Shown: positions 1-64,000 of the stretch, piece by piece
Numbering within the stretch: the stretch's first letter is position 1
Layout of the letters: each line of letters starts with the position of its first letter
NCBI GenBank assembly: GCA_013042375.1
Contig: JABDQH010000094.1
Location: 19,573-83,572, forward strand
Origin: Woeseiaceae bacterium
Lineage (GTDB): Bacteria > Pseudomonadota > Gammaproteobacteria > Steroidobacterales > Woeseiaceae
Length of the DNA stretch: 64,000 bases
Direction of reading: 5' to 3'
The notes under the pieces: generated by a model
Told to the model about the DNA's origin: nothing
Seen by the model: the letters and a program-made list of their open reading frames with translations, nothing else
The model's database searches: none
Position numbers and translations under genes: made by a program

Positions 1-2
1 TG

Positions 3-2252
3 GTGACCTACTCGGTCGCATTCGGCGTCGAAGGCAACGTCTCTGCGATGCCGCTCGATACGACAAGCCCGTTCGCCTGGCCGGCGCCATTGACGAACAA
101 CGCGCTCATCGACGATCTGCGCCACGCCGCCTGGAACGGGCGCGGCGAATACTACAGTGCGCAGGATCCGGACGAACTCATCACCGGGCTGCGCGGCGCA
201 CTGCGCTCGATCGAGAGTCGACTCGGATCGGCCGCTTCGGTCGCATTCAACACGGGTGCGCTGAGCACGAATTCCGAGGTTTACCTGTCACTGTTCAACA
301 GCGAAAAGTGGAGCGGTGACCTTCTCGCCTATGCGCTCGACCCGAATACCGGCGACGTCAGCACGACGCCGCAATGGTCGGCCGCACAGCGATTGACCGC
401 GCGAGATCTTGGCGCCAGTCCGCGAACCATCCTGACCTACGATGGCAGCGACGGCATCCCGTTCCAGTGGTCGTCCCTGACGAGGGAACAGAAGCGGGAT
501 TTCCGCACCGATTCGTCCGGCACCCAGGACACGGAAGCATCGGGCATGGCCCGGCATGCCTGGATGCGCGGCGAGCGCGCCTGCGAATTCTCCTCGAGCG
601 AGACGTGCCTGCACGAAGACGGCGGCGACACCTTCGACACCAAGTCGCTGCGTGAACGTGCCACCCGCCTCGGTGACATCGTGCACTCGGGCCCAGTGTT
701 CGTGGGCGCCGCGGAATCGGACTGGCCCGACGTGCCGCCGTTCCCGAGCACGGTAGGCAATACCTATGGCGAGTTCCGCGATGCAACGGCATCGCGGGCC
801 GCCGTCGTCTATGTCGGCGGCAATGACGGCATGCTGCACGCATTCGCCAAGGAAAGCGGCCAGGAACTCTTCGCGTATGTCCCCGCATCGCTGTACTCCG
901 ACAGCGCTTCCGACGGACTGCACTACCTGTCCGATCCGGGTTATGCGCACCGCTACAGCGTCGACCTGACGGCGGCGATCGCCGACGTGTATGCGCCGAC
1001 GCGCGCCGGGGCCACCGCTGCGTGGCGCACGATCCTGGTCGGCGGCCTGCGCGCCGGTGGGCGGGGCCTGTTCGCACTCGACATCACGAACCCGACCGCG
1101 ATCAGCGAGAGCGCCGCAAGCGCCAGGAACACGGTCATGTGGGAATTCTCGAGCGTCGACGACGCCGACTTCGGGCACTCCTTCAGCCGACCGTCGATCG
1201 TTCCGATGAAAGGCACGGGCAACACGATTCGCTGGGCGGTCATTACGGGCAACGGCTACAACGATCTCGGTAGCGGCGAGGCAAAGCTGTTCGTTCTGTT
1301 CATCGAGGCAGGCCTCGACGGCACGTGGTCGGCGGGCGACTACGTCGAAATTTCGACGGGCGTCGGCAATAGGTCGGATCGCAATGGCCTGTCGACGCCA
1401 GCCGTGATCGACTCGGACGGCGACGGCCTCGCTGACCGCGCCTATGCCGGCGACCTTTACGGCAACATGTGGGCCTTCGACCTGTCCGGCACGAATACCG
1501 GCAGGTGGGACGTCGCGTACAAGCGTGGCCGCACGGCGCAACCGCTGTTCACGACCGCGGCCAACCAGCCGATCACGACGACGCCGGCCATCGTTCGCAA
1601 CAGCTCAATACCCACATCCTCACGCAATTCGCCGAACACGATGGTCATCTTCGGCACCGGCCAGTACCTGACGACGGGTGACGTTGCGTCGACCGACCTG
1701 CAGTCGATGTACGGCATCTGGGACTCGGGCGATGGTCAGCTGACGCGCAGCGACCTCGTCGAACAGGAGATCGACGAGGGCCTGACGGACGACGGTGTCG
1801 TCGGCCGCACGCTGACCGACAACAGCATCAACTTCGCGTCCGACCACGGCTGGTACATCGACCTGGCCGACTCGGGCGAGCGCATGGTGTCCGATGCCGT
1901 CATCCGTGGCGACCTCGTGTTCTTCAACTCGATGAATCCCGATACCGACCCTTGCCAGGCGGGCGGTTCCGGCTGGCTCATGGTCGCCAAGTGGATCAAC
2001 GGCGGCCGACCCGGTGAGATTGCTTTCGACCTGAACGGCGACAGGCAGCTCAACGACGAGGACACGATCAATAGCAATGCGGTGGCCGGTGTCCAGGTCG
2101 TCGGCATCCCGACCGCACCCGTGAACCTGTCGAACATTCGCTACACGTCGACAACCCAGACACGAGGCGGCAGCACGATCGAGACCACCGACATTCTCAA
2201 GTCCGGCGGGCCCAGAACAGGCCGCCTGTCGTGGGAAGAGCTGACACCTTGA
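3..2252 (+). CDS. pilY1: Type IV pilus tip/assembly protein PilY1, C-terminal part (5' truncated by window edge)
   Basis: The reading frame is open at the left edge, so about 750 C-terminal residues are visible and the first GTG of the track is not the true start. The PilY1 beta-propeller signature VGGNDGMLHAF lies near residue 270. A calcium-binding loop DSDGDGLAD, followed by YAGDLYGNMWAFDL, lies near residue 470. PilY1 is a pilus-associated adhesin and calcium-dependent regulator of extension and retraction. The next two genes (pilY2-like, pilE) are the usual downstream partners. The variable N-terminal (VWA-type) half would be upstream of the window. Confidence 0.93.
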   Translation: MTYSVAFGVEGNVSAMPLDTTSPFAWPAPLTNNALIDDLRHAAWNGRGEYYSAQDPDELITGLRGALRSIESRLGSAASVAFNTGALSTNSEVYLSLFNSEKWSGDLLAYALDPNTGDVSTTPQWSAAQRLTARDLGASPRTILTYDGSDGIPFQWSSLTREQKRDFRTDSSGTQDTEASGMARHAWMRGERACEFSSSETCLHEDGGDTFDTKSLRERATRLGDIVHSGPVFVGAAESDWPDVPPFPSTVGNTYGEFRDATASRAAVVYVGGNDGMLHAFAKESGQELFAYVPASLYSDSASDGLHYLSDPGYAHRYSVDLTAAIADVYAPTRAGATAAWRTILVGGLRAGGRGLFALDITNPTAISESAASARNTVMWEFSSVDDADFGHSFSRPSIVPMKGTGNTIRWAVITGNGYNDLGSGEAKLFVLFIEAGLDGTWSAGDYVEISTGVGNRSDRNGLSTPAVIDSDGDGLADRAYAGDLYGNMWAFDLSGTNTGRWDVAYKRGRTAQPLFTTAANQPITTTPAIVRNSSIPTSSRNSPNTMVIFGTGQYLTTGDVASTDLQSMYGIWDSGDGQLTRSDLVEQEIDEGLTDDGVVGRTLTDNSINFASDHGWYIDLADSGERMVSDAVIRGDLVFFNSMNPDTDPCQAGGSGWLMVAKWINGGRPGEIAFDLNGDRQLNDEDTINSNAVAGVQVVGIPTAPVNLSNIRYTSTTQTRGGSTIETTDILKSGGPRTGRLSWEELTP

Positions 2253-2278
2253 GGCGCGGTCCGCAGGAGGACATGTAC

Positions 2279-2617
2279 ATGCGTAAACTTCGACTGACCG
2301 CGGCTATAGTCGCACTGGCACTGACCGGCATCGCGGCGGCCCAGGGACTTCCCAACTATTATCCGGCGGAAGGATTCCAGCGCACGGCGATGGTCGACAT
2401 GCTGTATCCCGAGGCCCAGCGCATCGTTATCGGCGATCTCAGTTACACCTACTCATCGAACGTCGTCGTGCACTCGCTGAAATCGTTCAGCGTGCCCTTA
2501 TCGCGCCTCAAACCGGGCACTCGCGTCGCCTTCAAGACGCTGGAGAATCGCGGCCGCGTGATTACCGAGATCTGGCTGCTGCCCGACAACTACGACGATG
2601 GCGCGGGCCGTCGTTGA
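2279..2617 (+). CDS. PilY2-like small secreted protein
   Basis: A 112-residue protein with an N-terminal signal peptide (MRKLRLTAAIVALALTGIAAAQG) and a compact C-terminal domain. The ORF track starts earlier, but AGGAGG at 2265-2270 sits 8 bases before ATG 2279, which I take as the start. Its position between pilY1 and pilE and its size match PilY2 of Pseudomonas, a poorly understood minor-pilin cluster protein. The assignment rests on context and size, because little sequence can be recognised by eye. Confidence 0.7.
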   Translation: MRKLRLTAAIVALALTGIAAAQGLPNYYPAEGFQRTAMVDMLYPEAQRIVIGDLSYTYSSNVVVHSLKSFSVPLSRLKPGTRVAFKTLENRGRVITEIWLLPDNYDDGAGRR

Positions 2618-2634
2618 GACAAGGAACCCATGCA

Positions 2635-3090
2635 TTGAAAACACCGGATAACAGGCGACAACGGGGCGTAACGCTCGTGGAACTCATGATCGTCGTGTCC
2701 ATCATCGCGATCATCGCGGCCGTGGGCTACCCGAACTACATCGAGAGCGTGCGCAAGACGCGGCGGGCCGATTGCGCCGGCGCCCTGGCGCTCCTGGCGA
2801 ACGCCATGGAGCGGCACTACTCGATCACGGGCAGCTACCTGGGCGCGGCGGATGGCGGCGGCAACACGGGCGCACCCGCCGTTTTCAACACGGCCTGCCC
2901 GATCGACGGCGGCAACGCAACTTACAACCTGACGATTTCCGCCGCGACCGCAACGACGTACAGCCTGCAGGCGGCACCGACGGGCGGACAGGCTAACGAC
3001 AAATGCGGCACGATGACGTTGACCAACACGGGCGTGAAAGGCGTCGCGGACGCCTCATCGGGCTACGACTGGCAGAAGTGCTGGCGCTGA
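2635..3090 (+). CDS. pilE: Type IV pilin-like protein PilE (minor pilin)
   Basis: Prepilin with a class III signal: a short basic leader ending RQRG, then VTLVELMIVVSIIAIIAAV, where Glu5 of the mature protein is present. Prepilin peptidase PilD should cleave after the Gly and methylate the new N-terminus. Two Cys pairs in the C-terminal half could form the pilin D-loop. The track begins at TTG 2614, but TTG 2635 has AAGGAA about 9 bases upstream and gives a normal 11-residue leader. It is the last gene of the pilV-W-X-Y1-Y2-E type cluster and faces the arsR-family gene. Confidence 0.88.
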   Translation: MKTPDNRRQRGVTLVELMIVVSIIAIIAAVGYPNYIESVRKTRRADCAGALALLANAMERHYSITGSYLGAADGGGNTGAPAVFNTACPIDGGNATYNLTISAATATTYSLQAAPTGGQANDKCGTMTLTNTGVKGVADASSGYDWQKCWR

Positions 3091-3103
3091 TTGGGACCAA
3101 GGT

Positions 3104-3439
3104 TCAGGCGGAGCACTCGGCCTCGCCGCAGTAGATGTCGTGCAACAGGTTGATGATGCGGTCGGTCGGTCCGCTCGCCAGCGAATAGTAAATCGTCTGT
3201 GACTCGCGCCGCGTGTCGACGAGTCCCTGCTGGCGCAGCCGGGCGAGTTGCTGAGACAGCGCCGACTGGCTCAGCGGAATCAGTTCGTTGAGCTCCCCGA
3301 CAGAGCGCTCGCCCTCGGCCAGCAAACACAGGATCATCAGGCGGCTTTCGTTACCCAGCGCCTTCATGAGGCCGGCCGCATCCGATGCGTGGTCCTGCAT
3401 GTCGGCGGCCGCGGGAACTCGAGTGTTTTTCTTGCTCAT
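3104..3439 (-). CDS. ArsR-family repressor of the BigR/SqrR persulfide-sensing type
   Basis: A 111-residue winged-helix protein starting MSKKNTRV; the track's longer N-terminus translates the AT-rich promoter. The recognition helix is SQSALSQQLARLRQQGL, followed by the wing TRRESQTIYYSL. Cys38 (in MILCLL) and Cys104 (in DIYC) are 66 residues apart. That is the spacing of the dithiol pair that forms a polysulfide bridge in Xylella BigR and Rhodobacter SqrR. A third Cys is at 109. It probably represses itself and perhaps the divergent cytochrome gene in the absence of sulfide or persulfide. No sulfide oxidation gene is in the window. Confidence 0.85.
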   Translation of the reverse strand: MSKKNTRVPAAADMQDHASDAAGLMKALGNESRLMILCLLAEGERSVGELNELIPLSQSALSQQLARLRQQGLVDTRRESQTIYYSLASGPTDRIINLLHDIYCGEAECSA

Positions 3440-3447
3440 GAAGCTCG

Positions 3448-3467
3448 AATATAAGGAATAATATATT
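3448..3467 (-). promoter_or_regulatory. Candidate operator of the BigR-like repressor
   Basis: Perfect inverted repeat AATATA-N8-TATATT located 9 bases upstream of the repressor start, in a strongly AT-rich block. Its position suggests an autoregulatory site. AT-richness makes chance palindromes more likely here, so the call is tentative. Confidence 0.4.
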
Positions 3468-3527
3468 AGAAGTCCATAATTTAGCATTTTCTTGTGTTGC
3501 TGCGCACCCTCGCGCGGACACTTGTTA

Positions 3528-3533
3528 TATAAT
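3528..3533 (+). promoter_or_regulatory. Candidate -10 box for the cytochrome c gene
   Basis: A perfect TATAAT lies 64 bases before the GTG start of the cytochrome gene in the divergent arsR/cytochrome spacer. No good -35 hexamer is seen at normal spacing, so activation or an extended -10 may be needed. Confidence 0.35.
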
Positions 3534-3597
3534 CGCCGGCCTCCGCCGGGCCGCCGCGCCCGCACCGAATAAAGATCGATACCCTCCGGAGCAAATC

Positions 3598-4110
3598 GTG
3601 AGTCGGGACCAGAAATTTTTTGACATGTATTCCCTCATCATCGGCGTGCTGGTGGTCTTCGCCCTCGGCATTTTCGTGCTGGCCACGAAGATGTCGGACA
3701 GGACGCAGGGCGTCTACAAGCGCGATACAGCCGAGTACCAGGCCGCGGTCGCGGAGCGCATTCGCCCGGTGGGCGCGGTCTACATGCCCGGCGAGGAACG
3801 GGAGGCGCCCGTTCCCGTTGCCGAGACGATAGCGGAACCCGAACCGGTTGCCGCGGCCATGACGGGCCCGCAGGTCTACAACATGGCCTGCAACGCCTGT
3901 CACGGCACAGGCGCGGCCGGCGCGCCGATCCTCGGTAACGTGGATCAGTGGACCGACCGCATCGCGCAGGGCATCGACGTGCTCAGGAAACACGCAATCG
4001 AGGGCTTCGCGGGCTCGGCAGGCGTCATGCCACCGAAGGGCGGCTTCGTGAACCTGTCGGACGCGGAGGTCAGCGACGCCGTCGACTACATGGTCGAAGA
4101 ATCGTCTTAG
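3598..4110 (+). CDS. Membrane-anchored cytochrome c5 family protein
   Basis: A 170-residue protein with one N-terminal membrane anchor (about residues 11-30), a proline/glutamate-rich periplasmic linker, and a single c-type haem domain. The haem site is CNACH at 98-102, and GVMPPKGG supplies the likely axial Met. The GTG start at 3598 follows a purine-rich CGGAG. Cytochromes c5 shuttle electrons to terminal oxidases or reductases in the periplasm. The gene is divergent from the BigR-like repressor, so regulation by it is possible but unproven. Confidence 0.88.
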   Translation: MSRDQKFFDMYSLIIGVLVVFALGIFVLATKMSDRTQGVYKRDTAEYQAAVAERIRPVGAVYMPGEEREAPVPVAETIAEPEPVAAAMTGPQVYNMACNACHGTGAAGAPILGNVDQWTDRIAQGIDVLRKHAIEGFAGSAGVMPPKGGFVNLSDAEVSDAVDYMVEESS

Positions 4111-4122
4111 GGACGAGGCATT

Positions 4123-4190
4123 GTGGGAGGGCCTTCAGGCCCGAATACATTCGCGGCCCAGGTGCCCTCGGGGTATGAAGCCGCTCCCAC
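4123..4190. repeat. REP-like palindromic element 1
   Basis: A GTGGGAGGGCC...CCGCTCCCAC element with inner half-palindromes (GGCCTTCAGGCC), between the convergent cytochrome and comM genes. The terminal GTGGGAG/CTCCCAC inverted repeat is shared with five other copies in this window. Confidence 0.75.
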
Positions 4191-4201
4191 GAGATTGGCT
4201 C

Positions 4202-5704
4202 CTACGTACGTCGATCAAAACATCGTAAAGACAGCGCCTCCGCGATGTGCGGGGGACCTATTTCTTTGCTCGCCGCTAAGTCGGCGATCGTGCGCGACAC
4301 GCGCAGCACCCGATGGTGCGAACGCGCCGACAGGTTGAAGCGCTCGGTTGCCGCCTCGAGCAGGCGCCAGCTCTCGTCGTCGAGTTCGCAGAAGTTATCG
4401 AGATCGCTTCCTTCGAGGCGCGCATTGGTGACGCCGGCACGCTCGATCTGCAGGGCCTGAGCGCATTGCACACGCCCGGCGACAGTCGCGCTGTCTTCGC
4501 CGCATTGGTCTCGATTGCGAAGCACCTGCGCCGCCGGTCTCAGGACCTCGACGTGCAAATCGATGCGATCGAGCAGCGGGCCGGAGACCTTGTTGCGATA
4601 GGTGGCGACGCGGTCGCGGCTGCAGCGGCAGTCGGCCTGCGCGTCGCCGAGGTAACCGCAGGGACACGGGTTCATCGCCGCGACCAGCTGGAAGCGCGCC
4701 GGGAAGCTCGCGTGTGCGCCGGCGCGGGCGATGCGAATCACGCCCGTCTCGAGCGGTTCACGCAGCGCCTCGAGCACATTGCGATTGAACTCGGGCAACT
4801 CGTCCAGGAACAGTACGCCGTTATGCGCCCGCGAGATTTCGCCCGGTGACAGTATTCGCCCCCCGCCGACGAGCGCCGCCGCGGATGCCGAATGGTGCGG
4901 CGCCCGAAATGGCCGGGCGCGCCAGCGGCTCGCCTCCACGGGCGCACCGGCGAGGGAACTGACCGCCGCCGATTCGAGTGCCTCGTCGCGTGACATCGCG
5001 GGCTGGATGCCGGCCAGGCGACGCGCCAGCATGCTCTTGCCCGTGCCCGGCGGCCCGACGAACAGCAGGTTGTGATTACCGGCCGCGGCAATCTCGAGCG
5101 CGCGCTTGGCGAACGGCTGCCCCTTCACGTCGGCGAGGTTGGCACGACACTGGGATGTCGCGGGTAACGGCGCAGCCGTCGCAGGCGCGATCGGCTCGCT
5201 GCCGACGAGATGTGCCGTCACCTCTCGCAAGGACGATGCCGGGTACACGGTCGCTTCGGCCAGGACCGCCTCACTCGCATTGGCGCTCGGCACGATGACG
5301 CTGCGCTGCGCATCGTGTGCCCGGATGACGGCCGGCAAGAGTCCGGGCACGGGGCGCAACGTTCCATCGAGCGCGAGTTCGCCGTATACCTCGACGCCCT
5401 CGAGTGCGGCAGCCGGAAAGCGCTTCTGGGCGGCCAGCAGGCCGAGCGCGATCGCGAGATCGTAGCGCCCGCCGGTCTTGCGCATCTCGGCCGGGCCGAG
5501 GCTTACCGTGATGCGCGACTGCGGCCAGTCGAAACCCGAGCTGATGATGGCGCCGCGCACGCGGTCCTTGCTCTCGCGCACGGCCGTTTCGGGCATACCG
5601 ACGAGATTGAAGACCGGCAGGCCGCCGGACAGGAAGACCTCGATCGTGACAGGTGGCGCCTCGGTGCCGTACTGCGCGCGGCAATGCAGTATCGCAAGTC
5701 CCAT
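4202..5704 (-). CDS. comM: ComM/YifB family Mg-chelatase-like AAA+ ATPase
   Basis: About 500 residues: an N-terminal Lon-protease-like fold domain (MGLAILHCRAQYG...), then AAA+ with Walker A GPPGTGKS and Walker B FLDELPEF. A CPCGY...CRC cysteine cluster and a C-terminal Mg-chelatase domain follow. ComM is the hexameric helicase that promotes branch migration during natural transformation. The TTG start in the track (5728) lies inside a REP-like copy; ATG 5704 begins the conserved sequence and is preceded by GGAGGG. The neighbouring ubiK and pilus genes fit the usual order, and pili are also part of DNA uptake. Confidence 0.93.
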   Translation of the reverse strand: MGLAILHCRAQYGTEAPPVTIEVFLSGGLPVFNLVGMPETAVRESKDRVRGAIISSGFDWPQSRITVSLGPAEMRKTGGRYDLAIALGLLAAQKRFPAAALEGVEVYGELALDGTLRPVPGLLPAVIRAHDAQRSVIVPSANASEAVLAEATVYPASSLREVTAHLVGSEPIAPATAAPLPATSQCRANLADVKGQPFAKRALEIAAAGNHNLLFVGPPGTGKSMLARRLAGIQPAMSRDEALESAAVSSLAGAPVEASRWRARPFRAPHHSASAAALVGGGRILSPGEISRAHNGVLFLDELPEFNRNVLEALREPLETGVIRIARAGAHASFPARFQLVAAMNPCPCGYLGDAQADCRCSRDRVATYRNKVSGPLLDRIDLHVEVLRPAAQVLRNRDQCGEDSATVAGRVQCAQALQIERAGVTNARLEGSDLDNFCELDDESWRLLEAATERFNLSARSHHRVLRVSRTIADLAASKEIGPPHIAEALSLRCFDRRT

Positions 5705-5734
5705 CGGCCCTCCGTGGCCAACCAGCAATGGGTG

Positions 5735-5757
5735 GATGGGCTAAAAGCCCTCCCACA
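5735..5757. repeat. REP-like half element 2
   Basis: On the minus strand this reads GTGGGAGGGCTTTTAGCCC, one half of the REP-like family. It lies between the ubiK stop and the comM start, so comM's upstream region partly derives from a repeat. Confidence 0.6.
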
Positions 5758-5758
5758 T

Positions 5759-5998
5759 CTAGTCGCGGCTTTCCATTTCCGCTACGCGCGCCTCGAGCGC
5801 CTCGAGCTTCTCGCGCGTCCGGGCTAGCACGGCCTCCTGGACATCGAATTCCTCGCGCGTGACAAGGTCGAGCTTGTTGAGCGAGGTGCGCAATACGCCA
5901 CGAAAATTCTGCTCGAGATCCTCGCGCATCGCGCGCAGGCCGCCCGGCACCGCATCGGCGAGTTTCCTCGCAATGTTTTCCAGTGATTCGTCGTTCAT
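5759..5998 (-). CDS. ubiK: Ubiquinone biosynthesis accessory factor UbiK
   Basis: A 79-residue BMFP-domain protein (MNDESLENIARKLADAVPGG, then a coiled coil ending RVAEMESRD). UbiK forms a complex with UbiJ and assists aerobic ubiquinone synthesis at the membrane; ubiJ is in this window at 21657. The track's 14 extra N-terminal residues are not conserved, so ATG 5998 is taken. The gene reads toward comM. Confidence 0.88.
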   Translation of the reverse strand: MNDESLENIARKLADAVPGGLRAMREDLEQNFRGVLRTSLNKLDLVTREEFDVQEAVLARTREKLEALEARVAEMESRD

Positions 5999-6063
5999 GG
6001 CGACGTGATACCCGAGCGACCCGCAAAACGCCAGACCCAAAACGGTGCGAACCCCGGATTTAT

Positions 6064-6080
6064 TGCACCACAGGCGTGCG
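6064..6080 (+). promoter_or_regulatory. Candidate NtrC-binding site
   Basis: TGCACCA-N3-GCGTGCG matches one full half and part of the other half of the NtrC palindrome TGCACCA-N3-TGGTGCA. It lies about 70 bases upstream of the sigma-54 promoter. Confidence 0.35.
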
Positions 6081-6133
6081 CGGCCGATGCGTGCGCTATC
6101 TCAACACACGGATTAATAACGGGTTTTTATTTT

Positions 6134-6149
6134 TGGCACGGAATCTGCT
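6134..6149 (+). promoter_or_regulatory. Sigma-54 (-24/-12) promoter of the porin-glnK-amtB operon
   Basis: TGGCACGGAATCTGCT has GG and GC exactly 10 bases apart and a complete TGGCACG -24 element. It lies about 40 bases before the porin start codon. This is the expected NtrC-dependent nitrogen-starvation promoter for glnK-amtB operons. Confidence 0.8.
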
Positions 6150-6190
6150 CCAGGGAGACTGAATTCGAAATCTTCAACGGAGTTTGAGCC

Positions 6191-6844
6191 ATGAAAGTCT
6201 TTGCAAAAACCACCGTCGCCGTGCTGCTCGCGACCTCATGCAGCCTCGCACAGGCCGACGTGTCCGCGAATCTCGGCTACATGAGTGAGTACCATTTCCG
6301 CGGCATCCTGCAGAAGGTCTCCTCGGTCAGCGGCGGGATCGACTATGAATCCGGCGGCTTTTACGTCGGGACCTGGGCCGCCGACGTCGGCGACAACTAC
6401 TACGAGTCCGGTAGCGGGCTGGAGATCGACGGCTACTTCGGCTACGGCACGGAAGTTGGCGACGTGGCCCTGAGCATCGGCTACACGGGCTACTTCTATA
6501 CGGGCGACTTCGACGACACCTACCAGGAGATCAACCTGGGCGCGGGTTTCGGGCCGCTGTCGCTCGACGTCGCCATCGGCACCTGGGACAACGACTTCGA
6601 CCCGCTTACGGACGGCGACCAGGACGACTACACGTTCGTCTCGCTCACCTTCGAACACGAAGGCTTCTACGGCACCCTCGGAACGTTCTCGCAGGACGCC
6701 GACGGTGACTACCTGGAGCTCGGCTACGGCACGACGATTTCCGAGATCGACGTCGGCCTGTCGCTCATTTTCGCGAACGACGATCTCATCGGAGAAGCCG
6801 ACGAGTCGCTCGTATTCACGATCGGCAAGTCCTTCGATCTCTGA
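6191..6844 (+). CDS. TorF-family putative outer-membrane porin
   Basis: A 217-residue protein with a signal peptide ending AQA, then repeated amphipathic strands rich in Tyr/Gly (LGYMSEYHFRG, GYFGYGTEVGD) ending in a C-terminal KSFDL, typical of a small beta-barrel. It resembles the family annotated TorF/conserved hypothetical (Gcw_chp), often found next to glnK-amtB. It is first in the sigma-54-controlled operon, so it may pass small nitrogen compounds through the outer membrane; that role is inferred from context. Confidence 0.8.
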   Translation: MKVFAKTTVAVLLATSCSLAQADVSANLGYMSEYHFRGILQKVSSVSGGIDYESGGFYVGTWAADVGDNYYESGSGLEIDGYFGYGTEVGDVALSIGYTGYFYTGDFDDTYQEINLGAGFGPLSLDVAIGTWDNDFDPLTDGDQDDYTFVSLTFEHEGFYGTLGTFSQDADGDYLELGYGTTISEIDVGLSLIFANDDLIGEADESLVFTIGKSFDL

Positions 6845-7201
<357 letters not shown>

Positions 7202-7219
7202 GAACACGGAGGAAATATC

Positions 7220-8494
7220 GTGGACGCAACCAATATAGCGGCGCAGGTCACCGAACTCTCGTACGCGCTGGACACTTTTTACTTTCTCGTCTGTGGCGCG
7301 CTCGTCATGTGGATGGCGGCGGGCTTCACAATGCTCGAGTCGGGCCTCGTGCGCGCCAAGAACACGGCCGAGATTCTCACCAAGAACGTCGGCCTCTACT
7401 CGATCGCCTGCATCATGTACATGCTGGTCGGTTACTCGATCATGTACCCGGGCGACTTCGAAGGCGGGATCTTTCAATCGCTCTCGACCATCGGTTCCGG
7501 CCTGCTCGGTTCCGACGATAATAATGCCGCGACCGTCATGGCCGGCGACGCTTACTACTCGAACCTGTCGGACTTCTTCTTCCAGGTCGTGTTCGTCGCC
7601 ACGGCGATGTCGATCGTCTCGGGTGCCGTCGCCGAACGCATGAAGCTGTGGTCGTTCTTCATGTTCGCGGTCGTCCTAACCGGCTTTATTTACCCGGTGC
7701 AGGGCTTCTGGAAGTGGGGCAGCGGCTGGCTCAACACAGGCGGGTTTCTCGACTTCGCGGGATCCGGCGTCGTGCACATGTGTGGCGCAGCAGCCGCGCT
7801 GGCAGGCGTGCTGCTGCTCGGCGCACGCAAGGGCAAGTACGGCCCGGGCGGCCAGGTCAACGCTATACCAGGCGCCAACCTGCCGCTCGCCGCAATCGGT
7901 ACCCTGATCCTGTGGCTCGGCTGGTTCGGCTTCAACGGCGGTTCGCAGCTGCAGGTCACGGGCGTCGACAACGCCAACGCCGTCGCGCTGATCTTCGTCA
8001 ATACCAACATGGCGGCGGCCGGCGGCCTGGTCTTCGCGCTGCTGCTGTCGCGCTTCTGGTTCGGCAAGGCCGACCTGACGATGGCGCTCAACGGCGCGCT
8101 CGCCGGCCTCGTCGCCATCACGGCAGAACCGCTGACGCCGTCGCCGTTCGCGGCCACGCTGATCGGCGCCGTGGGCGGCCTGCTGGTCGTCGCATCCATC
8201 GTCACCCTCGACAAGCTGAAGATCGACGATCCGGTCGGCGCCATCTCGGTGCACGGCGTGGTCGGCATCTGGGGCCTGCTGGCGGTGTGCTTCACAAACG
8301 AAGACGCTTCGCTGTTGTGGCAGCTGATCGGCATCGTCTCCATCTTCGCCTGGGTATTCGTGACCAGCCTCGTGGTCTGGTTCGTCCTCAAGAAGACCGT
8401 TGGAATCCGGGTCTCCGAGGAAGAGGAGTACGAAGGCGTCGATCTCGGCGAGTGCGGCCTCGAGGCCTATCCCGAGTTCACCTCGGCCGAGTAA
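7220..8494 (+). CDS. amtB: Ammonium transporter AmtB
   Basis: A 424-residue polytopic protein with about 11 membrane segments. The pore histidines are in GVVHMCGAAAALAG and ISVHGVVGIWG, and WLGWFGFNGGS matches the Amt signature. The GTG start at 7220 has ACGGAGGA just upstream. It conducts ammonium/ammonia across the inner membrane and is gated by GlnK. The acidic C-terminal tail (EEEEYEGVDLGE) faces the cytoplasm. The operon ends at a strong terminator 40 bases later. Confidence 0.97.
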   Translation: MDATNIAAQVTELSYALDTFYFLVCGALVMWMAAGFTMLESGLVRAKNTAEILTKNVGLYSIACIMYMLVGYSIMYPGDFEGGIFQSLSTIGSGLLGSDDNNAATVMAGDAYYSNLSDFFFQVVFVATAMSIVSGAVAERMKLWSFFMFAVVLTGFIYPVQGFWKWGSGWLNTGGFLDFAGSGVVHMCGAAAALAGVLLLGARKGKYGPGGQVNAIPGANLPLAAIGTLILWLGWFGFNGGSQLQVTGVDNANAVALIFVNTNMAAAGGLVFALLLSRFWFGKADLTMALNGALAGLVAITAEPLTPSPFAATLIGAVGGLLVVASIVTLDKLKIDDPVGAISVHGVVGIWGLLAVCFTNEDASLLWQLIGIVSIFAWVFVTSLVVWFVLKKTVGIRVSEEEEYEGVDLGECGLEAYPEFTSAE

Positions 8495-8533
8495 ACGATC
8501 CCCCTGACCGGACTTTCCATAATCCGGTACCTT

Positions 8534-8561
8534 GTGGCGGGCCTTCGGGCCCGCCACTTTT
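8534..8561 (+). terminator. Rho-independent terminator of the amtB operon
   Basis: A perfect 10-bp stem GTGGCGGGCC/GGCCCGCCAC closed by a TTCG tetraloop and followed by TTTT, 40 bases after the amtB stop. Confidence 0.92.
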
Positions 8562-8643
8562 ACTTCCGGGGTGCACCAATGTCCGAAATCGCCCGTGACC
8601 ACGATCACAGCCTGTCGGAGCCAGACATGCTTTAATTCCCTGT

Positions 8644-9111
8644 ATGGACAGCAGAAAGACAGCGCTCACCTTCCTGATCGCGGTACTGGCTCTCGCCGGC
8701 GCCGCGGCCGCCAGCGAGACGATCTACAAGTGGACTGACGACGATGGCAACGTCCACTACGAGGATCGTCCGAGCGGCGCCGCATCCGAGGAACGCCTGA
8801 AACTCAGCTATCAGCGCACGAGCGGTGCATCGGTTCAGCAGCGCGTGCAGGCCAGGCTCGATCGCCAGGCGGCGCGCGCTGAGGAACAGAGCATCAAGGA
8901 AGCGGCCCGCCAGGATGACGCCGACAAGACGGCAGCAGCAGCCGAGCGCGAGCAGGCCTGCGCTAACGCCCGTGCGCGGCTCGAGTCCTATCTCCAGTCC
9001 CGGCGCCTGTATCGCACCAGCGCGAGCGGCGAACGCGAATACCTCGACGATGCGGCGCGCGAGGACGCGCGGCGTAAAGCCGAGGAAAAAGTCAGCGAGT
9101 ACTGCTCCTGA
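8644..9111 (+). CDS. DUF4124 domain-containing exported protein
   Basis: 155 residues with a signal peptide (ends AAAAS), an N-terminal DUF4124 motif (IYKWTDDDGNVHYEDRPSG, residues about 27-45), then a long charged Ala/Glu/Arg helix, probably coiled coil. DUF4124 proteins are periplasmic and of unknown function. A second DUF4124 protein lies at 32447. The gene stands alone before algZ. Confidence 0.82.
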   Translation: MDSRKTALTFLIAVLALAGAAAASETIYKWTDDDGNVHYEDRPSGAASEERLKLSYQRTSGASVQQRVQARLDRQAARAEEQSIKEAARQDDADKTAAAAEREQACANARARLESYLQSRRLYRTSASGEREYLDDAAREDARRKAEEKVSEYCS

Positions 9112-9119
9112 TCGCGACT

Positions 9120-9148
9120 GCGCCCGGGCGGTAACCGCCTGCGGGCGC
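9120..9148 (+). other. Strong hairpin just before algZ
   Basis: GCGCCCG-GGCGG-TAA-CCGCC-TG-CGGGCGC folds with 12 pairs and a 2-base bulge. It ends 4 bases before the first algZ start codon and has no T-tract. It could act on translation of algZ, since no Shine-Dalgarno sequence is visible there, or as a weak terminator for the upstream gene. Confidence 0.5.
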
Positions 9149-9152
9149 TACA

Positions 9153-10208
9153 ATGCCCGCCATGTCCGAATCCGACGACACCCAGGTCTACCTGCCGGAT
9201 TTCTGCGCGGCCGGTACTCTGTTCGTCATCCTGCTCGTCGCCGAACTCGTGGCGATCGCGCTGACGCTGGCCGCGCATACACCGGACGGTGAGTTCCTGC
9301 TGGCACTGTCGCGCACGTCGTTCTTCGTTCTGTGGCTTGCACTGCTCGGTACGGCCGTCATGTGCCAGCTGCGCGGGTGGCTGGAAAGAGCCGGCAAGAC
9401 ACGCGCGTTCGTCATCAGTTTTCTCGTACTCGAGGCGCTGTGCCTGGTGGTCGCCGAACTTGCCTGGCAGATCCCGGTTCGCATCGTCGGTGTCGTCGTC
9501 ATCGAGGAGCCGCATGCGACGTTCCTGTTGCGCACGATGGCCATCAGCTCGATCTTCATCGCGCTCGCGATGCGCTACCTGTACGTATCGAGTGAATGGC
9601 GGCGCAGTATCGTGCTCGAGGCCCAGGCACGCATCAGCGCACTGCAGGCACTCATTCGCCCGCACTTCCTGTTCAACAGCATGAACACGATCGCGTCGCT
9701 GACCCGCAGCGATCCGCGCCAGGCCGAAGAGGCGGTCGAGGACCTGTCCGACCTGTTGCGCGCGAGCCTGTCCGGTACGCGCGACCGTACCAGCATCAAG
9801 GAAGAGCTCGAGGTATCGGCTATCTACCAGCGCATAGAGAAGCTCCGCCTCGGCGAACGCCTCAACATCCGCTGGGACATCGAAGACCTGCCGATGCGGG
9901 CGCGCATACCAAGCCTGACGATACAGCCGCTCATAGAAAACGCGATCTACCACGGCATCGAACTGCTGCCCGACGGCGGCGAGGTCGTCGTGAGCGGCAG
10001 GCGCGACGGCAAGTACCTCGAAATCTCGGTGGCGAATCCCGTCGCTCCCGGCAAGTCACGCGATGCCGCCGGGAACAAGATGGCCCTGTCCAATATTCGC
10101 CAGCGCTTCGAACTCGCCTACGGCCACCGCGCGACTGTCGATATCGACGACAGTAGTGATGCCTACAAGGTAACGCTGCGTTTTCCCGCGACGGAGGATG
10201 ACGCGTGA
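9153..10208 (+). CDS. algZ: LytS/AlgZ (FimS)-type sensor histidine kinase
   Basis: About 350 residues: N-terminal membrane segments (roughly residues 18-140), then a His_kinase (pfam06580) domain. The phosphorylation motif is LIRPHFLFNSMNTI and the ATP-binding N-box is IENAIYHGI. An alternative start is ATG 9162 (MSESDDTQ). In Pseudomonas, FimS/AlgZ with AlgR controls alginate and type IV pilus minor pilins, so the pilus genes at the left edge are plausible targets. The stop overlaps the GTG of algR by 4 bases. Confidence 0.88.
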   Translation: MPAMSESDDTQVYLPDFCAAGTLFVILLVAELVAIALTLAAHTPDGEFLLALSRTSFFVLWLALLGTAVMCQLRGWLERAGKTRAFVISFLVLEALCLVVAELAWQIPVRIVGVVVIEEPHATFLLRTMAISSIFIALAMRYLYVSSEWRRSIVLEAQARISALQALIRPHFLFNSMNTIASLTRSDPRQAEEAVEDLSDLLRASLSGTRDRTSIKEELEVSAIYQRIEKLRLGERLNIRWDIEDLPMRARIPSLTIQPLIENAIYHGIELLPDGGEVVVSGRRDGKYLEISVANPVAPGKSRDAAGNKMALSNIRQRFELAYGHRATVDIDDSSDAYKVTLRFPATEDDA

Positions 10209-10945
10209 ATGTCCTGATCGTCGACGACGAAAAGCCGGCACGAGACCGCCTGCGGCAGATCCTCGCCGACGAAGCACCCTGGGACGTGGTCGGCGAAGCC
10301 GCCAACGGCCTCGAGGCGCTGAAGCTTGCCGGCGAACTCGCCCCCGACATCGTACTGCTCGACATCCGCATGCCGGGCATGGAGGGCATCGAGGCAGCAC
10401 ACCACCTGAACGCGATGGAGCGGCCGCCCGCCGTCGTGTTTACCACGGCCTACGATGAGTACGCGATCGATGCCTTCGAGGCACGCGCGATCGGCTACGT
10501 GCTCAAGCCCGTGCGCCGCGCCCGACTCGTGCGCGCGCTGGAGCAGGCCGGCCGCCTCGCGCCCGGCGCCCTGGGCGAGGCCGCTGCGACGCTCGATGCC
10601 CAACGCAGGCACGTGTGCGCGCGTGCCCACGGCGAGCTCAAACTGATACCTGTCGACGAGGTAACCTGCTTTCGCGCCGACCAGAAATACGTTGCGGTCG
10701 ACCACGATGGTGGTCGTGACCTGATCGATGATTCGCTAAAATCGCTGGAAGCCGAGTTCGGCGATCGATTCGTGCGCGTGCATCGCGGCGCGCTCGTCGC
10801 CGTCGACCGGATTCGGCGCATCGACAAGAATGCCGAGGGCAAAAGCCGCGTCGTGTTACGCGATGACTCGCAAGTCGACGACGAACAGCTGATAATCAGC
10901 CGCCGGCACGTCGCCGAAGTGAAACGCCGCCTGAAAGGCTCGTAG
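10205..10945 (+). CDS. algR: LytTR-family response regulator AlgR
   Basis: 246 residues with an N-terminal receiver (MNVLIVDDEKPARDRL; phospho-acceptor Asp in VLLDIRMPGMEG; KPVRR lysine) and a C-terminal LytTR DNA-binding domain (about residues 135-246, DEVTCFRADQKYVAVDHDGG). It is the partner of the overlapping algZ. The algZR-hemCD gene order is the one seen in Pseudomonas. Confidence 0.9.
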   Translation: MNVLIVDDEKPARDRLRQILADEAPWDVVGEAANGLEALKLAGELAPDIVLLDIRMPGMEGIEAAHHLNAMERPPAVVFTTAYDEYAIDAFEARAIGYVLKPVRRARLVRALEQAGRLAPGALGEAAATLDAQRRHVCARAHGELKLIPVDEVTCFRADQKYVAVDHDGGRDLIDDSLKSLEAEFGDRFVRVHRGALVAVDRIRRIDKNAEGKSRVVLRDDSQVDDEQLIISRRHVAEVKRRLKGS

Positions 10946-10958
10946 TGGAACCAACCCT

Positions 10959-11003
10959 GTGGGAGGGCCTTTAGGCCCGATTCGCGGCTAAAGCCGCTCC
11001 CAC
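10959..11003. repeat. REP-like palindromic element 3 (complete)
   Basis: The neatest copy, 45 bases: GTGGGAGGGCCTTTAGGCC, then CGATTCGCGGCTAAAGCCG, then CTCCCAC. It contains two inner palindromes and terminal inverted repeats. It lies between algR and hemC and may stop or attenuate read-through. Confidence 0.8.
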
Positions 11004-11018
11004 AATGACAGTCAAATC

Positions 11019-11945
11019 ATGAAAATACGAATTGCCACCAGAAAGTCCGCGCTCGCGCTGTGGCAGGCCAAGCACGTGGCTGCTCGCCTCGCCGACCTGC
11101 CGGGGGTCGGGGCGGTCGAGCTCGTGCCGATGTCGACACGCGGCGACGAGATCCTCGATCGCAGTTTGCAGAAGATCGGCGGCAAGGGCCTGTTCATCAA
11201 GGAACTCGAGCTCGCGATGCAGCGCGGCGAGGCCGATATCGCCGTGCACTCGATGAAGGACGTACCGGCCGAGATGCCTGACGGCTTTTGCCTCGCCGCC
11301 ATGCTCGAGCGGGCCAACCACGCCGACGCGCTTGTTGCACCAGGCGGCAAGCAGCTCTCCGACCTGCCAGACGGCGCGCTTATCGGCAGCTCCAGTCTGC
11401 GCCGCCAGGCACAGCTCCGGATGCTGCGCCCCGACCTGCGTATCGAGCCGCTGCGCGGCAACGTGAACACGCGCCTCGCCAAGCTCGACGCCGGCGACTA
11501 CGACGCGATCATCCTCGCCGCGGCCGGCCTCGAACGCCTCGGCTTCGAGGATCGCATCAGCCAGCAGTTCACGCCCGACGAAATGCTCCCGGCCGCCGCG
11601 CAGGGCGTGGTCGGTATCGAGTGCCTCGACACCGCGGCCGAACTGCGCGAGGTACTCGCACTTCTGGATCATCCGGCGTCCGTGCAGACCACGCTGGCCG
11701 AACGCGCCATTGCGCGCGTCCTCGAAGCGAGCTGCCAGTCACCCGTCGCCACCTACGCGCGCCTCGACGGCGACGCGATGACGGTCAGGGCGCTCGTGGC
11801 GATGCCCGACGGCAGCGAGTACATCCGCGACAGCGTCAGCGGCGCAGCGCAGGACGCCGAAGCGCTGGGCGAGCGACTCGCCGCGCGCCTGCTCGAACAG
11901 GGTGCGGCGGCACTGCTCGCAGCAACGGAAGCGAACAATGACTGA
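11019..11945 (+). CDS. hemC: Hydroxymethylbilane synthase (porphobilinogen deaminase)
   Basis: 308 residues, normal length. It starts MKIRIATRKSALALWQ and has the substrate loops SSSLRRQAQL and RGNVNTRLAKL. The dipyrromethane cofactor Cys is in EASCQSPV near residue 243. It condenses four porphobilinogen units to hydroxymethylbilane in haem/sirohaem synthesis. It is followed by hemD with an 8-base overlap, so the two are co-translated. Confidence 0.97.
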   Translation: MKIRIATRKSALALWQAKHVAARLADLPGVGAVELVPMSTRGDEILDRSLQKIGGKGLFIKELELAMQRGEADIAVHSMKDVPAEMPDGFCLAAMLERANHADALVAPGGKQLSDLPDGALIGSSSLRRQAQLRMLRPDLRIEPLRGNVNTRLAKLDAGDYDAIILAAAGLERLGFEDRISQQFTPDEMLPAAAQGVVGIECLDTAAELREVLALLDHPASVQTTLAERAIARVLEASCQSPVATYARLDGDAMTVRALVAMPDGSEYIRDSVSGAAQDAEALGERLAARLLEQGAAALLAATEANND

Positions 11946-12717
11946 CCGTAATCTCGAAGGCACCGGCGTGCTCGTAACGCGGCCGCGAGCGCAGGCCGAA
12001 GATCTGGTGCGGGCCATCGAAGCACAGGGCGGTACCGCCTGGTGTTTCCCCGTACTCGAGATTGCCCCGTTCGACGCGCTGGACGTCAGGAACAGCGTCG
12101 CGCGCCTCGGCAAGCCGGATATCGTCATATTCGTCAGCCGCAACGCGGTCGAGCACGGTATCGAATTCACCGACGGTGGCGACATCGCCGTCATCGGCCC
12201 CGCCACGGCCGCGGCGGTCAACGATGCAGGCCGCGTCGTCGACATCCAGCCCGCGCAGGGCTACGACAGCGAGCATCTGCTGGCCGAGGAGCAACTCCGG
12301 GACGTCGCCGGCAAACGCGTGCGCATCGTGCGCGGCAAGGGCGGGCGCGAGCTGCTCGCCGATACGCTCAAGGGGCGCGGCGCCACGGTCGAGTACCTGT
12401 CCGTATATGAACGACGCCTGCCCAGGGTCAGCGCCGAGGCCCTCGCGAATGTCGAGGCGCACTGGCGTTCCGGGGACATCAACGTCGTCACCGTCATGAG
12501 CGTCCAGTCGTTCAGAAACCTCGTCACCCTGCTGCCTGACTGGTGCAGGGAACAGCTCGAAGCCACGCCGCTGGTGACGCCGGCCGGTCGTGTGATAAAA
12601 GAGGCGCTGGATCGCTTCCCGGCGTCCCGCCCGATACTCGCACCCGGACCGGGCGCCGATGACATGGTCCAGGCGATCATCGCATTACAGGGTACCGACC
12701 CCGGAACAGCACCATGA
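11938..12717 (+). CDS. hemD: Uroporphyrinogen-III synthase
   Basis: About 259 residues from ATG 11938 (MTDRNLEGTGVLVTRPRAQ); the track's upstream extension overlaps hemC and is not conserved. The VLVTRPRAQA start and the two-domain alternating layout fit HemD, including VTVMSVQSFRNL and APGPGADDMVQAI. It closes and inverts ring D. Sequence conservation in this family is low, so the identification leans on position between hemC and hemX. Confidence 0.9.
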   Translation: MTDRNLEGTGVLVTRPRAQAEDLVRAIEAQGGTAWCFPVLEIAPFDALDVRNSVARLGKPDIVIFVSRNAVEHGIEFTDGGDIAVIGPATAAAVNDAGRVVDIQPAQGYDSEHLLAEEQLRDVAGKRVRIVRGKGGRELLADTLKGRGATVEYLSVYERRLPRVSAEALANVEAHWRSGDINVVTVMSVQSFRNLVTLLPDWCREQLEATPLVTPAGRVIKEALDRFPASRPILAPGPGADDMVQAIIALQGTDPGTAP

Positions 12718-13916
12718 GCGAAACAGACACCAGATCCCCCGACACCGAAGAGACTGCTGAAGAGCATCCCGTGGAAGAGACTGCGGAAGAGCAGCCCATG
12801 GAAGAAACGGCTGAAGAGCAGTCCGCGCCCGAAGAAGAAGAGCCCTCACCGGCACCCGAGGAGCAGCAGGAGCAACCCGCACGCCGCGGCAATGGCGTTG
12901 CCTGGCTGGCTGTGCTCGTCTCACTCGTCGCCCTCGTGGCGGCCGGGTATACGGGATGGCAGTCGTGGCAGGCCGCCGGCGATACGACCGTCGACGACAG
13001 CGTCGCGCGCCTCCAGGACCGCCTGTCCTCTTCGACCTCGTCAGTAGCCGACCTCGAGGCGCGTGTCAGCGAGCTGGCCGGTCGTGATTCCGGCGTCGAC
13101 GCCGCGCTCGACGGGCTACGCCGCGACGTTGACGAGCGCGTCTCCCTGCTGGATTCCCTGCCCGCCCGCATGTCGACGCTGGAGAGCTCGGTCGCGTCGC
13201 TTGCCGGCGTGTCCGAGGGTGCGCGCGACGCCTGGGTACTGGCCGAGTCGGAATACTACATGCAGATCGCCAACGCGCAGCTGCAGCTCGCCAACAATCC
13301 GCATCTCGCTGCGCATGCGCTTCGCCTGGCCGACGAGCGCATCGTGCAGCTGGCGAACCCCGCGCTGACCGATGTGCGGCGCGCCATCGCCGACGAGCTT
13401 GCAGCCCTCGACGTCATGGAGAAGCCCGATGTCGAGGGCGTAACGCTGACGCTCGCCAGTCTCGCACGCGTCGTCGATTCGCTGCCGCTCGCTGCCGCCG
13501 CCGAGTCCGGCGAGGAGAGCGGCGAGGTTGGCGACGAGACCAGCGGCGCCGCGCGTGCCTGGGCATCGGTGAAGAACGCGTTCTCGGGGATGGTCAAGGT
13601 GACGCCCCCCGACGAAGCGAGGCTCGTTCGCCTGTCGCCCGATGCCGAGTACTTCCTGCGCAACAACATCGCGCTGCAACTACAGGCGGCACGCCTCGCG
13701 TTGCTGCGCGGCGAGCCGGCGATTTTCGAGCAGACGCTCGACGACACGAGCGCGCTGCTCAGCAACTATTTCGACACCGACAGTCCGCAGGTCGCCGGTG
13801 CACTGGAGACGATCACCGAGATTCGCGGCCAGGCATTCGTCACCGTCGTTCCGGACATTTCGGAGTCGCTGCGCCTGTTGCGCCAGTTCCGCACGCTGAA
13901 CGAGAACGCGCAGTGA
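12714..13916 (+). CDS. hemX: HemX-like membrane protein of the haem operon
   Basis: 400 residues: an acidic cytoplasmic N-terminus containing three near-repeats of EETAEEQP, one membrane helix (about residues 64-82), a coiled coil, and a periplasmic helical domain. HemX (YggX-type, often misnamed uroporphyrinogen methyltransferase) has no methyltransferase motif here; its exact role is unknown. ATG overlaps the hemD stop by 4 bases, and hemY overlaps its own stop. Confidence 0.88.
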   Translation: MSETDTRSPDTEETAEEHPVEETAEEQPMEETAEEQSAPEEEEPSPAPEEQQEQPARRGNGVAWLAVLVSLVALVAAGYTGWQSWQAAGDTTVDDSVARLQDRLSSSTSSVADLEARVSELAGRDSGVDAALDGLRRDVDERVSLLDSLPARMSTLESSVASLAGVSEGARDAWVLAESEYYMQIANAQLQLANNPHLAAHALRLADERIVQLANPALTDVRRAIADELAALDVMEKPDVEGVTLTLASLARVVDSLPLAAAAESGEESGEVGDETSGAARAWASVKNAFSGMVKVTPPDEARLVRLSPDAEYFLRNNIALQLQAARLALLRGEPAIFEQTLDDTSALLSNYFDTDSPQVAGALETITEIRGQAFVTVVPDISESLRLLRQFRTLNENAQ

Positions 13917-15109
13917 AACTCGGCATCATCGTTCTCGTCGTCCTGTTCGTCACGGCCTTCGGGTCGCATTTTCTGCTTGCCGACCCCGGCTACGTCGTTA
14001 TCGGTTTCCGCGGCTACCTCATCGAAATGTCGGTGCCGATACTCACGTTGCTGATCTTTGCGCTGTTCGTCGCAATCTGGGTCATTCGCAAGATCTACCT
14101 GGCGCCGCGTCGTCTCGGTGAAACCTATGGTCGCCACCGCGCGGCCCGCTCCGGCAAGAAGCTCACGCGCGGCATGATCGAGGTCGCCGAAGGCAATCTC
14201 GCGCGCGGCGAGAAGCTCCTCGCGCGCGCCGCCAGCACCAGCGACTCGCCGCTGTTCAACTACCTGCAGGCAGCACGCGCCGCACACCTGCAGGGCAAGG
14301 ACGAGCGCCGCGACGAGTGGCTGCGCATGGCCTACCGCGATGCGCCCGAGGCCGCGAACGCCGTGCTCTTGACGCAGTGCGAATTCCAGCTCGACCGGGG
14401 CCAGTACGAACAGGCACTCGCAACGCTGCGACGGCTGGATGAGGACACCAAAGACAATGCACAGGCGCTCGCGCTCATGGGCCAGCTCTATTATCGCCTC
14501 GAGGACTGGGAAGCCCTGGCGGAACTCTTGCCGCGTCTGCGCAAGAACGCGCAGGTAAGGCCGGACTGGCTCGAGACATGGACCGAACGCGTGCACCGCG
14601 AAGCGCTCGACAAGGCCGACGACGATGCCGCGCTCGGCGCGGCGTGGCGGACGATACCGAAGAAGCTAAAAGGCAAGGTGTCACTGCTCGAGTCCTACTA
14701 CCAGGGCCTGATGCGCCTCGGCCTGCACGATCGCGCCGAGAAAGAGCTCGCCAGCGCGATCAAGTCGAACTGGCAGGCCCCGCTCGTACGCCTGTATGGG
14801 CTCGTCGAGGCGACCGACGCGTCGAAACAGCTGAAGAAGGCCGAAGGCTGGCTCAAGAATCGCGGTGAGGACCCCGACCTGTTGCTGTCGGCCGCGCGGC
14901 TCTGCCTGCGCAACGAGCTATGGGGCAAGTCCCGCAGCTACCTGGAGACCGTCATCGCCCTGCGCCCGACACCCGAAGCCTACCGGGAGTACGGCGCGCT
15001 ATTGACGCAAATGGGCGAGGCGGACGCGGCCGCCGACGCCTATCGCGATGGGCTCGGGATGATCGCGCCCGAGCCCCTGCCGGCTATCCCGCACATCGAA
15101 CCGCAGTAG
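13913..15109 (+). CDS. hemY: HemY, TPR-containing membrane protein
   Basis: 398 residues with two N-terminal membrane helices (about 3-21 and 40-62), then a cytoplasmic array of TPR-like helices (for example LRRLDEDTKDNAQALALMGQLYYRLEDWEAL). HemY of the enterobacterial hemCDXY operon is implicated in late tetrapyrrole synthesis, without enzymatic motifs. It starts by GTG overlapping the hemX stop. Confidence 0.88.
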   Translation: MKLGIIVLVVLFVTAFGSHFLLADPGYVVIGFRGYLIEMSVPILTLLIFALFVAIWVIRKIYLAPRRLGETYGRHRAARSGKKLTRGMIEVAEGNLARGEKLLARAASTSDSPLFNYLQAARAAHLQGKDERRDEWLRMAYRDAPEAANAVLLTQCEFQLDRGQYEQALATLRRLDEDTKDNAQALALMGQLYYRLEDWEALAELLPRLRKNAQVRPDWLETWTERVHREALDKADDDAALGAAWRTIPKKLKGKVSLLESYYQGLMRLGLHDRAEKELASAIKSNWQAPLVRLYGLVEATDASKQLKKAEGWLKNRGEDPDLLLSAARLCLRNELWGKSRSYLETVIALRPTPEAYREYGALLTQMGEADAAADAYRDGLGMIAPEPLPAIPHIEPQ

Positions 15110-15937
15110 ATGTTCACGCTGGTAGCGGGCACCGGATACCTCGGCCGCCGCGTACTCGACCGGCTCGACGACGGCACCGGACTCAACCGCCCCGAGGTCG
15201 ACTTCGACACCATCGAGACCCTGCCCGTGGCCGTCCCGGAGCGCTACGCGGTGCTCTACACCTGCCCACCCGGCGGCGAAGGCGACGAGCGCCTACAGCG
15301 ATTCATAGACGCCCTGCCTCTTGCCCCGGCTCGTTTCGTCTACATAAGCACGACCGGCGTCTACGGCGATTGCGATGGCCAGGTCGTGACCGAGGAATCG
15401 CCGGTCAACCCGGGCAGTCGCATGTCGGTACCGCGCGTCGCGGCGGAGAGCTTCCTGCTGGACTGGGCCGCCCGCAATGACTGCGGGCTCGTGATTCTCA
15501 GGGTGCCCGGCATCTACGGCCCGGGTCGGCTCGGTATCGAGCGGCTCGCCGCCGGCCGTGCCGTGCTGAGCGAGGACGAGTCCTATCCGGGCAACCGCAT
15601 CCACGTCGATGATCTCGTGACCTGCTGCTTCGCGGCATTGGCAGAGGATGCGCCCCCCGGTATCTACAACGTCGGTGACGGCGACCACCGCAGCGCGACG
15701 TGGTTCGCCGACGAGGTCGCGCGCCAGGCAGGCCTGACGGCGCCACGCAAGATCAGCCGCGCACAGGCCGCGCGCGAGTTCTCACCGATCCGGCTGGCCT
15801 TCGTGTCGTCCTCGCGAGTCGTCGATACGACAAAGATGCGCGAGGTCCTCGGGGTCGAACCGCTTTATGCCGACCCGGCGGCGGGCATTCGGGCAAGTAT
15901 CAGGGCTGAGAGCGCTTCGAACGGAGCCAGGCGGTAA
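15110..15937 (+). CDS. Extended-SDR NAD(P)-dependent epimerase/dehydratase-like protein (YeeZ-type)
   Basis: 275 residues with an N-terminal Rossmann motif VAGTGYLGRRVL, a YISTTGVYGD segment at the active-site strand, and PGIYGPGRLGIERL typical of extended SDRs. The canonical YxxxK pair is not evident, as in the YeeZ subgroup. The ATG follows the hemY stop directly, suggesting co-transcription. Its last 38 bases overlap the convergent parA-like gene. The substrate is unknown. Confidence 0.8.
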   Translation: MFTLVAGTGYLGRRVLDRLDDGTGLNRPEVDFDTIETLPVAVPERYAVLYTCPPGGEGDERLQRFIDALPLAPARFVYISTTGVYGDCDGQVVTEESPVNPGSRMSVPRVAAESFLLDWAARNDCGLVILRVPGIYGPGRLGIERLAAGRAVLSEDESYPGNRIHVDDLVTCCFAALAEDAPPGIYNVGDGDHRSATWFADEVARQAGLTAPRKISRAQAAREFSPIRLAFVSSSRVVDTTKMREVLGVEPLYADPAAGIRASIRAESASNGARR

Positions 15938-16538
15938 GCGGCTCCCACTCTTCCCAGTCGGGCCAGGCAAGATACTCGGGCAGCTCGAAAATGCCCAGGC
16001 CGCGCGTGTACGCACGCACGTAGTTCTGTGCCTCGCGCAGCGCGGCGATATAAGGCGCCCTCGCCTTCGTCAGGTACTCGTCGAGATCGTCGAAAATCAA
16101 CGTATTGTCGCGTACACGATTGGCGACGAGGCCGAACTTGGCCTGCTTGCGCTCGATCTTCCCTACCTTGCGAAGCTCCTCGAGAAACGTGGTCGTCGCC
16201 TGCATGTCGATCGTCGACGGCAATACGGGAACGACGATGGTCTCGGCATGGCGCACGAGATCGGTTAGTTCGCTCGAATGGGTTCTCGCCGGCGCATCGA
16301 TGATGATGAAGTCGGCGCTGCGCGGTGCGTGCCGCAGGCCGTCTTCAAACCCGGCGACGCGCGCGATCGCAGGCCTTTCGGCGGGCCGGCGGTCCAGCCA
16401 GTCGAGGCTCGAACGCTGTGGATCGTAATCGGCAAGCGCAACGCTGGCGCCTTCGTTGGCAAAATAGGATGCGATGTTGGTGGCGAGGGTGCTTTTTCCG
16501 CAACCACCCTTCGCGTTCATTACCACGATGTGTCGCAT
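15900..16538 (-). CDS. ParA/MinD-family ATPase (orphan)
   Basis: 212 residues. Deviant Walker A is KGGCGKST (residues 10-17), the A' region is FIIIDAPARTHSSEL, and the switch region is VPVLPSTIDMQATT. No ParB partner is adjacent, so it is an orphan ParA like those that position pili, chemosensory arrays or other cargo. It is divergent from dapF, and its 3' end overlaps the SDR gene by 38 bases. Confidence 0.85.
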   Translation of the reverse strand: MRHIVVMNAKGGCGKSTLATNIASYFANEGASVALADYDPQRSSLDWLDRRPAERPAIARVAGFEDGLRHAPRSADFIIIDAPARTHSSELTDLVRHAETIVVPVLPSTIDMQATTTFLEELRKVGKIERKQAKFGLVANRVRDNTLIFDDLDEYLTKARAPYIAALREAQNYVRAYTRGLGIFELPEYLAWPDWEEWEPLTAWLRSKRSQP

Positions 16539-16607
16539 GACACCTCTCCAATAGCGAAGTTGTTGGAGTTATAAGAGGTTTATGTAAACTACAGGCGCTA
16601 ACCACAA

Positions 16608-17444
16608 ATGTCCATGAACGTCTCTTACACCAGAATGCACGGCACGGGTAACGTGATACTCGTCGTCGACATGCGCGCCGGCACGATCGCCCCGCCCACG
16701 GCGCAGCGCATTCGCGAACTTGGCAACGAGGCGACAGGTCCGGGTTTCGACCAGCTCATGTGGGTGAGCCCATCGGAGGACCCGGCGCATGCGGCGCGCT
16801 ATCGAATCTTCAACGCGGACGGTTCCGAGGTTGAACAATGCGGCAACGGCGTGCGCTGCGTTGCCGCGATGCTCGCCAATACGGGCACGCATGCCCGGTC
16901 TTTCACGCTCCTGAGCCCGGCCGGGCCCGTCGAGGCCCATGTCGACGACGACGGCCTTGTCGAAGTCAGCATGGGGGTTCCTGAGTTCGAGCCGTCGCGC
17001 GTGCCGTTCGTCGCCGAACGACGCCAGGACCGCTACGAGCTCGACGTCGACGGGCTTTCCTACGACGTCTGCGTCGTGTCGATGGGCAACCCGCACTGCG
17101 TGCTGCAGGTGGACGACGTCGCGACGGCCCCGGTCGCTGCGCTCGGCGCGAGGATCGAGCGTCACGAGCGATTTCCCGAGAAGACCAACGTCGGTTTCGT
17201 CTGCATCACGGGCCGTAACAGTATCGACCTGCGCGTGCACGAGCGCGGCGTCGGCGAAACCGCTGCCTGCGGCACGGGTGCGTGCGCAGCAGCTGTCACG
17301 GGACAGTTGCTCGGGCTCCTCGACACCGAGGTCAGCGTGCGCCTGCCGGGCGGGCTGGTCGTGGTAAGCTGGCGCGGTGGTCAGGAGCCGGTCTGGCTCA
17401 CGGGCAATGCCGAAACGCTTTCTGAGGGGACAATCGATCTATGA
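16608..17444 (+). CDS. dapF: Diaminopimelate epimerase
   Basis: 278 residues. Both catalytic cysteines are present, in EQCGNGVRC and in ACGTGACAAAV. It converts LL- to meso-diaminopimelate for lysine and peptidoglycan. The N-terminal motif reads MHGTGNVILVVD instead of the common MHGLGNDFVVID, a variant of the family. ATG 16608 or 16614 are possible starts. The stop overlaps the next gene by 4 bases, in the common dapF-DUF484-xerC order. Confidence 0.94.
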   Translation: MSMNVSYTRMHGTGNVILVVDMRAGTIAPPTAQRIRELGNEATGPGFDQLMWVSPSEDPAHAARYRIFNADGSEVEQCGNGVRCVAAMLANTGTHARSFTLLSPAGPVEAHVDDDGLVEVSMGVPEFEPSRVPFVAERRQDRYELDVDGLSYDVCVVSMGNPHCVLQVDDVATAPVAALGARIERHERFPEKTNVGFVCITGRNSIDLRVHERGVGETAACGTGACAAAVTGQLLGLLDTEVSVRLPGGLVVVSWRGGQEPVWLTGNAETLSEGTIDL

Positions 17445-18145
17445 GTACGCAACCCAGGGCCGAATTCGTCGCCGAGGAACTGTCGGAGCAGGCTGTCCAT
17501 GACTATCTCGCGGCCCACCCGGACTTTTTCGAGCAACATGCGGCCCTGCTCGACAGGCTGAACCTGCCGCATGCCTCGGGCAGCGCCGTGTCCCTGATCG
17601 AGCGCCAGGTCTCGATGCTGCGGCAGAAAGACCTCAAGCTCGAGCGGCAGCTCAAGGACCTGATCCAGGTCGCGCGCGAGAACGACGTCCTGGCGGCCAA
17701 GATCCATGAACTCGCCCTGCAGCTGATGGCGGCTGGCGATCTCGGCAGCACGGTTGCGGCCATCGAGGAGGCGCTGCGCTCGGGCTTCGGCGCCGACCAG
17801 GCCGTGCTCGTGCTGTTCGGCAACGCCGACCTGTTCGATGACATCGATGCCGGGCGTTTCTTCCGGGTGGTGCAGCGCGAGGACGAGAGCTTGAGTCCTT
17901 TCAGCACGTTTCTCGAGGGCAGCAGCGCCCGCTGCGGCCGCATCCGCGATTCGCAGCGCGACTTCCTGTTCCACCAGGACGCAAACGACATCGGTTCCGG
18001 CGCGCTCGTGCCGCTCGGTGACGACGCGGAAATCGGTTTTCTCGCGGTCGGCAGCGTCGACGGCGACCATTTTCATCCCGGCATGAGCATCGATTTCCTG
18101 ACGCGCCTCGGCGACATGATCGCCGTCGCGCTCAAGCGCTTCTAG
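17441..18145 (+). CDS. DUF484 family (GAF-like) protein
   Basis: 234 residues; the DUF484 start QAVHDYLAAHPDFFEQHAALL, then a coiled coil (MLRQKDLKLERQLKDLIQVARENDVLAAKIHELAL) and a GAF-like C-terminal domain ending LTRLGDMIAVALKRF. Function is unknown, but its place between dapF and xerC is conserved in gammaproteobacteria. Confidence 0.9.
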   Translation: MSTQPRAEFVAEELSEQAVHDYLAAHPDFFEQHAALLDRLNLPHASGSAVSLIERQVSMLRQKDLKLERQLKDLIQVARENDVLAAKIHELALQLMAAGDLGSTVAAIEEALRSGFGADQAVLVLFGNADLFDDIDAGRFFRVVQREDESLSPFSTFLEGSSARCGRIRDSQRDFLFHQDANDIGSGALVPLGDDAEIGFLAVGSVDGDHFHPGMSIDFLTRLGDMIAVALKRF

Positions 18146-18157
18146 AGTACCGCGCGC

Positions 18158-19057
18158 ATGGACGATGCCGGCTGGACAGGCCGCTTCATCCGGCACCTCG
18201 AATTCGAGCGCCGGCTATCACCGCTGACCTGCGCGAATTATCGTCGCGACCTCGAAGCACTGGCCGCATACCTCGCACAGCAGGACGTCGCCGACTGGGC
18301 ACAAGTCGACGGCGAGCACATTCGCGCATTTTCGGCCGCGTGCTTTCGCAAGGGCCTCAGCGCGCGCAGCATCCAGCGACGCCTGTCCGCCGCGCGGACC
18401 TTCTACCGCTACCTGATTCGCGAGAAGGAAGTCGGGAAGAACCCGATCGCGTCCGTGTCGGCGCCGAAGGCGAAAAAGCGCCTGCCCGGCAACCTCGACG
18501 CCGATCGCATGGCGCACCTTCTCAATATCCCGGGCGAGGGGGCCCTCGTCGACCGCGACCGGTCGATGCTCGAGCTGCTGTACTCATCGGGCCTGCGTCT
18601 CGCCGAACTTGTCAGCCTCGACCTCGACGACATCGATGCGCAGGATGCCACCGTGCGCGTGACCGGCAAGGGCAGCAAGGAACGCGTCGTTCCCGTCGGG
18701 CGTCACGCGCTCGCGGCGCTCAGGCGGTGGCGCTCGACGCGCGGCGACCTGGCCAACGCCGGCGAAAAGGCGCTGTTCGTCAGCAATCGCGGCAAGCGCA
18801 TCAGCCCGCGCGCCGTACAGGCACGCGTCAAGCACTGGGCCAAGCGCCAGGGCATCGACACCAATGTCTACCCGCACCTGTTCCGCCATTCCTTCGCCAC
18901 CCATGTGCTGGAGTCGAGCCATGACCTGCGCGGGGTCCAGGAACTGCTGGGCCATGCCAACATCGCGACGACCCAGGTGTACACGCACCTTGATTTCCAG
19001 CATCTCGCCCAGATTTACGACCAGACACATCCGCGGGCACGCCGTAAGGACAAGTAA
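18158..19057 (+). CDS. xerC: Tyrosine recombinase XerC
   Basis: 299 residues with an N-terminal SAM-like core-binding domain (residues 1-90) and a catalytic domain with Arg (SSGLRLAEL), Lys (TGKGSKER), HxxR ([10 protein letters not shown]), LGH and Tyr (TTQVYTHLD). With XerD it resolves chromosome dimers at dif during division. Family members can also serve integrative elements, but the context is the normal housekeeping xerC locus. It is followed by hslV with one shared base. Confidence 0.96.
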
Positions 19058-19587
19058 TGGAACAATTCAGAGGGACGACGATCGTCTCGGTCCGCCGGGG
19101 CGGCAAGGTCGCCATAGCCGGCGACGGCCAGGTCAGCTTCGGCGACACGGTTATGAAAGGCAACGCCCGCAAGGTGCGCCCGCTCGCCGGCGGCCGCGTC
19201 ATCGCCGGGTTCGCCGGTGGCACGGCCGACGCGTTCACGCTGTTCGAGCTGTTCGAGTCGAAGCTCGAGCAGTACGGCAACCTGACGCGCGCGGCCATCG
19301 AGCTGGCCAAGGACTGGCGCACCGACCGGCGCCTGCGCCGACTGGAGGCGCTGCTGTGTGTCGCCGATAAGGACAGCTCGTTCATCATCTCGGGTAACGG
19401 CGACGTCATCGAACCGGAAAACGACCTGATGGCGATCGGTTCGGGCGGACCCTACGCGCAGGCCGCCGCGCTGGCGCTCATTCAGAATACCGACCTCGGC
19501 GCACGCGATGTCGCCGAGCGAGCGCTGCAGATTGCCGGCGACATCTGCGTCTATACCAACCAGCAGATCACGATAGAAGAACTCTGA
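19057..19587 (+). CDS. hslV: HslV peptidase subunit of the HslUV protease
   Basis: 176 residues. Catalytic N-terminal Thr is Thr7 after a MEQFRG leader ([16 protein letters not shown]), implying removal of six residues. [14 protein letters not shown] and [14 protein letters not shown] are family motifs. It forms a dodecamer capped by HslU and degrades misfolded proteins. Heat-shock control by RpoH (also in this window) is expected. Confidence 0.97.
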
Positions 19588-20885
19588 TGTCACAGATGAC
19601 CCCTCGCGAAATCGTCCAGGAACTGGACAAACACATTATTGGCCAGGACGAGGCCAAGCGAGCCGTCGCGATCGCCTTACGCAACCGCTGGCGGCGCGTG
19701 CAGGTCGACGAGCCGCTGCGCAGCGAGATCACGCCGAAGAACATTCTCATGATCGGCCCGACGGGCGTCGGCAAGACCGAAATCTCGCGACGCCTGGCGC
19801 GGCTTGCCAAGGCGCCGTTCATCAAGGTCGAGGCAACCAAGTTCACCGAGGTCGGTTACGTCGGGCGCGAGGTCGACAGCATCATCCGCGACCTCGTCGA
19901 CGTCGCGGTCAAGATGACGCGCGAAGATGCCATGTCGAAGGTTCGCTATCGCGCCGAGGACGCGGCCGAGGAACGCATACTTGACGCGCTGGCCCCGCAA
20001 CCGGCCAGCGACGATACGCGCCAGAAGTTTCGTAAGCTCCTGCGCGAGGGCAAGCTCGACGAAAAGGAAATCGAGATCCAGATCCAGTCGGTTCCGGTCG
20101 GTGTCGAAATCATGGCGCCGCCCGGCATGGAAGAGATGACGAGCCAGCTGCAGGGCATGTTCGCCAATCTCGGCGGCAACCGGCCGCAGGCGCGCAAGCT
20201 CAAGATCCGCGATGCGTTCCGGCACCTGACCGACGAGGAGGCGTCCAAACTCGTCGACGAGGAGGAGCTGAAATCGCGGGCGCTCGAGGCCGTCGAACAG
20301 CACGGCATCGTCTTCCTCGACGAAATCGACAAGGTCGCGAGGCGCTCGGATACGCAGGGCGCCGACGTGTCGCGCGAAGGCGTACAGCGCGACCTGCTGC
20401 CGCTCGTCGAGGGCTCGACGGTCAACACCAAGTACGGGATGGTCAAAACAGACCACATCCTGTTCATCGCATCGGGCGCATTCAATATCGCCAAGCCCTC
20501 GGACCTCGTCCCGGAGCTGCAGGGCCGTTTCCCGATTCGTGTCGAGCTCAAGTCGCTGACGACCGAGGACTTCGTGCGCATCCTGACCGAGCCCGACGCA
20601 TCGCTGACGGCACAGTACGGCGCCCTGCTCAACACCGAGGAAGTCACGCTCGAGTTCGAAGAAAGCGGCGTGCGCCGTATCGCCGAGGTCGCCTACCAGG
20701 TCAATGAGAACACCGAGAACATCGGCGCACGGCGCCTGCACACGGTGATGGAGCGACTCCTCGAGACCGTTTCTTTCGAGGCATCGGACAAAAGCGGCAC
20801 GCAACTGACGATCGATGCTTCTTACGTCGACGACCATCTTGCAGAACTCTCGCGCGACGAGGACCTGAGCCGGTATATCCTCTAG
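19587..20885 (+). CDS. hslU: HslU ATPase/unfoldase subunit
   Basis: 432 residues, typical length. Walker [10 protein letters not shown], Walker [10 protein letters not shown], an intermediate domain (about 110-230), and the C-terminal tail DLSRYIL that docks into HslV. ATG overlaps the hslV TGA, so the two are translationally coupled. Confidence 0.97.
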
Positions 20886-20895
20886 AATACCGGCC

Positions 20896-21651
20896 ATGGC
20901 CGAGCAGGATCCCGACAAGCCGACGCATTTTGGTTACCGTAACGTAGAGTCGACCGAGAAGGCCGGTCTCGTGCGCGGCGTTTTCGACTCGGTCGCAACC
21001 CGCTACGATCTCATGAACGACCTGATGTCGGCCGGGCTGCACCGCCTGTGGAAACGCTACACGATCGGCCAGGCTGCAGTACGGCCGGGCGACGTCGTGC
21101 TCGACCTGGCCGGCGGCACGGGCGACCTCGCGCGCGCGTTTGCATCGAGGGTCGGCCCGGAAGGCCATGTCGTACTCGCCGATATCAATGCCGCGATGCT
21201 CGAGCAGGGCCGCAAACGGCTCGTCGATGCCGGCGTCGCCGGCAACGTGACCATCGCCCAGGTCGATGCGCAGAACCTGCCGTTCGCCGACGGCAGCTTC
21301 GATTGCATCACGATCGCTTTCGGCCTCAGGAATGTCACCGACAAGGACGCCGCGCTGCGCTCGATGTACGGCACCCTGAAGCCGGGCGGCAAATCGATGA
21401 TCCTCGAGTTCTCGCGCCCCGCGCAGGCGATCAAGCCGGCCTATGACCTGTACTCGTTCAAGGTGCTGCCGGCGCTCGGCAGGCTGGTCGCGAACGATAC
21501 GGAAAGCTACCAGTACCTGGCCGAGTCGATCCGCATGCACCCCGACCAGGCGACGCTGCAGTCGATGATGGAGGACGCGGGTTTCGAGCGCTGCCGTTAC
21601 CACAACCTCGCGGCCGGCATCGTCGCCCTGCACATCGGCTACCGGGTCTGA
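20896..21651 (+). CDS. ubiE: Ubiquinone/menaquinone C-methyltransferase UbiE
   Basis: 251 residues with the UbiE signature [25 protein letters not shown], an SAM-binding [11 protein letters not shown] motif and [14 protein letters not shown]. It methylates 2-polyprenyl-6-methoxy-benzoquinol. It is first in the ubiE-ubiJ-ubiB run. Confidence 0.97.
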
Positions 21652-21656
21652 CGGCA

Positions 21657-22262
21657 GTGTCCCCGCTCGAAGCCGCACTGCGACCGCTCGCGCGCGTCCT
21701 CAATCGCAATATTCGCGAGACGACGCCCGCGCGCGAGTTGTGCGAGAAGCTCGACGGCGCAGCGATCGCGGTGCGCGTGCGCAACACGGGTCTCGTCACC
21801 TGGTTCGTCGTTCACGACGAGGTGCTCGAACTCGTGACCGACTACGACGGCGAACCCGATGTCGTCATCACGGGCTCGCTCCTGACGCTGGCCCGCATGG
21901 GGTTTGCATCGGGCCTCGAGGACCTGCGCGACGGCTCGCTCGAACTGACAGGCGATGCACATACGGCCGAACGCCTGCAGCGTCTGCTCGCCCTGGCGAA
22001 GCCGGACGTCGAGGAAGAACTCTCGGGTGTCGTCGGCGACGCGGCAGCACATCGCGTCGGCAGCGTCGCGCGCGGCGTCGGCCAATGGGCGCGCGATACG
22101 CGCGCGACGATGGGCGCCAACATCCGCGAGTACCTGCAGGAAGAAAGCCGCGGCGCGCCGAGCCGCTACGAGGTCGAACGTTTCGGTGCCGAGGTCGGCA
22201 CGCTGCGCGATGACGTCGAGCGCCTTGCGGCGCGCATCGACCGGCTGCAGGAGCGCGACTGA
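21657..22262 (+). CDS. ubiJ: Ubiquinone biosynthesis protein UbiJ (SCP2-domain)
   Basis: 201 residues from a GTG start 6 bases after ubiE. N-terminal SCP2 lipid-binding domain (FVVHDEVLELVTDYDGEPDVVITGSLLTL) and a C-terminal coiled coil (DDVERLAARIDRLQERD) that should pair with UbiK. It scaffolds the soluble ubiquinone synthesis complex. Confidence 0.92.
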   Translation: MSPLEAALRPLARVLNRNIRETTPARELCEKLDGAAIAVRVRNTGLVTWFVVHDEVLELVTDYDGEPDVVITGSLLTLARMGFASGLEDLRDGSLELTGDAHTAERLQRLLALAKPDVEEELSGVVGDAAAHRVGSVARGVGQWARDTRATMGANIREYLQEESRGAPSRYEVERFGAEVGTLRDDVERLAARIDRLQERD

Positions 22263-22263
22263 C

Positions 22264-23892
22264 ATGGCTCGGCACCGCACGCTGTTCCGCATGCTCGCGA
22301 TCCAGCGCGTGCTCGTGAAGTACGGGCTCGACGACATCATCAAGGAAACGCACCTGTGGCGGCCGCTGCGTTTTCTTTTCTACCTCGCGCCTCGCGGCCG
22401 CGATCGCGAGGCACCGGTCGGCGAGCGCATTCGTCTCGCCCTCGAGGAACTCGGCCCGATATTCGTCAAGTTCGGCCAGGCGATCTCGACCCGCCGCGAC
22501 CTGCTGCCGCCCGACATCGCCGACGAACTCGCCAAACTGCAGGACGCCGTACCGCCATTTCCCGCCAAGCAGGCCATCGCGATCATCGAGGGCGCCTACG
22601 GCGAGCCCGTCACCTCGGTTTTCGAGCGCTTCGACGAGGAACCGCTCGCCGCTGCATCGATCGCGCAGGTGCACACGGCCAGGCTCAAGGCGGGCACCGA
22701 GGTCATCGTCAAGGTCCTGCGGCCTGGCGTGGAGGAACAGATCGATCGCGACCTCGCGGTGCTGCGCACGGTGGCCGGTCTCGCCGCGCGTTACTGGGAG
22801 CACGGCAAGCGCCTGAAACCGCTCGAGGTCGTCGACGAGTACGAACACACGGTCCTCGACGAGCTCGACCTGATGCGCGAGGCCGCGAACACGGCGCAGC
22901 TCAAGCGCAACTTCCAGGGCTCGGAAATGCTGTACGTGCCCGAGGTCTACTGGGACTACTGTCGCCCCGAAGTGCTCGTCCAGGAACGCATCTACGGCAC
23001 GCCGATCAGTGACATCGAGGCGCTGCGCGCTGCCGGGACCAATATCCAGGTGCTCGCCGAGAACGGCGTCGAGATCTTCTTCACGCAGGTATTTCGCCAC
23101 AACTTTTTTCACGCGGACATGCACCCGGGCAACATCTTTGTCATTCACACGGACCCGGAACGCCCGAAATACGCCGCCGTCGATTTCGGCATCGTGGGCA
23201 CGCTGAGTCCCGAGGACCAGCGCTACCTGGCCGAGAACTTCCTCGCGTTCTTCGATCGCGACTACCACCGCATTGCGAAGCTGCATATTGATTCGGGCTG
23301 GGTGCCGCCCGGCACGCGCGTCGACCAGCTCGAGTCGGCCGTGCGCACGGTCTGCGATCCGATCTTCTCGAAGCCGCTGGCAGAGATCTCGTTCGCGCAG
23401 GTGCTGATGCGCCTGTTCCGGGTCGCGCAGCGCTTCGACGTCGAGATCCAGCCGCAGATGATCCTGCTGCACAAGACACTGTTCAACATCGAGGGCCTCG
23501 GCCGCCAGCTCTACCCGCAGCTCGACCTGTGGAAGACCGCGCACCCGGTATTGAGGCGCTGGATGGACGAGCAGGTCGGCGGGCGCGCGATGCTGCGCGA
23601 CGTGCGCGCGAACCTGCCGCAGGTACGCGACGCCCTGCGCGAACTGCCGACGATCCTGCACCATCTCGGCGAGCAGGCCGCCGAGGGCCGTATCCGCTTC
23701 AACCTGCAGTCACCCGAACTCAGGGCCATCCGGGAACAGCTCGACACGCAGCGCCGCCAGCGTTACTGGCTGACCGCGGCGGCGACCGCGATTATTGCCG
23801 GCACTGTCGTCATCACGTTCGGGTCGCTGCCGTGGCTGGGCTGGGCCCTGCTCGGCGGCGGCGGTGTCGCGGCCTGGGTCGCCCGGCCCTGA
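22264..23892 (+). CDS. ubiB: UbiB atypical kinase/ATPase for ubiquinone synthesis
   Basis: 542 residues from ATG 22264 (MARHRTLFRML); the track begins far upstream in the ubiJ frame-shadow. Motifs: KxGQ loop KFGQAISTRRDLLP, Ala-rich ASIAQVHTA, catalytic FFHADMHPGN and AVDFGIVG, and two C-terminal membrane helices. UbiB's ATPase activity probably extracts lipophilic ubiquinone intermediates from the membrane. Confidence 0.96.
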   Translation: MARHRTLFRMLAIQRVLVKYGLDDIIKETHLWRPLRFLFYLAPRGRDREAPVGERIRLALEELGPIFVKFGQAISTRRDLLPPDIADELAKLQDAVPPFPAKQAIAIIEGAYGEPVTSVFERFDEEPLAAASIAQVHTARLKAGTEVIVKVLRPGVEEQIDRDLAVLRTVAGLAARYWEHGKRLKPLEVVDEYEHTVLDELDLMREAANTAQLKRNFQGSEMLYVPEVYWDYCRPEVLVQERIYGTPISDIEALRAAGTNIQVLAENGVEIFFTQVFRHNFFHADMHPGNIFVIHTDPERPKYAAVDFGIVGTLSPEDQRYLAENFLAFFDRDYHRIAKLHIDSGWVPPGTRVDQLESAVRTVCDPIFSKPLAEISFAQVLMRLFRVAQRFDVEIQPQMILLHKTLFNIEGLGRQLYPQLDLWKTAHPVLRRWMDEQVGGRAMLRDVRANLPQVRDALRELPTILHHLGEQAAEGRIRFNLQSPELRAIREQLDTQRRQRYWLTAAATAIIAGTVVITFGSLPWLGWALLGGGGVAAWVARP

Positions 23893-23895
23893 CGC

Positions 23896-24612
23896 CTAAT
23901 CGAGCACGAAGCTGACCTCACGCCCTGTCTCGGATATGCCGGAAATGCTGTAGCCGAGGTCGCGCAGGTTCGCGATGCTCTCTAGCGTTCTGCGCTTGCC
24001 GATACCGGGAAACCGATGGTGGAACTCGACCAGCAGCTGTCTGGGCAGTGCCCCGTCGCGACGCAGGCTTGCCAGGATCTCGTACTCGGCGCCTTCGACA
24101 TCTATCTTCAGAAGATCGACGCGCTCGTGACCCAGCTTTCGCATCACCGTCTCGATCGTATAGGCCGGCGCGTCGATGAAATCGCCGACATCGCCGGCCG
24201 CTTCATCGGCCGTCCACATGACCGCCGAGCGCTTGCCGCGCTCGCTGACGCGCCGATAGAGGCGCAGGGTGCCGTCGGCACCCGCGGCCGCCCACGGGTG
24301 GAACACGAACCGATCGGGCAATGCCTGCTGTTCGACCCAGTCCCTGGCGAACGGGGTCGGGTCGAACGCGTGCACGGTCACATTGTGATCATCGATCAGG
24401 CCGAGATCGAAGTCGATGAGATCGCCGACGCCCACGGAATAGACGATGGCATCGCTGTCGAGCAGCTCGGAAATGTACTTCCAGCTGTCGCGCTGGCGCA
24501 GATCGAAGTCAACTTCGCGCCGCAGCCACAACTCCTTGCCGGAGATTCTCTTCAGGAACAGCTTCGCTGGCCAGAACCAGGGCTGGCGCTTCATCCATCC
24601 GGACGTTCTCAA
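23896..24612 (-). CDS. FkbM-family SAM-dependent methyltransferase
   Basis: 238 residues. VYSVGVGDLIDFDLGLID is the SAM-binding glycine region and VDLLKIDVEGAEYEILASL is the FkbM signature. TTG 24612 is supported by AAGGAGG 8 bases upstream; ATG 24594 is the alternative. Family members methylate sugars, lipids or other surface metabolites; the substrate here is unknown. It is divergent from the CDP-alcohol phosphatidyltransferase and convergent with ubiB. Confidence 0.8.
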   Translation of the reverse strand: MRTSGWMKRQPWFWPAKLFLKRISGKELWLRREVDFDLRQRDSWKYISELLDSDAIVYSVGVGDLIDFDLGLIDDHNVTVHAFDPTPFARDWVEQQALPDRFVFHPWAAAGADGTLRLYRRVSERGKRSAVMWTADEAAGDVGDFIDAPAYTIETVMRKLGHERVDLLKIDVEGAEYEILASLRRDGALPRQLLVEFHHRFPGIGKRRTLESIANLRDLGYSISGISETGREVSFVLD

Positions 24613-24678
24613 TGGTAACCCCTCCTTGCGGATATCCGATTATACGATTGCCCGGCGTTCAGGTACCCTCGATCGTCG

Positions 24679-25230
24679 ATGGACAAGGCAACCGCGAGGA
24701 CCATTGCCGATGCGCTCACGTGGGCACGCGTCTGGAGCGCGATACCGATCACGATTTGCGCACTCTACGATCTCAGGTGGTGGGTGTTCGGGCTGTATGT
24801 CGCCGCTGCGATCAGCGACAACCTCGACGGCCGCTTCGCCCGCATCGGTGACCCGCCCAAGAGCGACGTCGACCTCGACGGACACGCCGACACGCTCATC
24901 GGCGTCATGACGCTTGTCTGGATCTGGATGCTGATTCCCGGTTTCTGGGAAAAGTACTGGCTGCCCTACCTCCCGGTCCTGTTCGGCGTCCAGTCCTGGC
25001 TGTGGTTGACCGAGCACCGCTACCCGGCGCTCGGCACACCGCACTTCCAGGTCGGCCGCTACATGATGGCGCTGTTCTTCTGTCTCTTACCCGTGCTCAT
25101 CGCGTTCGGCGACGTCGAGTGGTTCGTCCACGCGGTCCTCATCGGGTCCATCACTGGCAAGCTGCGCACGGTCTGGTATTACGTGACAACCGACAAAACC
25201 GCGCTCGCAAAACAGGCGGAAACGAAATGA
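24679..25230 (+). CDS. CDP-alcohol phosphatidyltransferase family protein (divergent)
   Basis: 183 residues with about five or six membrane helices. The active-site stretch reads DNLDGRFAR-x7-DVDLDGHAD: all four metal-binding Asp are in place, but the usual Gly before the third Asp is Asp and the spacing after AR is one shorter. Such enzymes join an alcohol to a CDP-activated lipid. The stop overlaps the ATG of an acyltransferase gene (ATGA), so the pair probably makes or remodels a membrane lipid. The product is unknown. Confidence 0.75.
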   Translation: MDKATARTIADALTWARVWSAIPITICALYDLRWWVFGLYVAAAISDNLDGRFARIGDPPKSDVDLDGHADTLIGVMTLVWIWMLIPGFWEKYWLPYLPVLFGVQSWLWLTEHRYPALGTPHFQVGRYMMALFFCLLPVLIAFGDVEWFVHAVLIGSITGKLRTVWYYVTTDKTALAKQAETK

Positions 25231-25790
25231 AAGCATGGCTCGGACGATTCGTTCTCAGGCTCGGCGGTTGGGAGCCCGTCGGCGGCATCCCCGACGACCC
25301 CGAAGCCGTGATCATCGCGGCGCCACACACGTCCAACTGGGATGCCCTCTGGGCGATTGCCTACAAGCTCGCGGTCGGGCTCGACGTGAAATGGTTTGCC
25401 AAGCACTCGGCGTTCTGGTTCCCGCTCGGCAACCTCCTGCGCGCCTTCGGCGCGATCGACCTCAACCGCGAAAAGGCCGGCACGGCCGTCGAGGAGGCTA
25501 TCCGGTTGTTCGATGAAAAGGATTCGTTTTACTTCGCGCTGGCCCCCGAAGGGACGCGCACGAAGATGCCCGGCTGGAAGACCGGCTTCTACCGCATCGC
25601 CACGGGGGCAACCGTGCCGGTCTATCTCGGCTTTCTCGATTTCGGGAAACGGCAGATCGGCATCGGCCCCGCGATTCACCTGAGCGGCGACCCCGAGGCC
25701 GACCTGGCCGTCATCCGTAACTTCTACGAAGGCATCGAAGGGCGCTGGCCCGAGAAGGCCAGCCCCATCGAATTTCCCGATTACTCGTAG
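25227..25790 (+). CDS. Small PlsC-like lysophospholipid acyltransferase
   Basis: 187 residues from ATG 25227 (MKAWLGRFVLRLGGW), coupled to the upstream gene. The HX4D motif is PHTSNWD and the glycerophosphate-binding motif is PEGTRTK, both required for acyl transfer. It is shorter than PlsC (about 245) and lacks clear membrane helices beyond an N-terminal amphipathic stretch. It resembles the group often described as glycerol acyltransferases of unknown substrate. The last 10 bases overlap the convergent TonB-receptor gene. Confidence 0.82.
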   Translation: MKAWLGRFVLRLGGWEPVGGIPDDPEAVIIAAPHTSNWDALWAIAYKLAVGLDVKWFAKHSAFWFPLGNLLRAFGAIDLNREKAGTAVEEAIRLFDEKDSFYFALAPEGTRTKMPGWKTGFYRIATGATVPVYLGFLDFGKRQIGIGPAIHLSGDPEADLAVIRNFYEGIEGRWPEKASPIEFPDYS

Positions 25791-28102
25791 CTGTAGTTCA
25801 CCTCGAAGCCGATTATGCGGCCCTTCTTCATCGGGCCGGCCGTCCACAGGCCCGCGATCGAGGTCAGGTTGCCCCAGTTTGCTTCGTCCGTAAGGTTCTT
25901 GCCGTACAGCGATACCATCCAGCGATCGTCACCCGGGAACCAGTTGACGCTCGCGTTGGTGCGCTCCTGGTCGTCGAACAACTCGGTGTTCGAATCGTTA
26001 TACGGATGCCCTTCGCGGAAGCTGTGGTTCGCGGCTACGTTGACGAGTCCCTCGCCAACCGGTATGTCCCACAAAAAGCCGAGGCTGTAGTTGGTCGGCG
26101 CAAGACGCGGCAGCTCGTCACCGATGACCACCTCATCGGGGTCGATCGCGCCGGCGGCCCGCAAGGCACTCTCCAGTGCCGGCACGAACGGGTCGAGGCT
26201 GTCGTACTCGCCGTCCTGCCAGCCGAACGAGGCCGTGATCGAGAAGTTGTCGGTCAGGAGCGCGGCGAAGTCGGCCTCGACACCTGTGATCGTCACGTCA
26301 CCGGCGTTGATCGTCGCCTGCAGCACGATGACCTGCTGGTCGCCAATGTTCAGCTCTCGCTGCATGTCCTTGATGTCGTTGTGGTACGCAGCGACATTGA
26401 GACGCATCTTGCCGTCATTGAACTCGGTCTTGAGACCGATCTCGATCGTGTTGCTTTCCTCTTCCCTGGTCGGTCCCGGCGGGATGAACTGGGGCTTCGC
26501 ATTACGGAAGTTGACGCCTCCCGAGCGGAACCCTTTCGACCAGTAGCCGTAAATACGAGTGTCGTCGCTGAGGTGGTACATCGCGCCGAGGCGCGGCGTA
26601 ATGTTCTGCCAGTCGTCCTTGACGTCCACGAATGAGCAATCGAAAGTCTCGTTATCCGTGCACACGCCAGGGCCTTCGATTTCCGGCGTGCCGGGATCGT
26701 CGGGCGTGCTGTCGATGATCGACGCGGTCTTCTCCTCGTCCGTGTAGCGCAGTCCGGCCGTCAGCGTCAGCCTGTCGCTGATATGGAAATCGTTGGTCCA
26801 GAATATGCCGAGGTTCTTCGAGAACATGTCACCGCCGAGTGCGGCCTGCAGGTTAATGCCGAATGGCGCCGGCCCGAGCGGTGGCGGCAACCAGATGTAG
26901 CGCGCTTCCCGATACTCGATGTCCTGCTCGAAGTAATACAGGCCGATGGTCGCGTCCCAGTTCTCGCGCAGCGATCCCGACCAGCGCAGTTCGTTGCTGA
27001 TCTGGTCCTGCTCGGTATAACCCGGTGCCGCGAAGATCGGCAGGTCGGTACCGTCGATGTCCGCGGCCGAGTCCGCCTCAACCTCGCGAATACCGAAGAT
27101 GTTGGTCAGTGTGCCGTTACCCACCTCGGCGATCGACACCTCGAACATGATCTGCGTCCAGTCGAGCGACGTGAAGCCGGTTTCGTCGGACAGGGTCTCA
27201 AATTCCGGGACCGCACCGGCGCGTTGTGCCGTGACGTTCGACCATGCAGCGCCGTCACCGTCCATCTGGCCGCGTTCGACCATCAGCGTCCATTCGGAAT
27301 TGTCGCCCGGCGTAAACACGAGCGAAGGCCGAACCAGCAGCGTCTCCATGGCGCCGACCCGGCCGCCAGCAGCCGGGTTGATATAGAACGGCTGCAGCGG
27401 GCTCGGCGCCGTCGTGTTGATCGACTGGTAGTAGCCGCGATCGTCGTCGAAGAGAACGGCGAGCTTGCCGGCAAGCACGTCCTCCATGAGCGCGCCTTCG
27501 ACGGCGAAGGCCAGGCTGTTCTGGTTCTCGTCGGTGCCGCCGGCGCGCAGGCGCAGGCCGAACTCGCCGCTCGGACGCGCGTTGCGCAGCACCACGGCGC
27601 CGCCCGTTACGTTACGGCCGAACAGGAGGCCCTGCGGACCGCGCAGCACTTCCACGGACTCGAGATCGAAAGTGTCGATGACGACGCCATAGGTCGTACC
27701 CATGTAGAGACCGTCGACGAACACGCCGACCGTGGGATCTACCGACGGAATCGAGCTGTTGATGCCCTGGCCGCGAATCGAGAAGTTCTGCACGCCCGGG
27801 AACGTGCCGACCGACTCGAGCTGCACATTTGGCATCAGGTAACTGAGGTCGTCGATCTTCTTGACGAACATCGCCTCAATCTGCTGGGCGCCGAACGCGC
27901 TGACGGCGACGGGCACATCCTGCACAGTCTCGGCCGTGCTGCGTTTACGGGCCGTCGTGACGATCTCCTCGAGGAACACGCCTGCAGCACCTTCCTGGGC
28001 CATAGACGGACTCGTCGCGAACAGCGAGATGAGCGCCGTCGATGCGGCGGCCATGGCGGCGGCGCCCACACGGAACCGCCGGTCTTCAGTTTGACTAGAC
28101 AT
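25781..28102 (-). CDS. TonB-dependent outer-membrane receptor
   Basis: About 773 residues from ATG 28102 (MSSQTEDRRF), with a signal peptide ending SMAQ. The plug begins LEEIVTTARKR (TonB-box-like) and includes VEVLRGPQGLLFGRNVTGG; a 22-strand barrel ends with a C-terminal aromatic (NYSYE). It resembles the large receptor group common in marine Gammaproteobacteria and sphingomonads, with no identifiable substrate. No transport or degradation genes adjoin it. A Fur-like sequence lies just upstream, which suggests iron control. Confidence 0.93.
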   Translation of the reverse strand: MSSQTEDRRFRVGAAAMAAASTALISLFATSPSMAQEGAAGVFLEEIVTTARKRSTAETVQDVPVAVSAFGAQQIEAMFVKKIDDLSYLMPNVQLESVGTFPGVQNFSIRGQGINSSIPSVDPTVGVFVDGLYMGTTYGVVIDTFDLESVEVLRGPQGLLFGRNVTGGAVVLRNARPSGEFGLRLRAGGTDENQNSLAFAVEGALMEDVLAGKLAVLFDDDRGYYQSINTTAPSPLQPFYINPAAGGRVGAMETLLVRPSLVFTPGDNSEWTLMVERGQMDGDGAAWSNVTAQRAGAVPEFETLSDETGFTSLDWTQIMFEVSIAEVGNGTLTNIFGIREVEADSAADIDGTDLPIFAAPGYTEQDQISNELRWSGSLRENWDATIGLYYFEQDIEYREARYIWLPPPLGPAPFGINLQAALGGDMFSKNLGIFWTNDFHISDRLTLTAGLRYTDEEKTASIIDSTPDDPGTPEIEGPGVCTDNETFDCSFVDVKDDWQNITPRLGAMYHLSDDTRIYGYWSKGFRSGGVNFRNAKPQFIPPGPTREEESNTIEIGLKTEFNDGKMRLNVAAYHNDIKDMQRELNIGDQQVIVLQATINAGDVTITGVEADFAALLTDNFSITASFGWQDGEYDSLDPFVPALESALRAAGAIDPDEVVIGDELPRLAPTNYSLGFLWDIPVGEGLVNVAANHSFREGHPYNDSNTELFDDQERTNASVNWFPGDDRWMVSLYGKNLTDEANWGNLTSIAGLWTAGPMKKGRIIGFEVNYSYE

Positions 28103-28120
28103 GATTTCCCCCTGGTATCT

Positions 28121-28137
28121 CGAATGAGAATAATCAC
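28121..28137 (-). promoter_or_regulatory. Possible Fur box upstream of the TonB-dependent receptor
   Basis: The + strand reads CGAATGAGAATAATCAC, close to the left half and centre of the Pseudomonas-type Fur consensus AATGAGAATAATTATC. It lies 20-35 bases before the receptor start. The right half is weak. Confidence 0.35.
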
Positions 28138-28180
28138 AGCTTACTGTCACGCACGGCCAGTTTCCAATAGCATTCGCGGG

Positions 28181-28864
28181 ATGAGAACGATTCGTAGTTT
28201 CGTGCGGCGGGCCGGGCGCGTCACGGCGTCGCAGCAGCGCGCGCTCGAGGAGCTCTGGCCGCTCTACGGCGTGGATGACGACGGGCAGGTGCTGTCCTTC
28301 GCCGGGCTGTTCGGGCGCGACGCGCCGGTCGTTCTCGAGATCGGTTTCGGCAACGGCGAGACTTTTGTCAAACAGGCGGCCGCCGATCCCGACCGCAATT
28401 ATCTCGGCATCGAGGTACACGAACCGGGCATCGGGCACTGCCTGATCAAGGCGCACGAGGCCGGGGCTGGCAACCTGCGCGTGCTCGCGCACGATGCCGT
28501 CGAGGTGTTGCAGACCCGGGTGCCGGCCGGCTCCCTGGCACGCCTCAACCTCTACTTTCCCGATCCCTGGCCAAAAAAACGCCATCACAAGCGGCGCATC
28601 GTGCAGGACGCGTTCGTCGAGTTGGTCGCCGACCGGCTCGGGGACGGCGGCACCTGGTACATCGCCACCGACTGGGCCAACTACGCCGAGCATATCGACG
28701 ACGTTTTTGCCCACTCGGACCGATTTACCTTAATCGAGCGCCGGGAACATGACGGCGAGGCGCCGCTGGATCGTCCGCGCACGAAATTCGAGCGCCGCGG
28801 CCTGGGCAAGGGCCACCGCATCGTCGACTGGTGTTTCCGCAAAAATGGGCGCTCTTGCGGCTAA
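28181..28864 (+). CDS. trmB: tRNA (guanine-N7-)-methyltransferase
   Basis: 227 residues from ATG 28181 (MRTIRSFVRRAGRVT); the 693-residue track ORF is a read-through of the receptor's antisense frame. The SAM site is LEIGFGNGE, the catalytic region is LYFPDPWPKKRHHKRRIVQ, and TKFERRGLGKGHRI closes the domain. It makes m7G46 in tRNA. Divergent from the TonB receptor. Confidence 0.95.
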   Translation: MRTIRSFVRRAGRVTASQQRALEELWPLYGVDDDGQVLSFAGLFGRDAPVVLEIGFGNGETFVKQAAADPDRNYLGIEVHEPGIGHCLIKAHEAGAGNLRVLAHDAVEVLQTRVPAGSLARLNLYFPDPWPKKRHHKRRIVQDAFVELVADRLGDGGTWYIATDWANYAEHIDDVFAHSDRFTLIERREHDGEAPLDRPRTKFERRGLGKGHRIVDWCFRKNGRSCG

Positions 28865-28943
28865 TAACTATGTGTTTCTTGCGCTCCGCGCTGCATGATC
28901 TATAACGGTAATAGAGGCAACGCAAAGGAAGAGGACGAAGAAA

Positions 28944-29234
28944 ATGGCAGTCCGGTATCCCGTCATCGGTCATTGGTTTCGCCGGCCAAACGGGACGCTG
29001 TTCGAGGTAGTCGCCATTGACGAAGTCGCCGGGACCATAGAAATCCAGCAGTTCGACGGCACGATCGACGAGATCGACAACGAGCGCTGGCCACAGCTGC
29101 TGCTGGCGGAAGTCAGTGCGCCTGAAGACTGGTCCGGCTCCGTCGATATGGACCCCGAGGACTTCGGTATCAAGAGCGACGCCGAACTCCCGAACGGCTA
29201 CCACGATCCGCTGGCGTTCCTGGACAAGCTCTGA
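28944..29234 (+). CDS. Small conserved acidic protein, function unknown
   Basis: 96 residues without signal or membrane segments. The N-terminal part (FRRPNGTLFEVVAIDEVAGTIEIQQFDGTIDEIDNERW) looks like a small beta-barrel; the C-terminal part is acidic and ends with PLAFLDKL. Codon usage matches the neighbours and AAGGAAGAGGA precedes the start, so it is a real gene. It resembles short conserved hypotheticals of gammaproteobacteria; I cannot assign a family with certainty. Confidence 0.75.
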   Translation: MAVRYPVIGHWFRRPNGTLFEVVAIDEVAGTIEIQQFDGTIDEIDNERWPQLLLAEVSAPEDWSGSVDMDPEDFGIKSDAELPNGYHDPLAFLDKL

Positions 29235-29235
29235 T

Positions 29236-29607
29236 CTACATACTGGTCGGGCCTGTCACATAGATAACGCCGTCGCGCACCGCGACGTCGACCCTCCTCA
29301 GTGTGCGCCCGTTTCCCGGCCCCGCGAAACAATACCCCGTCTCGATTTCGTAGCTCGCGCCGTGCGACGCGCAGATCAGCGCACTCTTGTCCCTGGTCAG
29401 GAACTTGTCGGGCGACCAGTTGAGCGGGTGCCCGACGTGCACGCAAAAATTCTGGTACGCGTAGACCGTCTCTCCCTTGCGCACGACGAAACCGCGAAAG
29501 GGCCAGTCGCCGTCGCCGATCTGGAACTCACGGCAACCGGGATCGTCGAGCTCGTCGATGCGACCGACGGCGATTTCCATTTCGCTCAATTCGCATCCTC
29601 GTTCCAT
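29236..29607 (-). CDS. Rieske [2Fe-2S] ferredoxin-like protein
   Basis: About 123 residues. Cluster ligands are CVH (NFCVHVGHPLNW) and CASH (LICASHGASYE), the standard Rieske pair. There is no membrane anchor, so it is a soluble ferredoxin component as in dioxygenase or nitrite-reductase small subunits. ATG 29607 (MERGCE) has AAGG upstream and overlaps the ampG-like stop; ATG 29580 is an alternative. No oxygenase lies nearby, so its electron partner is unknown. Confidence 0.85.
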   Translation of the reverse strand: MERGCELSEMEIAVGRIDELDDPGCREFQIGDGDWPFRGFVVRKGETVYAYQNFCVHVGHPLNWSPDKFLTRDKSALICASHGASYEIETGYCFAGPGNGRTLRRVDVAVRDGVIYVTGPTSM

Positions 29608-30851
29608 GGCGCTACCTTGAACAGCAGCAACATTCCCGGAACCGCCAGCAATGTGCAGATCAGGAAGAAGGTCGTCCAGCCGGTTCGCTCGACAATGAGT
29701 CCGGTCGTCGCGCTGGCCAGCACCCGTGGTACCGAGACCAGCGCCGTGAACAGCGCAAACTGGGTCGCCGCGAATGCTACGTTCGTCGACTTGGCCATGA
29801 AAGCTGTCAGCGCGGCCGTTCCGAGGCCAACACCGAGGTATTCGAAAGCCATCGCAAACGCCAGCATCCATGGATTTGGTCCGACGATCGACAACAAGGC
29901 GAATCCGAGAATACTCGCGATTTGCACGAACCCGAACAACCACAGCGCGCGATTGATCGAGACCTTGACCATGATCAATCCGCCGACCAGGCCCCCGACA
30001 ATTGCCGCTGTCGTGCCGACAAACTTGGCGATCGTGCCGATCTGCGTTCCCGTGAACCCGACATCGTGAAAGAACGGCGTCTGCAACGCAGTCGCCATAT
30101 TGTCACCAAGCTTGTAGAGGAACAGGAATGCCAGCACGAGCAGTGCCGAGCCGAGTCCGGCACGGCCGATGAACTCCCGGAACGGTTCGATTACTGATTC
30201 CTTCAGCGATCGCGGCGGTGACGGCTCCTTGATCGCCTCGGCAATAACCAGCGTCATCACAATTCCCACCAGCATGAACAACGCCACGATGACGAAGACC
30301 ATGTGCCACGGGAGCCGGTCAGCCAGGATGAGTCCAAGCCCGCCCGGAATGAGTCCTGAGAGACGGTACGCCTGCACGTGGACAGAGTTCCCCAATCCGA
30401 GCTCGACGTCGGGCAGCAATTCGCGACGAAAAGCATCGAGGACGACGTCCTGGCTGGCACTGAAAAAGGCGACAGCTACGGCCAGGTAGGCAACCGCCCA
30501 GAGCGACAGCGCCGGCTCGTAAAAACCGAGGGCGGCAATCGAAACGAGCAAAGCCAGTTGGGTCACGAGGATCCAGCCGCGCCGGTGACCGAGAAACGGC
30601 AGGGTGTAGCGATCCATGATCGGAGCCCACAGGAACTTCCATGTGTAGGGGAACTGCACCAGCGCGAAGAACCCGATTTCCGCGAGGCCCACACCTTCCG
30701 TGCGCAGCCAGTACGGGACCATCTGGAACAGCAAGTAGAGCGGCAGCCCTGAAGAGAATCCGGTGAACACACATATCAGCATGCGCCGGTTCAGCACGGC
30801 TTCTTTCAAGCTCTCCTTGCGCGTTCTGTCGAGGTTGGCGTCAGCCGTCAT
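29586..30851 (-). CDS. ampG: AmpG-like MFS permease (anhydromuropeptide importer)
   Basis: 421 residues with about 12 membrane helices. GFSSGLPLYLLFQMVPYWLRTEGVGLAEIG and FFSASQDVVLDAFRREL are AmpG-family signatures. AmpG imports GlcNAc-anhydroMurNAc peptides for cell-wall recycling and signals to AmpR where present. The start overlaps the xth stop by 11 bases, and the Rieske gene overlaps its end, so the three form a compact minus-strand unit. Confidence 0.82.
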   Translation of the reverse strand: MTADANLDRTRKESLKEAVLNRRMLICVFTGFSSGLPLYLLFQMVPYWLRTEGVGLAEIGFFALVQFPYTWKFLWAPIMDRYTLPFLGHRRGWILVTQLALLVSIAALGFYEPALSLWAVAYLAVAVAFFSASQDVVLDAFRRELLPDVELGLGNSVHVQAYRLSGLIPGGLGLILADRLPWHMVFVIVALFMLVGIVMTLVIAEAIKEPSPPRSLKESVIEPFREFIGRAGLGSALLVLAFLFLYKLGDNMATALQTPFFHDVGFTGTQIGTIAKFVGTTAAIVGGLVGGLIMVKVSINRALWLFGFVQIASILGFALLSIVGPNPWMLAFAMAFEYLGVGLGTAALTAFMAKSTNVAFAATQFALFTALVSVPRVLASATTGLIVERTGWTTFFLICTLLAVPGMLLLFKVAPWNEDAN

Positions 30852-31623
30852 GCGCCCAATCGTAATCCATGATCAGTGGCGCGTGGTCGGAGAAGCGCTG
30901 CGACTTGTAGATCTCGGTGCGCTGCACCTTGTCCCTGAGGCCGGGCGTCACGACATGGTAGTCGATGCGCCACCCGACATTTTTGTCCCAGGCGGCCCCG
31001 CGGTTCGACCACCACGTGTATTGTTCGGGCTCCTGCTCGAGCGTGCGAAACGCGTCGACCCACCCGAGTTTGCCGAAGACCTGGTCCAGCCAGGCGCGCT
31101 CCTCGGGCAGGCAGCCCGAGTTCTTCTGGTTCTGCTTCCAGTTCCTGATGTCGCCTTCCTTGTGCACGATGTTCCAGTCGCCGCAGATAACGTACTCGGC
31201 GCGGCGTCGCTTCAGTTTTCGCATGTGCTCGGTGAACGAGGTCATGCACCGGTACTTGGCCGCCTGGCGTTCCTCGCTCGAGGAACCCGACGGCAGGTAC
31301 AGCGACACGACGTTGATCCCGCCGAGCTGAACTTCGAGGTAGCGTCCTTCCTTATCGAACTCCTCGTCGCCGTAGCCGCGCACGACTCTCCGGGGCTCGT
31401 GCCGCGTGTAGATGGCCGTACCCGAGTAGCCTTTCTTCTCGGCGTCTTCGTAGAAGCAGTGATAGCCGGCCGGCGAAAACACGTCGTCGGTGAGCTGGTG
31501 CTCCTGCGCCTTGGTCTCCTGGATACAGACGACGTCGGCATGCTGCGCGCGCATCCACTCAAAGAACCCCTTGCGGGCGGCGGCGCGGATACCGTTGGCA
31601 TTGAGGGTGATAACGCGGAACAA
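30841..31623 (-). CDS. xth: Exodeoxyribonuclease III
   Basis: 260 residues of the exonuclease/endonuclease/phosphatase fold. [28 protein letters not shown] (metal Glu), GDWNIVH and [11 protein letters not shown] (catalytic His) are present. It is the AP endonuclease of base-excision repair. Divergent from pyrE, as in several proteobacteria. Confidence 0.96.
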
Positions 31624-31681
31624 CCGGGGTCTCCTGTGTCATACTCGGTTGGAAAGCGGCAATCATACAGAACCCCCTCCA

Positions 31682-32329
31682 ATGCGTGGCTACAAGAGAG
31701 AATTTATCGAGCTGGCGCTCGAACTCGGCGTGCTGCGGTTCGGTGAGTTTACGTTGAAGTCGGGACGGCTCAGCCCCTACTTCTTCAACGCCGGCCTGTT
31801 CAATACCGGCTATGCCGCCGCCAAGCTCGCCCGTTATTACGCTGCCGCGATCGCCGAATCCGACGTTCGCTTCGACATGTTGTTCGGCCCGGCGTACAAG
31901 GGGATTCCCCTGGCGACACTTGCGGCGGCTGCCCTGGCCGAACATCACGACATCGACGTGCCGTACTCGTTCAACCGTAAGGAGGCGAAGGCGCACGGCG
32001 AGGGCGGCAATATCGTCGGCGCGCCGCTCAGCGGGCGCATACTGATCGTCGACGACGTCATCACGGCCGGGACGGCCGTCCGCGAGGCCTGCCAGATCAT
32101 CTCGGCGGCCGGCGCCGAGATCGCGGGGCTCGTCATCTCACTCGATCGCCAGGAGCGCGGACAGGGTGCCTATTCGGCGGTCCAGGAGCTGAAACAGACG
32201 CTCGGAATCCCGGTCATAAGTATTGTGCAGCTCGATGACCTGGTCGACATCTTAGAGGAATCAAGCGAGTATGAGCGTTATCTGGAACCGGTACTGGCTT
32301 ATCGCAAGCAATACGGCGTTATTACATAA
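31682..32329 (+). CDS. pyrE: Orotate phosphoribosyltransferase
   Basis: 215 residues from ATG 31682 ([18 protein letters not shown]); upstream ORF sequence is antisense to xth. The PRPP-binding motif is [18 protein letters not shown] and the flexible loop is [11 protein letters not shown]. It converts orotate to OMP in pyrimidine synthesis. Confidence 0.97.
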
Positions 32330-32446
32330 CCCCATGATTTTTGTGCGATTGCGCGAATTTTACAGCGCACCCAAAGGCAGTTAAGCTGGCATCAAAACGA
32401 GAACCAGTCACGGTACCAAAAAGACATTTACTGGCATAGTCAAGCG

Positions 32447-33103
32447 ATGCGGAAACTGCTCACCATAATCCTGCTGCTCAGCGTTGGTCTCACGGCACAT
32501 GCCCAGGGCGCCAAGAAGGTGTACAAGTGGGAGGACGCCGACGGCAACGTCTACTACGGCGACAGCATCCCCGCAGAATTCGCCGAGCGTCCCAAGAAAG
32601 TCCTCAACGACCAGGGTGTTTCGGTCGCGGAACTCGAGGGCAAGAAGACGGCCGAGCAGCGCGAGCAGGAACGCATCGACAAAGAGCGTCGCGTCGCCGC
32701 AGAACTGCAGCGCCGTGCCGACCAGGCCCTGCTGGCAACCTACCTGTCGGTCGATGAAATCATCATGCACCGCGATCGCCGCGTCGAGCTCTTCCAGGCC
32801 CAGTCCCGCGTCACCGAGCTGTACCTCAAGAACCTCGAGCGCCGTCTTGTCGACCTGCGCACCGAGGCTTCACGTTTTCAGCCCTACAGCAACGATGCCG
32901 ACGCGCCAATGATCGACGCGGATCTCGCAGCCGACCTGCGCGATACCAAGGACACGATTGCGCGCCACCAGCGCAACCTCGAGAAGTATTCCGCCGACGA
33001 GAAACGCATCGTCGATCGCTTCGACGGCGACATTGCCCGCTTCAAGCGACTGAAGGGCATCGAAACGACGGCGAACAATGCGAGCGGCTCAACCGGTACC
33101 TGA
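32447..33103 (+). CDS. DUF4124 domain-containing exported coiled-coil protein
   Basis: 218 residues: a signal peptide ending AHAQ, the DUF4124 motif [18 protein letters not shown], then a long charged coiled coil. Same architecture as the gene at 8644. Function unknown. Its end overlaps the convergent dut gene by 15 bases. Confidence 0.85.
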
Positions 33104-33544
33104 GTGACCGAAACCGCCGTCGCCACGCTGGCTCGACTCGAACTCCTCCACCACGCGAAACTCGACCTGCTCTACCGGGACGAACACCATTTGTGCGATG
33201 CGCTCGCCCGGCTGCACCTCGTAGGGCTTGCTGCCGCGATTCCAGCACGAGATGAACACCTGCCCCTGGTAATCGGAGTCGATCAGGCCCGTCAGGTTGC
33301 CGAGGACGAGCCCGTGCTTGTGGCCGAGGCCCGAGCGCGGCAGCAGGACCGCCGCGAGGCCCGGATCGGCGACGTGAATCGCGAGCCCGGTCGGCACGAG
33401 CACGGTCTCGCCCGGTGCGACCGTGACGGCATCGTCGATGCAGGCCCGCATGTCGAGGCCGGCCGAACCATGCGTCGCGTAATGCGGTAAGGAGATCGTG
33501 TCCCCGACGCGCGGGTCCAGGATTTTAAGTTCGATGGATCTCAA
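33089..33544 (-). CDS. dut: dUTP diphosphatase
   Basis: 151 residues with all five trimeric dUTPase motifs: [28 protein letters not shown] (catalytic Asp), [10 protein letters not shown] and the C-terminal [11 protein letters not shown]-loop-like tail. It hydrolyses dUTP to dUMP. It is directly downstream of coaBC (5-base gap), the usual gammaproteobacterial pairing. Confidence 0.97.
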
Positions 33545-33549
33545 GGGCC

Positions 33550-34794
33550 TCAGGTCCGCCTGTTCTTGTTCGAAATAATGCTCAGCCGCGGCTGCGTGCC
33601 GGTGCCGCGGAGAGCATAGTAGCGTTCGGCGACGAGCTCAACGAGTTCATTGGCGAGTTCCGATTTCCGCGCCTCCGGAAACTGTCTCTCACCCGCTGCC
33701 CAGAATACGGTAGCCGCATTGTCATCGCGGTCGAAGCCCCGATCGGCACCCACGCGATTGGCGATGATCATATCGAGCTTCTTATTCACGAGCTTGGCGC
33801 GCGCGTACTCTTCGAGCCTCTCCGTTTCGGCGGCAAAGCCGACCGTGAACGGTCCGCCATCGAGTGCCGCGACCGAGGCCAGGATATCGGGGCAGCGCAC
33901 GAGCTCAATTGTCATGGCCTCGCGTTTCTTCTTGATCTTCTGCTCGGCAGGCGCCACCGGACGATAGTCGGCGACGGCCGCCGCCGCGATGAAGATGTCG
34001 GCGTCCTCGATCACGGCGTGCGTAGCTCCGTACATCTGTTCGGCCGTCGTGACCTCGCGGACCTCGACGCCGGGCGGCGCCGGCAGATCGACCGGGCCGC
34101 TGATCAGGATGACCTCGGCGTCCTGGGCGACGGCCGCGCGCGCCATCGCGTAGCCCATCTTGCCCGAGCTGCGATTGGAGATGTAACGCACCGGATCGAT
34201 GCTCTCGCGCGTGGGGCCCGCGGTGATCACGACCTTCTTCCCCTTGAGCAGACCTTCGCCGTGGCTGATGCCGAGATCGAACACGGCCGCCGCGATCGCA
34301 TCGGTTTCGAGCATGCGGCCCGCGCCTTCCTCGCCGCAGGCCTGCGACCCGACGCCGGGGCCGAGAATATGCACGCCGCGCTGCTCGAGGACCGCGCGGT
34401 TCGCCTGTGTCGCCGGGTTGTTCCACATGACGTGGTTCATCGCGGGCGCGAGCGCGAGCGGCGCCTCGGTCGCGAGGCAGATCGTCGTCAGCAGATCGGG
34501 CGCGCCGCCCGAGACGATGCGCGCCATGACCTCGGCCGTCGCCGGCGCGATGAGCACGACGTCCGCCCAGCGCGCGAGCTCGATGTGGCTCATGGCGCGC
34601 TCGGCTTCCTTGTCCCAGAGGTTCGAGCGCACGGCCCTGCCCGAAACGGCCTGCAGCGCCGTGTCGGTGACGAATTCCTCCGCCGAAGCGGTCATGACGA
34701 TCTGCACGTCGGCGCCCCGCTCCTTGAGACGCCTGACGAGATCGGGTGCCTTGTACGCGGCGATGCCGCCCGTGATGCCGAGAACGATGTTCAT
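33550..34794 (-). CDS. coaBC: Bifunctional CoaBC (phosphopantothenoylcysteine synthetase/decarboxylase)
   Basis: 414 residues. N-terminal flavin-dependent decarboxylase has [10 protein letters not shown], catalytic His in [15 protein letters not shown] and lid Cys in [11 protein letters not shown]-terminal synthetase has [27 protein letters not shown] and KIKKK. Makes 4'-phosphopantetheine from phosphopantothenate. coaD, which acts next in CoA synthesis, is also in the window (37034). Divergent from radC. Confidence 0.97.
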
Positions 34795-34885
34795 GCGATT
34801 AGCTTATCGCGCAAGCGCCGAAACCGGCAATTTTGCTTAGATTTCTTCGTTGTTTCGATATGCGTGCGTGGCAGAACCTGTGCCC

Positions 34886-35491
34886 ATGGACGACGACTTC
34901 CCCAGGGACTGGAGTGACGCGCGGCTGCTCGGCGCGCTGGTCGGCATGCGCGCCGCCGCATCGCTGCTCGGACGATTCGGCAGCCTGCGCGGGCTGTTGC
35001 ACGCGGAATCGAGATCGCTCCTCGACTGCCGCAGCATCGGCCCGGGCAGGCTCCGGGCCCTGCGCGTGGTCCCGGAGCTTGCTCGTCGCTACTTCGAGGA
35101 GTCGCTGTCCAGTGGCGAGACCATCCGCAGTCCGGCCGACACGGAGACCTTTCTCAAGGCCCGCATGCGCCACCTCGACCACGAACTCTTTTGCTGCCTG
35201 TTCCTCGACAACCGCCATCGCGTGCTGCGTTTCGACGAGATGTTCCGCGGCACGATCGACGGCACCAGCGTCTATCCGCGCGAGGTCGTCAAGGAGGCGC
35301 TGGCCGTGAACGCGGCCGCCGTGATTCTCGCCCACAACCATCCGAGCGGCGTCGCCGAGCCCAGCCAGGCCGACGAGCGCATCACGCGGCGCCTGAAATC
35401 CGCCCTCGAACTCGTCGATATCCGCCTGCTCGATCACCTGATCATCGGGGACGGGGCGGCGACGTCGCTGGCCTCCCGCGGTATGCTGTGA
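34886..35491 (+). CDS. radC: RadC family JAB-domain protein (short N-terminus)
   Basis: About 201 residues from ATG 34886 (MDDDFPRDW); TTG 34850 is the longer alternative. The JAMM metalloprotease-like motif ILAHNHPSGVAEPSQAD is complete. The N-terminal helix-hairpin-helix region (FGSLRGLL...IGPGRLRAL) is present, but the segment before it is about 20 residues shorter than usual. The family's role in DNA repair is doubtful. Sits between coaBC and rpmB in the conserved order. Confidence 0.88.
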   Translation: MDDDFPRDWSDARLLGALVGMRAAASLLGRFGSLRGLLHAESRSLLDCRSIGPGRLRALRVVPELARRYFEESLSSGETIRSPADTETFLKARMRHLDHELFCCLFLDNRHRVLRFDEMFRGTIDGTSVYPREVVKEALAVNAAAVILAHNHPSGVAEPSQADERITRRLKSALELVDIRLLDHLIIGDGAATSLASRGML

Positions 35492-35499
35492 CCCTGCCC

Positions 35500-35528
35500 T
35501 TGAAGTGGACGGGCCGGGCTGGTATAAA
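35500..35528 (+). promoter_or_regulatory. Sigma-70 promoter of rpmB-rpmG
   Basis: TTGAAG, a 17-base spacer, then TATAAA, immediately after the radC stop and about 60 bases before the rpmB start. A short CCCGC/GCGGG hairpin follows in the leader. Confidence 0.6.
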
Positions 35529-35587
35529 GTCTCGCTCTTTGCCCGCCCTTCGCGGGTAACATGCAATAAAATCAGAGACTTAATGTC

Positions 35588-35824
35588 ATGTCCAAGGTTT
35601 GCCAGGTGACCGGGAAGCGGCCGATGAGCGGCAACAACGTTTCCCACGCCCACAACAAGACGCGCCGTCGCTTTCTGCCCAACCTGCAGAACAAGCGTTT
35701 CTGGCTCGAATCCGAGAACCGCTGGGTACGCCTGCGCGTATCGCACAAGGGTATGCGCATCATCGACAAGCACGGCATCGATAAGGTCGTCGCCGACCTG
35801 CGCGCTGCCGGCACGCACGTGTAA
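35588..35824 (+). CDS. rpmB: 50S ribosomal protein L28
   Basis: 78 residues: [29 protein letters not shown] is the L28 signature, and the length is normal. Co-transcribed with rpmG 18 bases downstream. Confidence 0.98.
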
Positions 35825-35842
35825 CCCCGGGAGGATTCAGCC

Positions 35843-36010
35843 ATGGCTAAGGGAAATCGCGACAAGATCAAGCTGGTGTCGAGTGCCGGCACGGGCCACT
35901 ACTACACGGCCACGAAGAACAAGAAGCTCCATCCCGGAAAGATGCAAACGAAGAAGTACGATCCGACGATCCGCAAGCACGTGATCTACAAGGAAGCGAA
36001 GATCAAGTAA
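35843..36010 (+). CDS. rpmG: 50S ribosomal protein L33 (not in the ORF track)
   Basis: 55 residues starting [21 protein letters not shown] and ending YKEAKIK, preceded by GGGAGGA. It is too short for the track but unmistakable. The zinc-ribbon cysteines are absent, so this is the zinc-independent C-minus form. Confidence 0.97.
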
Positions 36011-36020
36011 AGCGCCCCTT

Positions 36021-36104
36021 GTGGGAGCGGCTTTATACCCCGAGGGCACCTGGGCCGCGATTTCGGGCCTTATAATCCCGCTTGACGGGAGAAGGCCCTC
36101 CCAC
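36021..36104. repeat. REP-like palindromic element 4 (long form)
   Basis: GTGGGAGCGGCTTTATACCCC...GAAGGCCCTCCCAC, oriented opposite to element 3 and about twice its length because of extra sequence in the middle. Lies just after rpmG. Confidence 0.7.
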
Positions 36105-36120
36105 AACTAAAGGATCCAGG

Positions 36121-36146
36121 AAGCCCGCTTTCACGCGGGCTTTTTT
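36121..36146 (+). terminator. Rho-independent terminator of rpmB-rpmG
   Basis: AAGCCCGC-TTTCAC-GCGGGCTT stem-loop followed by a T-run (TTTTTT in total), before mutM. Confidence 0.88.
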
Positions 36147-36189
36147 GTACATGGATGTGCGAGAGCGGCGTTTTGGGCACAATCCTCGT

Positions 36190-37002
36190 ATGCCCGAACT
36201 ACCCGAAGTCGAAACCAGCCGCCGCGGCATCGAGCCGTGGATCGTCGACCGGACCATCGTCGACGTCGTCGTGCGCGACCGCCGCCTGCGCTGGCCCGTG
36301 GCACGCGGCACCGAAAGCAGGCTGCGCGGCCAGCGCATCGACTCGGTCGCAAGACGCGCCAAATACCTGCTGATCAACACGGCGTCGGGCACGGCGCTCA
36401 TGCACCTCGGCATGACGGGCAGCGTGTTCATCGTCGAGCGCGGCACGCCGGCCGGCGTGCACGATCACATCGACGTCGAACTCGACTCGGGAAAAGCGCT
36501 GCGCTTTCGTGACCCGCGACGCTTCGGCAGTTTCTTCTTCAGCCAGCGACCCTACGAGCACCCGTTGCTCGCCAGGCTCGGGCCCGAGCCGCTCGGCGAG
36601 GCGTTCGACGGCGAGTACCTCTGGACGGCGTCGCGCGGTCGCAGGGTCAGCGTCAAACAGTTCATCATGAACGCGCAGGTCGTCGTCGGCGTCGGCAACA
36701 TCTATGCGAGCGAGTCACTGTTCCAGGCCGGCATCAACCCGAAGCGTGCGGCCGGGCGTATCGCGCGCCGTCGCTACGATGCGCTCGCCGGCTCGATCAG
36801 GGACGTCCTCGCGCGCGCGATCGAGGCCGGCGGCACGACGCTAAGGGACTTCTACGGCGGCGACGGCGAACCCGGTTACTTCAAACAGGAACTCGAGGTA
36901 TACGACCGCGAGGACGAGCACTGTCGCCGGTGCGACACGCTCATCACGGCGATCGTGCAGGGACAGCGTACGACCTACTACTGCAAACGCTGCCAGACCT
37001 AG
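36190..37002 (+). CDS. mutM: Formamidopyrimidine-DNA glycosylase
   Basis: 270 residues from ATG 36190, giving MPELPEVE with catalytic Pro2 and Glu3. The helix-two-turn-helix region includes NIYASESLFQAGINP, and the C-terminal zinc finger is CRRCD...YYCKRCQ. It removes 8-oxoguanine and nicks the strand. The track's 36 extra residues come from the terminator region. Confidence 0.97.
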   Translation: MPELPEVETSRRGIEPWIVDRTIVDVVVRDRRLRWPVARGTESRLRGQRIDSVARRAKYLLINTASGTALMHLGMTGSVFIVERGTPAGVHDHIDVELDSGKALRFRDPRRFGSFFFSQRPYEHPLLARLGPEPLGEAFDGEYLWTASRGRRVSVKQFIMNAQVVVGVGNIYASESLFQAGINPKRAAGRIARRRYDALAGSIRDVLARAIEAGGTTLRDFYGGDGEPGYFKQELEVYDREDEHCRRCDTLITAIVQGQRTTYYCKRCQT

Positions 37003-37011
37003 TCACTGGAT

Positions 37012-37032
37012 GTGGGAGGGCTTCAGCCCCGA
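37012..37032. repeat. REP-like half element 5
   Basis: GTGGGAGGGCTTCAGCCCCGA, one half of the family, in the 31-base gap between the convergent mutM and coaD genes. Confidence 0.6.
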
Positions 37033-37033
37033 A

Positions 37034-37522
37034 CTACGACGAGTTTGTGACCCCGTCCAGCGCGTGTTTCACCTTCGGCGACACGAAACCCGATACGTCG
37101 CCGCCCAGGGAAGCGACTTCACGCACCAGCGTCGAGGAGATATACGTGTACTTGTCGGTCGGCGTCAGGAACACGGTCTCGACCTCCTCGGTCAGGGCAC
37201 GGTTCATGTTGGCGAGCTGGAACTCGTACTCGAAGTCGGACACGGCCCGGAGGCCGCGGACGATGGCCTGGTAGCCGTGCGTGCGCGCATACTCGACGGT
37301 TAACCCTGAGTAACCGCGAACCTCAACGTTTTCGTACTCCGCAAGCGCGTCTTCGGCCATCGCCAGACGTTCGTCGAACGAGAACATCGGCTGCTTGCTG
37401 CCCGTGTCGCGAGCGATCGCGACGACGACCGTGTCGAAAAGGCGCGCTGCACGCCTGACGAGATCTTCGTGCCCGAGCGTGATCGGGTCGAAGGTGCCGG
37501 GGTACATCGCGGATATCGCCAT
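37034..37522 (-). CDS. coaD: Phosphopantetheine adenylyltransferase
   Basis: 162 residues. MYPGTFDPITLGHEDLVRRA carries the TFDP..GH nucleotidyl-transfer motif, and ISSTLVREVASLGGDVSGFV is the C-terminal signature. Makes dephospho-CoA. Immediately follows rsmD on the minus strand, in the common rsmD-coaD pairing. Confidence 0.97.
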   Translation of the reverse strand: MAISAMYPGTFDPITLGHEDLVRRAARLFDTVVVAIARDTGSKQPMFSFDERLAMAEDALAEYENVEVRGYSGLTVEYARTHGYQAIVRGLRAVSDFEYEFQLANMNRALTEEVETVFLTPTDKYTYISSTLVREVASLGGDVSGFVSPKVKHALDGVTNSS

Positions 37523-38131
37523 CTAGTCGCTCCTGTTCGCCTGGACGAGCATATAGCGGACCTTGCCCGCCGTCTTGTTCTTCTCTGTCTGCCAGCCGCC
37601 CGGCAACTCCGGTTCGGCCTCCTTGCGGTCGAGCTCGAGGTAGACGCGTGCATCGTCAGCGAGCAACCGCGTCCCGGCCAACAGTCTACACGTTTCCTCG
37701 AGCAGGCCGGCCGCGTAGGGCGGATCGAGAAAGACGATGTCGAAGGGAGCTCCGGGCGCACTGCGCAGGTAGTCCAGCGCGTCGGCGCGGATGGTCTCTG
37801 CTGTGGGAGGGCCTTCAAGCGCTCCCACAAGAATGTCGATGTTCTTCTCGAGCTGCCGGGCGGCGACCGCGGACTTCTCGACGAACACGACGGAGGCGGC
37901 GCCGCGCGACAGTGCCTCGAGGCCGAGCGCACCCGTGCCGGCGAAGAGGTCGAGGCAGCGTGCCCCTGTGATGCGTGGTGCGAGCCAGTTGAACAGCGTC
38001 TCGCGTACGCGTTCGGCGGTCGGTCGCAGGCCTTCGACATCGGCAATATCCAAAAGGCGACTGCGCCAGTTTCCGGCTACAATACGCAGCCTTCCGGCCC
38101 TGGATGCACGCTGTTTGTTTCGTCTCACCAT
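37523..38131 (-). CDS. rsmD: 16S rRNA (guanine966-N2)-methyltransferase RsmD, with a REP-encoded insertion
   Basis: 202 residues from ATG 38131 (MVRRNKQRASRAGRLRIVAG). The SAM site is CLDLFAGTGALGLEALSRGA, and the catalytic motif is VFLDPPYAAGLL. Between the ARQLEKNIDI helix and TIRADALDYL, the segment LVGALEGPPTAE is encoded by a shortened REP-like element read in frame (37803-37828). The element is 26 bases, within a loop between core strands, so the protein is probably functional. Divergent from ftsY. Confidence 0.93.
   Translation of the reverse strand: MVRRNKQRASRAGRLRIVAGNWRSRLLDIADVEGLRPTAERVRETLFNWLAPRITGARCLDLFAGTGALGLEALSRGAASVVFVEKSAVAARQLEKNIDILVGALEGPPTAETIRADALDYLRSAPGAPFDIVFLDPPYAAGLLEETCRLLAGTRLLADDARVYLELDRKEAEPELPGGWQTEKNKTAGKVRYMLVQANRSD
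37803..37828. repeat. REP-like element 6 inside rsmD
   Basis: GTGGGAGGGCCTTCAAGCGCTCCCAC: both terminal arms of the intergenic REP family with an internal deletion, located within the rsmD coding sequence without breaking the frame. Confidence 0.75.
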
Positions 38132-38167
38132 CGCGTCCTGCCTTCGAGAATTAGGAATCGTAATCGC

Positions 38168-39112
38168 ATGTTTGGCAAAAAGGAAAAGCCCGAGAAGAAA
38201 AAAGGCTTCGTCAAACGACTGCGTGCGCGCCTCAACCGCGGCGACAGCTGGCTCACCTATGACCTCGCGAACCTCGCACCGGGCGGCAAGATCGACGAGA
38301 ACACGCTCGAGGAGCTCGAGAGCCTGCTCGTCATGGCCGACGTCGGCGTCGATACGACCGAACGCATTATCACCGACCTGCAGAAACGGCTCGCGCGCAA
38401 GGAACTGGGGGACGTCGACGCGTTGCGACGCGGCCTGCGCGATGACGTCGAAAAGATCCTCACACCGGTGGAGCAGCCGCTGGTCATTGACAAGCGGGAA
38501 GGGCCTTTCGTTATCCTCATGATTGGCGTCAACGGTGCGGGCAAGACGACGACGATCGGCAAGCTCGCGCGTCGGTTCCGCGACCAGGGTCTCTCGGTCA
38601 TGCTGGCGGCCGGGGACACGTTTCGCGCAGCCGCCGTTGAACAGCTGCAGGCCTGGGGTGAGCGCAATGACGTGCCGGTCATCGCGCAACAGGCGGGCGC
38701 CGATCCCGCCGCCGTGATCTTCGATGCCATGGAAGCGGCCAAGGCGCGCGGCATCGATGTCCTGCTCGCCGATACGGCCGGGCGCCTGCAGAGCCAGGCC
38801 GGTCTCATGGATGAACTGGCGAAGGTCAGGCGCGTCATCGGGCGGCACGACGAGACGGCGCCGCACGAGGTTATGCTCGTGCTCGACGCGAGCCAGGGGC
38901 AGAACGCGCTCGTCCAGGCCGAGAAGTTTCACGAGGCCCTCGGACTGACCGGCATCGCGGTCACCAAGCTTGACGGCAGCGCCAAGGGCGGCATTTTGCT
39001 CGCGATAGCGGATCGCCTCGGTGTGCCGGTGCGCTTCATCGGCATCGGCGAGGCGGCCGAAGATATGCAACCGTTTTCGGCCAGCGAGTTCGCGGAAGCA
39101 CTGCTCGGATGA
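38168..39112 (+). CDS. ftsY: Signal recognition particle receptor FtsY
   Basis: 314 residues from ATG 38168 (MFGKKEKPEKKKGF). NG domain with GVNGAGKTTTIGKLA, DTAGRLQSQ and TKLDGSAKGG. The acidic A domain of enterobacterial FtsY is essentially missing, leaving only a basic stretch that may bind the membrane. It docks SRP-ribosome complexes at the inner membrane. It overlaps ftsE by 4 bases. Confidence 0.97.
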   Translation: MFGKKEKPEKKKGFVKRLRARLNRGDSWLTYDLANLAPGGKIDENTLEELESLLVMADVGVDTTERIITDLQKRLARKELGDVDALRRGLRDDVEKILTPVEQPLVIDKREGPFVILMIGVNGAGKTTTIGKLARRFRDQGLSVMLAAGDTFRAAAVEQLQAWGERNDVPVIAQQAGADPAAVIFDAMEAAKARGIDVLLADTAGRLQSQAGLMDELAKVRRVIGRHDETAPHEVMLVLDASQGQNALVQAEKFHEALGLTGIAVTKLDGSAKGGILLAIADRLGVPVRFIGIGEAAEDMQPFSASEFAEALLG

Positions 39113-39795
39113 TCCAGCTCGACAACGTGACGAAACGCTTCCCCGGGGGCCAGGAGGCACTGTCAGGCTTGAGCCTCTCGATCGATTCGGGCGAGATGGT
39201 TTTCGTGACCGGGCATTCGGGTGCGGGCAAGAGCACGCTACTGCGCCTGATTGCGTTGATCGAGCGTCCTACCAGCGGGCAGGTCATCGTCAATGGCCAG
39301 AACACGCGCCGCGTCAAGCGCCGGCGCATCCCGAAGTACCGGCGGCACATCGGCATGGTGTTCCAGGACCACAAGCTGCTCGACGATCGTCCCGTCTTCG
39401 ACAACGTCGCGCTGCCGCTGATCATCTCAGGTGTAGGTCGTCGCGATGCCGCCCGCAAGGTCCGCGCCGCGCTCGACCAGGTCGGCCTGCTGCACAAGGA
39501 AAAGCAAAATCCCGAGACCCTGTCGGCCGGCGAGCAGCAACGCGTCGGCATTGCGCGCGCGATTGTCACGCGCCCCAGGTTGTTGATTGCCGACGAGCCG
39601 ACGGGCAACCTCGATCCGGACCTGTCGCTCGAGGTGATGCGCATTTTCCGTCGTTTCAACGAGGTCGGCGTGACCCTGTTGATCGCGAGTCACGACATCG
39701 CCCTCATCGACAAGCTGGGCTGCCGGCGCATCGAACTCGACGAGGGGCGCCTGCGGAACGGCTACAAGGACGACGACGAATGGCTGCCTGGCTGA
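39109..39795 (+). CDS. ftsE: Cell-division ABC ATPase FtsE
   Basis: 228 residues: Walker A GHSGAGKST, signature LSAGEQQR, Walker B LLIADEPTGNLD, H-loop ASHD. With FtsX it controls periplasmic peptidoglycan hydrolases at the septum. Overlaps ftsX by 16 bases. Confidence 0.97.
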   Translation: MIQLDNVTKRFPGGQEALSGLSLSIDSGEMVFVTGHSGAGKSTLLRLIALIERPTSGQVIVNGQNTRRVKRRRIPKYRRHIGMVFQDHKLLDDRPVFDNVALPLIISGVGRRDAARKVRAALDQVGLLHKEKQNPETLSAGEQQRVGIARAIVTRPRLLIADEPTGNLDPDLSLEVMRIFRRFNEVGVTLLIASHDIALIDKLGCRRIELDEGRLRNGYKDDDEWLPG

Positions 39796-40691
39796 CGGGG
39801 CACGCGAGTTCGTCGATTGGCGCGCTCGGCCGGATCGCGCGCCATCCGCTGTCGAGCTTCATGATTATCCTCGTGATCGCCGTGACGCTGGCACTGCCGG
39901 CCGCGATCAACCTCGTCGTCAAAAATGCACGCACTCTGAGCGCCGGGTGGGACAACGCGCTGGACTTTGCCGTGTTCCTGAAGCTAACCGTCGCCGAAGA
40001 CGAGGCCGCGGCGCTGGGCCGGCTCCTCGAACAGCGCGCCGACATCGATGCGGTTCAGTTCGTCTCGTCGACGCAAGCGCTCATCGATTTTCGCGAGCAG
40101 TCGGGGTTCGGCGCGGCGCTCGACCAGCTGCCCGACAACCCGCTGCCCCACACACTCGTCGTGCGGCCGGGCCCCGGCAATACGAGCGCGTCGCTCGTGC
40201 TCTTGCAGGAAGAACTCGCCAACCTCCCCGAGGCAGAGTACGTACAGGTCGACACGGAGTGGGTGCAGCGATTCCACGCGATCCTCGACATCGTTCGCCA
40301 GGCGATTGCGATCGGCGCCGCGCTGCTCGGCATCGCGATAGTCGTCATCATCGGCAACACGATACGTCTCGACATCGAGAACCGCCGCGAGGAAATCGAG
40401 GTGACGAAACTCATCGGCGCCAGCAATGCATTCGTGCGGCGGCCCTTTCTTTGGTCCGGCTTCTGGTACGGATTGCTCGGTGGCCTGCTGGCGCTCGGGC
40501 TGGTCTGGTACGGGCTGTACCTGCTGGGAGGACCCGTCGCGCGACTCGCCGGGCTTTACCAGGGTAACGTCAGTATCACGTCGATGAGCCTCGTCGAGGC
40601 GGCAGCGGTCGTCGCCATCGGCGTCGTACTCGGGCTCGCCGGATCCTGGCTCACGACGGCCCGGCATATGCGCCGCATCGAACCGCGCTAA
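39780..40691 (+). CDS. ftsX: Cell-division membrane protein FtsX
   Basis: 303 residues from ATG 39780 (MAAWLTGHASSSIGAL); the track's upstream part is a shadow of ftsE. Four membrane helices (about 28-48, 175-195, 227-250, 275-295) and one periplasmic loop (about 50-165) for binding EnvC-type activators. NTIRLDIENRREEIEVTKLIGAS is the family signature. Confidence 0.95.
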   Translation: MAAWLTGHASSSIGALGRIARHPLSSFMIILVIAVTLALPAAINLVVKNARTLSAGWDNALDFAVFLKLTVAEDEAAALGRLLEQRADIDAVQFVSSTQALIDFREQSGFGAALDQLPDNPLPHTLVVRPGPGNTSASLVLLQEELANLPEAEYVQVDTEWVQRFHAILDIVRQAIAIGAALLGIAIVVIIGNTIRLDIENRREEIEVTKLIGASNAFVRRPFLWSGFWYGLLGGLLALGLVWYGLYLLGGPVARLAGLYQGNVSITSMSLVEAAAVVAIGVVLGLAGSWLTTARHMRRIEPR

Positions 40692-41281
40692 GCCACTCGG
40701 CTGCGCAACCCGTTCAGCACCCCGTCGACGATCGCATCGAGGCTGGCGCGATCGGGCCGGCTCTTGCACATGACGCGCAGGCCCCACAGGTTGTTGAGGA
40801 CGAAAGATGCGAGCTGGTTGGCATCGCGCGCCGTGTGAATGTCGCCCTCGGCCTGGGCGTCCTTGACGAGCCATACGAACGCCTTGCGCAGCTGAGCATT
40901 GTAGGCGCGTAGCTTATCCGCTATCTCGTCATCGTGCGTCGACAGCTCGAGTAACGCATTGACGGTCAGGCAGCCGCGCTCGGCTCGCCCGGCGGCGGCG
41001 TCGTCGACGATCTGGCGCAGGAGGCCCTCCACCTTGTGGATGGAACGGCCCGGCGCATCGCGCAGTCCGTTGACCCGGGCAATGAAGCGCCGGTTGTAGC
41101 GGTCGATGACCTCGACGAACAGGCCTTTCTTGTTGCCGAAGGCCGCGTACAGGCTGCCGGGCTGCAGCCCGGTCGCCGAAACGAGGTCGCCGATCGAGGT
41201 CTTGCCATAGCCGCGGTCCCAGAAGACCGCCGTCGCCTCGGCAATCACGGCGTCGCGATCGTATTCAGCATGTCGTGCCAT
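40688..41281 (-). CDS. TetR/AcrR-family transcriptional repressor
   Basis: 197 residues. The HTH is TSIGDLVSATGLQPGSLYAAFGNKKGLF (about 28-55), and the ligand domain includes GCLTVNALLEL. Two near-identical 16-base palindromes lie just upstream, so it is autoregulated. The divergent neighbour is rpoH, about 200 bases away, but no efflux or redox gene is adjacent on its side, so the ligand is unknown. The 3' end overlaps ftsX. Confidence 0.9.
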   Translation of the reverse strand: MARHAEYDRDAVIAEATAVFWDRGYGKTSIGDLVSATGLQPGSLYAAFGNKKGLFVEVIDRYNRRFIARVNGLRDAPGRSIHKVEGLLRQIVDDAAAGRAERGCLTVNALLELSTHDDEIADKLRAYNAQLRKAFVWLVKDAQAEGDIHTARDANQLASFVLNNLWGLRVMCKSRPDRASLDAIVDGVLNGLRSRVA

Positions 41282-41300
41282 GGTGCTATTGTAGGGATAC

Positions 41301-41316
41301 TTGAATTATTATTCAA
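41301..41316. promoter_or_regulatory. TetR operator site 1
   Basis: Perfect palindrome TTGAAT-TATT-ATTCAA, 20 bases before the TetR gene start. Confidence 0.7.
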
Positions 41317-41328
41317 CAATGTGTAATA

Positions 41329-41344
41329 TTGAATAGTTGTTCAA
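41329..41344. promoter_or_regulatory. TetR operator site 2
   Basis: TTGAAT-AGTT-GTTCAA, one mismatch from site 1, with centres 28 bases apart. Confidence 0.65.
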
Positions 41345-41433
41345 GAAAGAAGCGGCAGTTGCGCGATGTTCGGCCGCCGGCCGACGCCGCCAGGCCGCGC
41401 GAGGGGCCTGTCCTGAGGAACTTGCACAACGCG

Positions 41434-41460
41434 TTAGCACTCCACATACGCGAGTGCTAA
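41434..41460 (+). promoter_or_regulatory. CIRCE element (HrcA operator) in the rpoH leader
   Basis: TTAGCACTC-N9-GAGTGCTAA is a perfect CIRCE inverted repeat, 30 bases before the rpoH ATG. HrcA binding here would repress rpoH at normal temperature and release it when GroEL is titrated by unfolded protein. A possible -35 TTGCAC lies at 41422-41427; the -10 would fall inside the element. Confidence 0.93.
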
Positions 41461-41490
41461 GATTTGGAACCAGTTTTGAGGAGGGAGTAG

Positions 41491-42354
<864 letters not shown>

Positions 42355-42361
42355 GCCGCGC

Positions 42362-42610
42362 CTACTCGTAGGTCCGCCGCCCGAACCGAATCCACCCGCC
42401 GTCCTCGATACCCAGGGGATCGTGGTGCGTCCAGTGCACGAGCCCCCCCAGGTCGTTCCATTCGTACATGCCGCGCACGACGACGCGATCCCCGAGACCG
42501 ACGGGGACGCGGCTCGCGAGATCGAGGTTGTGCGCGATCAGCAGGGTCTGGCGATCGCCGATATCGACGATGAATCGCTGGTGTCGCGAGTCGTCGTTGT
42601 CGTCATGCAA
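42362..42610 (-). CDS. DUF3465 family protein with unresolved 5' end
   Basis: The 82-residue track ORF from TTG 42610 covers SRHQRFIVDIGDRQTLLIAHNLDLA and WNDLGGLVHWTHHDPLG, the DUF3465 core. The same frame stays open upstream to 42685 and encodes GRWIEVTGFVRRLL, which belongs to the domain, yet that stretch contains no ATG, GTG or TTG. Family members normally also have a signal peptide. The gene is therefore either 5'-truncated beside ompA or uses a rare start such as ATA or ATC. Function unknown. Confidence 0.7.
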   Translation of the reverse strand: MHDDNDDSRHQRFIVDIGDRQTLLIAHNLDLASRVPVGLGDRVVVRGMYEWNDLGGLVHWTHHDPLGIEDGGWIRFGRRTYE

Positions 42611-42674
42611 AAGGCGGCGGACGAAGCCCGTGACTTCGATCCACCGCCCGTCATCGCGCTTTTCGAACTTTATG

Positions 42675-43352
42675 CTAGCTCGCCGTTATCGGCACCATCG
42701 TGATCTCGACGCGACGGTTGGCCTGGCGGCCATCCGGCGTGCCGTTATCGGCGACCGGCCGAAGCTCGCCCATTCCCAAGGTAATAATGCGCTGGGAAAT
42801 GACGCCCTGTGCGTTCAGGTACCTGGCGACCGATGCGGCACGGCGCTCCGACAAGGACTGGTTGTAGTCTTCCGAACCGGTACTGTCGGTGTGGCCGGCG
42901 ACCTCGACGACCGTCTTGTCGTACTCACCCAGCACCTTGCCGACCGAGTTGAGGACGTCGAAGAACGCAGGACTCAGGTCCGCGCTGTCAGTGGCGAACG
43001 TGACGTTGCCCGGCATGTTGAGCGTGATGTTGTCGCCCATGCGCGCAACGCTCACGCCCGTACCCTCGAGTTCGGCACGCAATGCGGCTTCCTGGCGATC
43101 CTGGTAGGCGCCGACGGCGCCGCCCGCAAGTGCGCCGATGCCGGCACCGATGAGTGCCCGCTGGCGACGCTCGACGGCATCGTCACCCGATATAAGACCC
43201 ACGACGGCACCGATGCCGGCGCCGATGAGTGCACCCTTGGTGGTCTGGCTGGTCCCCTCTTCACGTGTATACGGATCCAGCGTTTGACAGCCGCTGACGA
43301 AAACCGTCGCCGTCGCCAGCGCGACAACGAGCTTCGTTGCTTTATTGTTCAT
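42675..43352 (-). CDS. OmpA-family lipoprotein with glycine-zipper domain (YiaD-like)
   Basis: 225 residues: lipobox VSGC, glycine-zipper repeats (GALIGAGIGAVVGLISG and ALIGAGIGALAGGAVGA, about 40-80), then an OmpA peptidoglycan-binding domain (VEVAGHTDSTGSEDYNQSLSERRAASVARYL). It should link the outer membrane to the cell wall. Confidence 0.92.
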   Translation of the reverse strand: MNNKATKLVVALATATVFVSGCQTLDPYTREEGTSQTTKGALIGAGIGAVVGLISGDDAVERRQRALIGAGIGALAGGAVGAYQDRQEAALRAELEGTGVSVARMGDNITLNMPGNVTFATDSADLSPAFFDVLNSVGKVLGEYDKTVVEVAGHTDSTGSEDYNQSLSERRAASVARYLNAQGVISQRIITLGMGELRPVADNGTPDGRQANRRVEITMVPITAS

Positions 43353-43440
43353 GGATTGCCCTCTTGCTTGCGAAGATAAAGGCGCATTTTACGCCCTGCC
43401 AGCCTGAACCGAGCCTTAATATGCGGGTAAACTGTGACGC

Positions 43441-43908
43441 ATGCCCGATAACGACAACTGGCTGCAACGCTATGAGGCAAGCCACCAGGGCCTCATGAAC
43501 CCGGTCGTGTACTGGGCAGCCGTGCCGATGATCGTGGTGGGCACCGTGGGCCTGCTCTGGTATCTCCCGGTACCCGCCGAATTCTTCGAGATTTCCCCAC
43601 TGCTCAACTGGGGCAGCGCGTTCCTGATGGCGACCGCCATCTACTATTTCGTCATATCCGTGCCGCTGGCCATCGGCATGCTGCCGTTCCTGCTCGGACT
43701 CGCAGCCATCCAGGTCTGGCTGTCGGAGTCGGCCTGGCCGCAGCTCGGCGTTGCGACAGGCCTGCTCGTCGCGGGCGCGGTCGGCCTGTGGCTGGGCCGG
43801 CGCGGGCCGGGCAGCCTGCGCGGCGTGCTCGAGGATTTCCAGCTCATGATGATCGGGCCGGTGTGGCTGCTCTCGGTCATGTACCGACGCCTGAGGATTC
43901 CGTACTAG
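43441..43908 (+). CDS. Mpo1/DUF962-like membrane protein
   Basis: 155 residues with about four membrane helices. The start WLQRYEASHQGLMNPVVYWAAVP resembles the DUF962/Mpo1 motif YxxSHxNPxNxxxHxxxVP. The first His is kept, but the second conserved His is Tyr (VVYWAAVP), so dioxygenase-type metal binding may be lost. The rest (VLEDFQLMMIGPVWLLSVMYRRLRI) fits the family's C-terminus. Confidence 0.65.
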   Translation: MPDNDNWLQRYEASHQGLMNPVVYWAAVPMIVVGTVGLLWYLPVPAEFFEISPLLNWGSAFLMATAIYYFVISVPLAIGMLPFLLGLAAIQVWLSESAWPQLGVATGLLVAGAVGLWLGRRGPGSLRGVLEDFQLMMIGPVWLLSVMYRRLRIPY

Positions 43909-43975
43909 CGCCTAGTGCAAGTCGGCCCAATCGGCACTAGAATCAACGCCCCTCACCCTAGCCAGGACCGCCGCC

Positions 43976-45148
43976 GTGAGCGCCAACGCACTCGATCCGC
44001 TCGACCTCTACGACATTCGCTCCGAGCTCTCCGAAGAAGAACTCATGGTCAGGGACACGGTCGGCCGCTTCGTCGACGACCAGGTCATCCCCGTGATGCG
44101 CGAAGCGTTCGAGAAGCATGAGTTCCCGGCACACCTCGTCGCCGAGGTCGCCGGGCTCGGTCTGCTCGGCAGCTCGATCGAGGGCTATGACTGTGCGGGC
44201 ATGAACAGCGTCAGCTACGGACTCATTTGCCAGGAACTCGAACGCGGTGACTCGGGGCTCCGCAGTTTCGTCTCGGTGCAGTCGAGTCTCGTCATGTTCC
44301 CGATTCATGCCTACGGTTCGGACGAACAAAAAGACCGCTGGCTGCCGGCCATGGCCCGCGGCGAGGCGATCGGCTGCTTCGGCCTGACCGAACCTCACGG
44401 TGGCTCCGACCCGGGCAACATGAAGACGCACGCCAGGCGCGACGGCGGCGACTGGATCCTGAACGGCTCCAAGATGTGGATCACGAACGCCACGATCGCG
44501 GACGCCGCCGTCGTATGGGCGCGTACCGACGAAGGCATCAAGGGCTTCATCGTCGAGAAAGGCATGCCCGGCTTCGAGGCACAGGAGATCGAAAACAAGT
44601 TTTCGTTGCGCGCATCGATCACAGGCGCGCTGTTCTTCGACAACGTGCGCGTGCCGCAGGAGAACGTCCTGCCGGGCGTGTCCTCGCTCAAGGGCCCTTT
44701 GAGCTGCCTGACCCAGGCGCGCTACGGCATTACGTGGGGCGTCATCGGCGCCGCCCAGGCCTGCCTCAGCGAGGCACTCGACTACGCGCAGGATCGCGTC
44801 CTGTTCGGCAAACCGATCTCGCACACACAGACGATCCAGGTGCGCCTCGCCGACATGGCGCGTCGCATCACGTCGGCGCAGCTCCTGTCGCTGCGCCTCG
44901 GCCGACTCAAGGACGCGGGCAAGCTCAATCCGACGCAGGTGTCGCTGGCCAAGTGGAACAACTGCCGCGCCGCCCTCGACATCGCCCGCGACGCGCGCGA
45001 CATCCTCGGTGGCGCGGGCATCAGTGCCGAGTACGTCCCGGTCCGCCACATGCTCAATCTCGAGAGCGTCATCACCTACGAAGGCACGGAGACGGTTCAC
45101 CAGCTCGTCGTCGGCAAGGAGCTGACGGGCGTGAATGCCTTCGGCTAG
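43976..45148 (+). CDS. gcdH: Glutaryl-CoA dehydrogenase (acyl-CoA dehydrogenase family)
   Basis: 390 residues from GTG 43976. Motifs: LRSFVSVQSSLVMFPIHAYG, FGLTEPHGGSDPGNM (FAD), NLESVITYEGTETVH with the catalytic Glu, and a C-terminus close to GCDH proteins. It oxidises and decarboxylates glutaryl-CoA to crotonyl-CoA in lysine/tryptophan/aromatic catabolism and passes electrons to ETF. The gene stands alone and overlaps dinF-like by 14 bases. Confidence 0.9.
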   Translation: MSANALDPLDLYDIRSELSEEELMVRDTVGRFVDDQVIPVMREAFEKHEFPAHLVAEVAGLGLLGSSIEGYDCAGMNSVSYGLICQELERGDSGLRSFVSVQSSLVMFPIHAYGSDEQKDRWLPAMARGEAIGCFGLTEPHGGSDPGNMKTHARRDGGDWILNGSKMWITNATIADAAVVWARTDEGIKGFIVEKGMPGFEAQEIENKFSLRASITGALFFDNVRVPQENVLPGVSSLKGPLSCLTQARYGITWGVIGAAQACLSEALDYAQDRVLFGKPISHTQTIQVRLADMARRITSAQLLSLRLGRLKDAGKLNPTQVSLAKWNNCRAALDIARDARDILGGAGISAEYVPVRHMLNLESVITYEGTETVHQLVVGKELTGVNAFG

Positions 45149-46463
45149 TCGCAGGATGTGGCGCATCGCTGCGCCGATGATCCTGTCCAATATATCCGTG
45201 CCGCTGCTCGGCATGGTCGACACAGGCGTCGTGGGCCACCTCGAAAGCCCGGTCTACCTCGGCGCCGTGGCGATCGGCGGCATGATATTCACGTTCCTGT
45301 ACATCGGCATGAACTTCCTGCGCATGGGCACGACGGGCATCGCAGCGCAGTGTTACGGCGCCGCCGATTACGACGGACTGCGCGTTGCGCTGGGGCAGGC
45401 CCTGGTCGTCGCCATGTTCATTGCGCTCGCTATCCTGGTGCTGCAAGTGCCGCTCGCCCGTATCGGGCTCGATCTCCTCGGCGGCGAAGCCGACGTGCGC
45501 GAACATGCGGCCACCTACGTCGCCATACGTGTGTGGAGCGCGCCGGGTACACTCGCCAACTACGCACTGATCGGCTGGTTCCTCGGCCTGCAGAACGCGC
45601 GCCTGCCGCTGGCGATCTTCCTCACGATTAACATCACCAACATCGTGCTCGACCTGGTGTTTGTTCTCGTACTCGGTATGCACGTCGACGGCGTCGCGCT
45701 GGCGTCGGTCATCGCCGAGTATGCGGGCCTGGCCGTGGGTGTGAGCTTCGCGGTCAGGATGTTGCGGCGACACGAAGGTCACTGGCCACTCGCCCGGCTC
45801 ACCCGGTTCAGCGCCTACCGTGCCTTCTTCTCCGTCAACAGCAACCTGTTCGTGAGGACAATGGCGCTGATGTTCGCGTTTGCATTCGTGACGGCACAGG
45901 GCGCGAGACTCGGCCCCGTGATTCTCGCCGCCAACGCCGTACTCATGAATTTCCAGAACCTAACGTCGCTGGGCCTCGACGGCTTCGCGCACGCCGCCGA
46001 GGCCATGGTCGGCAAGGCCGTCGGCGCGAAAGACAAGGCTGAGCTCTCCGCCACCGTGCGGCTGACGCTGCGCTGGTCACTCATCTTCGCCGCCGGGTAC
46101 ACGCTCGTCTATCTCGGCGCCGGCGTCTCGATCATCCACCTGCTGACCGACCTGCCCGACGTACGCGCAACCGCCACAGCTTATCTCCCGTGGTTGATCG
46201 CCGCGCCATTGATCTCGGCCTGGTGTTTCCTCTACGACGGCGTCTACGTCGGCATGACGATGGCACGACAGATGCGCAACATCATGCTGTTCTCGACGTT
46301 CGTGGTCTTCGTTCCGACCTGGTTCCTGTCACAGCCTCTCGGCAACCACGGTCTGTGGTTGGCGCTCATGCTGTTCTTCGCGTCACGCGGTATCGGCATG
46401 CACCTTGGATATCGCAAGGCGATGCGCAGCGGACCGGGCCCACAGGTAACCCACCACGCCTGA
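45135..46463 (+). CDS. dinF: MATE-family efflux transporter, DinF-like
   Basis: 442 residues, 12 membrane helices. The start RRMWRIAAPMILSNISVPLLGMVDTGVVGHLESPVYLGAVAIG is the DinF subfamily signature. Cation/drug antiporter in the inner membrane. ATG 45135 lies inside the end of gcdH; ATG 45156 is an alternative. The final 81 bases overlap the convergent second MATE gene. Confidence 0.9.
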   Translation: MPSASRRMWRIAAPMILSNISVPLLGMVDTGVVGHLESPVYLGAVAIGGMIFTFLYIGMNFLRMGTTGIAAQCYGAADYDGLRVALGQALVVAMFIALAILVLQVPLARIGLDLLGGEADVREHAATYVAIRVWSAPGTLANYALIGWFLGLQNARLPLAIFLTINITNIVLDLVFVLVLGMHVDGVALASVIAEYAGLAVGVSFAVRMLRRHEGHWPLARLTRFSAYRAFFSVNSNLFVRTMALMFAFAFVTAQGARLGPVILAANAVLMNFQNLTSLGLDGFAHAAEAMVGKAVGAKDKAELSATVRLTLRWSLIFAAGYTLVYLGAGVSIIHLLTDLPDVRATATAYLPWLIAAPLISAWCFLYDGVYVGMTMARQMRNIMLFSTFVVFVPTWFLSQPLGNHGLWLALMLFFASRGIGMHLGYRKAMRSGPGPQVTHHA

Positions 46464-47750
46464 TACCAGGTTGGCGAGGCAGTAGGCCGCGAAAATCCCG
46501 ACGATTCCGAACAGGGCCTTGCCGAGAAACGCCAGCGGTATGTAGATGGCGAGTACGCGCAGCGTGCTGATCGCGACGCCCGGCATCGGGTTGCCGAGGC
46601 CGTTGAAGGCGGCATTGACCACCATGACGATGCCATAGGCCCCGTAACCGAGCGGCGCGACCCAGAGGAAGGTGCGTGCAACGTCGGTGACCTCAGGGTT
46701 CTCGCTGAACAGCGATGGCAGGAAACCCGACCCCAGCGCGAGAACGGCCGCGATGACGAGACCACTTGCAATGCAGAACTTGGCACAGAGGTTCAGCGAT
46801 TCACGGATGCGGTCGTCCTTGCCGGTCGCCAGGTTTTGGCCGACGAACGGGCCGATGATGGCCGACAACGCGTAGTACGGCACGAGCACCATTGCTTCGA
46901 TACGGCTCGCAACACCGAAACCCGCGACCGCGTTCGGGCCGTAGCTCGCGACCATGGCAGTGACCAGGGCGAGGCCCATGGGCACGATGACGTTGGTGCC
47001 GGCCGCGGGCAACCCGACGTGCAGCACGTCGCCCCACGAACTCCGCATCTCGGCGGGATCGGGTTTTGCATAGGTGACGAGGTCGAGCCGGTGGCTCAGG
47101 TAATAGAGGCTGACGAAGAAGAACAGGGCGCGCGAGACGAGACCTGCGATCGCCGCACCGTTCAGTCCCAGCGCCGGGATCGGCCCGAAACCAAAAATGA
47201 AGATCGGGTCGAGGATGACGTTGAGGATCGCCGCGGCAATCATGAGCTTGCTCGGCAGGACCGTGTCGCCGGTCGCGCGCATGCTCGACGTTGCGACCAT
47301 CCCGAGGATCATGAACGGCACGGCGCCATACATGATCGTCATGAAGACGCGAATCTCGGGGATCATCTCGGGCGGGGCGCCGAGTGCGAGGAACAGCGCA
47401 TCGATCGTGAGCACGCCCACGACCACGCAGACCACGGCGATCAAGAGCGACAGAATATGGCTGTCGGTCACGAGGCGTTTGGCACGTTCGTGATCGTGCG
47501 CGCCGATGGCGCGGGCGACGACCGAGGAGGTGCCGGCGCCGAGCCCGATCGCGACACTCATGACGATCATGATGATCGGGAAGCCGAAACTGTAAGCGGC
47601 GAGCGCGTCGTCGCCGACCAGCCCGAGGAACCAGGTGTCGATAAACGCCTGCGCCATGATCATCGTGATACCGACCAGCATCGGCCAGGCCATGTTGAAG
47701 ATGTGACGGCCTACCGGTCCTTCGGTCAGCATTGCGGGGCGCGAATTCAT
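46383..47750 (-). CDS. MATE-family multidrug/cation efflux transporter
   Basis: 455 residues from ATG 47750 (MNSRPAMLTEGPVGRHIFNMAWPMLVG), 12 helices, typical NorM-like motifs (MSVAIGLGAGTSSVVARAIGA, DPIFIFGFGPIPALGLNGAAIA). A different MATE branch from the neighbouring DinF-like protein. The two genes are tail-to-tail with 81 bases of shared coding DNA. Confidence 0.9.
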   Translation of the reverse strand: MNSRPAMLTEGPVGRHIFNMAWPMLVGITMIMAQAFIDTWFLGLVGDDALAAYSFGFPIIMIVMSVAIGLGAGTSSVVARAIGAHDHERAKRLVTDSHILSLLIAVVCVVVGVLTIDALFLALGAPPEMIPEIRVFMTIMYGAVPFMILGMVATSSMRATGDTVLPSKLMIAAAILNVILDPIFIFGFGPIPALGLNGAAIAGLVSRALFFFVSLYYLSHRLDLVTYAKPDPAEMRSSWGDVLHVGLPAAGTNVIVPMGLALVTAMVASYGPNAVAGFGVASRIEAMVLVPYYALSAIIGPFVGQNLATGKDDRIRESLNLCAKFCIASGLVIAAVLALGSGFLPSLFSENPEVTDVARTFLWVAPLGYGAYGIVMVVNAAFNGLGNPMPGVAISTLRVLAIYIPLAFLGKALFGIVGIFAAYCLANLVSGVVGYLWARSAAHRLAISKVHADTA

Positions 47751-47838
47751 GCGCGACGAATACAGGTATTGGCACGCAAACACAAGCGCCGCTTGCGGTA
47801 CCCTATACGCCCCGTCGACAACTCCGAGGAGAACCGGC

Positions 47839-49044
47839 ATGACCGATGCCGTCATCGTTTCCACCGCGCGCACTGCAATGAGCAAGTCGGTGCGCGGCCT
47901 CCTTAACAACACCCACGGGATTACGCTGGCCGGTCACGCCCTGCAACACGCCATCGAGCGGGCCGGGCTCGACCCGGCCGACGTCGAGGACGTCATCCTC
48001 GGCTGCGCCTATCCCGAGGGCGCGACGGGGTTCAACATCGGCCGCAACGCGGCGATGGCTGCAGGTTGCCCGTCGAGCACGGCGGGCGCGACCGTGAATC
48101 GCTATTGCTCGTCGGGGCTGCAGGCAATCGCCATGGCCGCGGGCCGCGTTCTCAACGAAGGTGTGCCGATCGCGGCTGCAGGCGGCGTCGAATCGATTTC
48201 ACTCGTCCAGTTCGGTGGCACGACCAACCAGGGGAACGCTACCGAGAAGGAACTCTTCAAGCGCATGCCCGCTCTCTGGATGACGATGATCGAGACGGCC
48301 GAGATCGTCGCCGAACGCTACAACGTCAGCCGCGAGAGCCAGGACGAGTTTGCCCTCCTGAGCCAGCAGCGCACCGCGGCCGCGCAGGAGGCCGGCCGCT
48401 ATGACGACGAGATCGTGCCGCTCGAGACGACCTGGAAAAAGGTGGACAAGGAAACGAAGGAAGAGTCCTTCGAATCCGTCGTCGCCGAGCGTGACGACTG
48501 CAACCGCCCCGACACGACCCTCGAGGGTCTGGCCTCGCTGCAGCCCGTGTTCAAGGACGGCCAGCAGGTCAAGGAAGGCAAGTACGTAACCGCGGGCAAT
48601 GCCAGCCAGTTCTCCGACGGCGCCAGCGCCTCTATCGTCATGAACGGCAAGGAGGCGGAGAAACGCGGCCTCGAGCCGCTCGGCGCCTTCCGCGGTTTCG
48701 CCGTGCACGGCTGTGACCCGGACGAGATGGGGATCGGGCCCGTGTTCGCCGTGCCGCGCCTGCTCGAACGTCACGGGCTCGACATCGACGACATCGACCT
48801 GTGGGAGCTTAACGAGGCCTTCGCCGCGCAGGCCGTCTACTGTCGCGACCAGCTCGGCATCGACCCCGGGAAGCTCAACGTCAACGGCGGCGCGATCTCG
48901 ATCGGCCATCCCTACGGCATGACGGGGGCGCGCTGCACCGGCCACCTGCTGCTCGAGGGCAGGCGCCGCGGCGCGAAGTACGGCGTCGTCACGATGTGCG
49001 TCGGCGCCGGCCAGGGCGCCGCGGGCCTGTTCGAGATCTTCTGA
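47839..49044 (+). CDS. Thiolase (acetyl-CoA C-acyltransferase)
   Basis: 401 residues from ATG 47839. Catalytic Cys in NRYCSSGLQA, His in GGAISIGHPYGMTGARCTGH and Cys in MCVGAGQGAAGLFE. GAGGAGAA precedes the start. Probably a beta-ketothiolase of fatty-acid or aromatic degradation; with gcdH nearby it could act on acetoacetyl-CoA, but no other pathway gene is adjacent. Confidence 0.93.
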   Translation: MTDAVIVSTARTAMSKSVRGLLNNTHGITLAGHALQHAIERAGLDPADVEDVILGCAYPEGATGFNIGRNAAMAAGCPSSTAGATVNRYCSSGLQAIAMAAGRVLNEGVPIAAAGGVESISLVQFGGTTNQGNATEKELFKRMPALWMTMIETAEIVAERYNVSRESQDEFALLSQQRTAAAQEAGRYDDEIVPLETTWKKVDKETKEESFESVVAERDDCNRPDTTLEGLASLQPVFKDGQQVKEGKYVTAGNASQFSDGASASIVMNGKEAEKRGLEPLGAFRGFAVHGCDPDEMGIGPVFAVPRLLERHGLDIDDIDLWELNEAFAAQAVYCRDQLGIDPGKLNVNGGAISIGHPYGMTGARCTGHLLLEGRRRGAKYGVVTMCVGAGQGAAGLFEIF

Positions 49045-49047
49045 CGG

Positions 49048-49623
49048 TCAGAGCCGGCGCGCCGTGATGACGTAGCGCAGCGGCCCGCCGGCATCGAGCG
49101 CATCGAACGGGTAGCAGGTCACCAGCGTAAGGAAGGCGCCGTCCGTGTCGAGCACGAGGCTGCCCCTGCGCGAGTCGACGACGTTCGTGCCGATCACCTC
49201 GTAAGCGTGCTTCCTGCCATCGGGTGTCTCGAGATTCACGCGCTCACCGATCGCGACATCGCGCAGGAATGCGAAATGCGTGTCGCGATGCCCCGCAATG
49301 ATCGAGTTGCCGGCCGCGCCTGGCGGCGCGCTCGCCGCGAGGTGCCCCGGAGCAAACGCCAGCGTCCGACCCGAACCGCCCGACAGGACGATCAGCTCGA
49401 CGTCGTGCGCCGGCGCACTCAGCCGCGCGACGGGCCAGCTGTCGGCCCACGGCCACGGGGCCGCGCGGTCGTCGCCAGCCGTCATGCGCAGCCATGCGTG
49501 CTGCATGAGTTCCTGCGCCAGCCAGGCCTTCGCCGGGATGTACGCGCCCTGGCCGAGCTGCCAGAACCCGAGTGCGAGCAACGCGGCCACCGCCCCGTAC
49601 CGCGCCCTAGTAACGCTGCGCAC
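49048..49623 (-). CDS. Class GN sortase
   Basis: 191 residues, N-terminal membrane anchor (about 10-30), catalytic His in IIAGHRDTHFAFL, Cys in LTLVTCYPFDAL and Arg in GGPLRYVITAR. Class GN sortases are the Gram-negative dedicated type, which process one partner protein encoded next door. It overlaps the target gene by 17 bases and is co-transcribed with it. Confidence 0.93.
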   Translation of the reverse strand: MRSVTRARYGAVAALLALGFWQLGQGAYIPAKAWLAQELMQHAWLRMTAGDDRAAPWPWADSWPVARLSAPAHDVELIVLSGGSGRTLAFAPGHLAASAPPGAAGNSIIAGHRDTHFAFLRDVAIGERVNLETPDGRKHAYEVIGTNVVDSRRGSLVLDTDGAFLTLVTCYPFDALDAGGPLRYVITARRL

Positions 49624-51580
49624 GGGGACGGCTCGTGCGAATCATGACGAGTAGCAGCAGTGCCGCGAGTAGCCAGCCCGCGCCCATAATGCGCAGGGCC
49701 GGGGCGCTCGTCGCCGTGGCCGGGAAGCCCATGAGCGCGCCCTGGCCATAAGGCATGAGGTTCGGCACGCGTTCGCTCGCCAGCGGCTCGCCGGCCGGGC
49801 GCACGGGCGTCTTGTCGACCGCGACAAGGCTTGTGTACTTGCTGACGAGCCGGTGCGTCAGCGCCGTGGCGACGATGTCGGCGCGCAGCAGGCTCGTGTC
49901 GCCGCCGCGCCGCTCGGCGTCGAGGAGCTCACCGATGCGCGCACGCGCCCACAGGGCGGCTACGCCCTTGGCTGATGCCGAGGCGTCGAGCGGTACGCCC
50001 GCTCGCCACGCACCGGCCACCGAATTGCCGCTGACGTAGAGCGCGTCACCCGGACGAAAGCCGCCCAACGCCCGCGTTCTGACCGTTATCGGTTGACCGA
50101 GATACAGGTCGGGGACGACCGACGGATACGCATCAACCTGGACGCCACTCGGCCAGGCGAGCTCGATGTCGGTCACCTGCGGGTTCTCGAGTTTTCTGAA
50201 CAGCGCGCTCATTTTCTCGTTCACCTCGTGCAGCACGCTGATGAACGTGTACGAGCCGCGCCCGGCCTCGGCGGCCTTGCGCATGAACAGGCTGTTGGGC
50301 GCGGACCCGATGCCGACCGTGAACAGTCGCGCATTGCCGAGCTTGCGCTCGATCATCGAGAACATCTCGTCTTCGTAGCCGACGCTGCCGTCGGTGATGA
50401 ACACGATCTGCCTGAGGTGCGAGTCTCGCGCCGGTGACTCGAACGCAAGCTTCAGCGCGGGCCGCATCTCGGTGCCGCCGTCGGCCTGCAGCGCCTGCAC
50501 GAAGCTGACCGCCTGGCCGACGTTCACGCTATTGGCCGGCATGCTGTACGGGTACAGGGCACTCGTATAGGAATCGAATTCGATGACGTTGAACAGGTCC
50601 CCCGGCCGCAGCGACTCGATCGCGAGCCGCACCGCCTTCTTGGCCTGGGTCATCGACACGCCATGCATCGAGCCCGACGTGTCGACGACGAACAGCATCT
50701 CGCGCGGCACGCGGGCGAGTGCCGTGTCGCGCTGATCCGGCGGCATGACCATGAGCAGGTGATACGGCTCACCGTCGATCGTCTCGGTGAACGCCATGGC
50801 GCGCGGCTCGGCCGACGGCACCGGTCTCCAGATGAGTTCGAAGTCGTGATCCATCGGCGTGTTCGGAATCGCCAGTTCGACGTGGTAGCGGCCGCCGTTT
50901 TCGCGGACGCTGACCGGGTGATAGCGGCTCGCGACGAGTGCCAGCGGCATGCCCGCGTTGATGTGCGCTTCGAGCGTGATGCGGTGCCGCCTGGACGCCA
51001 TGACCTGCACTGGCGTGATCGCCGCGCTGTCGTCGACGTCCTCGTTGCTATAGCGCGGCGCGAGCGTCATCGGCAAGCGGATGCTGAATTGGCCATCCTC
51101 GAAACGAAGGTCCTCCAGGTACTCGATCTCGACGACCACCAGTTCGCCCGGTGCGACGTTCGCCACCTGTGTCGTAAACAGGTTGGCGCGTTCCTGGCGC
51201 ACGAGGCTGGCTTTCCTGCCTTCGCGCTTGGCCTGCTCGTACTCGCGTTCTGCCTGTTCCTTTTCACGGATCTCTCCTTCGATGTAGCGATCGCCGATGT
51301 GCAGCCGCATGCGATCCACGGCCGCCCGGTCGGGCAAGGGAAAAACGTAGATGCCCTCGGTCCACTCGTTGCCGTCGTTCTGGAATTCCTGGCGTACCGC
51401 AACGCGCGCCACGAGCCCGTTGATCTGCATCTCGACCGCCGTGTCGAGCGCTGTCGCCGTCGTATACCCCTGCCCCGTCGTCCACCTGAGTTCCTGCGCG
51501 TCGGCCGGCCAGGCCTTGAGTACGCACACGAGCGCCAGCACCCACAGCCACGAGCGCACGTCCGTCTTATTTGTCTGCAT
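49607..51580 (-). CDS. Proteobacterial sortase target protein (VIT/VWA domains)
   Basis: 657 residues: signal peptide ending ADAQ, VIT domain (about 35-165), VWA domain (about 295-465) with MIDAS DTSGSMHG, and a C-terminal sorting signal. The signal is FPATATSAPALRIMG, then a hydrophobic helix and the basic tail RTSRPRAQRY. The target family usually has LPxTAT; here the first residue is Phe. It is the single expected substrate of the downstream class GN sortase and is likely exposed on the outer surface or secreted. Confidence 0.93.
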   Translation of the reverse strand: MQTNKTDVRSWLWVLALVCVLKAWPADAQELRWTTGQGYTTATALDTAVEMQINGLVARVAVRQEFQNDGNEWTEGIYVFPLPDRAAVDRMRLHIGDRYIEGEIREKEQAEREYEQAKREGRKASLVRQERANLFTTQVANVAPGELVVVEIEYLEDLRFEDGQFSIRLPMTLAPRYSNEDVDDSAAITPVQVMASRRHRITLEAHINAGMPLALVASRYHPVSVRENGGRYHVELAIPNTPMDHDFELIWRPVPSAEPRAMAFTETIDGEPYHLLMVMPPDQRDTALARVPREMLFVVDTSGSMHGVSMTQAKKAVRLAIESLRPGDLFNVIEFDSYTSALYPYSMPANSVNVGQAVSFVQALQADGGTEMRPALKLAFESPARDSHLRQIVFITDGSVGYEDEMFSMIERKLGNARLFTVGIGSAPNSLFMRKAAEAGRGSYTFISVLHEVNEKMSALFRKLENPQVTDIELAWPSGVQVDAYPSVVPDLYLGQPITVRTRALGGFRPGDALYVSGNSVAGAWRAGVPLDASASAKGVAALWARARIGELLDAERRGGDTSLLRADIVATALTHRLVSKYTSLVAVDKTPVRPAGEPLASERVPNLMPYGQGALMGFPATATSAPALRIMGAGWLLAALLLLVMIRTSRPRAQRY

Positions 51581-51615
51581 TGCCGTCTCCCTTTGCCTGA
51601 TCTCTATTCAAGCGA

Positions 51616-51655
51616 GGCAATGCGCCGTGACGGGGCCCGCGCCATGGCAATGCAC
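51616..51655. promoter_or_regulatory. Direct repeats in the sortase/pdsR divergent promoter region
   Basis: GGCAATGCGC at 51616 and GGCAATGCAC at 51646, 30 bases apart (about three helical turns). They could be PdsR binding sites, as OmpR-type regulators bind direct repeats. No footprint data; tentative. Confidence 0.3.
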
Positions 51656-51701
51656 GGGCGTAATGTGGCAAATTGTGACGCTCAGGAGCTAAGGAACCGA
51701 T

Positions 51702-52394
51702 GTGGCCAAGCGAATAGCAATCGTCGAAGACGAAGCGGCAATACGAGAGAACTACGCGGCGGCGTTCCGGCGCGAGGGGTATCTCGTGGACGACTATGCG
51801 GCGCGCCAGCCGGCGCTCGACGCGTTCGACATCCGCCTGCCCGACCTCGTCGTCATCGACATCAATCTCGAGAACGACGTCGAGGGCGGTTTCGAGCTGT
51901 GCCGCGAGCTGCGCGCGCGCTCGGCCGATTTACCGATCATCTTCCTGACGGCCCGCGACAGCGAGTTCGATGCCGTATCCGGCCTGCGGCTCGGCGCCGA
52001 CGATTACCTGACCAAGGACATCAGCCTGCCCCACCTGATGGCGCGTATCGCGGCATTGTTCCGGCGTCTCGACGCCTTGCAGAAACCGCACGACGGCGCA
52101 GGCCGCATTACGCGCGGCGATCTCGAGATCGACACCGAACGCATGACGATTCACTGGAAGCAGCAGTCGGTCGGCCTGACCCTGACCGAGTTCTGGCTCG
52201 TGCACGCGCTCGCGCGCTATCCGGGTCACGTCAAGAATCGCCAGCAGCTCATGGACGCGGCGCAGGCCGTCCTCGACGACAACACGATCACGTCACACGT
52301 CAAACGCATCCGCCGCAAATTCCATGCCATCGATCCCGACTTCGACGCGATCGAAACGGTGTACGGCATGGGCTACCGCTGGCTGAGCGGCTAG
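51702..52394 (+). CDS. pdsR: Dedicated sortase system response regulator PdsR
   Basis: 230 residues from a GTG with AAGGA upstream. Receiver domain with acidic pocket IVEDEAAIREN and phospho-Asp in LVVIDINLEND; OmpR/PhoB-type winged helix at the C-terminus ending ETVYGMGYRWLSG. Followed 10 bases later by the matching kinase. It is divergent from the sortase target gene, which it probably controls. Confidence 0.9.
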   Translation: MAKRIAIVEDEAAIRENYAAAFRREGYLVDDYAARQPALDAFDIRLPDLVVIDINLENDVEGGFELCRELRARSADLPIIFLTARDSEFDAVSGLRLGADDYLTKDISLPHLMARIAALFRRLDALQKPHDGAGRITRGDLEIDTERMTIHWKQQSVGLTLTEFWLVHALARYPGHVKNRQQLMDAAQAVLDDNTITSHVKRIRRKFHAIDPDFDAIETVYGMGYRWLSG

Positions 52395-52404
52395 TCACGG
52401 AACC

Positions 52405-54387
52405 GTGAACCTCAAGCGCCAGCTGCTCCTCGTCAGCGTGCTGACGCTGATGCTGCCCTGGGCCGGCTGCGAGTTCATCCGCGAAACCGAAGTGGCGCTG
52501 CGGGCGGGCCAGCAGCAGATGCTCGCGGGTCTCGCGCGCGCCATCGCAAGTTCGATGACGCAGCACAGCGACGAGTTCCCGGTGCGCGACGGCATGTTCG
52601 GCGTCGACGACCAGCTCTACGTGCACGAGCTTGACGCCCGCCCGGAGATCGACGGCTATTTCAACGACTGGCCGTTGGGCGAGCCCGCCCTGCGGACCCT
52701 GCGCGGACCGGACGGCCCGGTCCGTTTCGCCGTCGGCAAGTACGGCGGGGCGACCTACCTGTACGTGGAAGTCTCCGACCGGAACGTCGTCTACGGCAGG
52801 GATCGCGTCGTGCTGGCGAGCAGCAACCCACCTTACCTGCGCGAGGCGTTTTTGTTCGCAGCCGAGGCGCCCGGGCGCCTGCTGAGCTACCGACAGACGG
52901 CCAGCGATCCCGAGCCTGTCGCCGAAGCGACGGTCGCGGCCTACTGGCAGGACTATCCGCGCGGCTACCGGCTGGAAGCCCGCATACCCGCGGGTCAACT
53001 CGGTACGCACCTCGGTATCACCGTCGTCGCGGCCGATGATGCAATCGATGGCGGGACGCAGGTCAGCTCGTTCATCGGCCGCTTTCCGGGACCAGCCCGA
53101 GGCGAGATCGCCGAACTGATGCGGATCGCGGCGGAGCGGGTCCAGTCCGACATGCGGTTGATCCTGACCGACGCCGACGGCTGGCGCATCGCGCATGCCG
53201 GTGAACTCGGGCCCGGAAACGGCGGTGGCGACGGGCCGCGCTTCGTCCAGCGCCTCTATGAGTTGTTGCTCGAGAAGGGCGACGAAGCGGCGCTGGCCGA
53301 GCCGCATTCATCCGGCCGCGAACAACAGCCCTACGTAACGGCCGCGTTGCAGGGGCGCGAGAGCGGCGCCTGGTTTCGCAGCACCGAGACCGGCCGCGCG
53401 GTCGTCGCCGTCGCCGCACCCATCATGGATGGCGATCGGACCGTCGGCGCCGTCGTGCTGCAGCAGGGTACCGAGGCGATCCTGAGCCTGACCAACGAGG
53501 GACTGTCGCGCCTGATCTACCTGACCCTGGTCACGACGCTGGTCGTCGCCGGCGTGCTGCTCGGCTACGCGACCTGGCTGTCGCGGCGCATCCGCGCGCT
53601 GTCGGTCGCGGCCGAGGACGCGCTCGAACACGAGGAACTGAACAAGGCGCTGCCGAGCGCGCTCGCCGACGACGAGATCGGCGACCTGTCGCGCAGTTTT
53701 TCGTGGGTGCTCAGGCAACTTGGCGATTACAACGAGTACCTGCGCACGCTCGCCTCGAAACTCTCCCACGAACTGCGCACGCCGCTCGCGATCGTCACGT
53801 CGTCGCTCGAGAACCTCGAGCACGAGTCGCTCGATGAGACCGCACTCGGCTACACGGGGCGCGCCCGAGAAGGCGCGGACCGCCTGCGCAGGATCCTCAA
53901 CGCGATGAGCGAGGCGAGCCGCGTCGAGGAACTCATGAAGGACGCCGAACCGGAGCGCTTCGACCTGCGTGCCGTGCTCGACTCGACGGTCGCGGCTTAC
54001 CGCGACGCCTACGACAATCGCACCTTTGTATTCTCCGGCGACGTCGACGATGCGTTCGTCAAAGGCTCCCCTGAGTTGCTGATCCAGATGCTCGACAAGC
54101 TCGTCGACAATGCCGTCGATTTCTCAGGCAGCGGGGACACCATCGACATCGAGCTCGCGCGCGACAATGACGCCCTCGCGCTGACCGTCACCAACCCCGG
54201 TCCGCCGCTACCCGAACGCATGCGCTCGCAGCTGTTCGATTCGATGGTCTCGATGCGAAGCGGCAAGGACTCGAAGCACCTGGGGTTAGGCCTCTACGTG
54301 GCAAAACTCATCGCCGAAGGGCATGGCGGCACGATCAGCGCCGACAATGTCGAGGGTGGTGTATGCTTCAGAGTCACGATCCCCTGA
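52405..54387 (+). CDS. pdsS: Dedicated sortase system histidine kinase PdsS
   Basis: 660 residues: N-terminal membrane helix, a large periplasmic sensor (about 40-365, with a DOMON/carbohydrate-binding-like first part YVHELDARPEIDGYFNDW), second helix (about 370-392), HAMP, H-box KLSHELRTPLAI and ATPase domain (LVDNAVDF, GLGLYVAK). The GTG start at 52405 is used. Matches the architecture of the kinase paired with class GN sortases. Confidence 0.9.
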   Translation: MNLKRQLLLVSVLTLMLPWAGCEFIRETEVALRAGQQQMLAGLARAIASSMTQHSDEFPVRDGMFGVDDQLYVHELDARPEIDGYFNDWPLGEPALRTLRGPDGPVRFAVGKYGGATYLYVEVSDRNVVYGRDRVVLASSNPPYLREAFLFAAEAPGRLLSYRQTASDPEPVAEATVAAYWQDYPRGYRLEARIPAGQLGTHLGITVVAADDAIDGGTQVSSFIGRFPGPARGEIAELMRIAAERVQSDMRLILTDADGWRIAHAGELGPGNGGGDGPRFVQRLYELLLEKGDEAALAEPHSSGREQQPYVTAALQGRESGAWFRSTETGRAVVAVAAPIMDGDRTVGAVVLQQGTEAILSLTNEGLSRLIYLTLVTTLVVAGVLLGYATWLSRRIRALSVAAEDALEHEELNKALPSALADDEIGDLSRSFSWVLRQLGDYNEYLRTLASKLSHELRTPLAIVTSSLENLEHESLDETALGYTGRAREGADRLRRILNAMSEASRVEELMKDAEPERFDLRAVLDSTVAAYRDAYDNRTFVFSGDVDDAFVKGSPELLIQMLDKLVDNAVDFSGSGDTIDIELARDNDALALTVTNPGPPLPERMRSQLFDSMVSMRSGKDSKHLGLGLYVAKLIAEGHGGTISADNVEGGVCFRVTIP

Positions 54388-54409
54388 CTATTTCTTGCCG
54401 GAAAACACG

Positions 54410-54910
54410 ATGCGTGCCCTGACTGCCTTTCTCATCCTGTTCCTTTGTTGCGGCCTGGCCATGGCCGACCTGTCTTCTCACGAAGCGGCGGCGAGGAAGT
54501 TGCTCGAGGTCACGCGATCCGACCAGGTGCTCGACACCACCTACGATGCCATGATTCCCTATCTCGAACAGATGGCCGCGCAGCACCGTATCGAGGGCGA
54601 TACAGAGGCGATCTTCGACCGCCATCGACAGCGCGTCTGGCAAACGCTGCGCGAGGAGCTCAACTGGGCAAAGATGGAACCCCTCATGATCGCTACGTAC
54701 ACGACCGTCTTTACGGAACAGGAGTTGCTGGAACTGGCCGCATTTTACGAGACGCCGATCGGGCAGAAATACCTCGACAAGACGCCCGAGATGATCAGCG
54801 AAACGATGGCAATGACGCAGCAACTCATGGCCGAATTCTCGCCGCGCCTGGAAGAACTCAACACCGAGCTGCAGGCGGAACTCAAAGAACACAGAGAGAA
54901 CAGGCAATAA
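54410..54910 (+). CDS. DUF2059 domain-containing exported protein
   Basis: 166 residues from ATG 54410 (MRALTAFLILFLCCG) with a signal peptide ending AMA. The DUF2059 motif YTTVFTEQELLELAAFYETPIGQKYLDKTPEM is complete. Periplasmic, unknown function. The start lies 23 bases after pdsS, so it may be co-transcribed. Confidence 0.88.
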   Translation: MRALTAFLILFLCCGLAMADLSSHEAAARKLLEVTRSDQVLDTTYDAMIPYLEQMAAQHRIEGDTEAIFDRHRQRVWQTLREELNWAKMEPLMIATYTTVFTEQELLELAAFYETPIGQKYLDKTPEMISETMAMTQQLMAEFSPRLEELNTELQAELKEHRENRQ

Positions 54911-54986
54911 GGTTCCGCCCGGCCTACCGTACCCGGCAGCTGCTCTGCATCAGCACGACCCGCAGGATGGACGAACGGCTCTCCGG

Positions 54987-55607
54987 CTAGGCGGCCGCGC
55001 GCGCGGCGTAGTACGAGGCTACGACCGGGTCGGCGAACACGAGATCCTTGTGCGCCGACAGCCGGGGCGACAGGCGTTTGACGAGGTCCGTCGGGATGTG
55101 ATCGAGGCCGCCGGATTCGATCCATGCCGTGATGCCCGCGACCTTGAGATCGGCGACCGTCAGGCGATCGTCGGCGAAGTAGTCGCCGCCGCGCTCGAGC
55201 ATTTCATCGAGCCCCTTGAGGAAGGTCGTCAGCCATCCATCGACGAGTGTCTCGCGCGCCGCTTTGAGCTCCTCGCCTTCGAGCCCCATCGATAGAACCA
55301 CCTGGTGCAGCAGGTCCTCGATCGCGCCCATGGCTTCGTCGCAATACAGCGCCTGCACGTCGTCCTCGGGATACAGGCCGGCCATCTTGCCGATATAGCG
55401 GGCCATGGCGTTGCTCTGCGTGAACGGCGCGCCATCGATCTCGAGAATCGGCGCACAGCGGAAGCGAAAACCTTCGCGCATCTCGGCGAATTCGGGGAAC
55501 GAGATGCGCACGTCCTCGAACTCGATGCCCGCCGCATGGAACGCGATCCGGATAGGTTCGGCGCGGCCACCGTCCATGTCGAAGTAAGTGAGTCTGTAGC
55601 TCGTCAT
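54987..55607 (-). CDS. Glutathione S-transferase (sigma-like class)
   Basis: 206 residues. N-terminal thioredoxin fold begins YRLTYFDMDGGRAEPIRIAF with catalytic Tyr in TYF; glutathione-binding CAPILEIDGAPFTQSNAMARYI. C-terminal helical domain includes ADDRLTVADLKVAGI. Sigma-type GSTs are more typical of eukaryotes but do occur in proteobacteria. An inverted repeat lies 35 bases upstream. Confidence 0.88.
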   Translation of the reverse strand: MTSYRLTYFDMDGGRAEPIRIAFHAAGIEFEDVRISFPEFAEMREGFRFRCAPILEIDGAPFTQSNAMARYIGKMAGLYPEDDVQALYCDEAMGAIEDLLHQVVLSMGLEGEELKAARETLVDGWLTTFLKGLDEMLERGGDYFADDRLTVADLKVAGITAWIESGGLDHIPTDLVKRLSPRLSAHKDLVFADPVVASYYAARAAA

Positions 55608-55641
55608 CGCTCGTTTTCCTTTTTATCGTTAATTACCGACG

Positions 55642-55663
55642 TACTGTTAATATTTGAACAGTA
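55642..55663. promoter_or_regulatory. Inverted repeat upstream of the GST gene
   Basis: TACTGTT-N8-AACAGTA, perfect 7-base arms in an AT-rich promoter spacer between GST and the 564-residue lipoprotein gene. It resembles a LexA box, but the CTG to CAG spacing is 12 instead of 10, so another repressor is more likely. Confidence 0.5.
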
Positions 55664-55804
55664 TAGTACGTGCAGTGTTCGCCGCTGCAATGATCGCACA
55701 GGATATCCGCAGGCAGGCTCCGGAACGCGCGGTAACAGCCGGTGGACGCTGAACTTTTTTTTTCGTATGTTTTCTCGCAACGCGTCTCCCCAAGAGCTCC
55801 AATC

Positions 55805-57499
55805 ATGCGGCGAATCCTGTTCTGCCTTCTTGTCCTCGTTTTTCTTTCTGCGTGCGCGACTGTCCCGAATACGAGCATCGAGAATATGGAAGGCGAGATT
55901 CCGGCGGGCAGCGGTCTCGTCATCGCCGAGACCGTCACCAATGGCGAGCGCATCACCGGTGTGGTCCGCCACTGGACCGAGGTCATCCTGGTACGCGTCA
56001 ACTACGAAGGCGAGGACGACACGTTCAGCATTGATTCCCTGAGCCACAGCTTCTCGACCCAGGCGTACATGGGAGTCGTCCCCGCCGGCACCTATCGCGT
56101 CGGCGCGTTGTACGCCTTCCTGCGGCGCGGGGACTACACATTCACAGCGTACGCGATTGCTCCGCCGGCGCTGGGTACGTTCGAAGTCAGGCCGGGCCAG
56201 GTGACCAACCTCGGGACCCTTCTTTACCAGCCGTTCCAGGACAGGAACTGGGCCGAGGACGAGTATCCCGACTACGCGATGTCGCGGATCGGGAATGATG
56301 ACCTGTGGCGAACCGCGAGTAAGACCAATCCGCAAATCGCGGCGCAGATCGATGCCGGCGCGCCGGTCCTCGGCTGGAACCCGGACAATCTCGACGAGAT
56401 TCGTAATGCGGCGGCAACGATTATCAAGGGCGCCGGATTGCCGACCCGCATGTATGCCTTGGCCGACGGTGGCATCCTGATGAGCGGCCACCTCGGCGGG
56501 CTCTACCTGCTGCGGAACGGCGAAGTTCAAAATCGTTCGGCGGAGGGTCACTACAAGATCACCGATCTCGCCGAGTTGCCGGACGGACGACTCCTCGTCG
56601 GAGGGGAATTCGGCAGGCTCTTCCTGACGGATCCGCTCGCCGAGAATGTCCGTCACCTGCCTCACCAGCAGGACCGCACACACGTGCTCGATATCGAGCT
56701 GAGCGATCGCGGCCAGGCCTACATTGCGGTCCTTGCGCCGGATGGTTACGCGGTGTACCAGTATCAACCCGCAGCTGATTCGCTGGTCTCGATCAAGGCG
56801 TTTCCGCCGAAAAAGATCGGCTTCTTCGAACAGGGCTACGATATGTATGCCGAAGAGCTTCGGCATCCGATACTCCTCGGAACACCTGAAGGCATCACAG
56901 TGTTCTTCGAGAAGTTCGCATACCGCTACGACGAGTCCGCCGACCAGTGGTCCGAGTCGGAGTCGGTCGAATTCAGCACGATGCACCAACAAGCGGACGG
57001 CGTTGTATCCGGCATACCGCACTCATCGTGGAGCGGTACAAACCCACCTCGCTACAGCATGGACAATGGCAATAGCTGGCAGGAAACCGAAGAAAAAGGC
57101 GGCATTTTCAGCTGGTGGAAAGTCCCGACGTACCGCTTCGCCAACGGCGAGTTCCTGCGCACCGGCGAGGACACGGATTTCTCCTTGTGGAAGGGCTACA
57201 CGGCGCTTGATGACGTGCCCGTATTGTTGTCACAGGACAACGGGGTGAGCTGGGCACCGGTCGGCTCGGTCCCTCGAGGCTGCATTACGATCGCACCCGA
57301 AGTATCGACCGACGAGCTCCTGTACATCCTCTGCACCGACGGCAGTACGTTGTCATCGAGCGATCGTGGCGTCAGCTGGCGGCCATCGTCGTCGAAGAGA
57401 ATCCCGGAGTTCGACGAGTTCCCAGGCGCGCTCAAGATTCGGTACAACAGGGAGAAACTGGACAGCACGAGTCCTGCGCCGCCGGTCATTCCGGATTAG
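55805..57499 (+). CDS. Large lipoprotein of unknown function, probable beta-propeller
   Basis: 564 residues from ATG 55805 (MRRILFCLLVLVFLSAC), lipobox LSAC. After an N-terminal beta-rich domain (residues 25-150) come repeated segments of the type LADGGILMSGHLGGLYLLRNGE, LPDGRLLVGGEFGRLFL, LSQDNGVSWAPVGS and LSSSDRGVSWRPSSS, suggesting a BNR/sialidase-like propeller. Asp-box motifs (S-x-D-x-G-x-x-W) occur twice near the end. No enzyme residues can be named. Slightly lower GC than the core genes. Confidence 0.75.
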   Translation: MRRILFCLLVLVFLSACATVPNTSIENMEGEIPAGSGLVIAETVTNGERITGVVRHWTEVILVRVNYEGEDDTFSIDSLSHSFSTQAYMGVVPAGTYRVGALYAFLRRGDYTFTAYAIAPPALGTFEVRPGQVTNLGTLLYQPFQDRNWAEDEYPDYAMSRIGNDDLWRTASKTNPQIAAQIDAGAPVLGWNPDNLDEIRNAAATIIKGAGLPTRMYALADGGILMSGHLGGLYLLRNGEVQNRSAEGHYKITDLAELPDGRLLVGGEFGRLFLTDPLAENVRHLPHQQDRTHVLDIELSDRGQAYIAVLAPDGYAVYQYQPAADSLVSIKAFPPKKIGFFEQGYDMYAEELRHPILLGTPEGITVFFEKFAYRYDESADQWSESESVEFSTMHQQADGVVSGIPHSSWSGTNPPRYSMDNGNSWQETEEKGGIFSWWKVPTYRFANGEFLRTGEDTDFSLWKGYTALDDVPVLLSQDNGVSWAPVGSVPRGCITIAPEVSTDELLYILCTDGSTLSSSDRGVSWRPSSSKRIPEFDEFPGALKIRYNREKLDSTSPAPPVIPD

Positions 57500-57557
57500 C
57501 CGGACGAACGATAGCGACGATCCGGTTTCGACTCCCGGGCGCTGCGCCGTAGTACAG

Positions 57558-58046
57558 CTAATTCGAGAATGCTATTTCGCCGCTATGGGACAACCGGATC
57601 TTGCGCTTGAACGCACCTGGATCGAGCTTGGCATCGAAGCGGTAGTCGAAGCCGTCGCCGTCCTTTTTCATGAGCGAACGGAACAGCTGTATTCCCGCCA
57701 TCAGGTTAAAGCCGGCATTTAGCGTAAACGTGCCTTCGCCGTAACCATCGATCACCGGCAGCTGGTTGCCGACGCCCTTGATCAGTTGCTGGCCGTTCAG
57801 GCTGATCGTATAAGAGACGCCGGCGAGCTCGAGCGGTTCCAGGTTCGGGTTGATGACGTGCAAGATAATTTCGAATCTCGGCAGCCCGCTGCTATCGTCA
57901 GACGCGAGCGGGCGAAACGACTGCACGGATACCGTCGGCGACTCGTATCCGGCGCCCATTCCAGCACACCCGGACAAGAACCAACTGACGGCGAGGAATG
58001 AGGCAGCCAATATGCCCGAACGTGGAATGACTGGTTTTGCTCGCAC
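57558..58046 (-). CDS. LEA type 2/WHy-domain lipoprotein
   Basis: 162 residues: lipobox LSGC, then a WHy/LEA14-like beta domain (PRFEIILHVINPNLEPLELAGVSYTISLNGQQL). Such proteins occur in many proteobacterial envelopes, with suspected stress roles. The ATG is 8 bases from the outermost attC-like site of the integron, the spacing seen for cassette genes, but no attC follows the gene at 57500-57557. It is therefore either the chromosomal flank or a decayed last cassette. Confidence 0.78.
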   Translation of the reverse strand: MRAKPVIPRSGILAASFLAVSWFLSGCAGMGAGYESPTVSVQSFRPLASDDSSGLPRFEIILHVINPNLEPLELAGVSYTISLNGQQLIKGVGNQLPVIDGYGEGTFTLNAGFNLMAGIQLFRSLMKKDGDGFDYRFDAKLDPGAFKRKIRLSHSGEIAFSN

Positions 58047-58053
58047 GGTTGAT

Positions 58054-58242
58054 ACCTGAAGTTAAGCTTACTTGCCGACCAGTGTCTGGCGCTGGGGTTG
58101 CGAATGCAAGCCTCGCGCTCCTTAGCCGGTTCGGCTCGGAACCTGCGACGACCTTCTGCCGGCTGCAGCGCATCGAACACTGACTTCGGCCGAAGTGCCA
58201 GGTGCATCCTGCCAACGAATCATGCCACCTGCGCGGTCAGGT
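58054..58242 (-). repeat. attC-like site 1 (terminal, diverged)
   Basis: The left arm ACCTGAAGTTAAGCTTACTTG and the CAGTGTCTGGCGC section match the family; the right part is rearranged, with GCTGCAGCGC near 58162 and a GTCAGGT core at 58236-58242 that also holds the stop codon of the next gene. Length is far above the other sites, so an insertion or decay is likely and the right edge is uncertain. Confidence 0.65.
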
Positions 58243-58740
58243 GCCATTTCGCATGCCCTCCACGAGCAGCGAGTTTTCCTGATGCCTTTGCTCATCCTGA
58301 TCGCGCTGATGTGCAACTTCCCGGACCTTTTGAGTATATCGGTCCGGGAAGCCATGAAACTCACACCCCAGGAGCACCATCGCTTTGTACCAGGTGTATG
58401 AAATCAGTGTAGGTTCAATATGCGAATCAATCGCTTTGTAGGCCCAGCAGCCACCTACACCGGGTACAGCAATTTGCATTTCATCGTATCCGATGCCGAG
58501 ACCCTCAACCTTGTCCAGAAGAGGCTTTTCTTTCAGCAGGATTTCGAAGACCGCCACATGGATCTCACCGGCAGCCGCGACAATGTCACATTTTGCAGAA
58601 CCATCAACGCTTCTCTTATGAAAGTGCAGATCGAACCCCGGGACTCTCGCGGTATCGATAAGTTTCGCCGACGGAACTCTCCTGACGAGGCGCGTCGGGT
58701 GCAGGTTGCTTCCGTATGCTGCGTATAGGTAGGTCGTCAT
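58237..58740 (-). CDS. Gamma-glutamylcyclotransferase-like protein (cassette 1)
   Basis: 167 residues from ATG 58740 (MTTYLYAAYGSNLHPTRL). The YGSNL phosphate-binding loop and the catalytic Glu in LDKVEGLGIGYDEM fit the GGCT/AIG2 fold. Such enzymes cleave gamma-glutamyl amines or glutathione-derived dipeptides; the substrate here is unknown. The stop TGA lies within an attC core (GTCAGGT). Confidence 0.85.
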   Translation of the reverse strand: MTTYLYAAYGSNLHPTRLVRRVPSAKLIDTARVPGFDLHFHKRSVDGSAKCDIVAAAGEIHVAVFEILLKEKPLLDKVEGLGIGYDEMQIAVPGVGGCWAYKAIDSHIEPTLISYTWYKAMVLLGCEFHGFPDRYTQKVREVAHQRDQDEQRHQENSLLVEGMRNGT

Positions 58741-58743
58741 GAC

Positions 58744-58844
58744 ACCTGACATTAAGCTGAATTGCGACAAGTATCTGGCGCGGCGGTTACGCAGGCAAGG
58801 GCCGTGACAGATATCCCGGAGACCCAGTGCGGGGCTTGCTCGGT
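58744..58844 (-). repeat. attC-like site 2
   Basis: Left core ACCTGAC, ATTAAGCTGAATTGCGACAA, then TATCTGGCGCGG...GGCCGTGACAGATA, right core degenerate (GCTCGGT instead of GTTAGGC). About 101 bases. Confidence 0.8.
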
Positions 58845-58850
58845 TGCGCT

Positions 58851-59273
58851 TTACTCCTGGCCCTCCGGGTCTCTAATAACGATGCGTCCAAGCTGGGACA
58901 GCGGAATCTTACTGAGGTAGCTAATCGAAGGTTTCTTCAATACCGCCAGGAACCCATCAGGTGATTCCTCGAGCCAAATGACCTCCCATCGCTCATTGCC
59001 GTACTCATTGAGCTGAGATTCAAGATCTTCGGGCGACGAATAAGAAAGATTGATCACCCGATACTCCCAGTCACCAATGTTCTCGAGGTCCTCTGCTGCC
59101 CAGTCGACAGGAATATCGACCTTGTCTTTGACCAGCTCATCGTACTTGCTTTGCAGCTCGTCGAGGGCGCGTTGGGCAGCAGACGGTTCCTGTGACTCGT
59201 TTTCGCAACCGGACAGCAGGTGGCTAAGAAGAACTGCTCCCACTAACAAGACGACCCGGTTTCCATAGACCAT
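58851..59273 (-). CDS. Cassette lipoprotein with DUF4177-like domain (cassette 2)
   Basis: 140 residues: lipobox LLSGC, a charged helix, then WEYRVINLSYSSPEDLESQLNEYGNERWEVIWLEES, which has the shape of DUF4177 (a short domain often found in small phage and chromosomal proteins). Function unknown. Starts 11 bases from the previous attC. Confidence 0.8.
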   Translation of the reverse strand: MVYGNRVVLLVGAVLLSHLLSGCENESQEPSAAQRALDELQSKYDELVKDKVDIPVDWAAEDLENIGDWEYRVINLSYSSPEDLESQLNEYGNERWEVIWLEESPDGFLAVLKKPSISYLSKIPLSQLGRIVIRDPEGQE

Positions 59274-59284
59274 CGTTCTGCGCT

Positions 59285-59386
59285 ACCTGACGTTAAGCTA
59301 ACTTGCGAACAGTATCTGGTGGCTTTCTTGCGGATGCAAGAAGGATGAAAGATGCGTGGGAGACCAGGTGCAGCGTCTTGTTAGTT
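59285..59386 (-). repeat. attC-like site 3
   Basis: Left core ACCTGAC then GTTAAGCTAACTTGCG, right core GTGCAGCGTCTTGTTAGTT. The central stem-loop (TTCTTGCGGATGCAAGAA) differs from the other sites. Confidence 0.88.
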
Positions 59387-59391
59387 GCCGT

Positions 59392-59718
59392 TTACGACAA
59401 TCTGGAAGACACCAACCGATTGAGGCTGACCCCAGCTTCGGCTGCCCGGAGCACGAGCATCCGATGTACTTCGGGAGGAACTCGTACCATGAATTTGCCA
59501 CTGTATGGCCGAGTTGAAATTGGCTGGGGCACCGTCTCCTTGCTTCGCTCCAGATCTTCGACCGTATCGGCTACCAGCTTTCGGACGCCGACCAAAGCCT
59601 TCTCTTGCGATTTGTCCAACCAGCTCAGGCTTGGGAATTCCGCACACAATCCGACGTACTCCTGATCCTCTTCGGACCAGGTAACACGATAGGTATACCG
59701 ATCTACTTTCTTAGCCAT
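59392..59718 (-). CDS. hicB: HicB-family antitoxin (cassette 3)
   Basis: 108 residues from ATG 59718 (MAKKVDRYTYRV). N-terminal partial RNase H-fold domain (EEDQEYVGLCAEFPSLSWL) and C-terminal ribbon-helix-helix (GKFMVRVPPEVHRMLVLRAAEAGVSLNRLV). HicB normally neutralises the HicA mRNA interferase and represses the operon. Here the upstream hicA is a 38-codon remnant whose stop overlaps the hicB start, so this is an orphan antitoxin. Confidence 0.92.
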   Translation of the reverse strand: MAKKVDRYTYRVTWSEEDQEYVGLCAEFPSLSWLDKSQEKALVGVRKLVADTVEDLERSKETVPQPISTRPYSGKFMVRVPPEVHRMLVLRAAEAGVSLNRLVSSRLS

Positions 59719-59720
59719 CA

Positions 59721-59837
59721 CTACTCTCTAGTCGGTAGTTTGCCAAAATAATGATCGCAGACTTTGGTGAGCTCGTTGAAGCGAATCCCTTTCGGATTGC
59801 ACCGCATCTTCGCCAGAATGTCCTCGATCGAAGCCAT
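59721..59837 (-). pseudogene. hicA: Truncated hicA toxin remnant (cassette 3)
   Basis: A 38-codon ORF missed by the track: MASIEDILAKMRCNPKGI...CDHYFGKLPTRE. It matches the start of the HicA subtype with NPKxIRFxDLxxVCDxYFG, but stops about half way and lacks the SSHxxY..P part that carries the catalytic His and the dsRBD core. A palindrome lies upstream. It probably encodes no active toxin. Confidence 0.75.
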
Positions 59838-59846
59838 TCGAGAATG

Positions 59847-59862
59847 GTATCAATAATGATAC
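59847..59862. promoter_or_regulatory. Candidate HicB operator
   Basis: Perfect palindrome GTATCA-ATAA-TGATAC, 10 bases before the hicA remnant start. Confidence 0.55.
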
Positions 59863-59908
59863 TATTACGGAATGCGAGAATCTAGAGGTTTCGCCGAGGA
59901 ATGGCGGT

Positions 59909-60009
59909 AACTAGCGTTAAGCTAACTTGTCACCAGTGTCCGGCGCGGGGGTTGCGAATGCAAGCCCTGTGACAGACAGCCAAGGAACAAGTGCAGCGCC
60001 TTGTTAGGC
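59909..60009 (-). repeat. attC-like site 4
   Basis: GTTAAGCTAACTTGTCACCAG on the left, GTGCAGCGCCTTGTTAGGC on the right, 101 bases. The left core reads AACTAGC, a poor match. Confidence 0.88.
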
Positions 60010-60114
60010 TGCATTGCGCGACATTCCGAATGACCGCTTCTTCCCAGACCAGTCATTCGCGTCACTGAAAATCGAGCAAATCGAAGGGCCGCAAACGGCC
60101 AAAAGCGGACGTCG

Positions 60115-60882
60115 CTACTCGGCGGAGATCACGGTATGCAAGCCATCTAATGCCGTGCTGGTATCAATCACAATGCGATGCTCGCCGTCAGTATCCGAGT
60201 AAGTCAGCTCGATCGTTTTCGGCGATGGCGCAATCGGAAAGAACATATCCAAAGCAATCTCTTCGCCTGCTACGAGATTCACCGGCAGTGCTGTCTGGCG
60301 CGACTTAATAACACCGTTGACCTTGCTTTGGTTTACACCACGCATTACACCGCCAATGGCGAGAACTGGAGCCAGCACCATCCCGCCCACAACGATAGCC
60401 CCGCTGGTTGCTCCAACAAAAGACCCGGCCCCCATCGCGGCTCCGACTCCCGCGCCTGTCGCTGTTACAGCTGCGACTTTCATGGTCCCTCTACCCGAAC
60501 CCGCTTCCACTTCGATGCCTGATTTCTTGTAGCGACGGGCGGTTTCCTTGCTGCTCTTGACGAGCTGTTTTCGGTCAGCTACTGATTCAGTCGGCATGCC
60601 GAGCGAATCCACAACAATTAGCCGAATTATCCGTACCGGTTGATCCGATTCGCTCTTAACTCTCAGCAAATATTCGTCCCAGCCGGCCTTTCTGGACCAG
60701 GTTCCTGGACCGTCTCGAACAATCACCCAGTCGAGCGCGACGGAGAGTCTCTGATCAGACGCAGCTGCCAGTGGTTGCGTGGCTACAATCGGTTCAGATT
60801 CCTTTAGAACCTTACTACCACCACAAGCAGACAGGGCGATGAGAAAAAAGAGGGCGCCATATTGATACAATAATCTCTTCAT
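60115..60882 (-). CDS. Cassette lipoprotein with glycine-rich hydrophobic segment (cassette 4)
   Basis: 255 residues from ATG 60882 (MKRLLYQYGALFFLIALSACGG), lipobox LSAC. A beta-rich region (LDWVIVRDGPGTWSRKAGWDEYLLRV) is followed by a Gly/Ala hydrophobic stretch (TATGAGVGAAMGAGSFVGATSGAIVVGG) that could be a membrane or glycine-zipper segment, then a C-terminal beta domain. No family recognised. About 105 bases of non-coding sequence separate the stop from the attC. Confidence 0.75.
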   Translation of the reverse strand: MKRLLYQYGALFFLIALSACGGSKVLKESEPIVATQPLAAASDQRLSVALDWVIVRDGPGTWSRKAGWDEYLLRVKSESDQPVRIIRLIVVDSLGMPTESVADRKQLVKSSKETARRYKKSGIEVEAGSGRGTMKVAAVTATGAGVGAAMGAGSFVGATSGAIVVGGMVLAPVLAIGGVMRGVNQSKVNGVIKSRQTALPVNLVAGEEIALDMFFPIAPSPKTIELTYSDTDGEHRIVIDTSTALDGLHTVISAE

Positions 60883-61076
60883 AGCGTCACTCGCTTGGCA
60901 GGGTGTGCCGATAATAGGCGCGATCACCATTACTGAGCGGCGTTGAGATTTATGTCAATTCGGGAAGGTACGTAATTTTCGCTTTGGGTCATTTGCAGTC
61001 GTCGAACATCGTAACATCTGGCCGGCCAGTTTCCGGTGCATAGCGGACGTTCGAAGTTAGCGGAGACCTCTCTGCT

Positions 61077-61178
61077 GCCTAACGTTAAGCTAACTTGCGA
61101 CCAGAATCTGGCGCGGCCGTTGCGCATGCAAGGGCCGTGACAGATAGTCAGGCGGCACAGTGCAGCGCCTTGTTAGGC
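61077..61178 (-). repeat. attC-like site 5
   Basis: Well-preserved site: left core GCCTAAC, GTTAAGCTAACTTGCGACCAG, TCTGGCGCGGCCGTTGCG...GGGCCGTGACAGATA, right core GTTAGGC. It is the best local consensus, 102 bases. Confidence 0.92.
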
Positions 61179-61574
61179 GGCGCTTCCACGAATAGCCGCT
61201 GCGATGATGAGCCCACCTAGTACCAAGGAGCACAACCCAATCAGCGTGATGTACCGAGTTGCCCGAGGTACGACGTATTGCGCGAACCGTTGATGCCACC
61301 GCCAGGGTAGGAGGAAAAGACATGCACTGGTGATAATGAGGGCCCAGCCAAAGGCGGTAAAAACCGCTGTGGCGAACATTCGAGGCGCATAGATGACAAG
61401 AGACCACCCGACCAGTAGACGAATGAGAAGTTCGATGTAATGGGCGCGTTGAGAGCTGGCAAAGCCCAGTAGAAATCGACTGCTCTCAGCCGGCATCGTC
61501 AACGAAGTCACGGCAAAGACGCAGAAGTACAAACCAGCGAGGACGACAACCGAGAGCGCCAATACTTCAGTCAT
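61173..61574 (-). CDS. Small integral membrane protein (cassette 5)
   Basis: 133 residues with four predicted membrane helices (for example LALSVVVLAGLYFCVFAVTSL and LIGLCSLVLGGLIIAAAIRG). No family recognised. The TAA stop lies inside the attC core GTTAGGC, as is common in cassettes. Confidence 0.75.
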   Translation of the reverse strand: MTEVLALSVVVLAGLYFCVFAVTSLTMPAESSRFLLGFASSQRAHYIELLIRLLVGWSLVIYAPRMFATAVFTAFGWALIITSACLFLLPWRWHQRFAQYVVPRATRYITLIGLCSLVLGGLIIAAAIRGSAA

Positions 61575-61593
61575 TGGCAGTGGATGGCGCGCC

Positions 61594-61695
61594 GCCCAAC
61601 GTTAAGCCAACTTGCGACCAGTACCTGGCAGCCTTCTTGCGAAAGCAAGAACGATGACAGATAGGCAGGAGGCTACATGCAGCGCCTTGTCAGGT
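61594..61695 (-). repeat. attC-like site 6
   Basis: Left core GCCCAAC, GTTAAGCCAACTTGCGACCAG, right ATGCAGCGCCTTGTCAGGT. The middle carries its own hairpin (TTCTTGCGAAAGCAAGAA). 102 bases. Confidence 0.88.
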
Positions 61696-62094
61696 GGCTT
61701 CAAAGAAACTCCTAACGTTGGGCTTGGCGTAGAGATACCACACGACGAGTCCGCTCACGGCAACTACGAGCGGCAATTCTATGTAGCGCTGGCGTAAAAC
61801 AACTGCCATCAGAAGTAGCACAAGTAGCAACGCCAAGAAAAAATGTCGGGCGATCGATTTGCCGCGCCACAACCCTACACCGACGTACGCCGTGAAAACA
61901 GTCCAGGCAATCAGCACCGCTAGAAGTTTGTAGCGAACGTCTCCGATCAGCATCGAATCACCAATTAACTGCAAGGTGCTTTCAGGAGTCGCGAGAATCG
62001 TGACAAAAATTGGGATAAGAAGTAAGCAAGCCTTGAATACGACCAACAGGACGAAAACCGATACAAGAAATGGTCTTTTCGGATTACCGAGCAA
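61690..62094 (-). CDS. Small integral membrane protein (cassette 6)
   Basis: 134 residues, four membrane helices (FLVSVFVLLVVFKACLLLIPIFVTIL, LLAVLIAWTVFTAYVGVGLW, HFFLALLLVLLLMAVVL, LPLVVAVSGLVVWYLY). Unknown function. The TGA stop lies inside the attC core (GTCAGGT). Confidence 0.75.
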   Translation of the reverse strand: MLGNPKRPFLVSVFVLLVVFKACLLLIPIFVTILATPESTLQLIGDSMLIGDVRYKLLAVLIAWTVFTAYVGVGLWRGKSIARHFFLALLLVLLLMAVVLRQRYIELPLVVAVSGLVVWYLYAKPNVRSFFEAT

Positions 62095-62105
62095 TTTGGA
62101 AAGCC

Positions 62106-62206
62106 ACCTAACGTTTAGCTAACTTGATCTCAGCTTACGGCGCGAAGCTTGCTCGCTGCAAGCTTCGTGACGGAAGCCAGGACACAAGTGCAGCGCCTTG
62201 TTAGGC
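62106..62206 (-). repeat. attC-like site 7
   Basis: Left core ACCTAAC, GTTTAGCTAACTTG; right GTGCAGCGCCTTGTTAGGC. The centre is unlike the others: CGCGAAGCTTGCTCGCTGCAAGCTTCG forms a separate strong hairpin. Confidence 0.88.
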
Positions 62207-62281
62207 ACAATATGGGCAATTTATTAACATTGGTAAAAGAGGGCACGGAGGGACTATTTCAAAATCAACAAATAAGGTTGT

Positions 62282-63265
62282 TCAGTAATAAAACGCCCCG
62301 TCTCTTTTTTGCATCCGTCGACGCTTAGGGTATTGCAGCAACCAGTTATATACATCATCACCCGCATACACCCTGTTCCAGACATCATGCGACATGTCCT
62401 GTTCGGTGGTGAATCGTATCGTCGCGCCGAGTTCATCCATCCTGTTCATGCCCGCGAAGAAGTACTTCGTCTCGACAGTAGGATCTCTTCCGCCTGAGAA
62501 GATCCATACGGGGATATCCGCTTTGGCAACTGCCTCTGCCTGTTCGACAGATGGATAACCGACAACAGGTAAGAGTGCAGCGAATCGTTCAGGATACACG
62601 CTGGAGTAGTGCCAGATGCCGAAAGCGCCTTCGCTCGCGCCTGTCAGATAGACCCGGTCAGCATCGGCGTTATACGTCTTGAGTATCGAATCCAGTATGT
62701 TGATGACATCGGGGTCAGTTCGCTTCCAGCCGAACTTGTTATCGTAATCCGTGTAGTCAGGTAATAATTCATCTGCCACAGCTCCTTGCATTGGTCCGAA
62801 GATTTGTAATGCCGGCATATCTGTATTGTGTGGTGGCGTGCCTTCTTCCAGTCTTCCTGGAATTCCCTCTTTAGTGCGGTTGAGGATATATGAAGGTCCA
62901 TCTGGACCATCTCTTCCGAACATATGAAGCTGTGGGACGATCAGGATAAATGGCATATCCTTCTTCTGAACCCAGGCTTCGTATAGCGGACCATAAGCCA
63001 TGACATAATCAAGTTCTTCTTTGCCATCACCGCGCTCACCATCGCCGTGAAGATATATCATAACCGGCCAATTATGAGACGAGTCATCATCGTATCCTCT
63101 GGGAAGATAGATATAGGCATCTCGCTCTAGGTTATCGACGAAACTGGTATATGTGTGGCGCAGGAGTTGCTCTTCAGACAAGCTGTCGGGACTGTTTGTG
63201 TGCGAATCTTGGGGTGTGCCGCAACCGACGAGCAGGGCGATGAGGAAGATGGTTAGAGATCTCAT
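62282..63265 (-). CDS. Alpha/beta-hydrolase (esterase-like) lipoprotein (cassette 7)
   Basis: 327 residues: lipobox VGCG, then an alpha/beta-hydrolase with oxyanion region MIYLHGDGERGDG, nucleophile Ser in TGASEGAFG, Asp in SGGRDPTVE and His in DMSHDVW. Closest in style to poly(3-hydroxybutyrate)-depolymerase/feruloyl-esterase-like serine esterases of unknown substrate. At about 1 kb it is the largest cassette, and the most AT-rich gene of the window. Confidence 0.8.
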   Translation of the reverse strand: MRSLTIFLIALLVGCGTPQDSHTNSPDSLSEEQLLRHTYTSFVDNLERDAYIYLPRGYDDDSSHNWPVMIYLHGDGERGDGKEELDYVMAYGPLYEAWVQKKDMPFILIVPQLHMFGRDGPDGPSYILNRTKEGIPGRLEEGTPPHNTDMPALQIFGPMQGAVADELLPDYTDYDNKFGWKRTDPDVINILDSILKTYNADADRVYLTGASEGAFGIWHYSSVYPERFAALLPVVGYPSVEQAEAVAKADIPVWIFSGGRDPTVETKYFFAGMNRMDELGATIRFTTEQDMSHDVWNRVYAGDDVYNWLLQYPKRRRMQKRDGAFYY

Positions 63266-63319
63266 TGTCTGGTCTACTTTTGCTTTTGTAATTTTGTGTT
63301 CATTCTTTCTCTCCCGCGT

Positions 63320-63372
63320 GCCTGACGTTCAGCTAACTTGCGACCAGTATTTAGTGCAGCGCCTTGTTAGGC
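63320..63372 (-). repeat. attC-like site 8 (shortened, 53 bases)
   Basis: Left core GCCTGAC, GTTCAGCTAACTTGCGACCAG, then directly TGCAGCGCCTTGTTAGGC. The central variable stem-loop (about 49 bases) is missing; the R and L box regions are retained. Confidence 0.88.
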
Positions 63373-63846
63373 CACATTTTTTCTCCGTCGCCAGCGCGCT
63401 GAGTCCAGGTATTTGGACAGTTCAGCAAGTATGAAGCGGCAGGCCGCTTCGTTGCGCACGAAGGTTATTCCGAAGCCCAGGGCCACTATTCCCGCGAGTA
63501 AGGTGACAAACCAGCCAGTCCGGACATAGACCAGCGGCAACGAAGCGAAAACTAGGACTGATAGAACCAGAAAAATCGTGTTCGGAAAGTAGGCGTATCC
63601 AAACTCGACTCTCACAACGGTCCTTCCGTACTCGACCGTCACCAACCCGTTTCCGACCGGTGCGCCGCCCATTCCAGCATTTTGAGAGATTTGAAACTGG
63701 TCCCCAGTGACACGAGTGTAGGTACGATGCAGAGACGCGCCGGCGATCGGACCGGCCGCAAAATCCGATCCCCGCTCCTTCGGCATTTTCTTAATTGCAG
63801 CGAGGACGGACGATTTCGATTGCGCGAGAACGGCTTCGAAAACCAA
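63367..63846 (-). CDS. Membrane protein of unknown function (cassette 8)
   Basis: 159 residues. An N-terminal soluble part (SDFAAGPIAGASLHRTYTRVTGD) is followed by two membrane helices (about 92-112 and 115-135) and a basic C-terminus RWRRRKNVA. No family recognised. The stop TAA lies inside the attC core. Confidence 0.75.
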   Translation of the reverse strand: MVFEAVLAQSKSSVLAAIKKMPKERGSDFAAGPIAGASLHRTYTRVTGDQFQISQNAGMGGAPVGNGLVTVEYGRTVVRVEFGYAYFPNTIFLVLSVLVFASLPLVYVRTGWFVTLLAGIVALGFGITFVRNEAACRFILAELSKYLDSARWRRRKNVA

Positions 63847-63851
63847 ATGGG

Positions 63852-63953
63852 GCCTGAAGTTAAGCTAACTTGCGACCAGTATCTGGCGCGGCCGTTGCGG
63901 ATGCGAGGGCCGTGACAGATAGCCAGGAGACACAGTGCAGCGCCTTGTTATCC
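63852..63953 (-). repeat. attC-like site 9
   Basis: Left core GCCTGAA, GTTAAGCTAACTTGCGACCAG, TCTGGCGCGGCCGTTGCGG, right GTGCAGCGCCTTGTTATCC. 102 bases. Confidence 0.9.
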
Positions 63954-64000
63954 ATCTCGTTCGCCTTTGTGCATCATGATCTCGAAGATCTCCTGCACCC
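63948..64000 (-). CDS. Partial cassette gene 9 (C-terminus only)
   Basis: On the minus strand the frame ends VQEIFEIMMHKGERDG-stop, with the TAA inside the attC core. Only 16 codons are visible; the rest is beyond the right edge. Function cannot be assigned. Confidence 0.6.
   Translation of the reverse strand, partial: VQEIFEIMMHKGERDG

Follow-up and report, generated by a model that had tools for sequence, protein, structure and literature searches.

In the E. coli paradigm of the heat-shock response, chaperone feedback acts on the sigma-32 protein. Sigma-E was found in E. coli through the rpoH promoter rpoHP3, which carries the RpoE -35 box GGAACTT (PMC8103513) and has been used as a reporter (PMC2215328). 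The repressor HrcA and its operator CIRCE are absent from this organism, and a control search with PF01628 (hrcA) gave no match in any E. coli genome. Elsewhere HrcA has been connected to the chaperonin, its binding in C. jejuni being enhanced by GroE (PMC8533110). A CIRCE in front of rpoH is already known as a prediction for Geobacter sulfurreducens (Rodionov et al. 2004, PMC545781, Table 8), where a perfect CIRCE lies at -51 before rpoH and the genome also has hrcA and a CIRCE at groESL. That case is predicted, as is ours; it differs in phylum, in the CIRCE that hrcA-grpE-dnaKJ also carries and, as far as the paper's description of the site goes, in that no sigma-E or housekeeping promoter is mentioned there (PMC545781). 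A literature search of limited reach returned no description of a gammaproteobacterial rpoH CIRCE or of sigma-E or housekeeping promoters overlapping with it, and the promoter overlay described here and its breadth look new.

The locus analyzed here lies in a 64,000-nt stretch of DNA from an uncultured member of the Woeseiaceae, referred to as the window. With E. coli rpoHP3, by which sigma-E drives sigma-32, it shares the RpoE-type -35 box before rpoH (PMC8103513, PMC2215328), and it differs by the HrcA operator that covers the -10 position. With the groESL promoters it shares operator and repressor, as well as the combination of an alternative-sigma promoter with HrcA.

The putative operator, rpoH and the HrcA system of the genome

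The operator in the window reads TTAGCACTC-CACATACGC-GAGTGCTAA (in full TTAGCACTCCACATACGCGAGTGCTAA) and shows no mismatch to the consensus TTAGCACTC-N9-GAGTGCTAA. Thirty nucleotides separate its end from the start codon of a 287-aa ORF that was identified as RpoH (TIGR02392, 401 bits at a cut-off of 323; NF005143, 422 bits), so that the earlier note on this DNA was right about both the perfect CIRCE and its position (Table 1). A chance palindrome could be rejected, given that the site is the sole match in the window at up to 3 mismatches and only 0.01 matches were expected. We likewise rejected an assignment to a divergent TetR-type neighbor, as a TetR-type gene lies beside rpoH in only four other genus-mates and the CIRCE in all. 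Judged by RpoH, the nearest named relatives are Woeseiaceae MAGs. Upstream of rpoH lie ftsE and ftsX, the latter named because it follows ftsE and is conserved in relatives. Between ftsX and rpoH the window contains the TetR-type regulator gene (40688-41281, minus strand), which it has in common with L115, L116, L117 and L139; the other genus-mates examined have ftsX directly 5' of rpoH. Second RpoH-like matches occur in three genus-mates (G015:C25:25860-26690, G048:C12:4972-5805 and G025:C56:9145-9705), two with 53-54% identity and the third a partial match of 87%.

Table 1. Elements around the rpoH start in the window
Feature	Coordinates	Strand	Remarks
CIRCE, putative HrcA operator	41434..41460	.	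perfect arms, 9-nt spacer; kept before rpoH in relatives
GGAACTT, sigma-E-type -35 box	41417..41423	+	10 nt before CIRCE (GGAAC + 12 nt)
TCCAC, sigma-E-type -10 position	41441..41445	+	imperfect; most relatives TCyAA
TGCTAAGAT, extended -10-like element	41455..41463	+	CIRCE right arm + GAT
rpoH, sigma-32, 287 aa	41491..42354	+	TIGR02392, NF005143

The source genome is a MAG of 2.76 Mb in 120 contigs (84% complete). It contains hrcA as an open frame (PF01628, 220 bits), followed by frames that read by eye as grpE and dnaK. The search of the assembled genome recovered no CIRCE at hrcA-grpE-dnaK; as read from L003, grpE is preceded by CTTGAAA-N13-CCCCAC and dnaK by CTTGAAA-N13-CCCCACTT, elements that look like sigma-32 promoters. 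The one other CIRCE in the assembly, with 1 mismatch, lies before groES, directly after CTTGAAA...CCTATCA. Since only these two loci bear a CIRCE in the assembled genome, groESL and rpoH are the candidate targets of HrcA. The genome also encodes rpoE (TIGR02939, above cut-off) and, directly after it, frames resembling RseA and RseB.

Distribution of the rpoH operator and its coupling to hrcA

A CIRCE match was found in 96 of 99 relatives, usually two in each. Among these matches 31 loci were fetched and assigned by tblastn, which placed 20 at rpoH and 10 at groES, the rpoH and groES loci of the source genome itself being additional. Within the genus the operator precedes rpoH in all 49 other genomes examined (L115-L163), in 48 of them within 3 mismatches. 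The remaining one, L126, carries a natural spacing variant with an 8-nt spacer, TTAGCACTC-GAAGAAAA-GAGTGCTAA. Named carriers before rpoH include Steroidobacteraceae, Dyella, Luteibacter, Alcanivorax, Thioalkalivibrio, Thiohalobacter, Competibacteraceae, Halieaceae and Kangiellaceae, of which Dyella, Luteibacter, Alcanivorax and Thioalkalivibrio are cultured genera; among the named genomes it is absent from Aeromonas, Halomonas, Idiomarina, Alteromonadaceae, Colwellia and Endozoicomonas. In the sample of the class a strict pattern recovered the rpoH CIRCE in at least 50 of 274 genomes and 44 of 221 genera, which are lower bounds, and there was no match outside the Gammaproteobacteria in a phylum sample of 299 genomes. 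Mapped onto the RpoH tree, the trait requires 7 changes versus 27.7 in shuffles. The earlier note had claimed that HrcA controls rpoH, and had named a genome without hrcA or close relatives without the site as grounds for abandoning the claim; hrcA is present and the site is kept in every genus-mate examined, across the order and in many further Gammaproteobacteria, and the claim is thus supported.

The presence of the site is also connected to that of the repressor. All three genomes of family f12 of the same order (G071, G084 and G095, 94-95% complete) lack both a CIRCE and a match to hrcA, which is the pattern of a joint loss. In the class sample, counted without regard to kinship, the rpoH CIRCE was commoner among good genomes with hrcA (34/175) than among those without (2/60). 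A CIRCE in the absence of an hrcA match was seen in five genomes (G191, G232, G063, G072 and G050), perhaps owing to assembly gaps. In the Lysobacteraceae the arms before rpoH have changed symmetrically to TTAGCAGTC-N9-GACTGCTAA, with the palindrome kept; this variant was observed in L058, L074, L080, L082 and L111. The second site of G373, TTGGCAGTC-N9-GACTGCTAA, and the half-changed second site of G372 were both assumed to lie at groES. The Lysobacteraceae variant suggests a shifted specificity of HrcA.

Promoter-like elements overlapping the operator

Comparison of 152 distinct rpoH sites with 25 groES sites, counts that take in related genomes so that p values would exaggerate their independence, revealed elements specific for rpoH on both sides of the operator and in its spacer. 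The end of a GAAC lies 10-12 nt before the CIRCE in 129 of the rpoH sites and in 2 of the groES sites, the second and third spacer positions are AA in 108 versus 1, and NAT directly follows the right arm in 121 versus none. The groES operators instead follow a TTGAAA/TTGACT-type promoter with a CTATTA-like end, of which the first box is found in 25/25 and which appears to be sigma-32-like. The contrast holds in the class sample, which consists mostly of one genome per genus (GAAC 31/44, NAT 30/44).

GGAAC(TT), placed 11-12 nt upstream of the CIRCE, together with TCyAA at the left arm resembles a sigma-E promoter such as rpoHP3 of E. coli. In most sites 16 or 17 nt separate GGAACTT from the TC (18 or 19 when counted from GAAC), and GAAC is kept in 49 of the 50 distinct sites of the genus. 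The signal in the spacer is one-sided, with TAA in 68 sites and its mirror image TTA in 3, something a symmetric operator would not need. Sigma-E-like matches precede rpoH in 47 of 66 cases with a CIRCE (1.0 in shuffles) and in 22 of 33 without (0.6 in shuffles). A search for a sigma-E motif before rpoE, intended as a local reference, yielded none in 23 loci of the genus, and a genome search with GGAACTT-N16/17-TCYAA, intended to outline a sigma-E regulon, yielded one site only. In three reduced genus-mates of 1.4-1.5 Mb (G004, G011 and G050, 88-90% complete) there was no match to rpoE. Of these, G004 and G011 have kept GGAACTT...TAA.

At the other end of the operator, the right arm plus NAT forms TGCTAANAT, which fits the extended -10 form TGnTAnnnT and would be used by a housekeeping sigma factor; the T at the third place after the arm is found in 144/152 rpoH sites. 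In the window the -35 box is present, and the -10 position, TCCAC, departs from the TCnAA of most relatives. For that reason the housekeeping-type element may be more important than the sigma-E-type one in this organism.

HrcA as a probable gate on sigma-32 synthesis

We consider it likely that HrcA represses the transcription of rpoH by covering the -10 elements of both the sigma-E-type and the housekeeping-type promoter, and that sigma-32 synthesis is in this way subject to a feedback linked to GroEL. Bound to the CIRCE, HrcA would cover the TCnnA at the left arm that belongs to the upstream GGAACTT, and at the same time the overlapping extended -10 at the right arm, so that rpoH would be held down at permissive temperature. 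Once GroEL is occupied by unfolded protein, or HrcA is inactivated by heat, repression would be lifted and rpoH transcribed. Sigma-32 would then raise GroESL, whose own promoter also sits under a CIRCE, and the rising GroESL would restore HrcA and close the loop. The coupling to GroEL in this model is drawn from the biology of HrcA in other species. Evidence that counts against the model comes from the imperfect TCCAC of the window, from the five genomes with a CIRCE but no hrcA match, and from G004 and G011 with sigma-E-type elements but no match to rpoE. The contrast with E. coli put forward in the earlier note stands as far as the added HrcA input is concerned; chaperone control of sigma-32 need not be absent, considering that the QRKLFFNLR segment is intact in the window RpoH.

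It may be asked whether the sigma-E-type element still counts in the window organism. HrcA could act there essentially via the housekeeping promoter, with GGAACTT/TCnnA as the decayed remnant of a sigma-E promoter that now has little effect, a reading that would fit the imperfect TCCAC next to an intact TGCTAAGAT. It would also fit G050, which has no match to rpoE or hrcA and where GGAACTT and TAA are gone and the CIRCE and TAAAAT have stayed. Nevertheless, we regard it as unlikely: the window has an intact GGAACTT even though the stretch just upstream shows no conservation with relatives, GAAC is nearly invariant in the genus, and a strict sigma-70 scan, which asks for a recognizable -35 and a consensus score, called no promoter on the rpoH strand.

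Another idea is that the CIRCE is a relic, bound by HrcA weakly or not at all, with rpoH controlled as in E. coli. The genomes that keep the site in the absence of a detected hrcA could be taken in its favor. However, the arms are near-perfect over deep divergence (the right exact in 133 and the left in 126 of the 152 distinct sites), the CIRCE disappears together with hrcA in family f12 and the changes in the Lysobacteraceae are symmetric and palindromic, which makes a relic quite improbable. That the repeat works in the rpoH mRNA, as a hairpin or RNA thermometer, is scarcely credible. A CIRCE transcribed as a whole can form a hairpin, but both putative promoters would start transcription within or after the repeat. 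Moreover, a check for an E. coli-type rpoH thermometer, by general folding and not by a dedicated model, gave no Rfam match and a fold of leader and early coding region no better than shuffles (z = -0.49).

Repression by HrcA at both -10 elements hence remains our preferred reading for the window. Its extension to the class is put forward more tentatively, our own opinion being almost evenly divided: in many Gammaproteobacteria a single 27-bp HrcA operator may provide both the sigma-E -10 and the housekeeping extended -10, forming a three-input node at which chaperonin status gates the envelope-stress-driven as well as the basal synthesis of sigma-32, and the arrangement in E. coli may be what remained after the loss of hrcA. 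If HrcA indeed gates the transcription of rpoH, many Gammaproteobacteria would possess a second, transcriptional chaperonin feedback, and the sigma-32, sigma-E and HrcA systems would be joined at one site.
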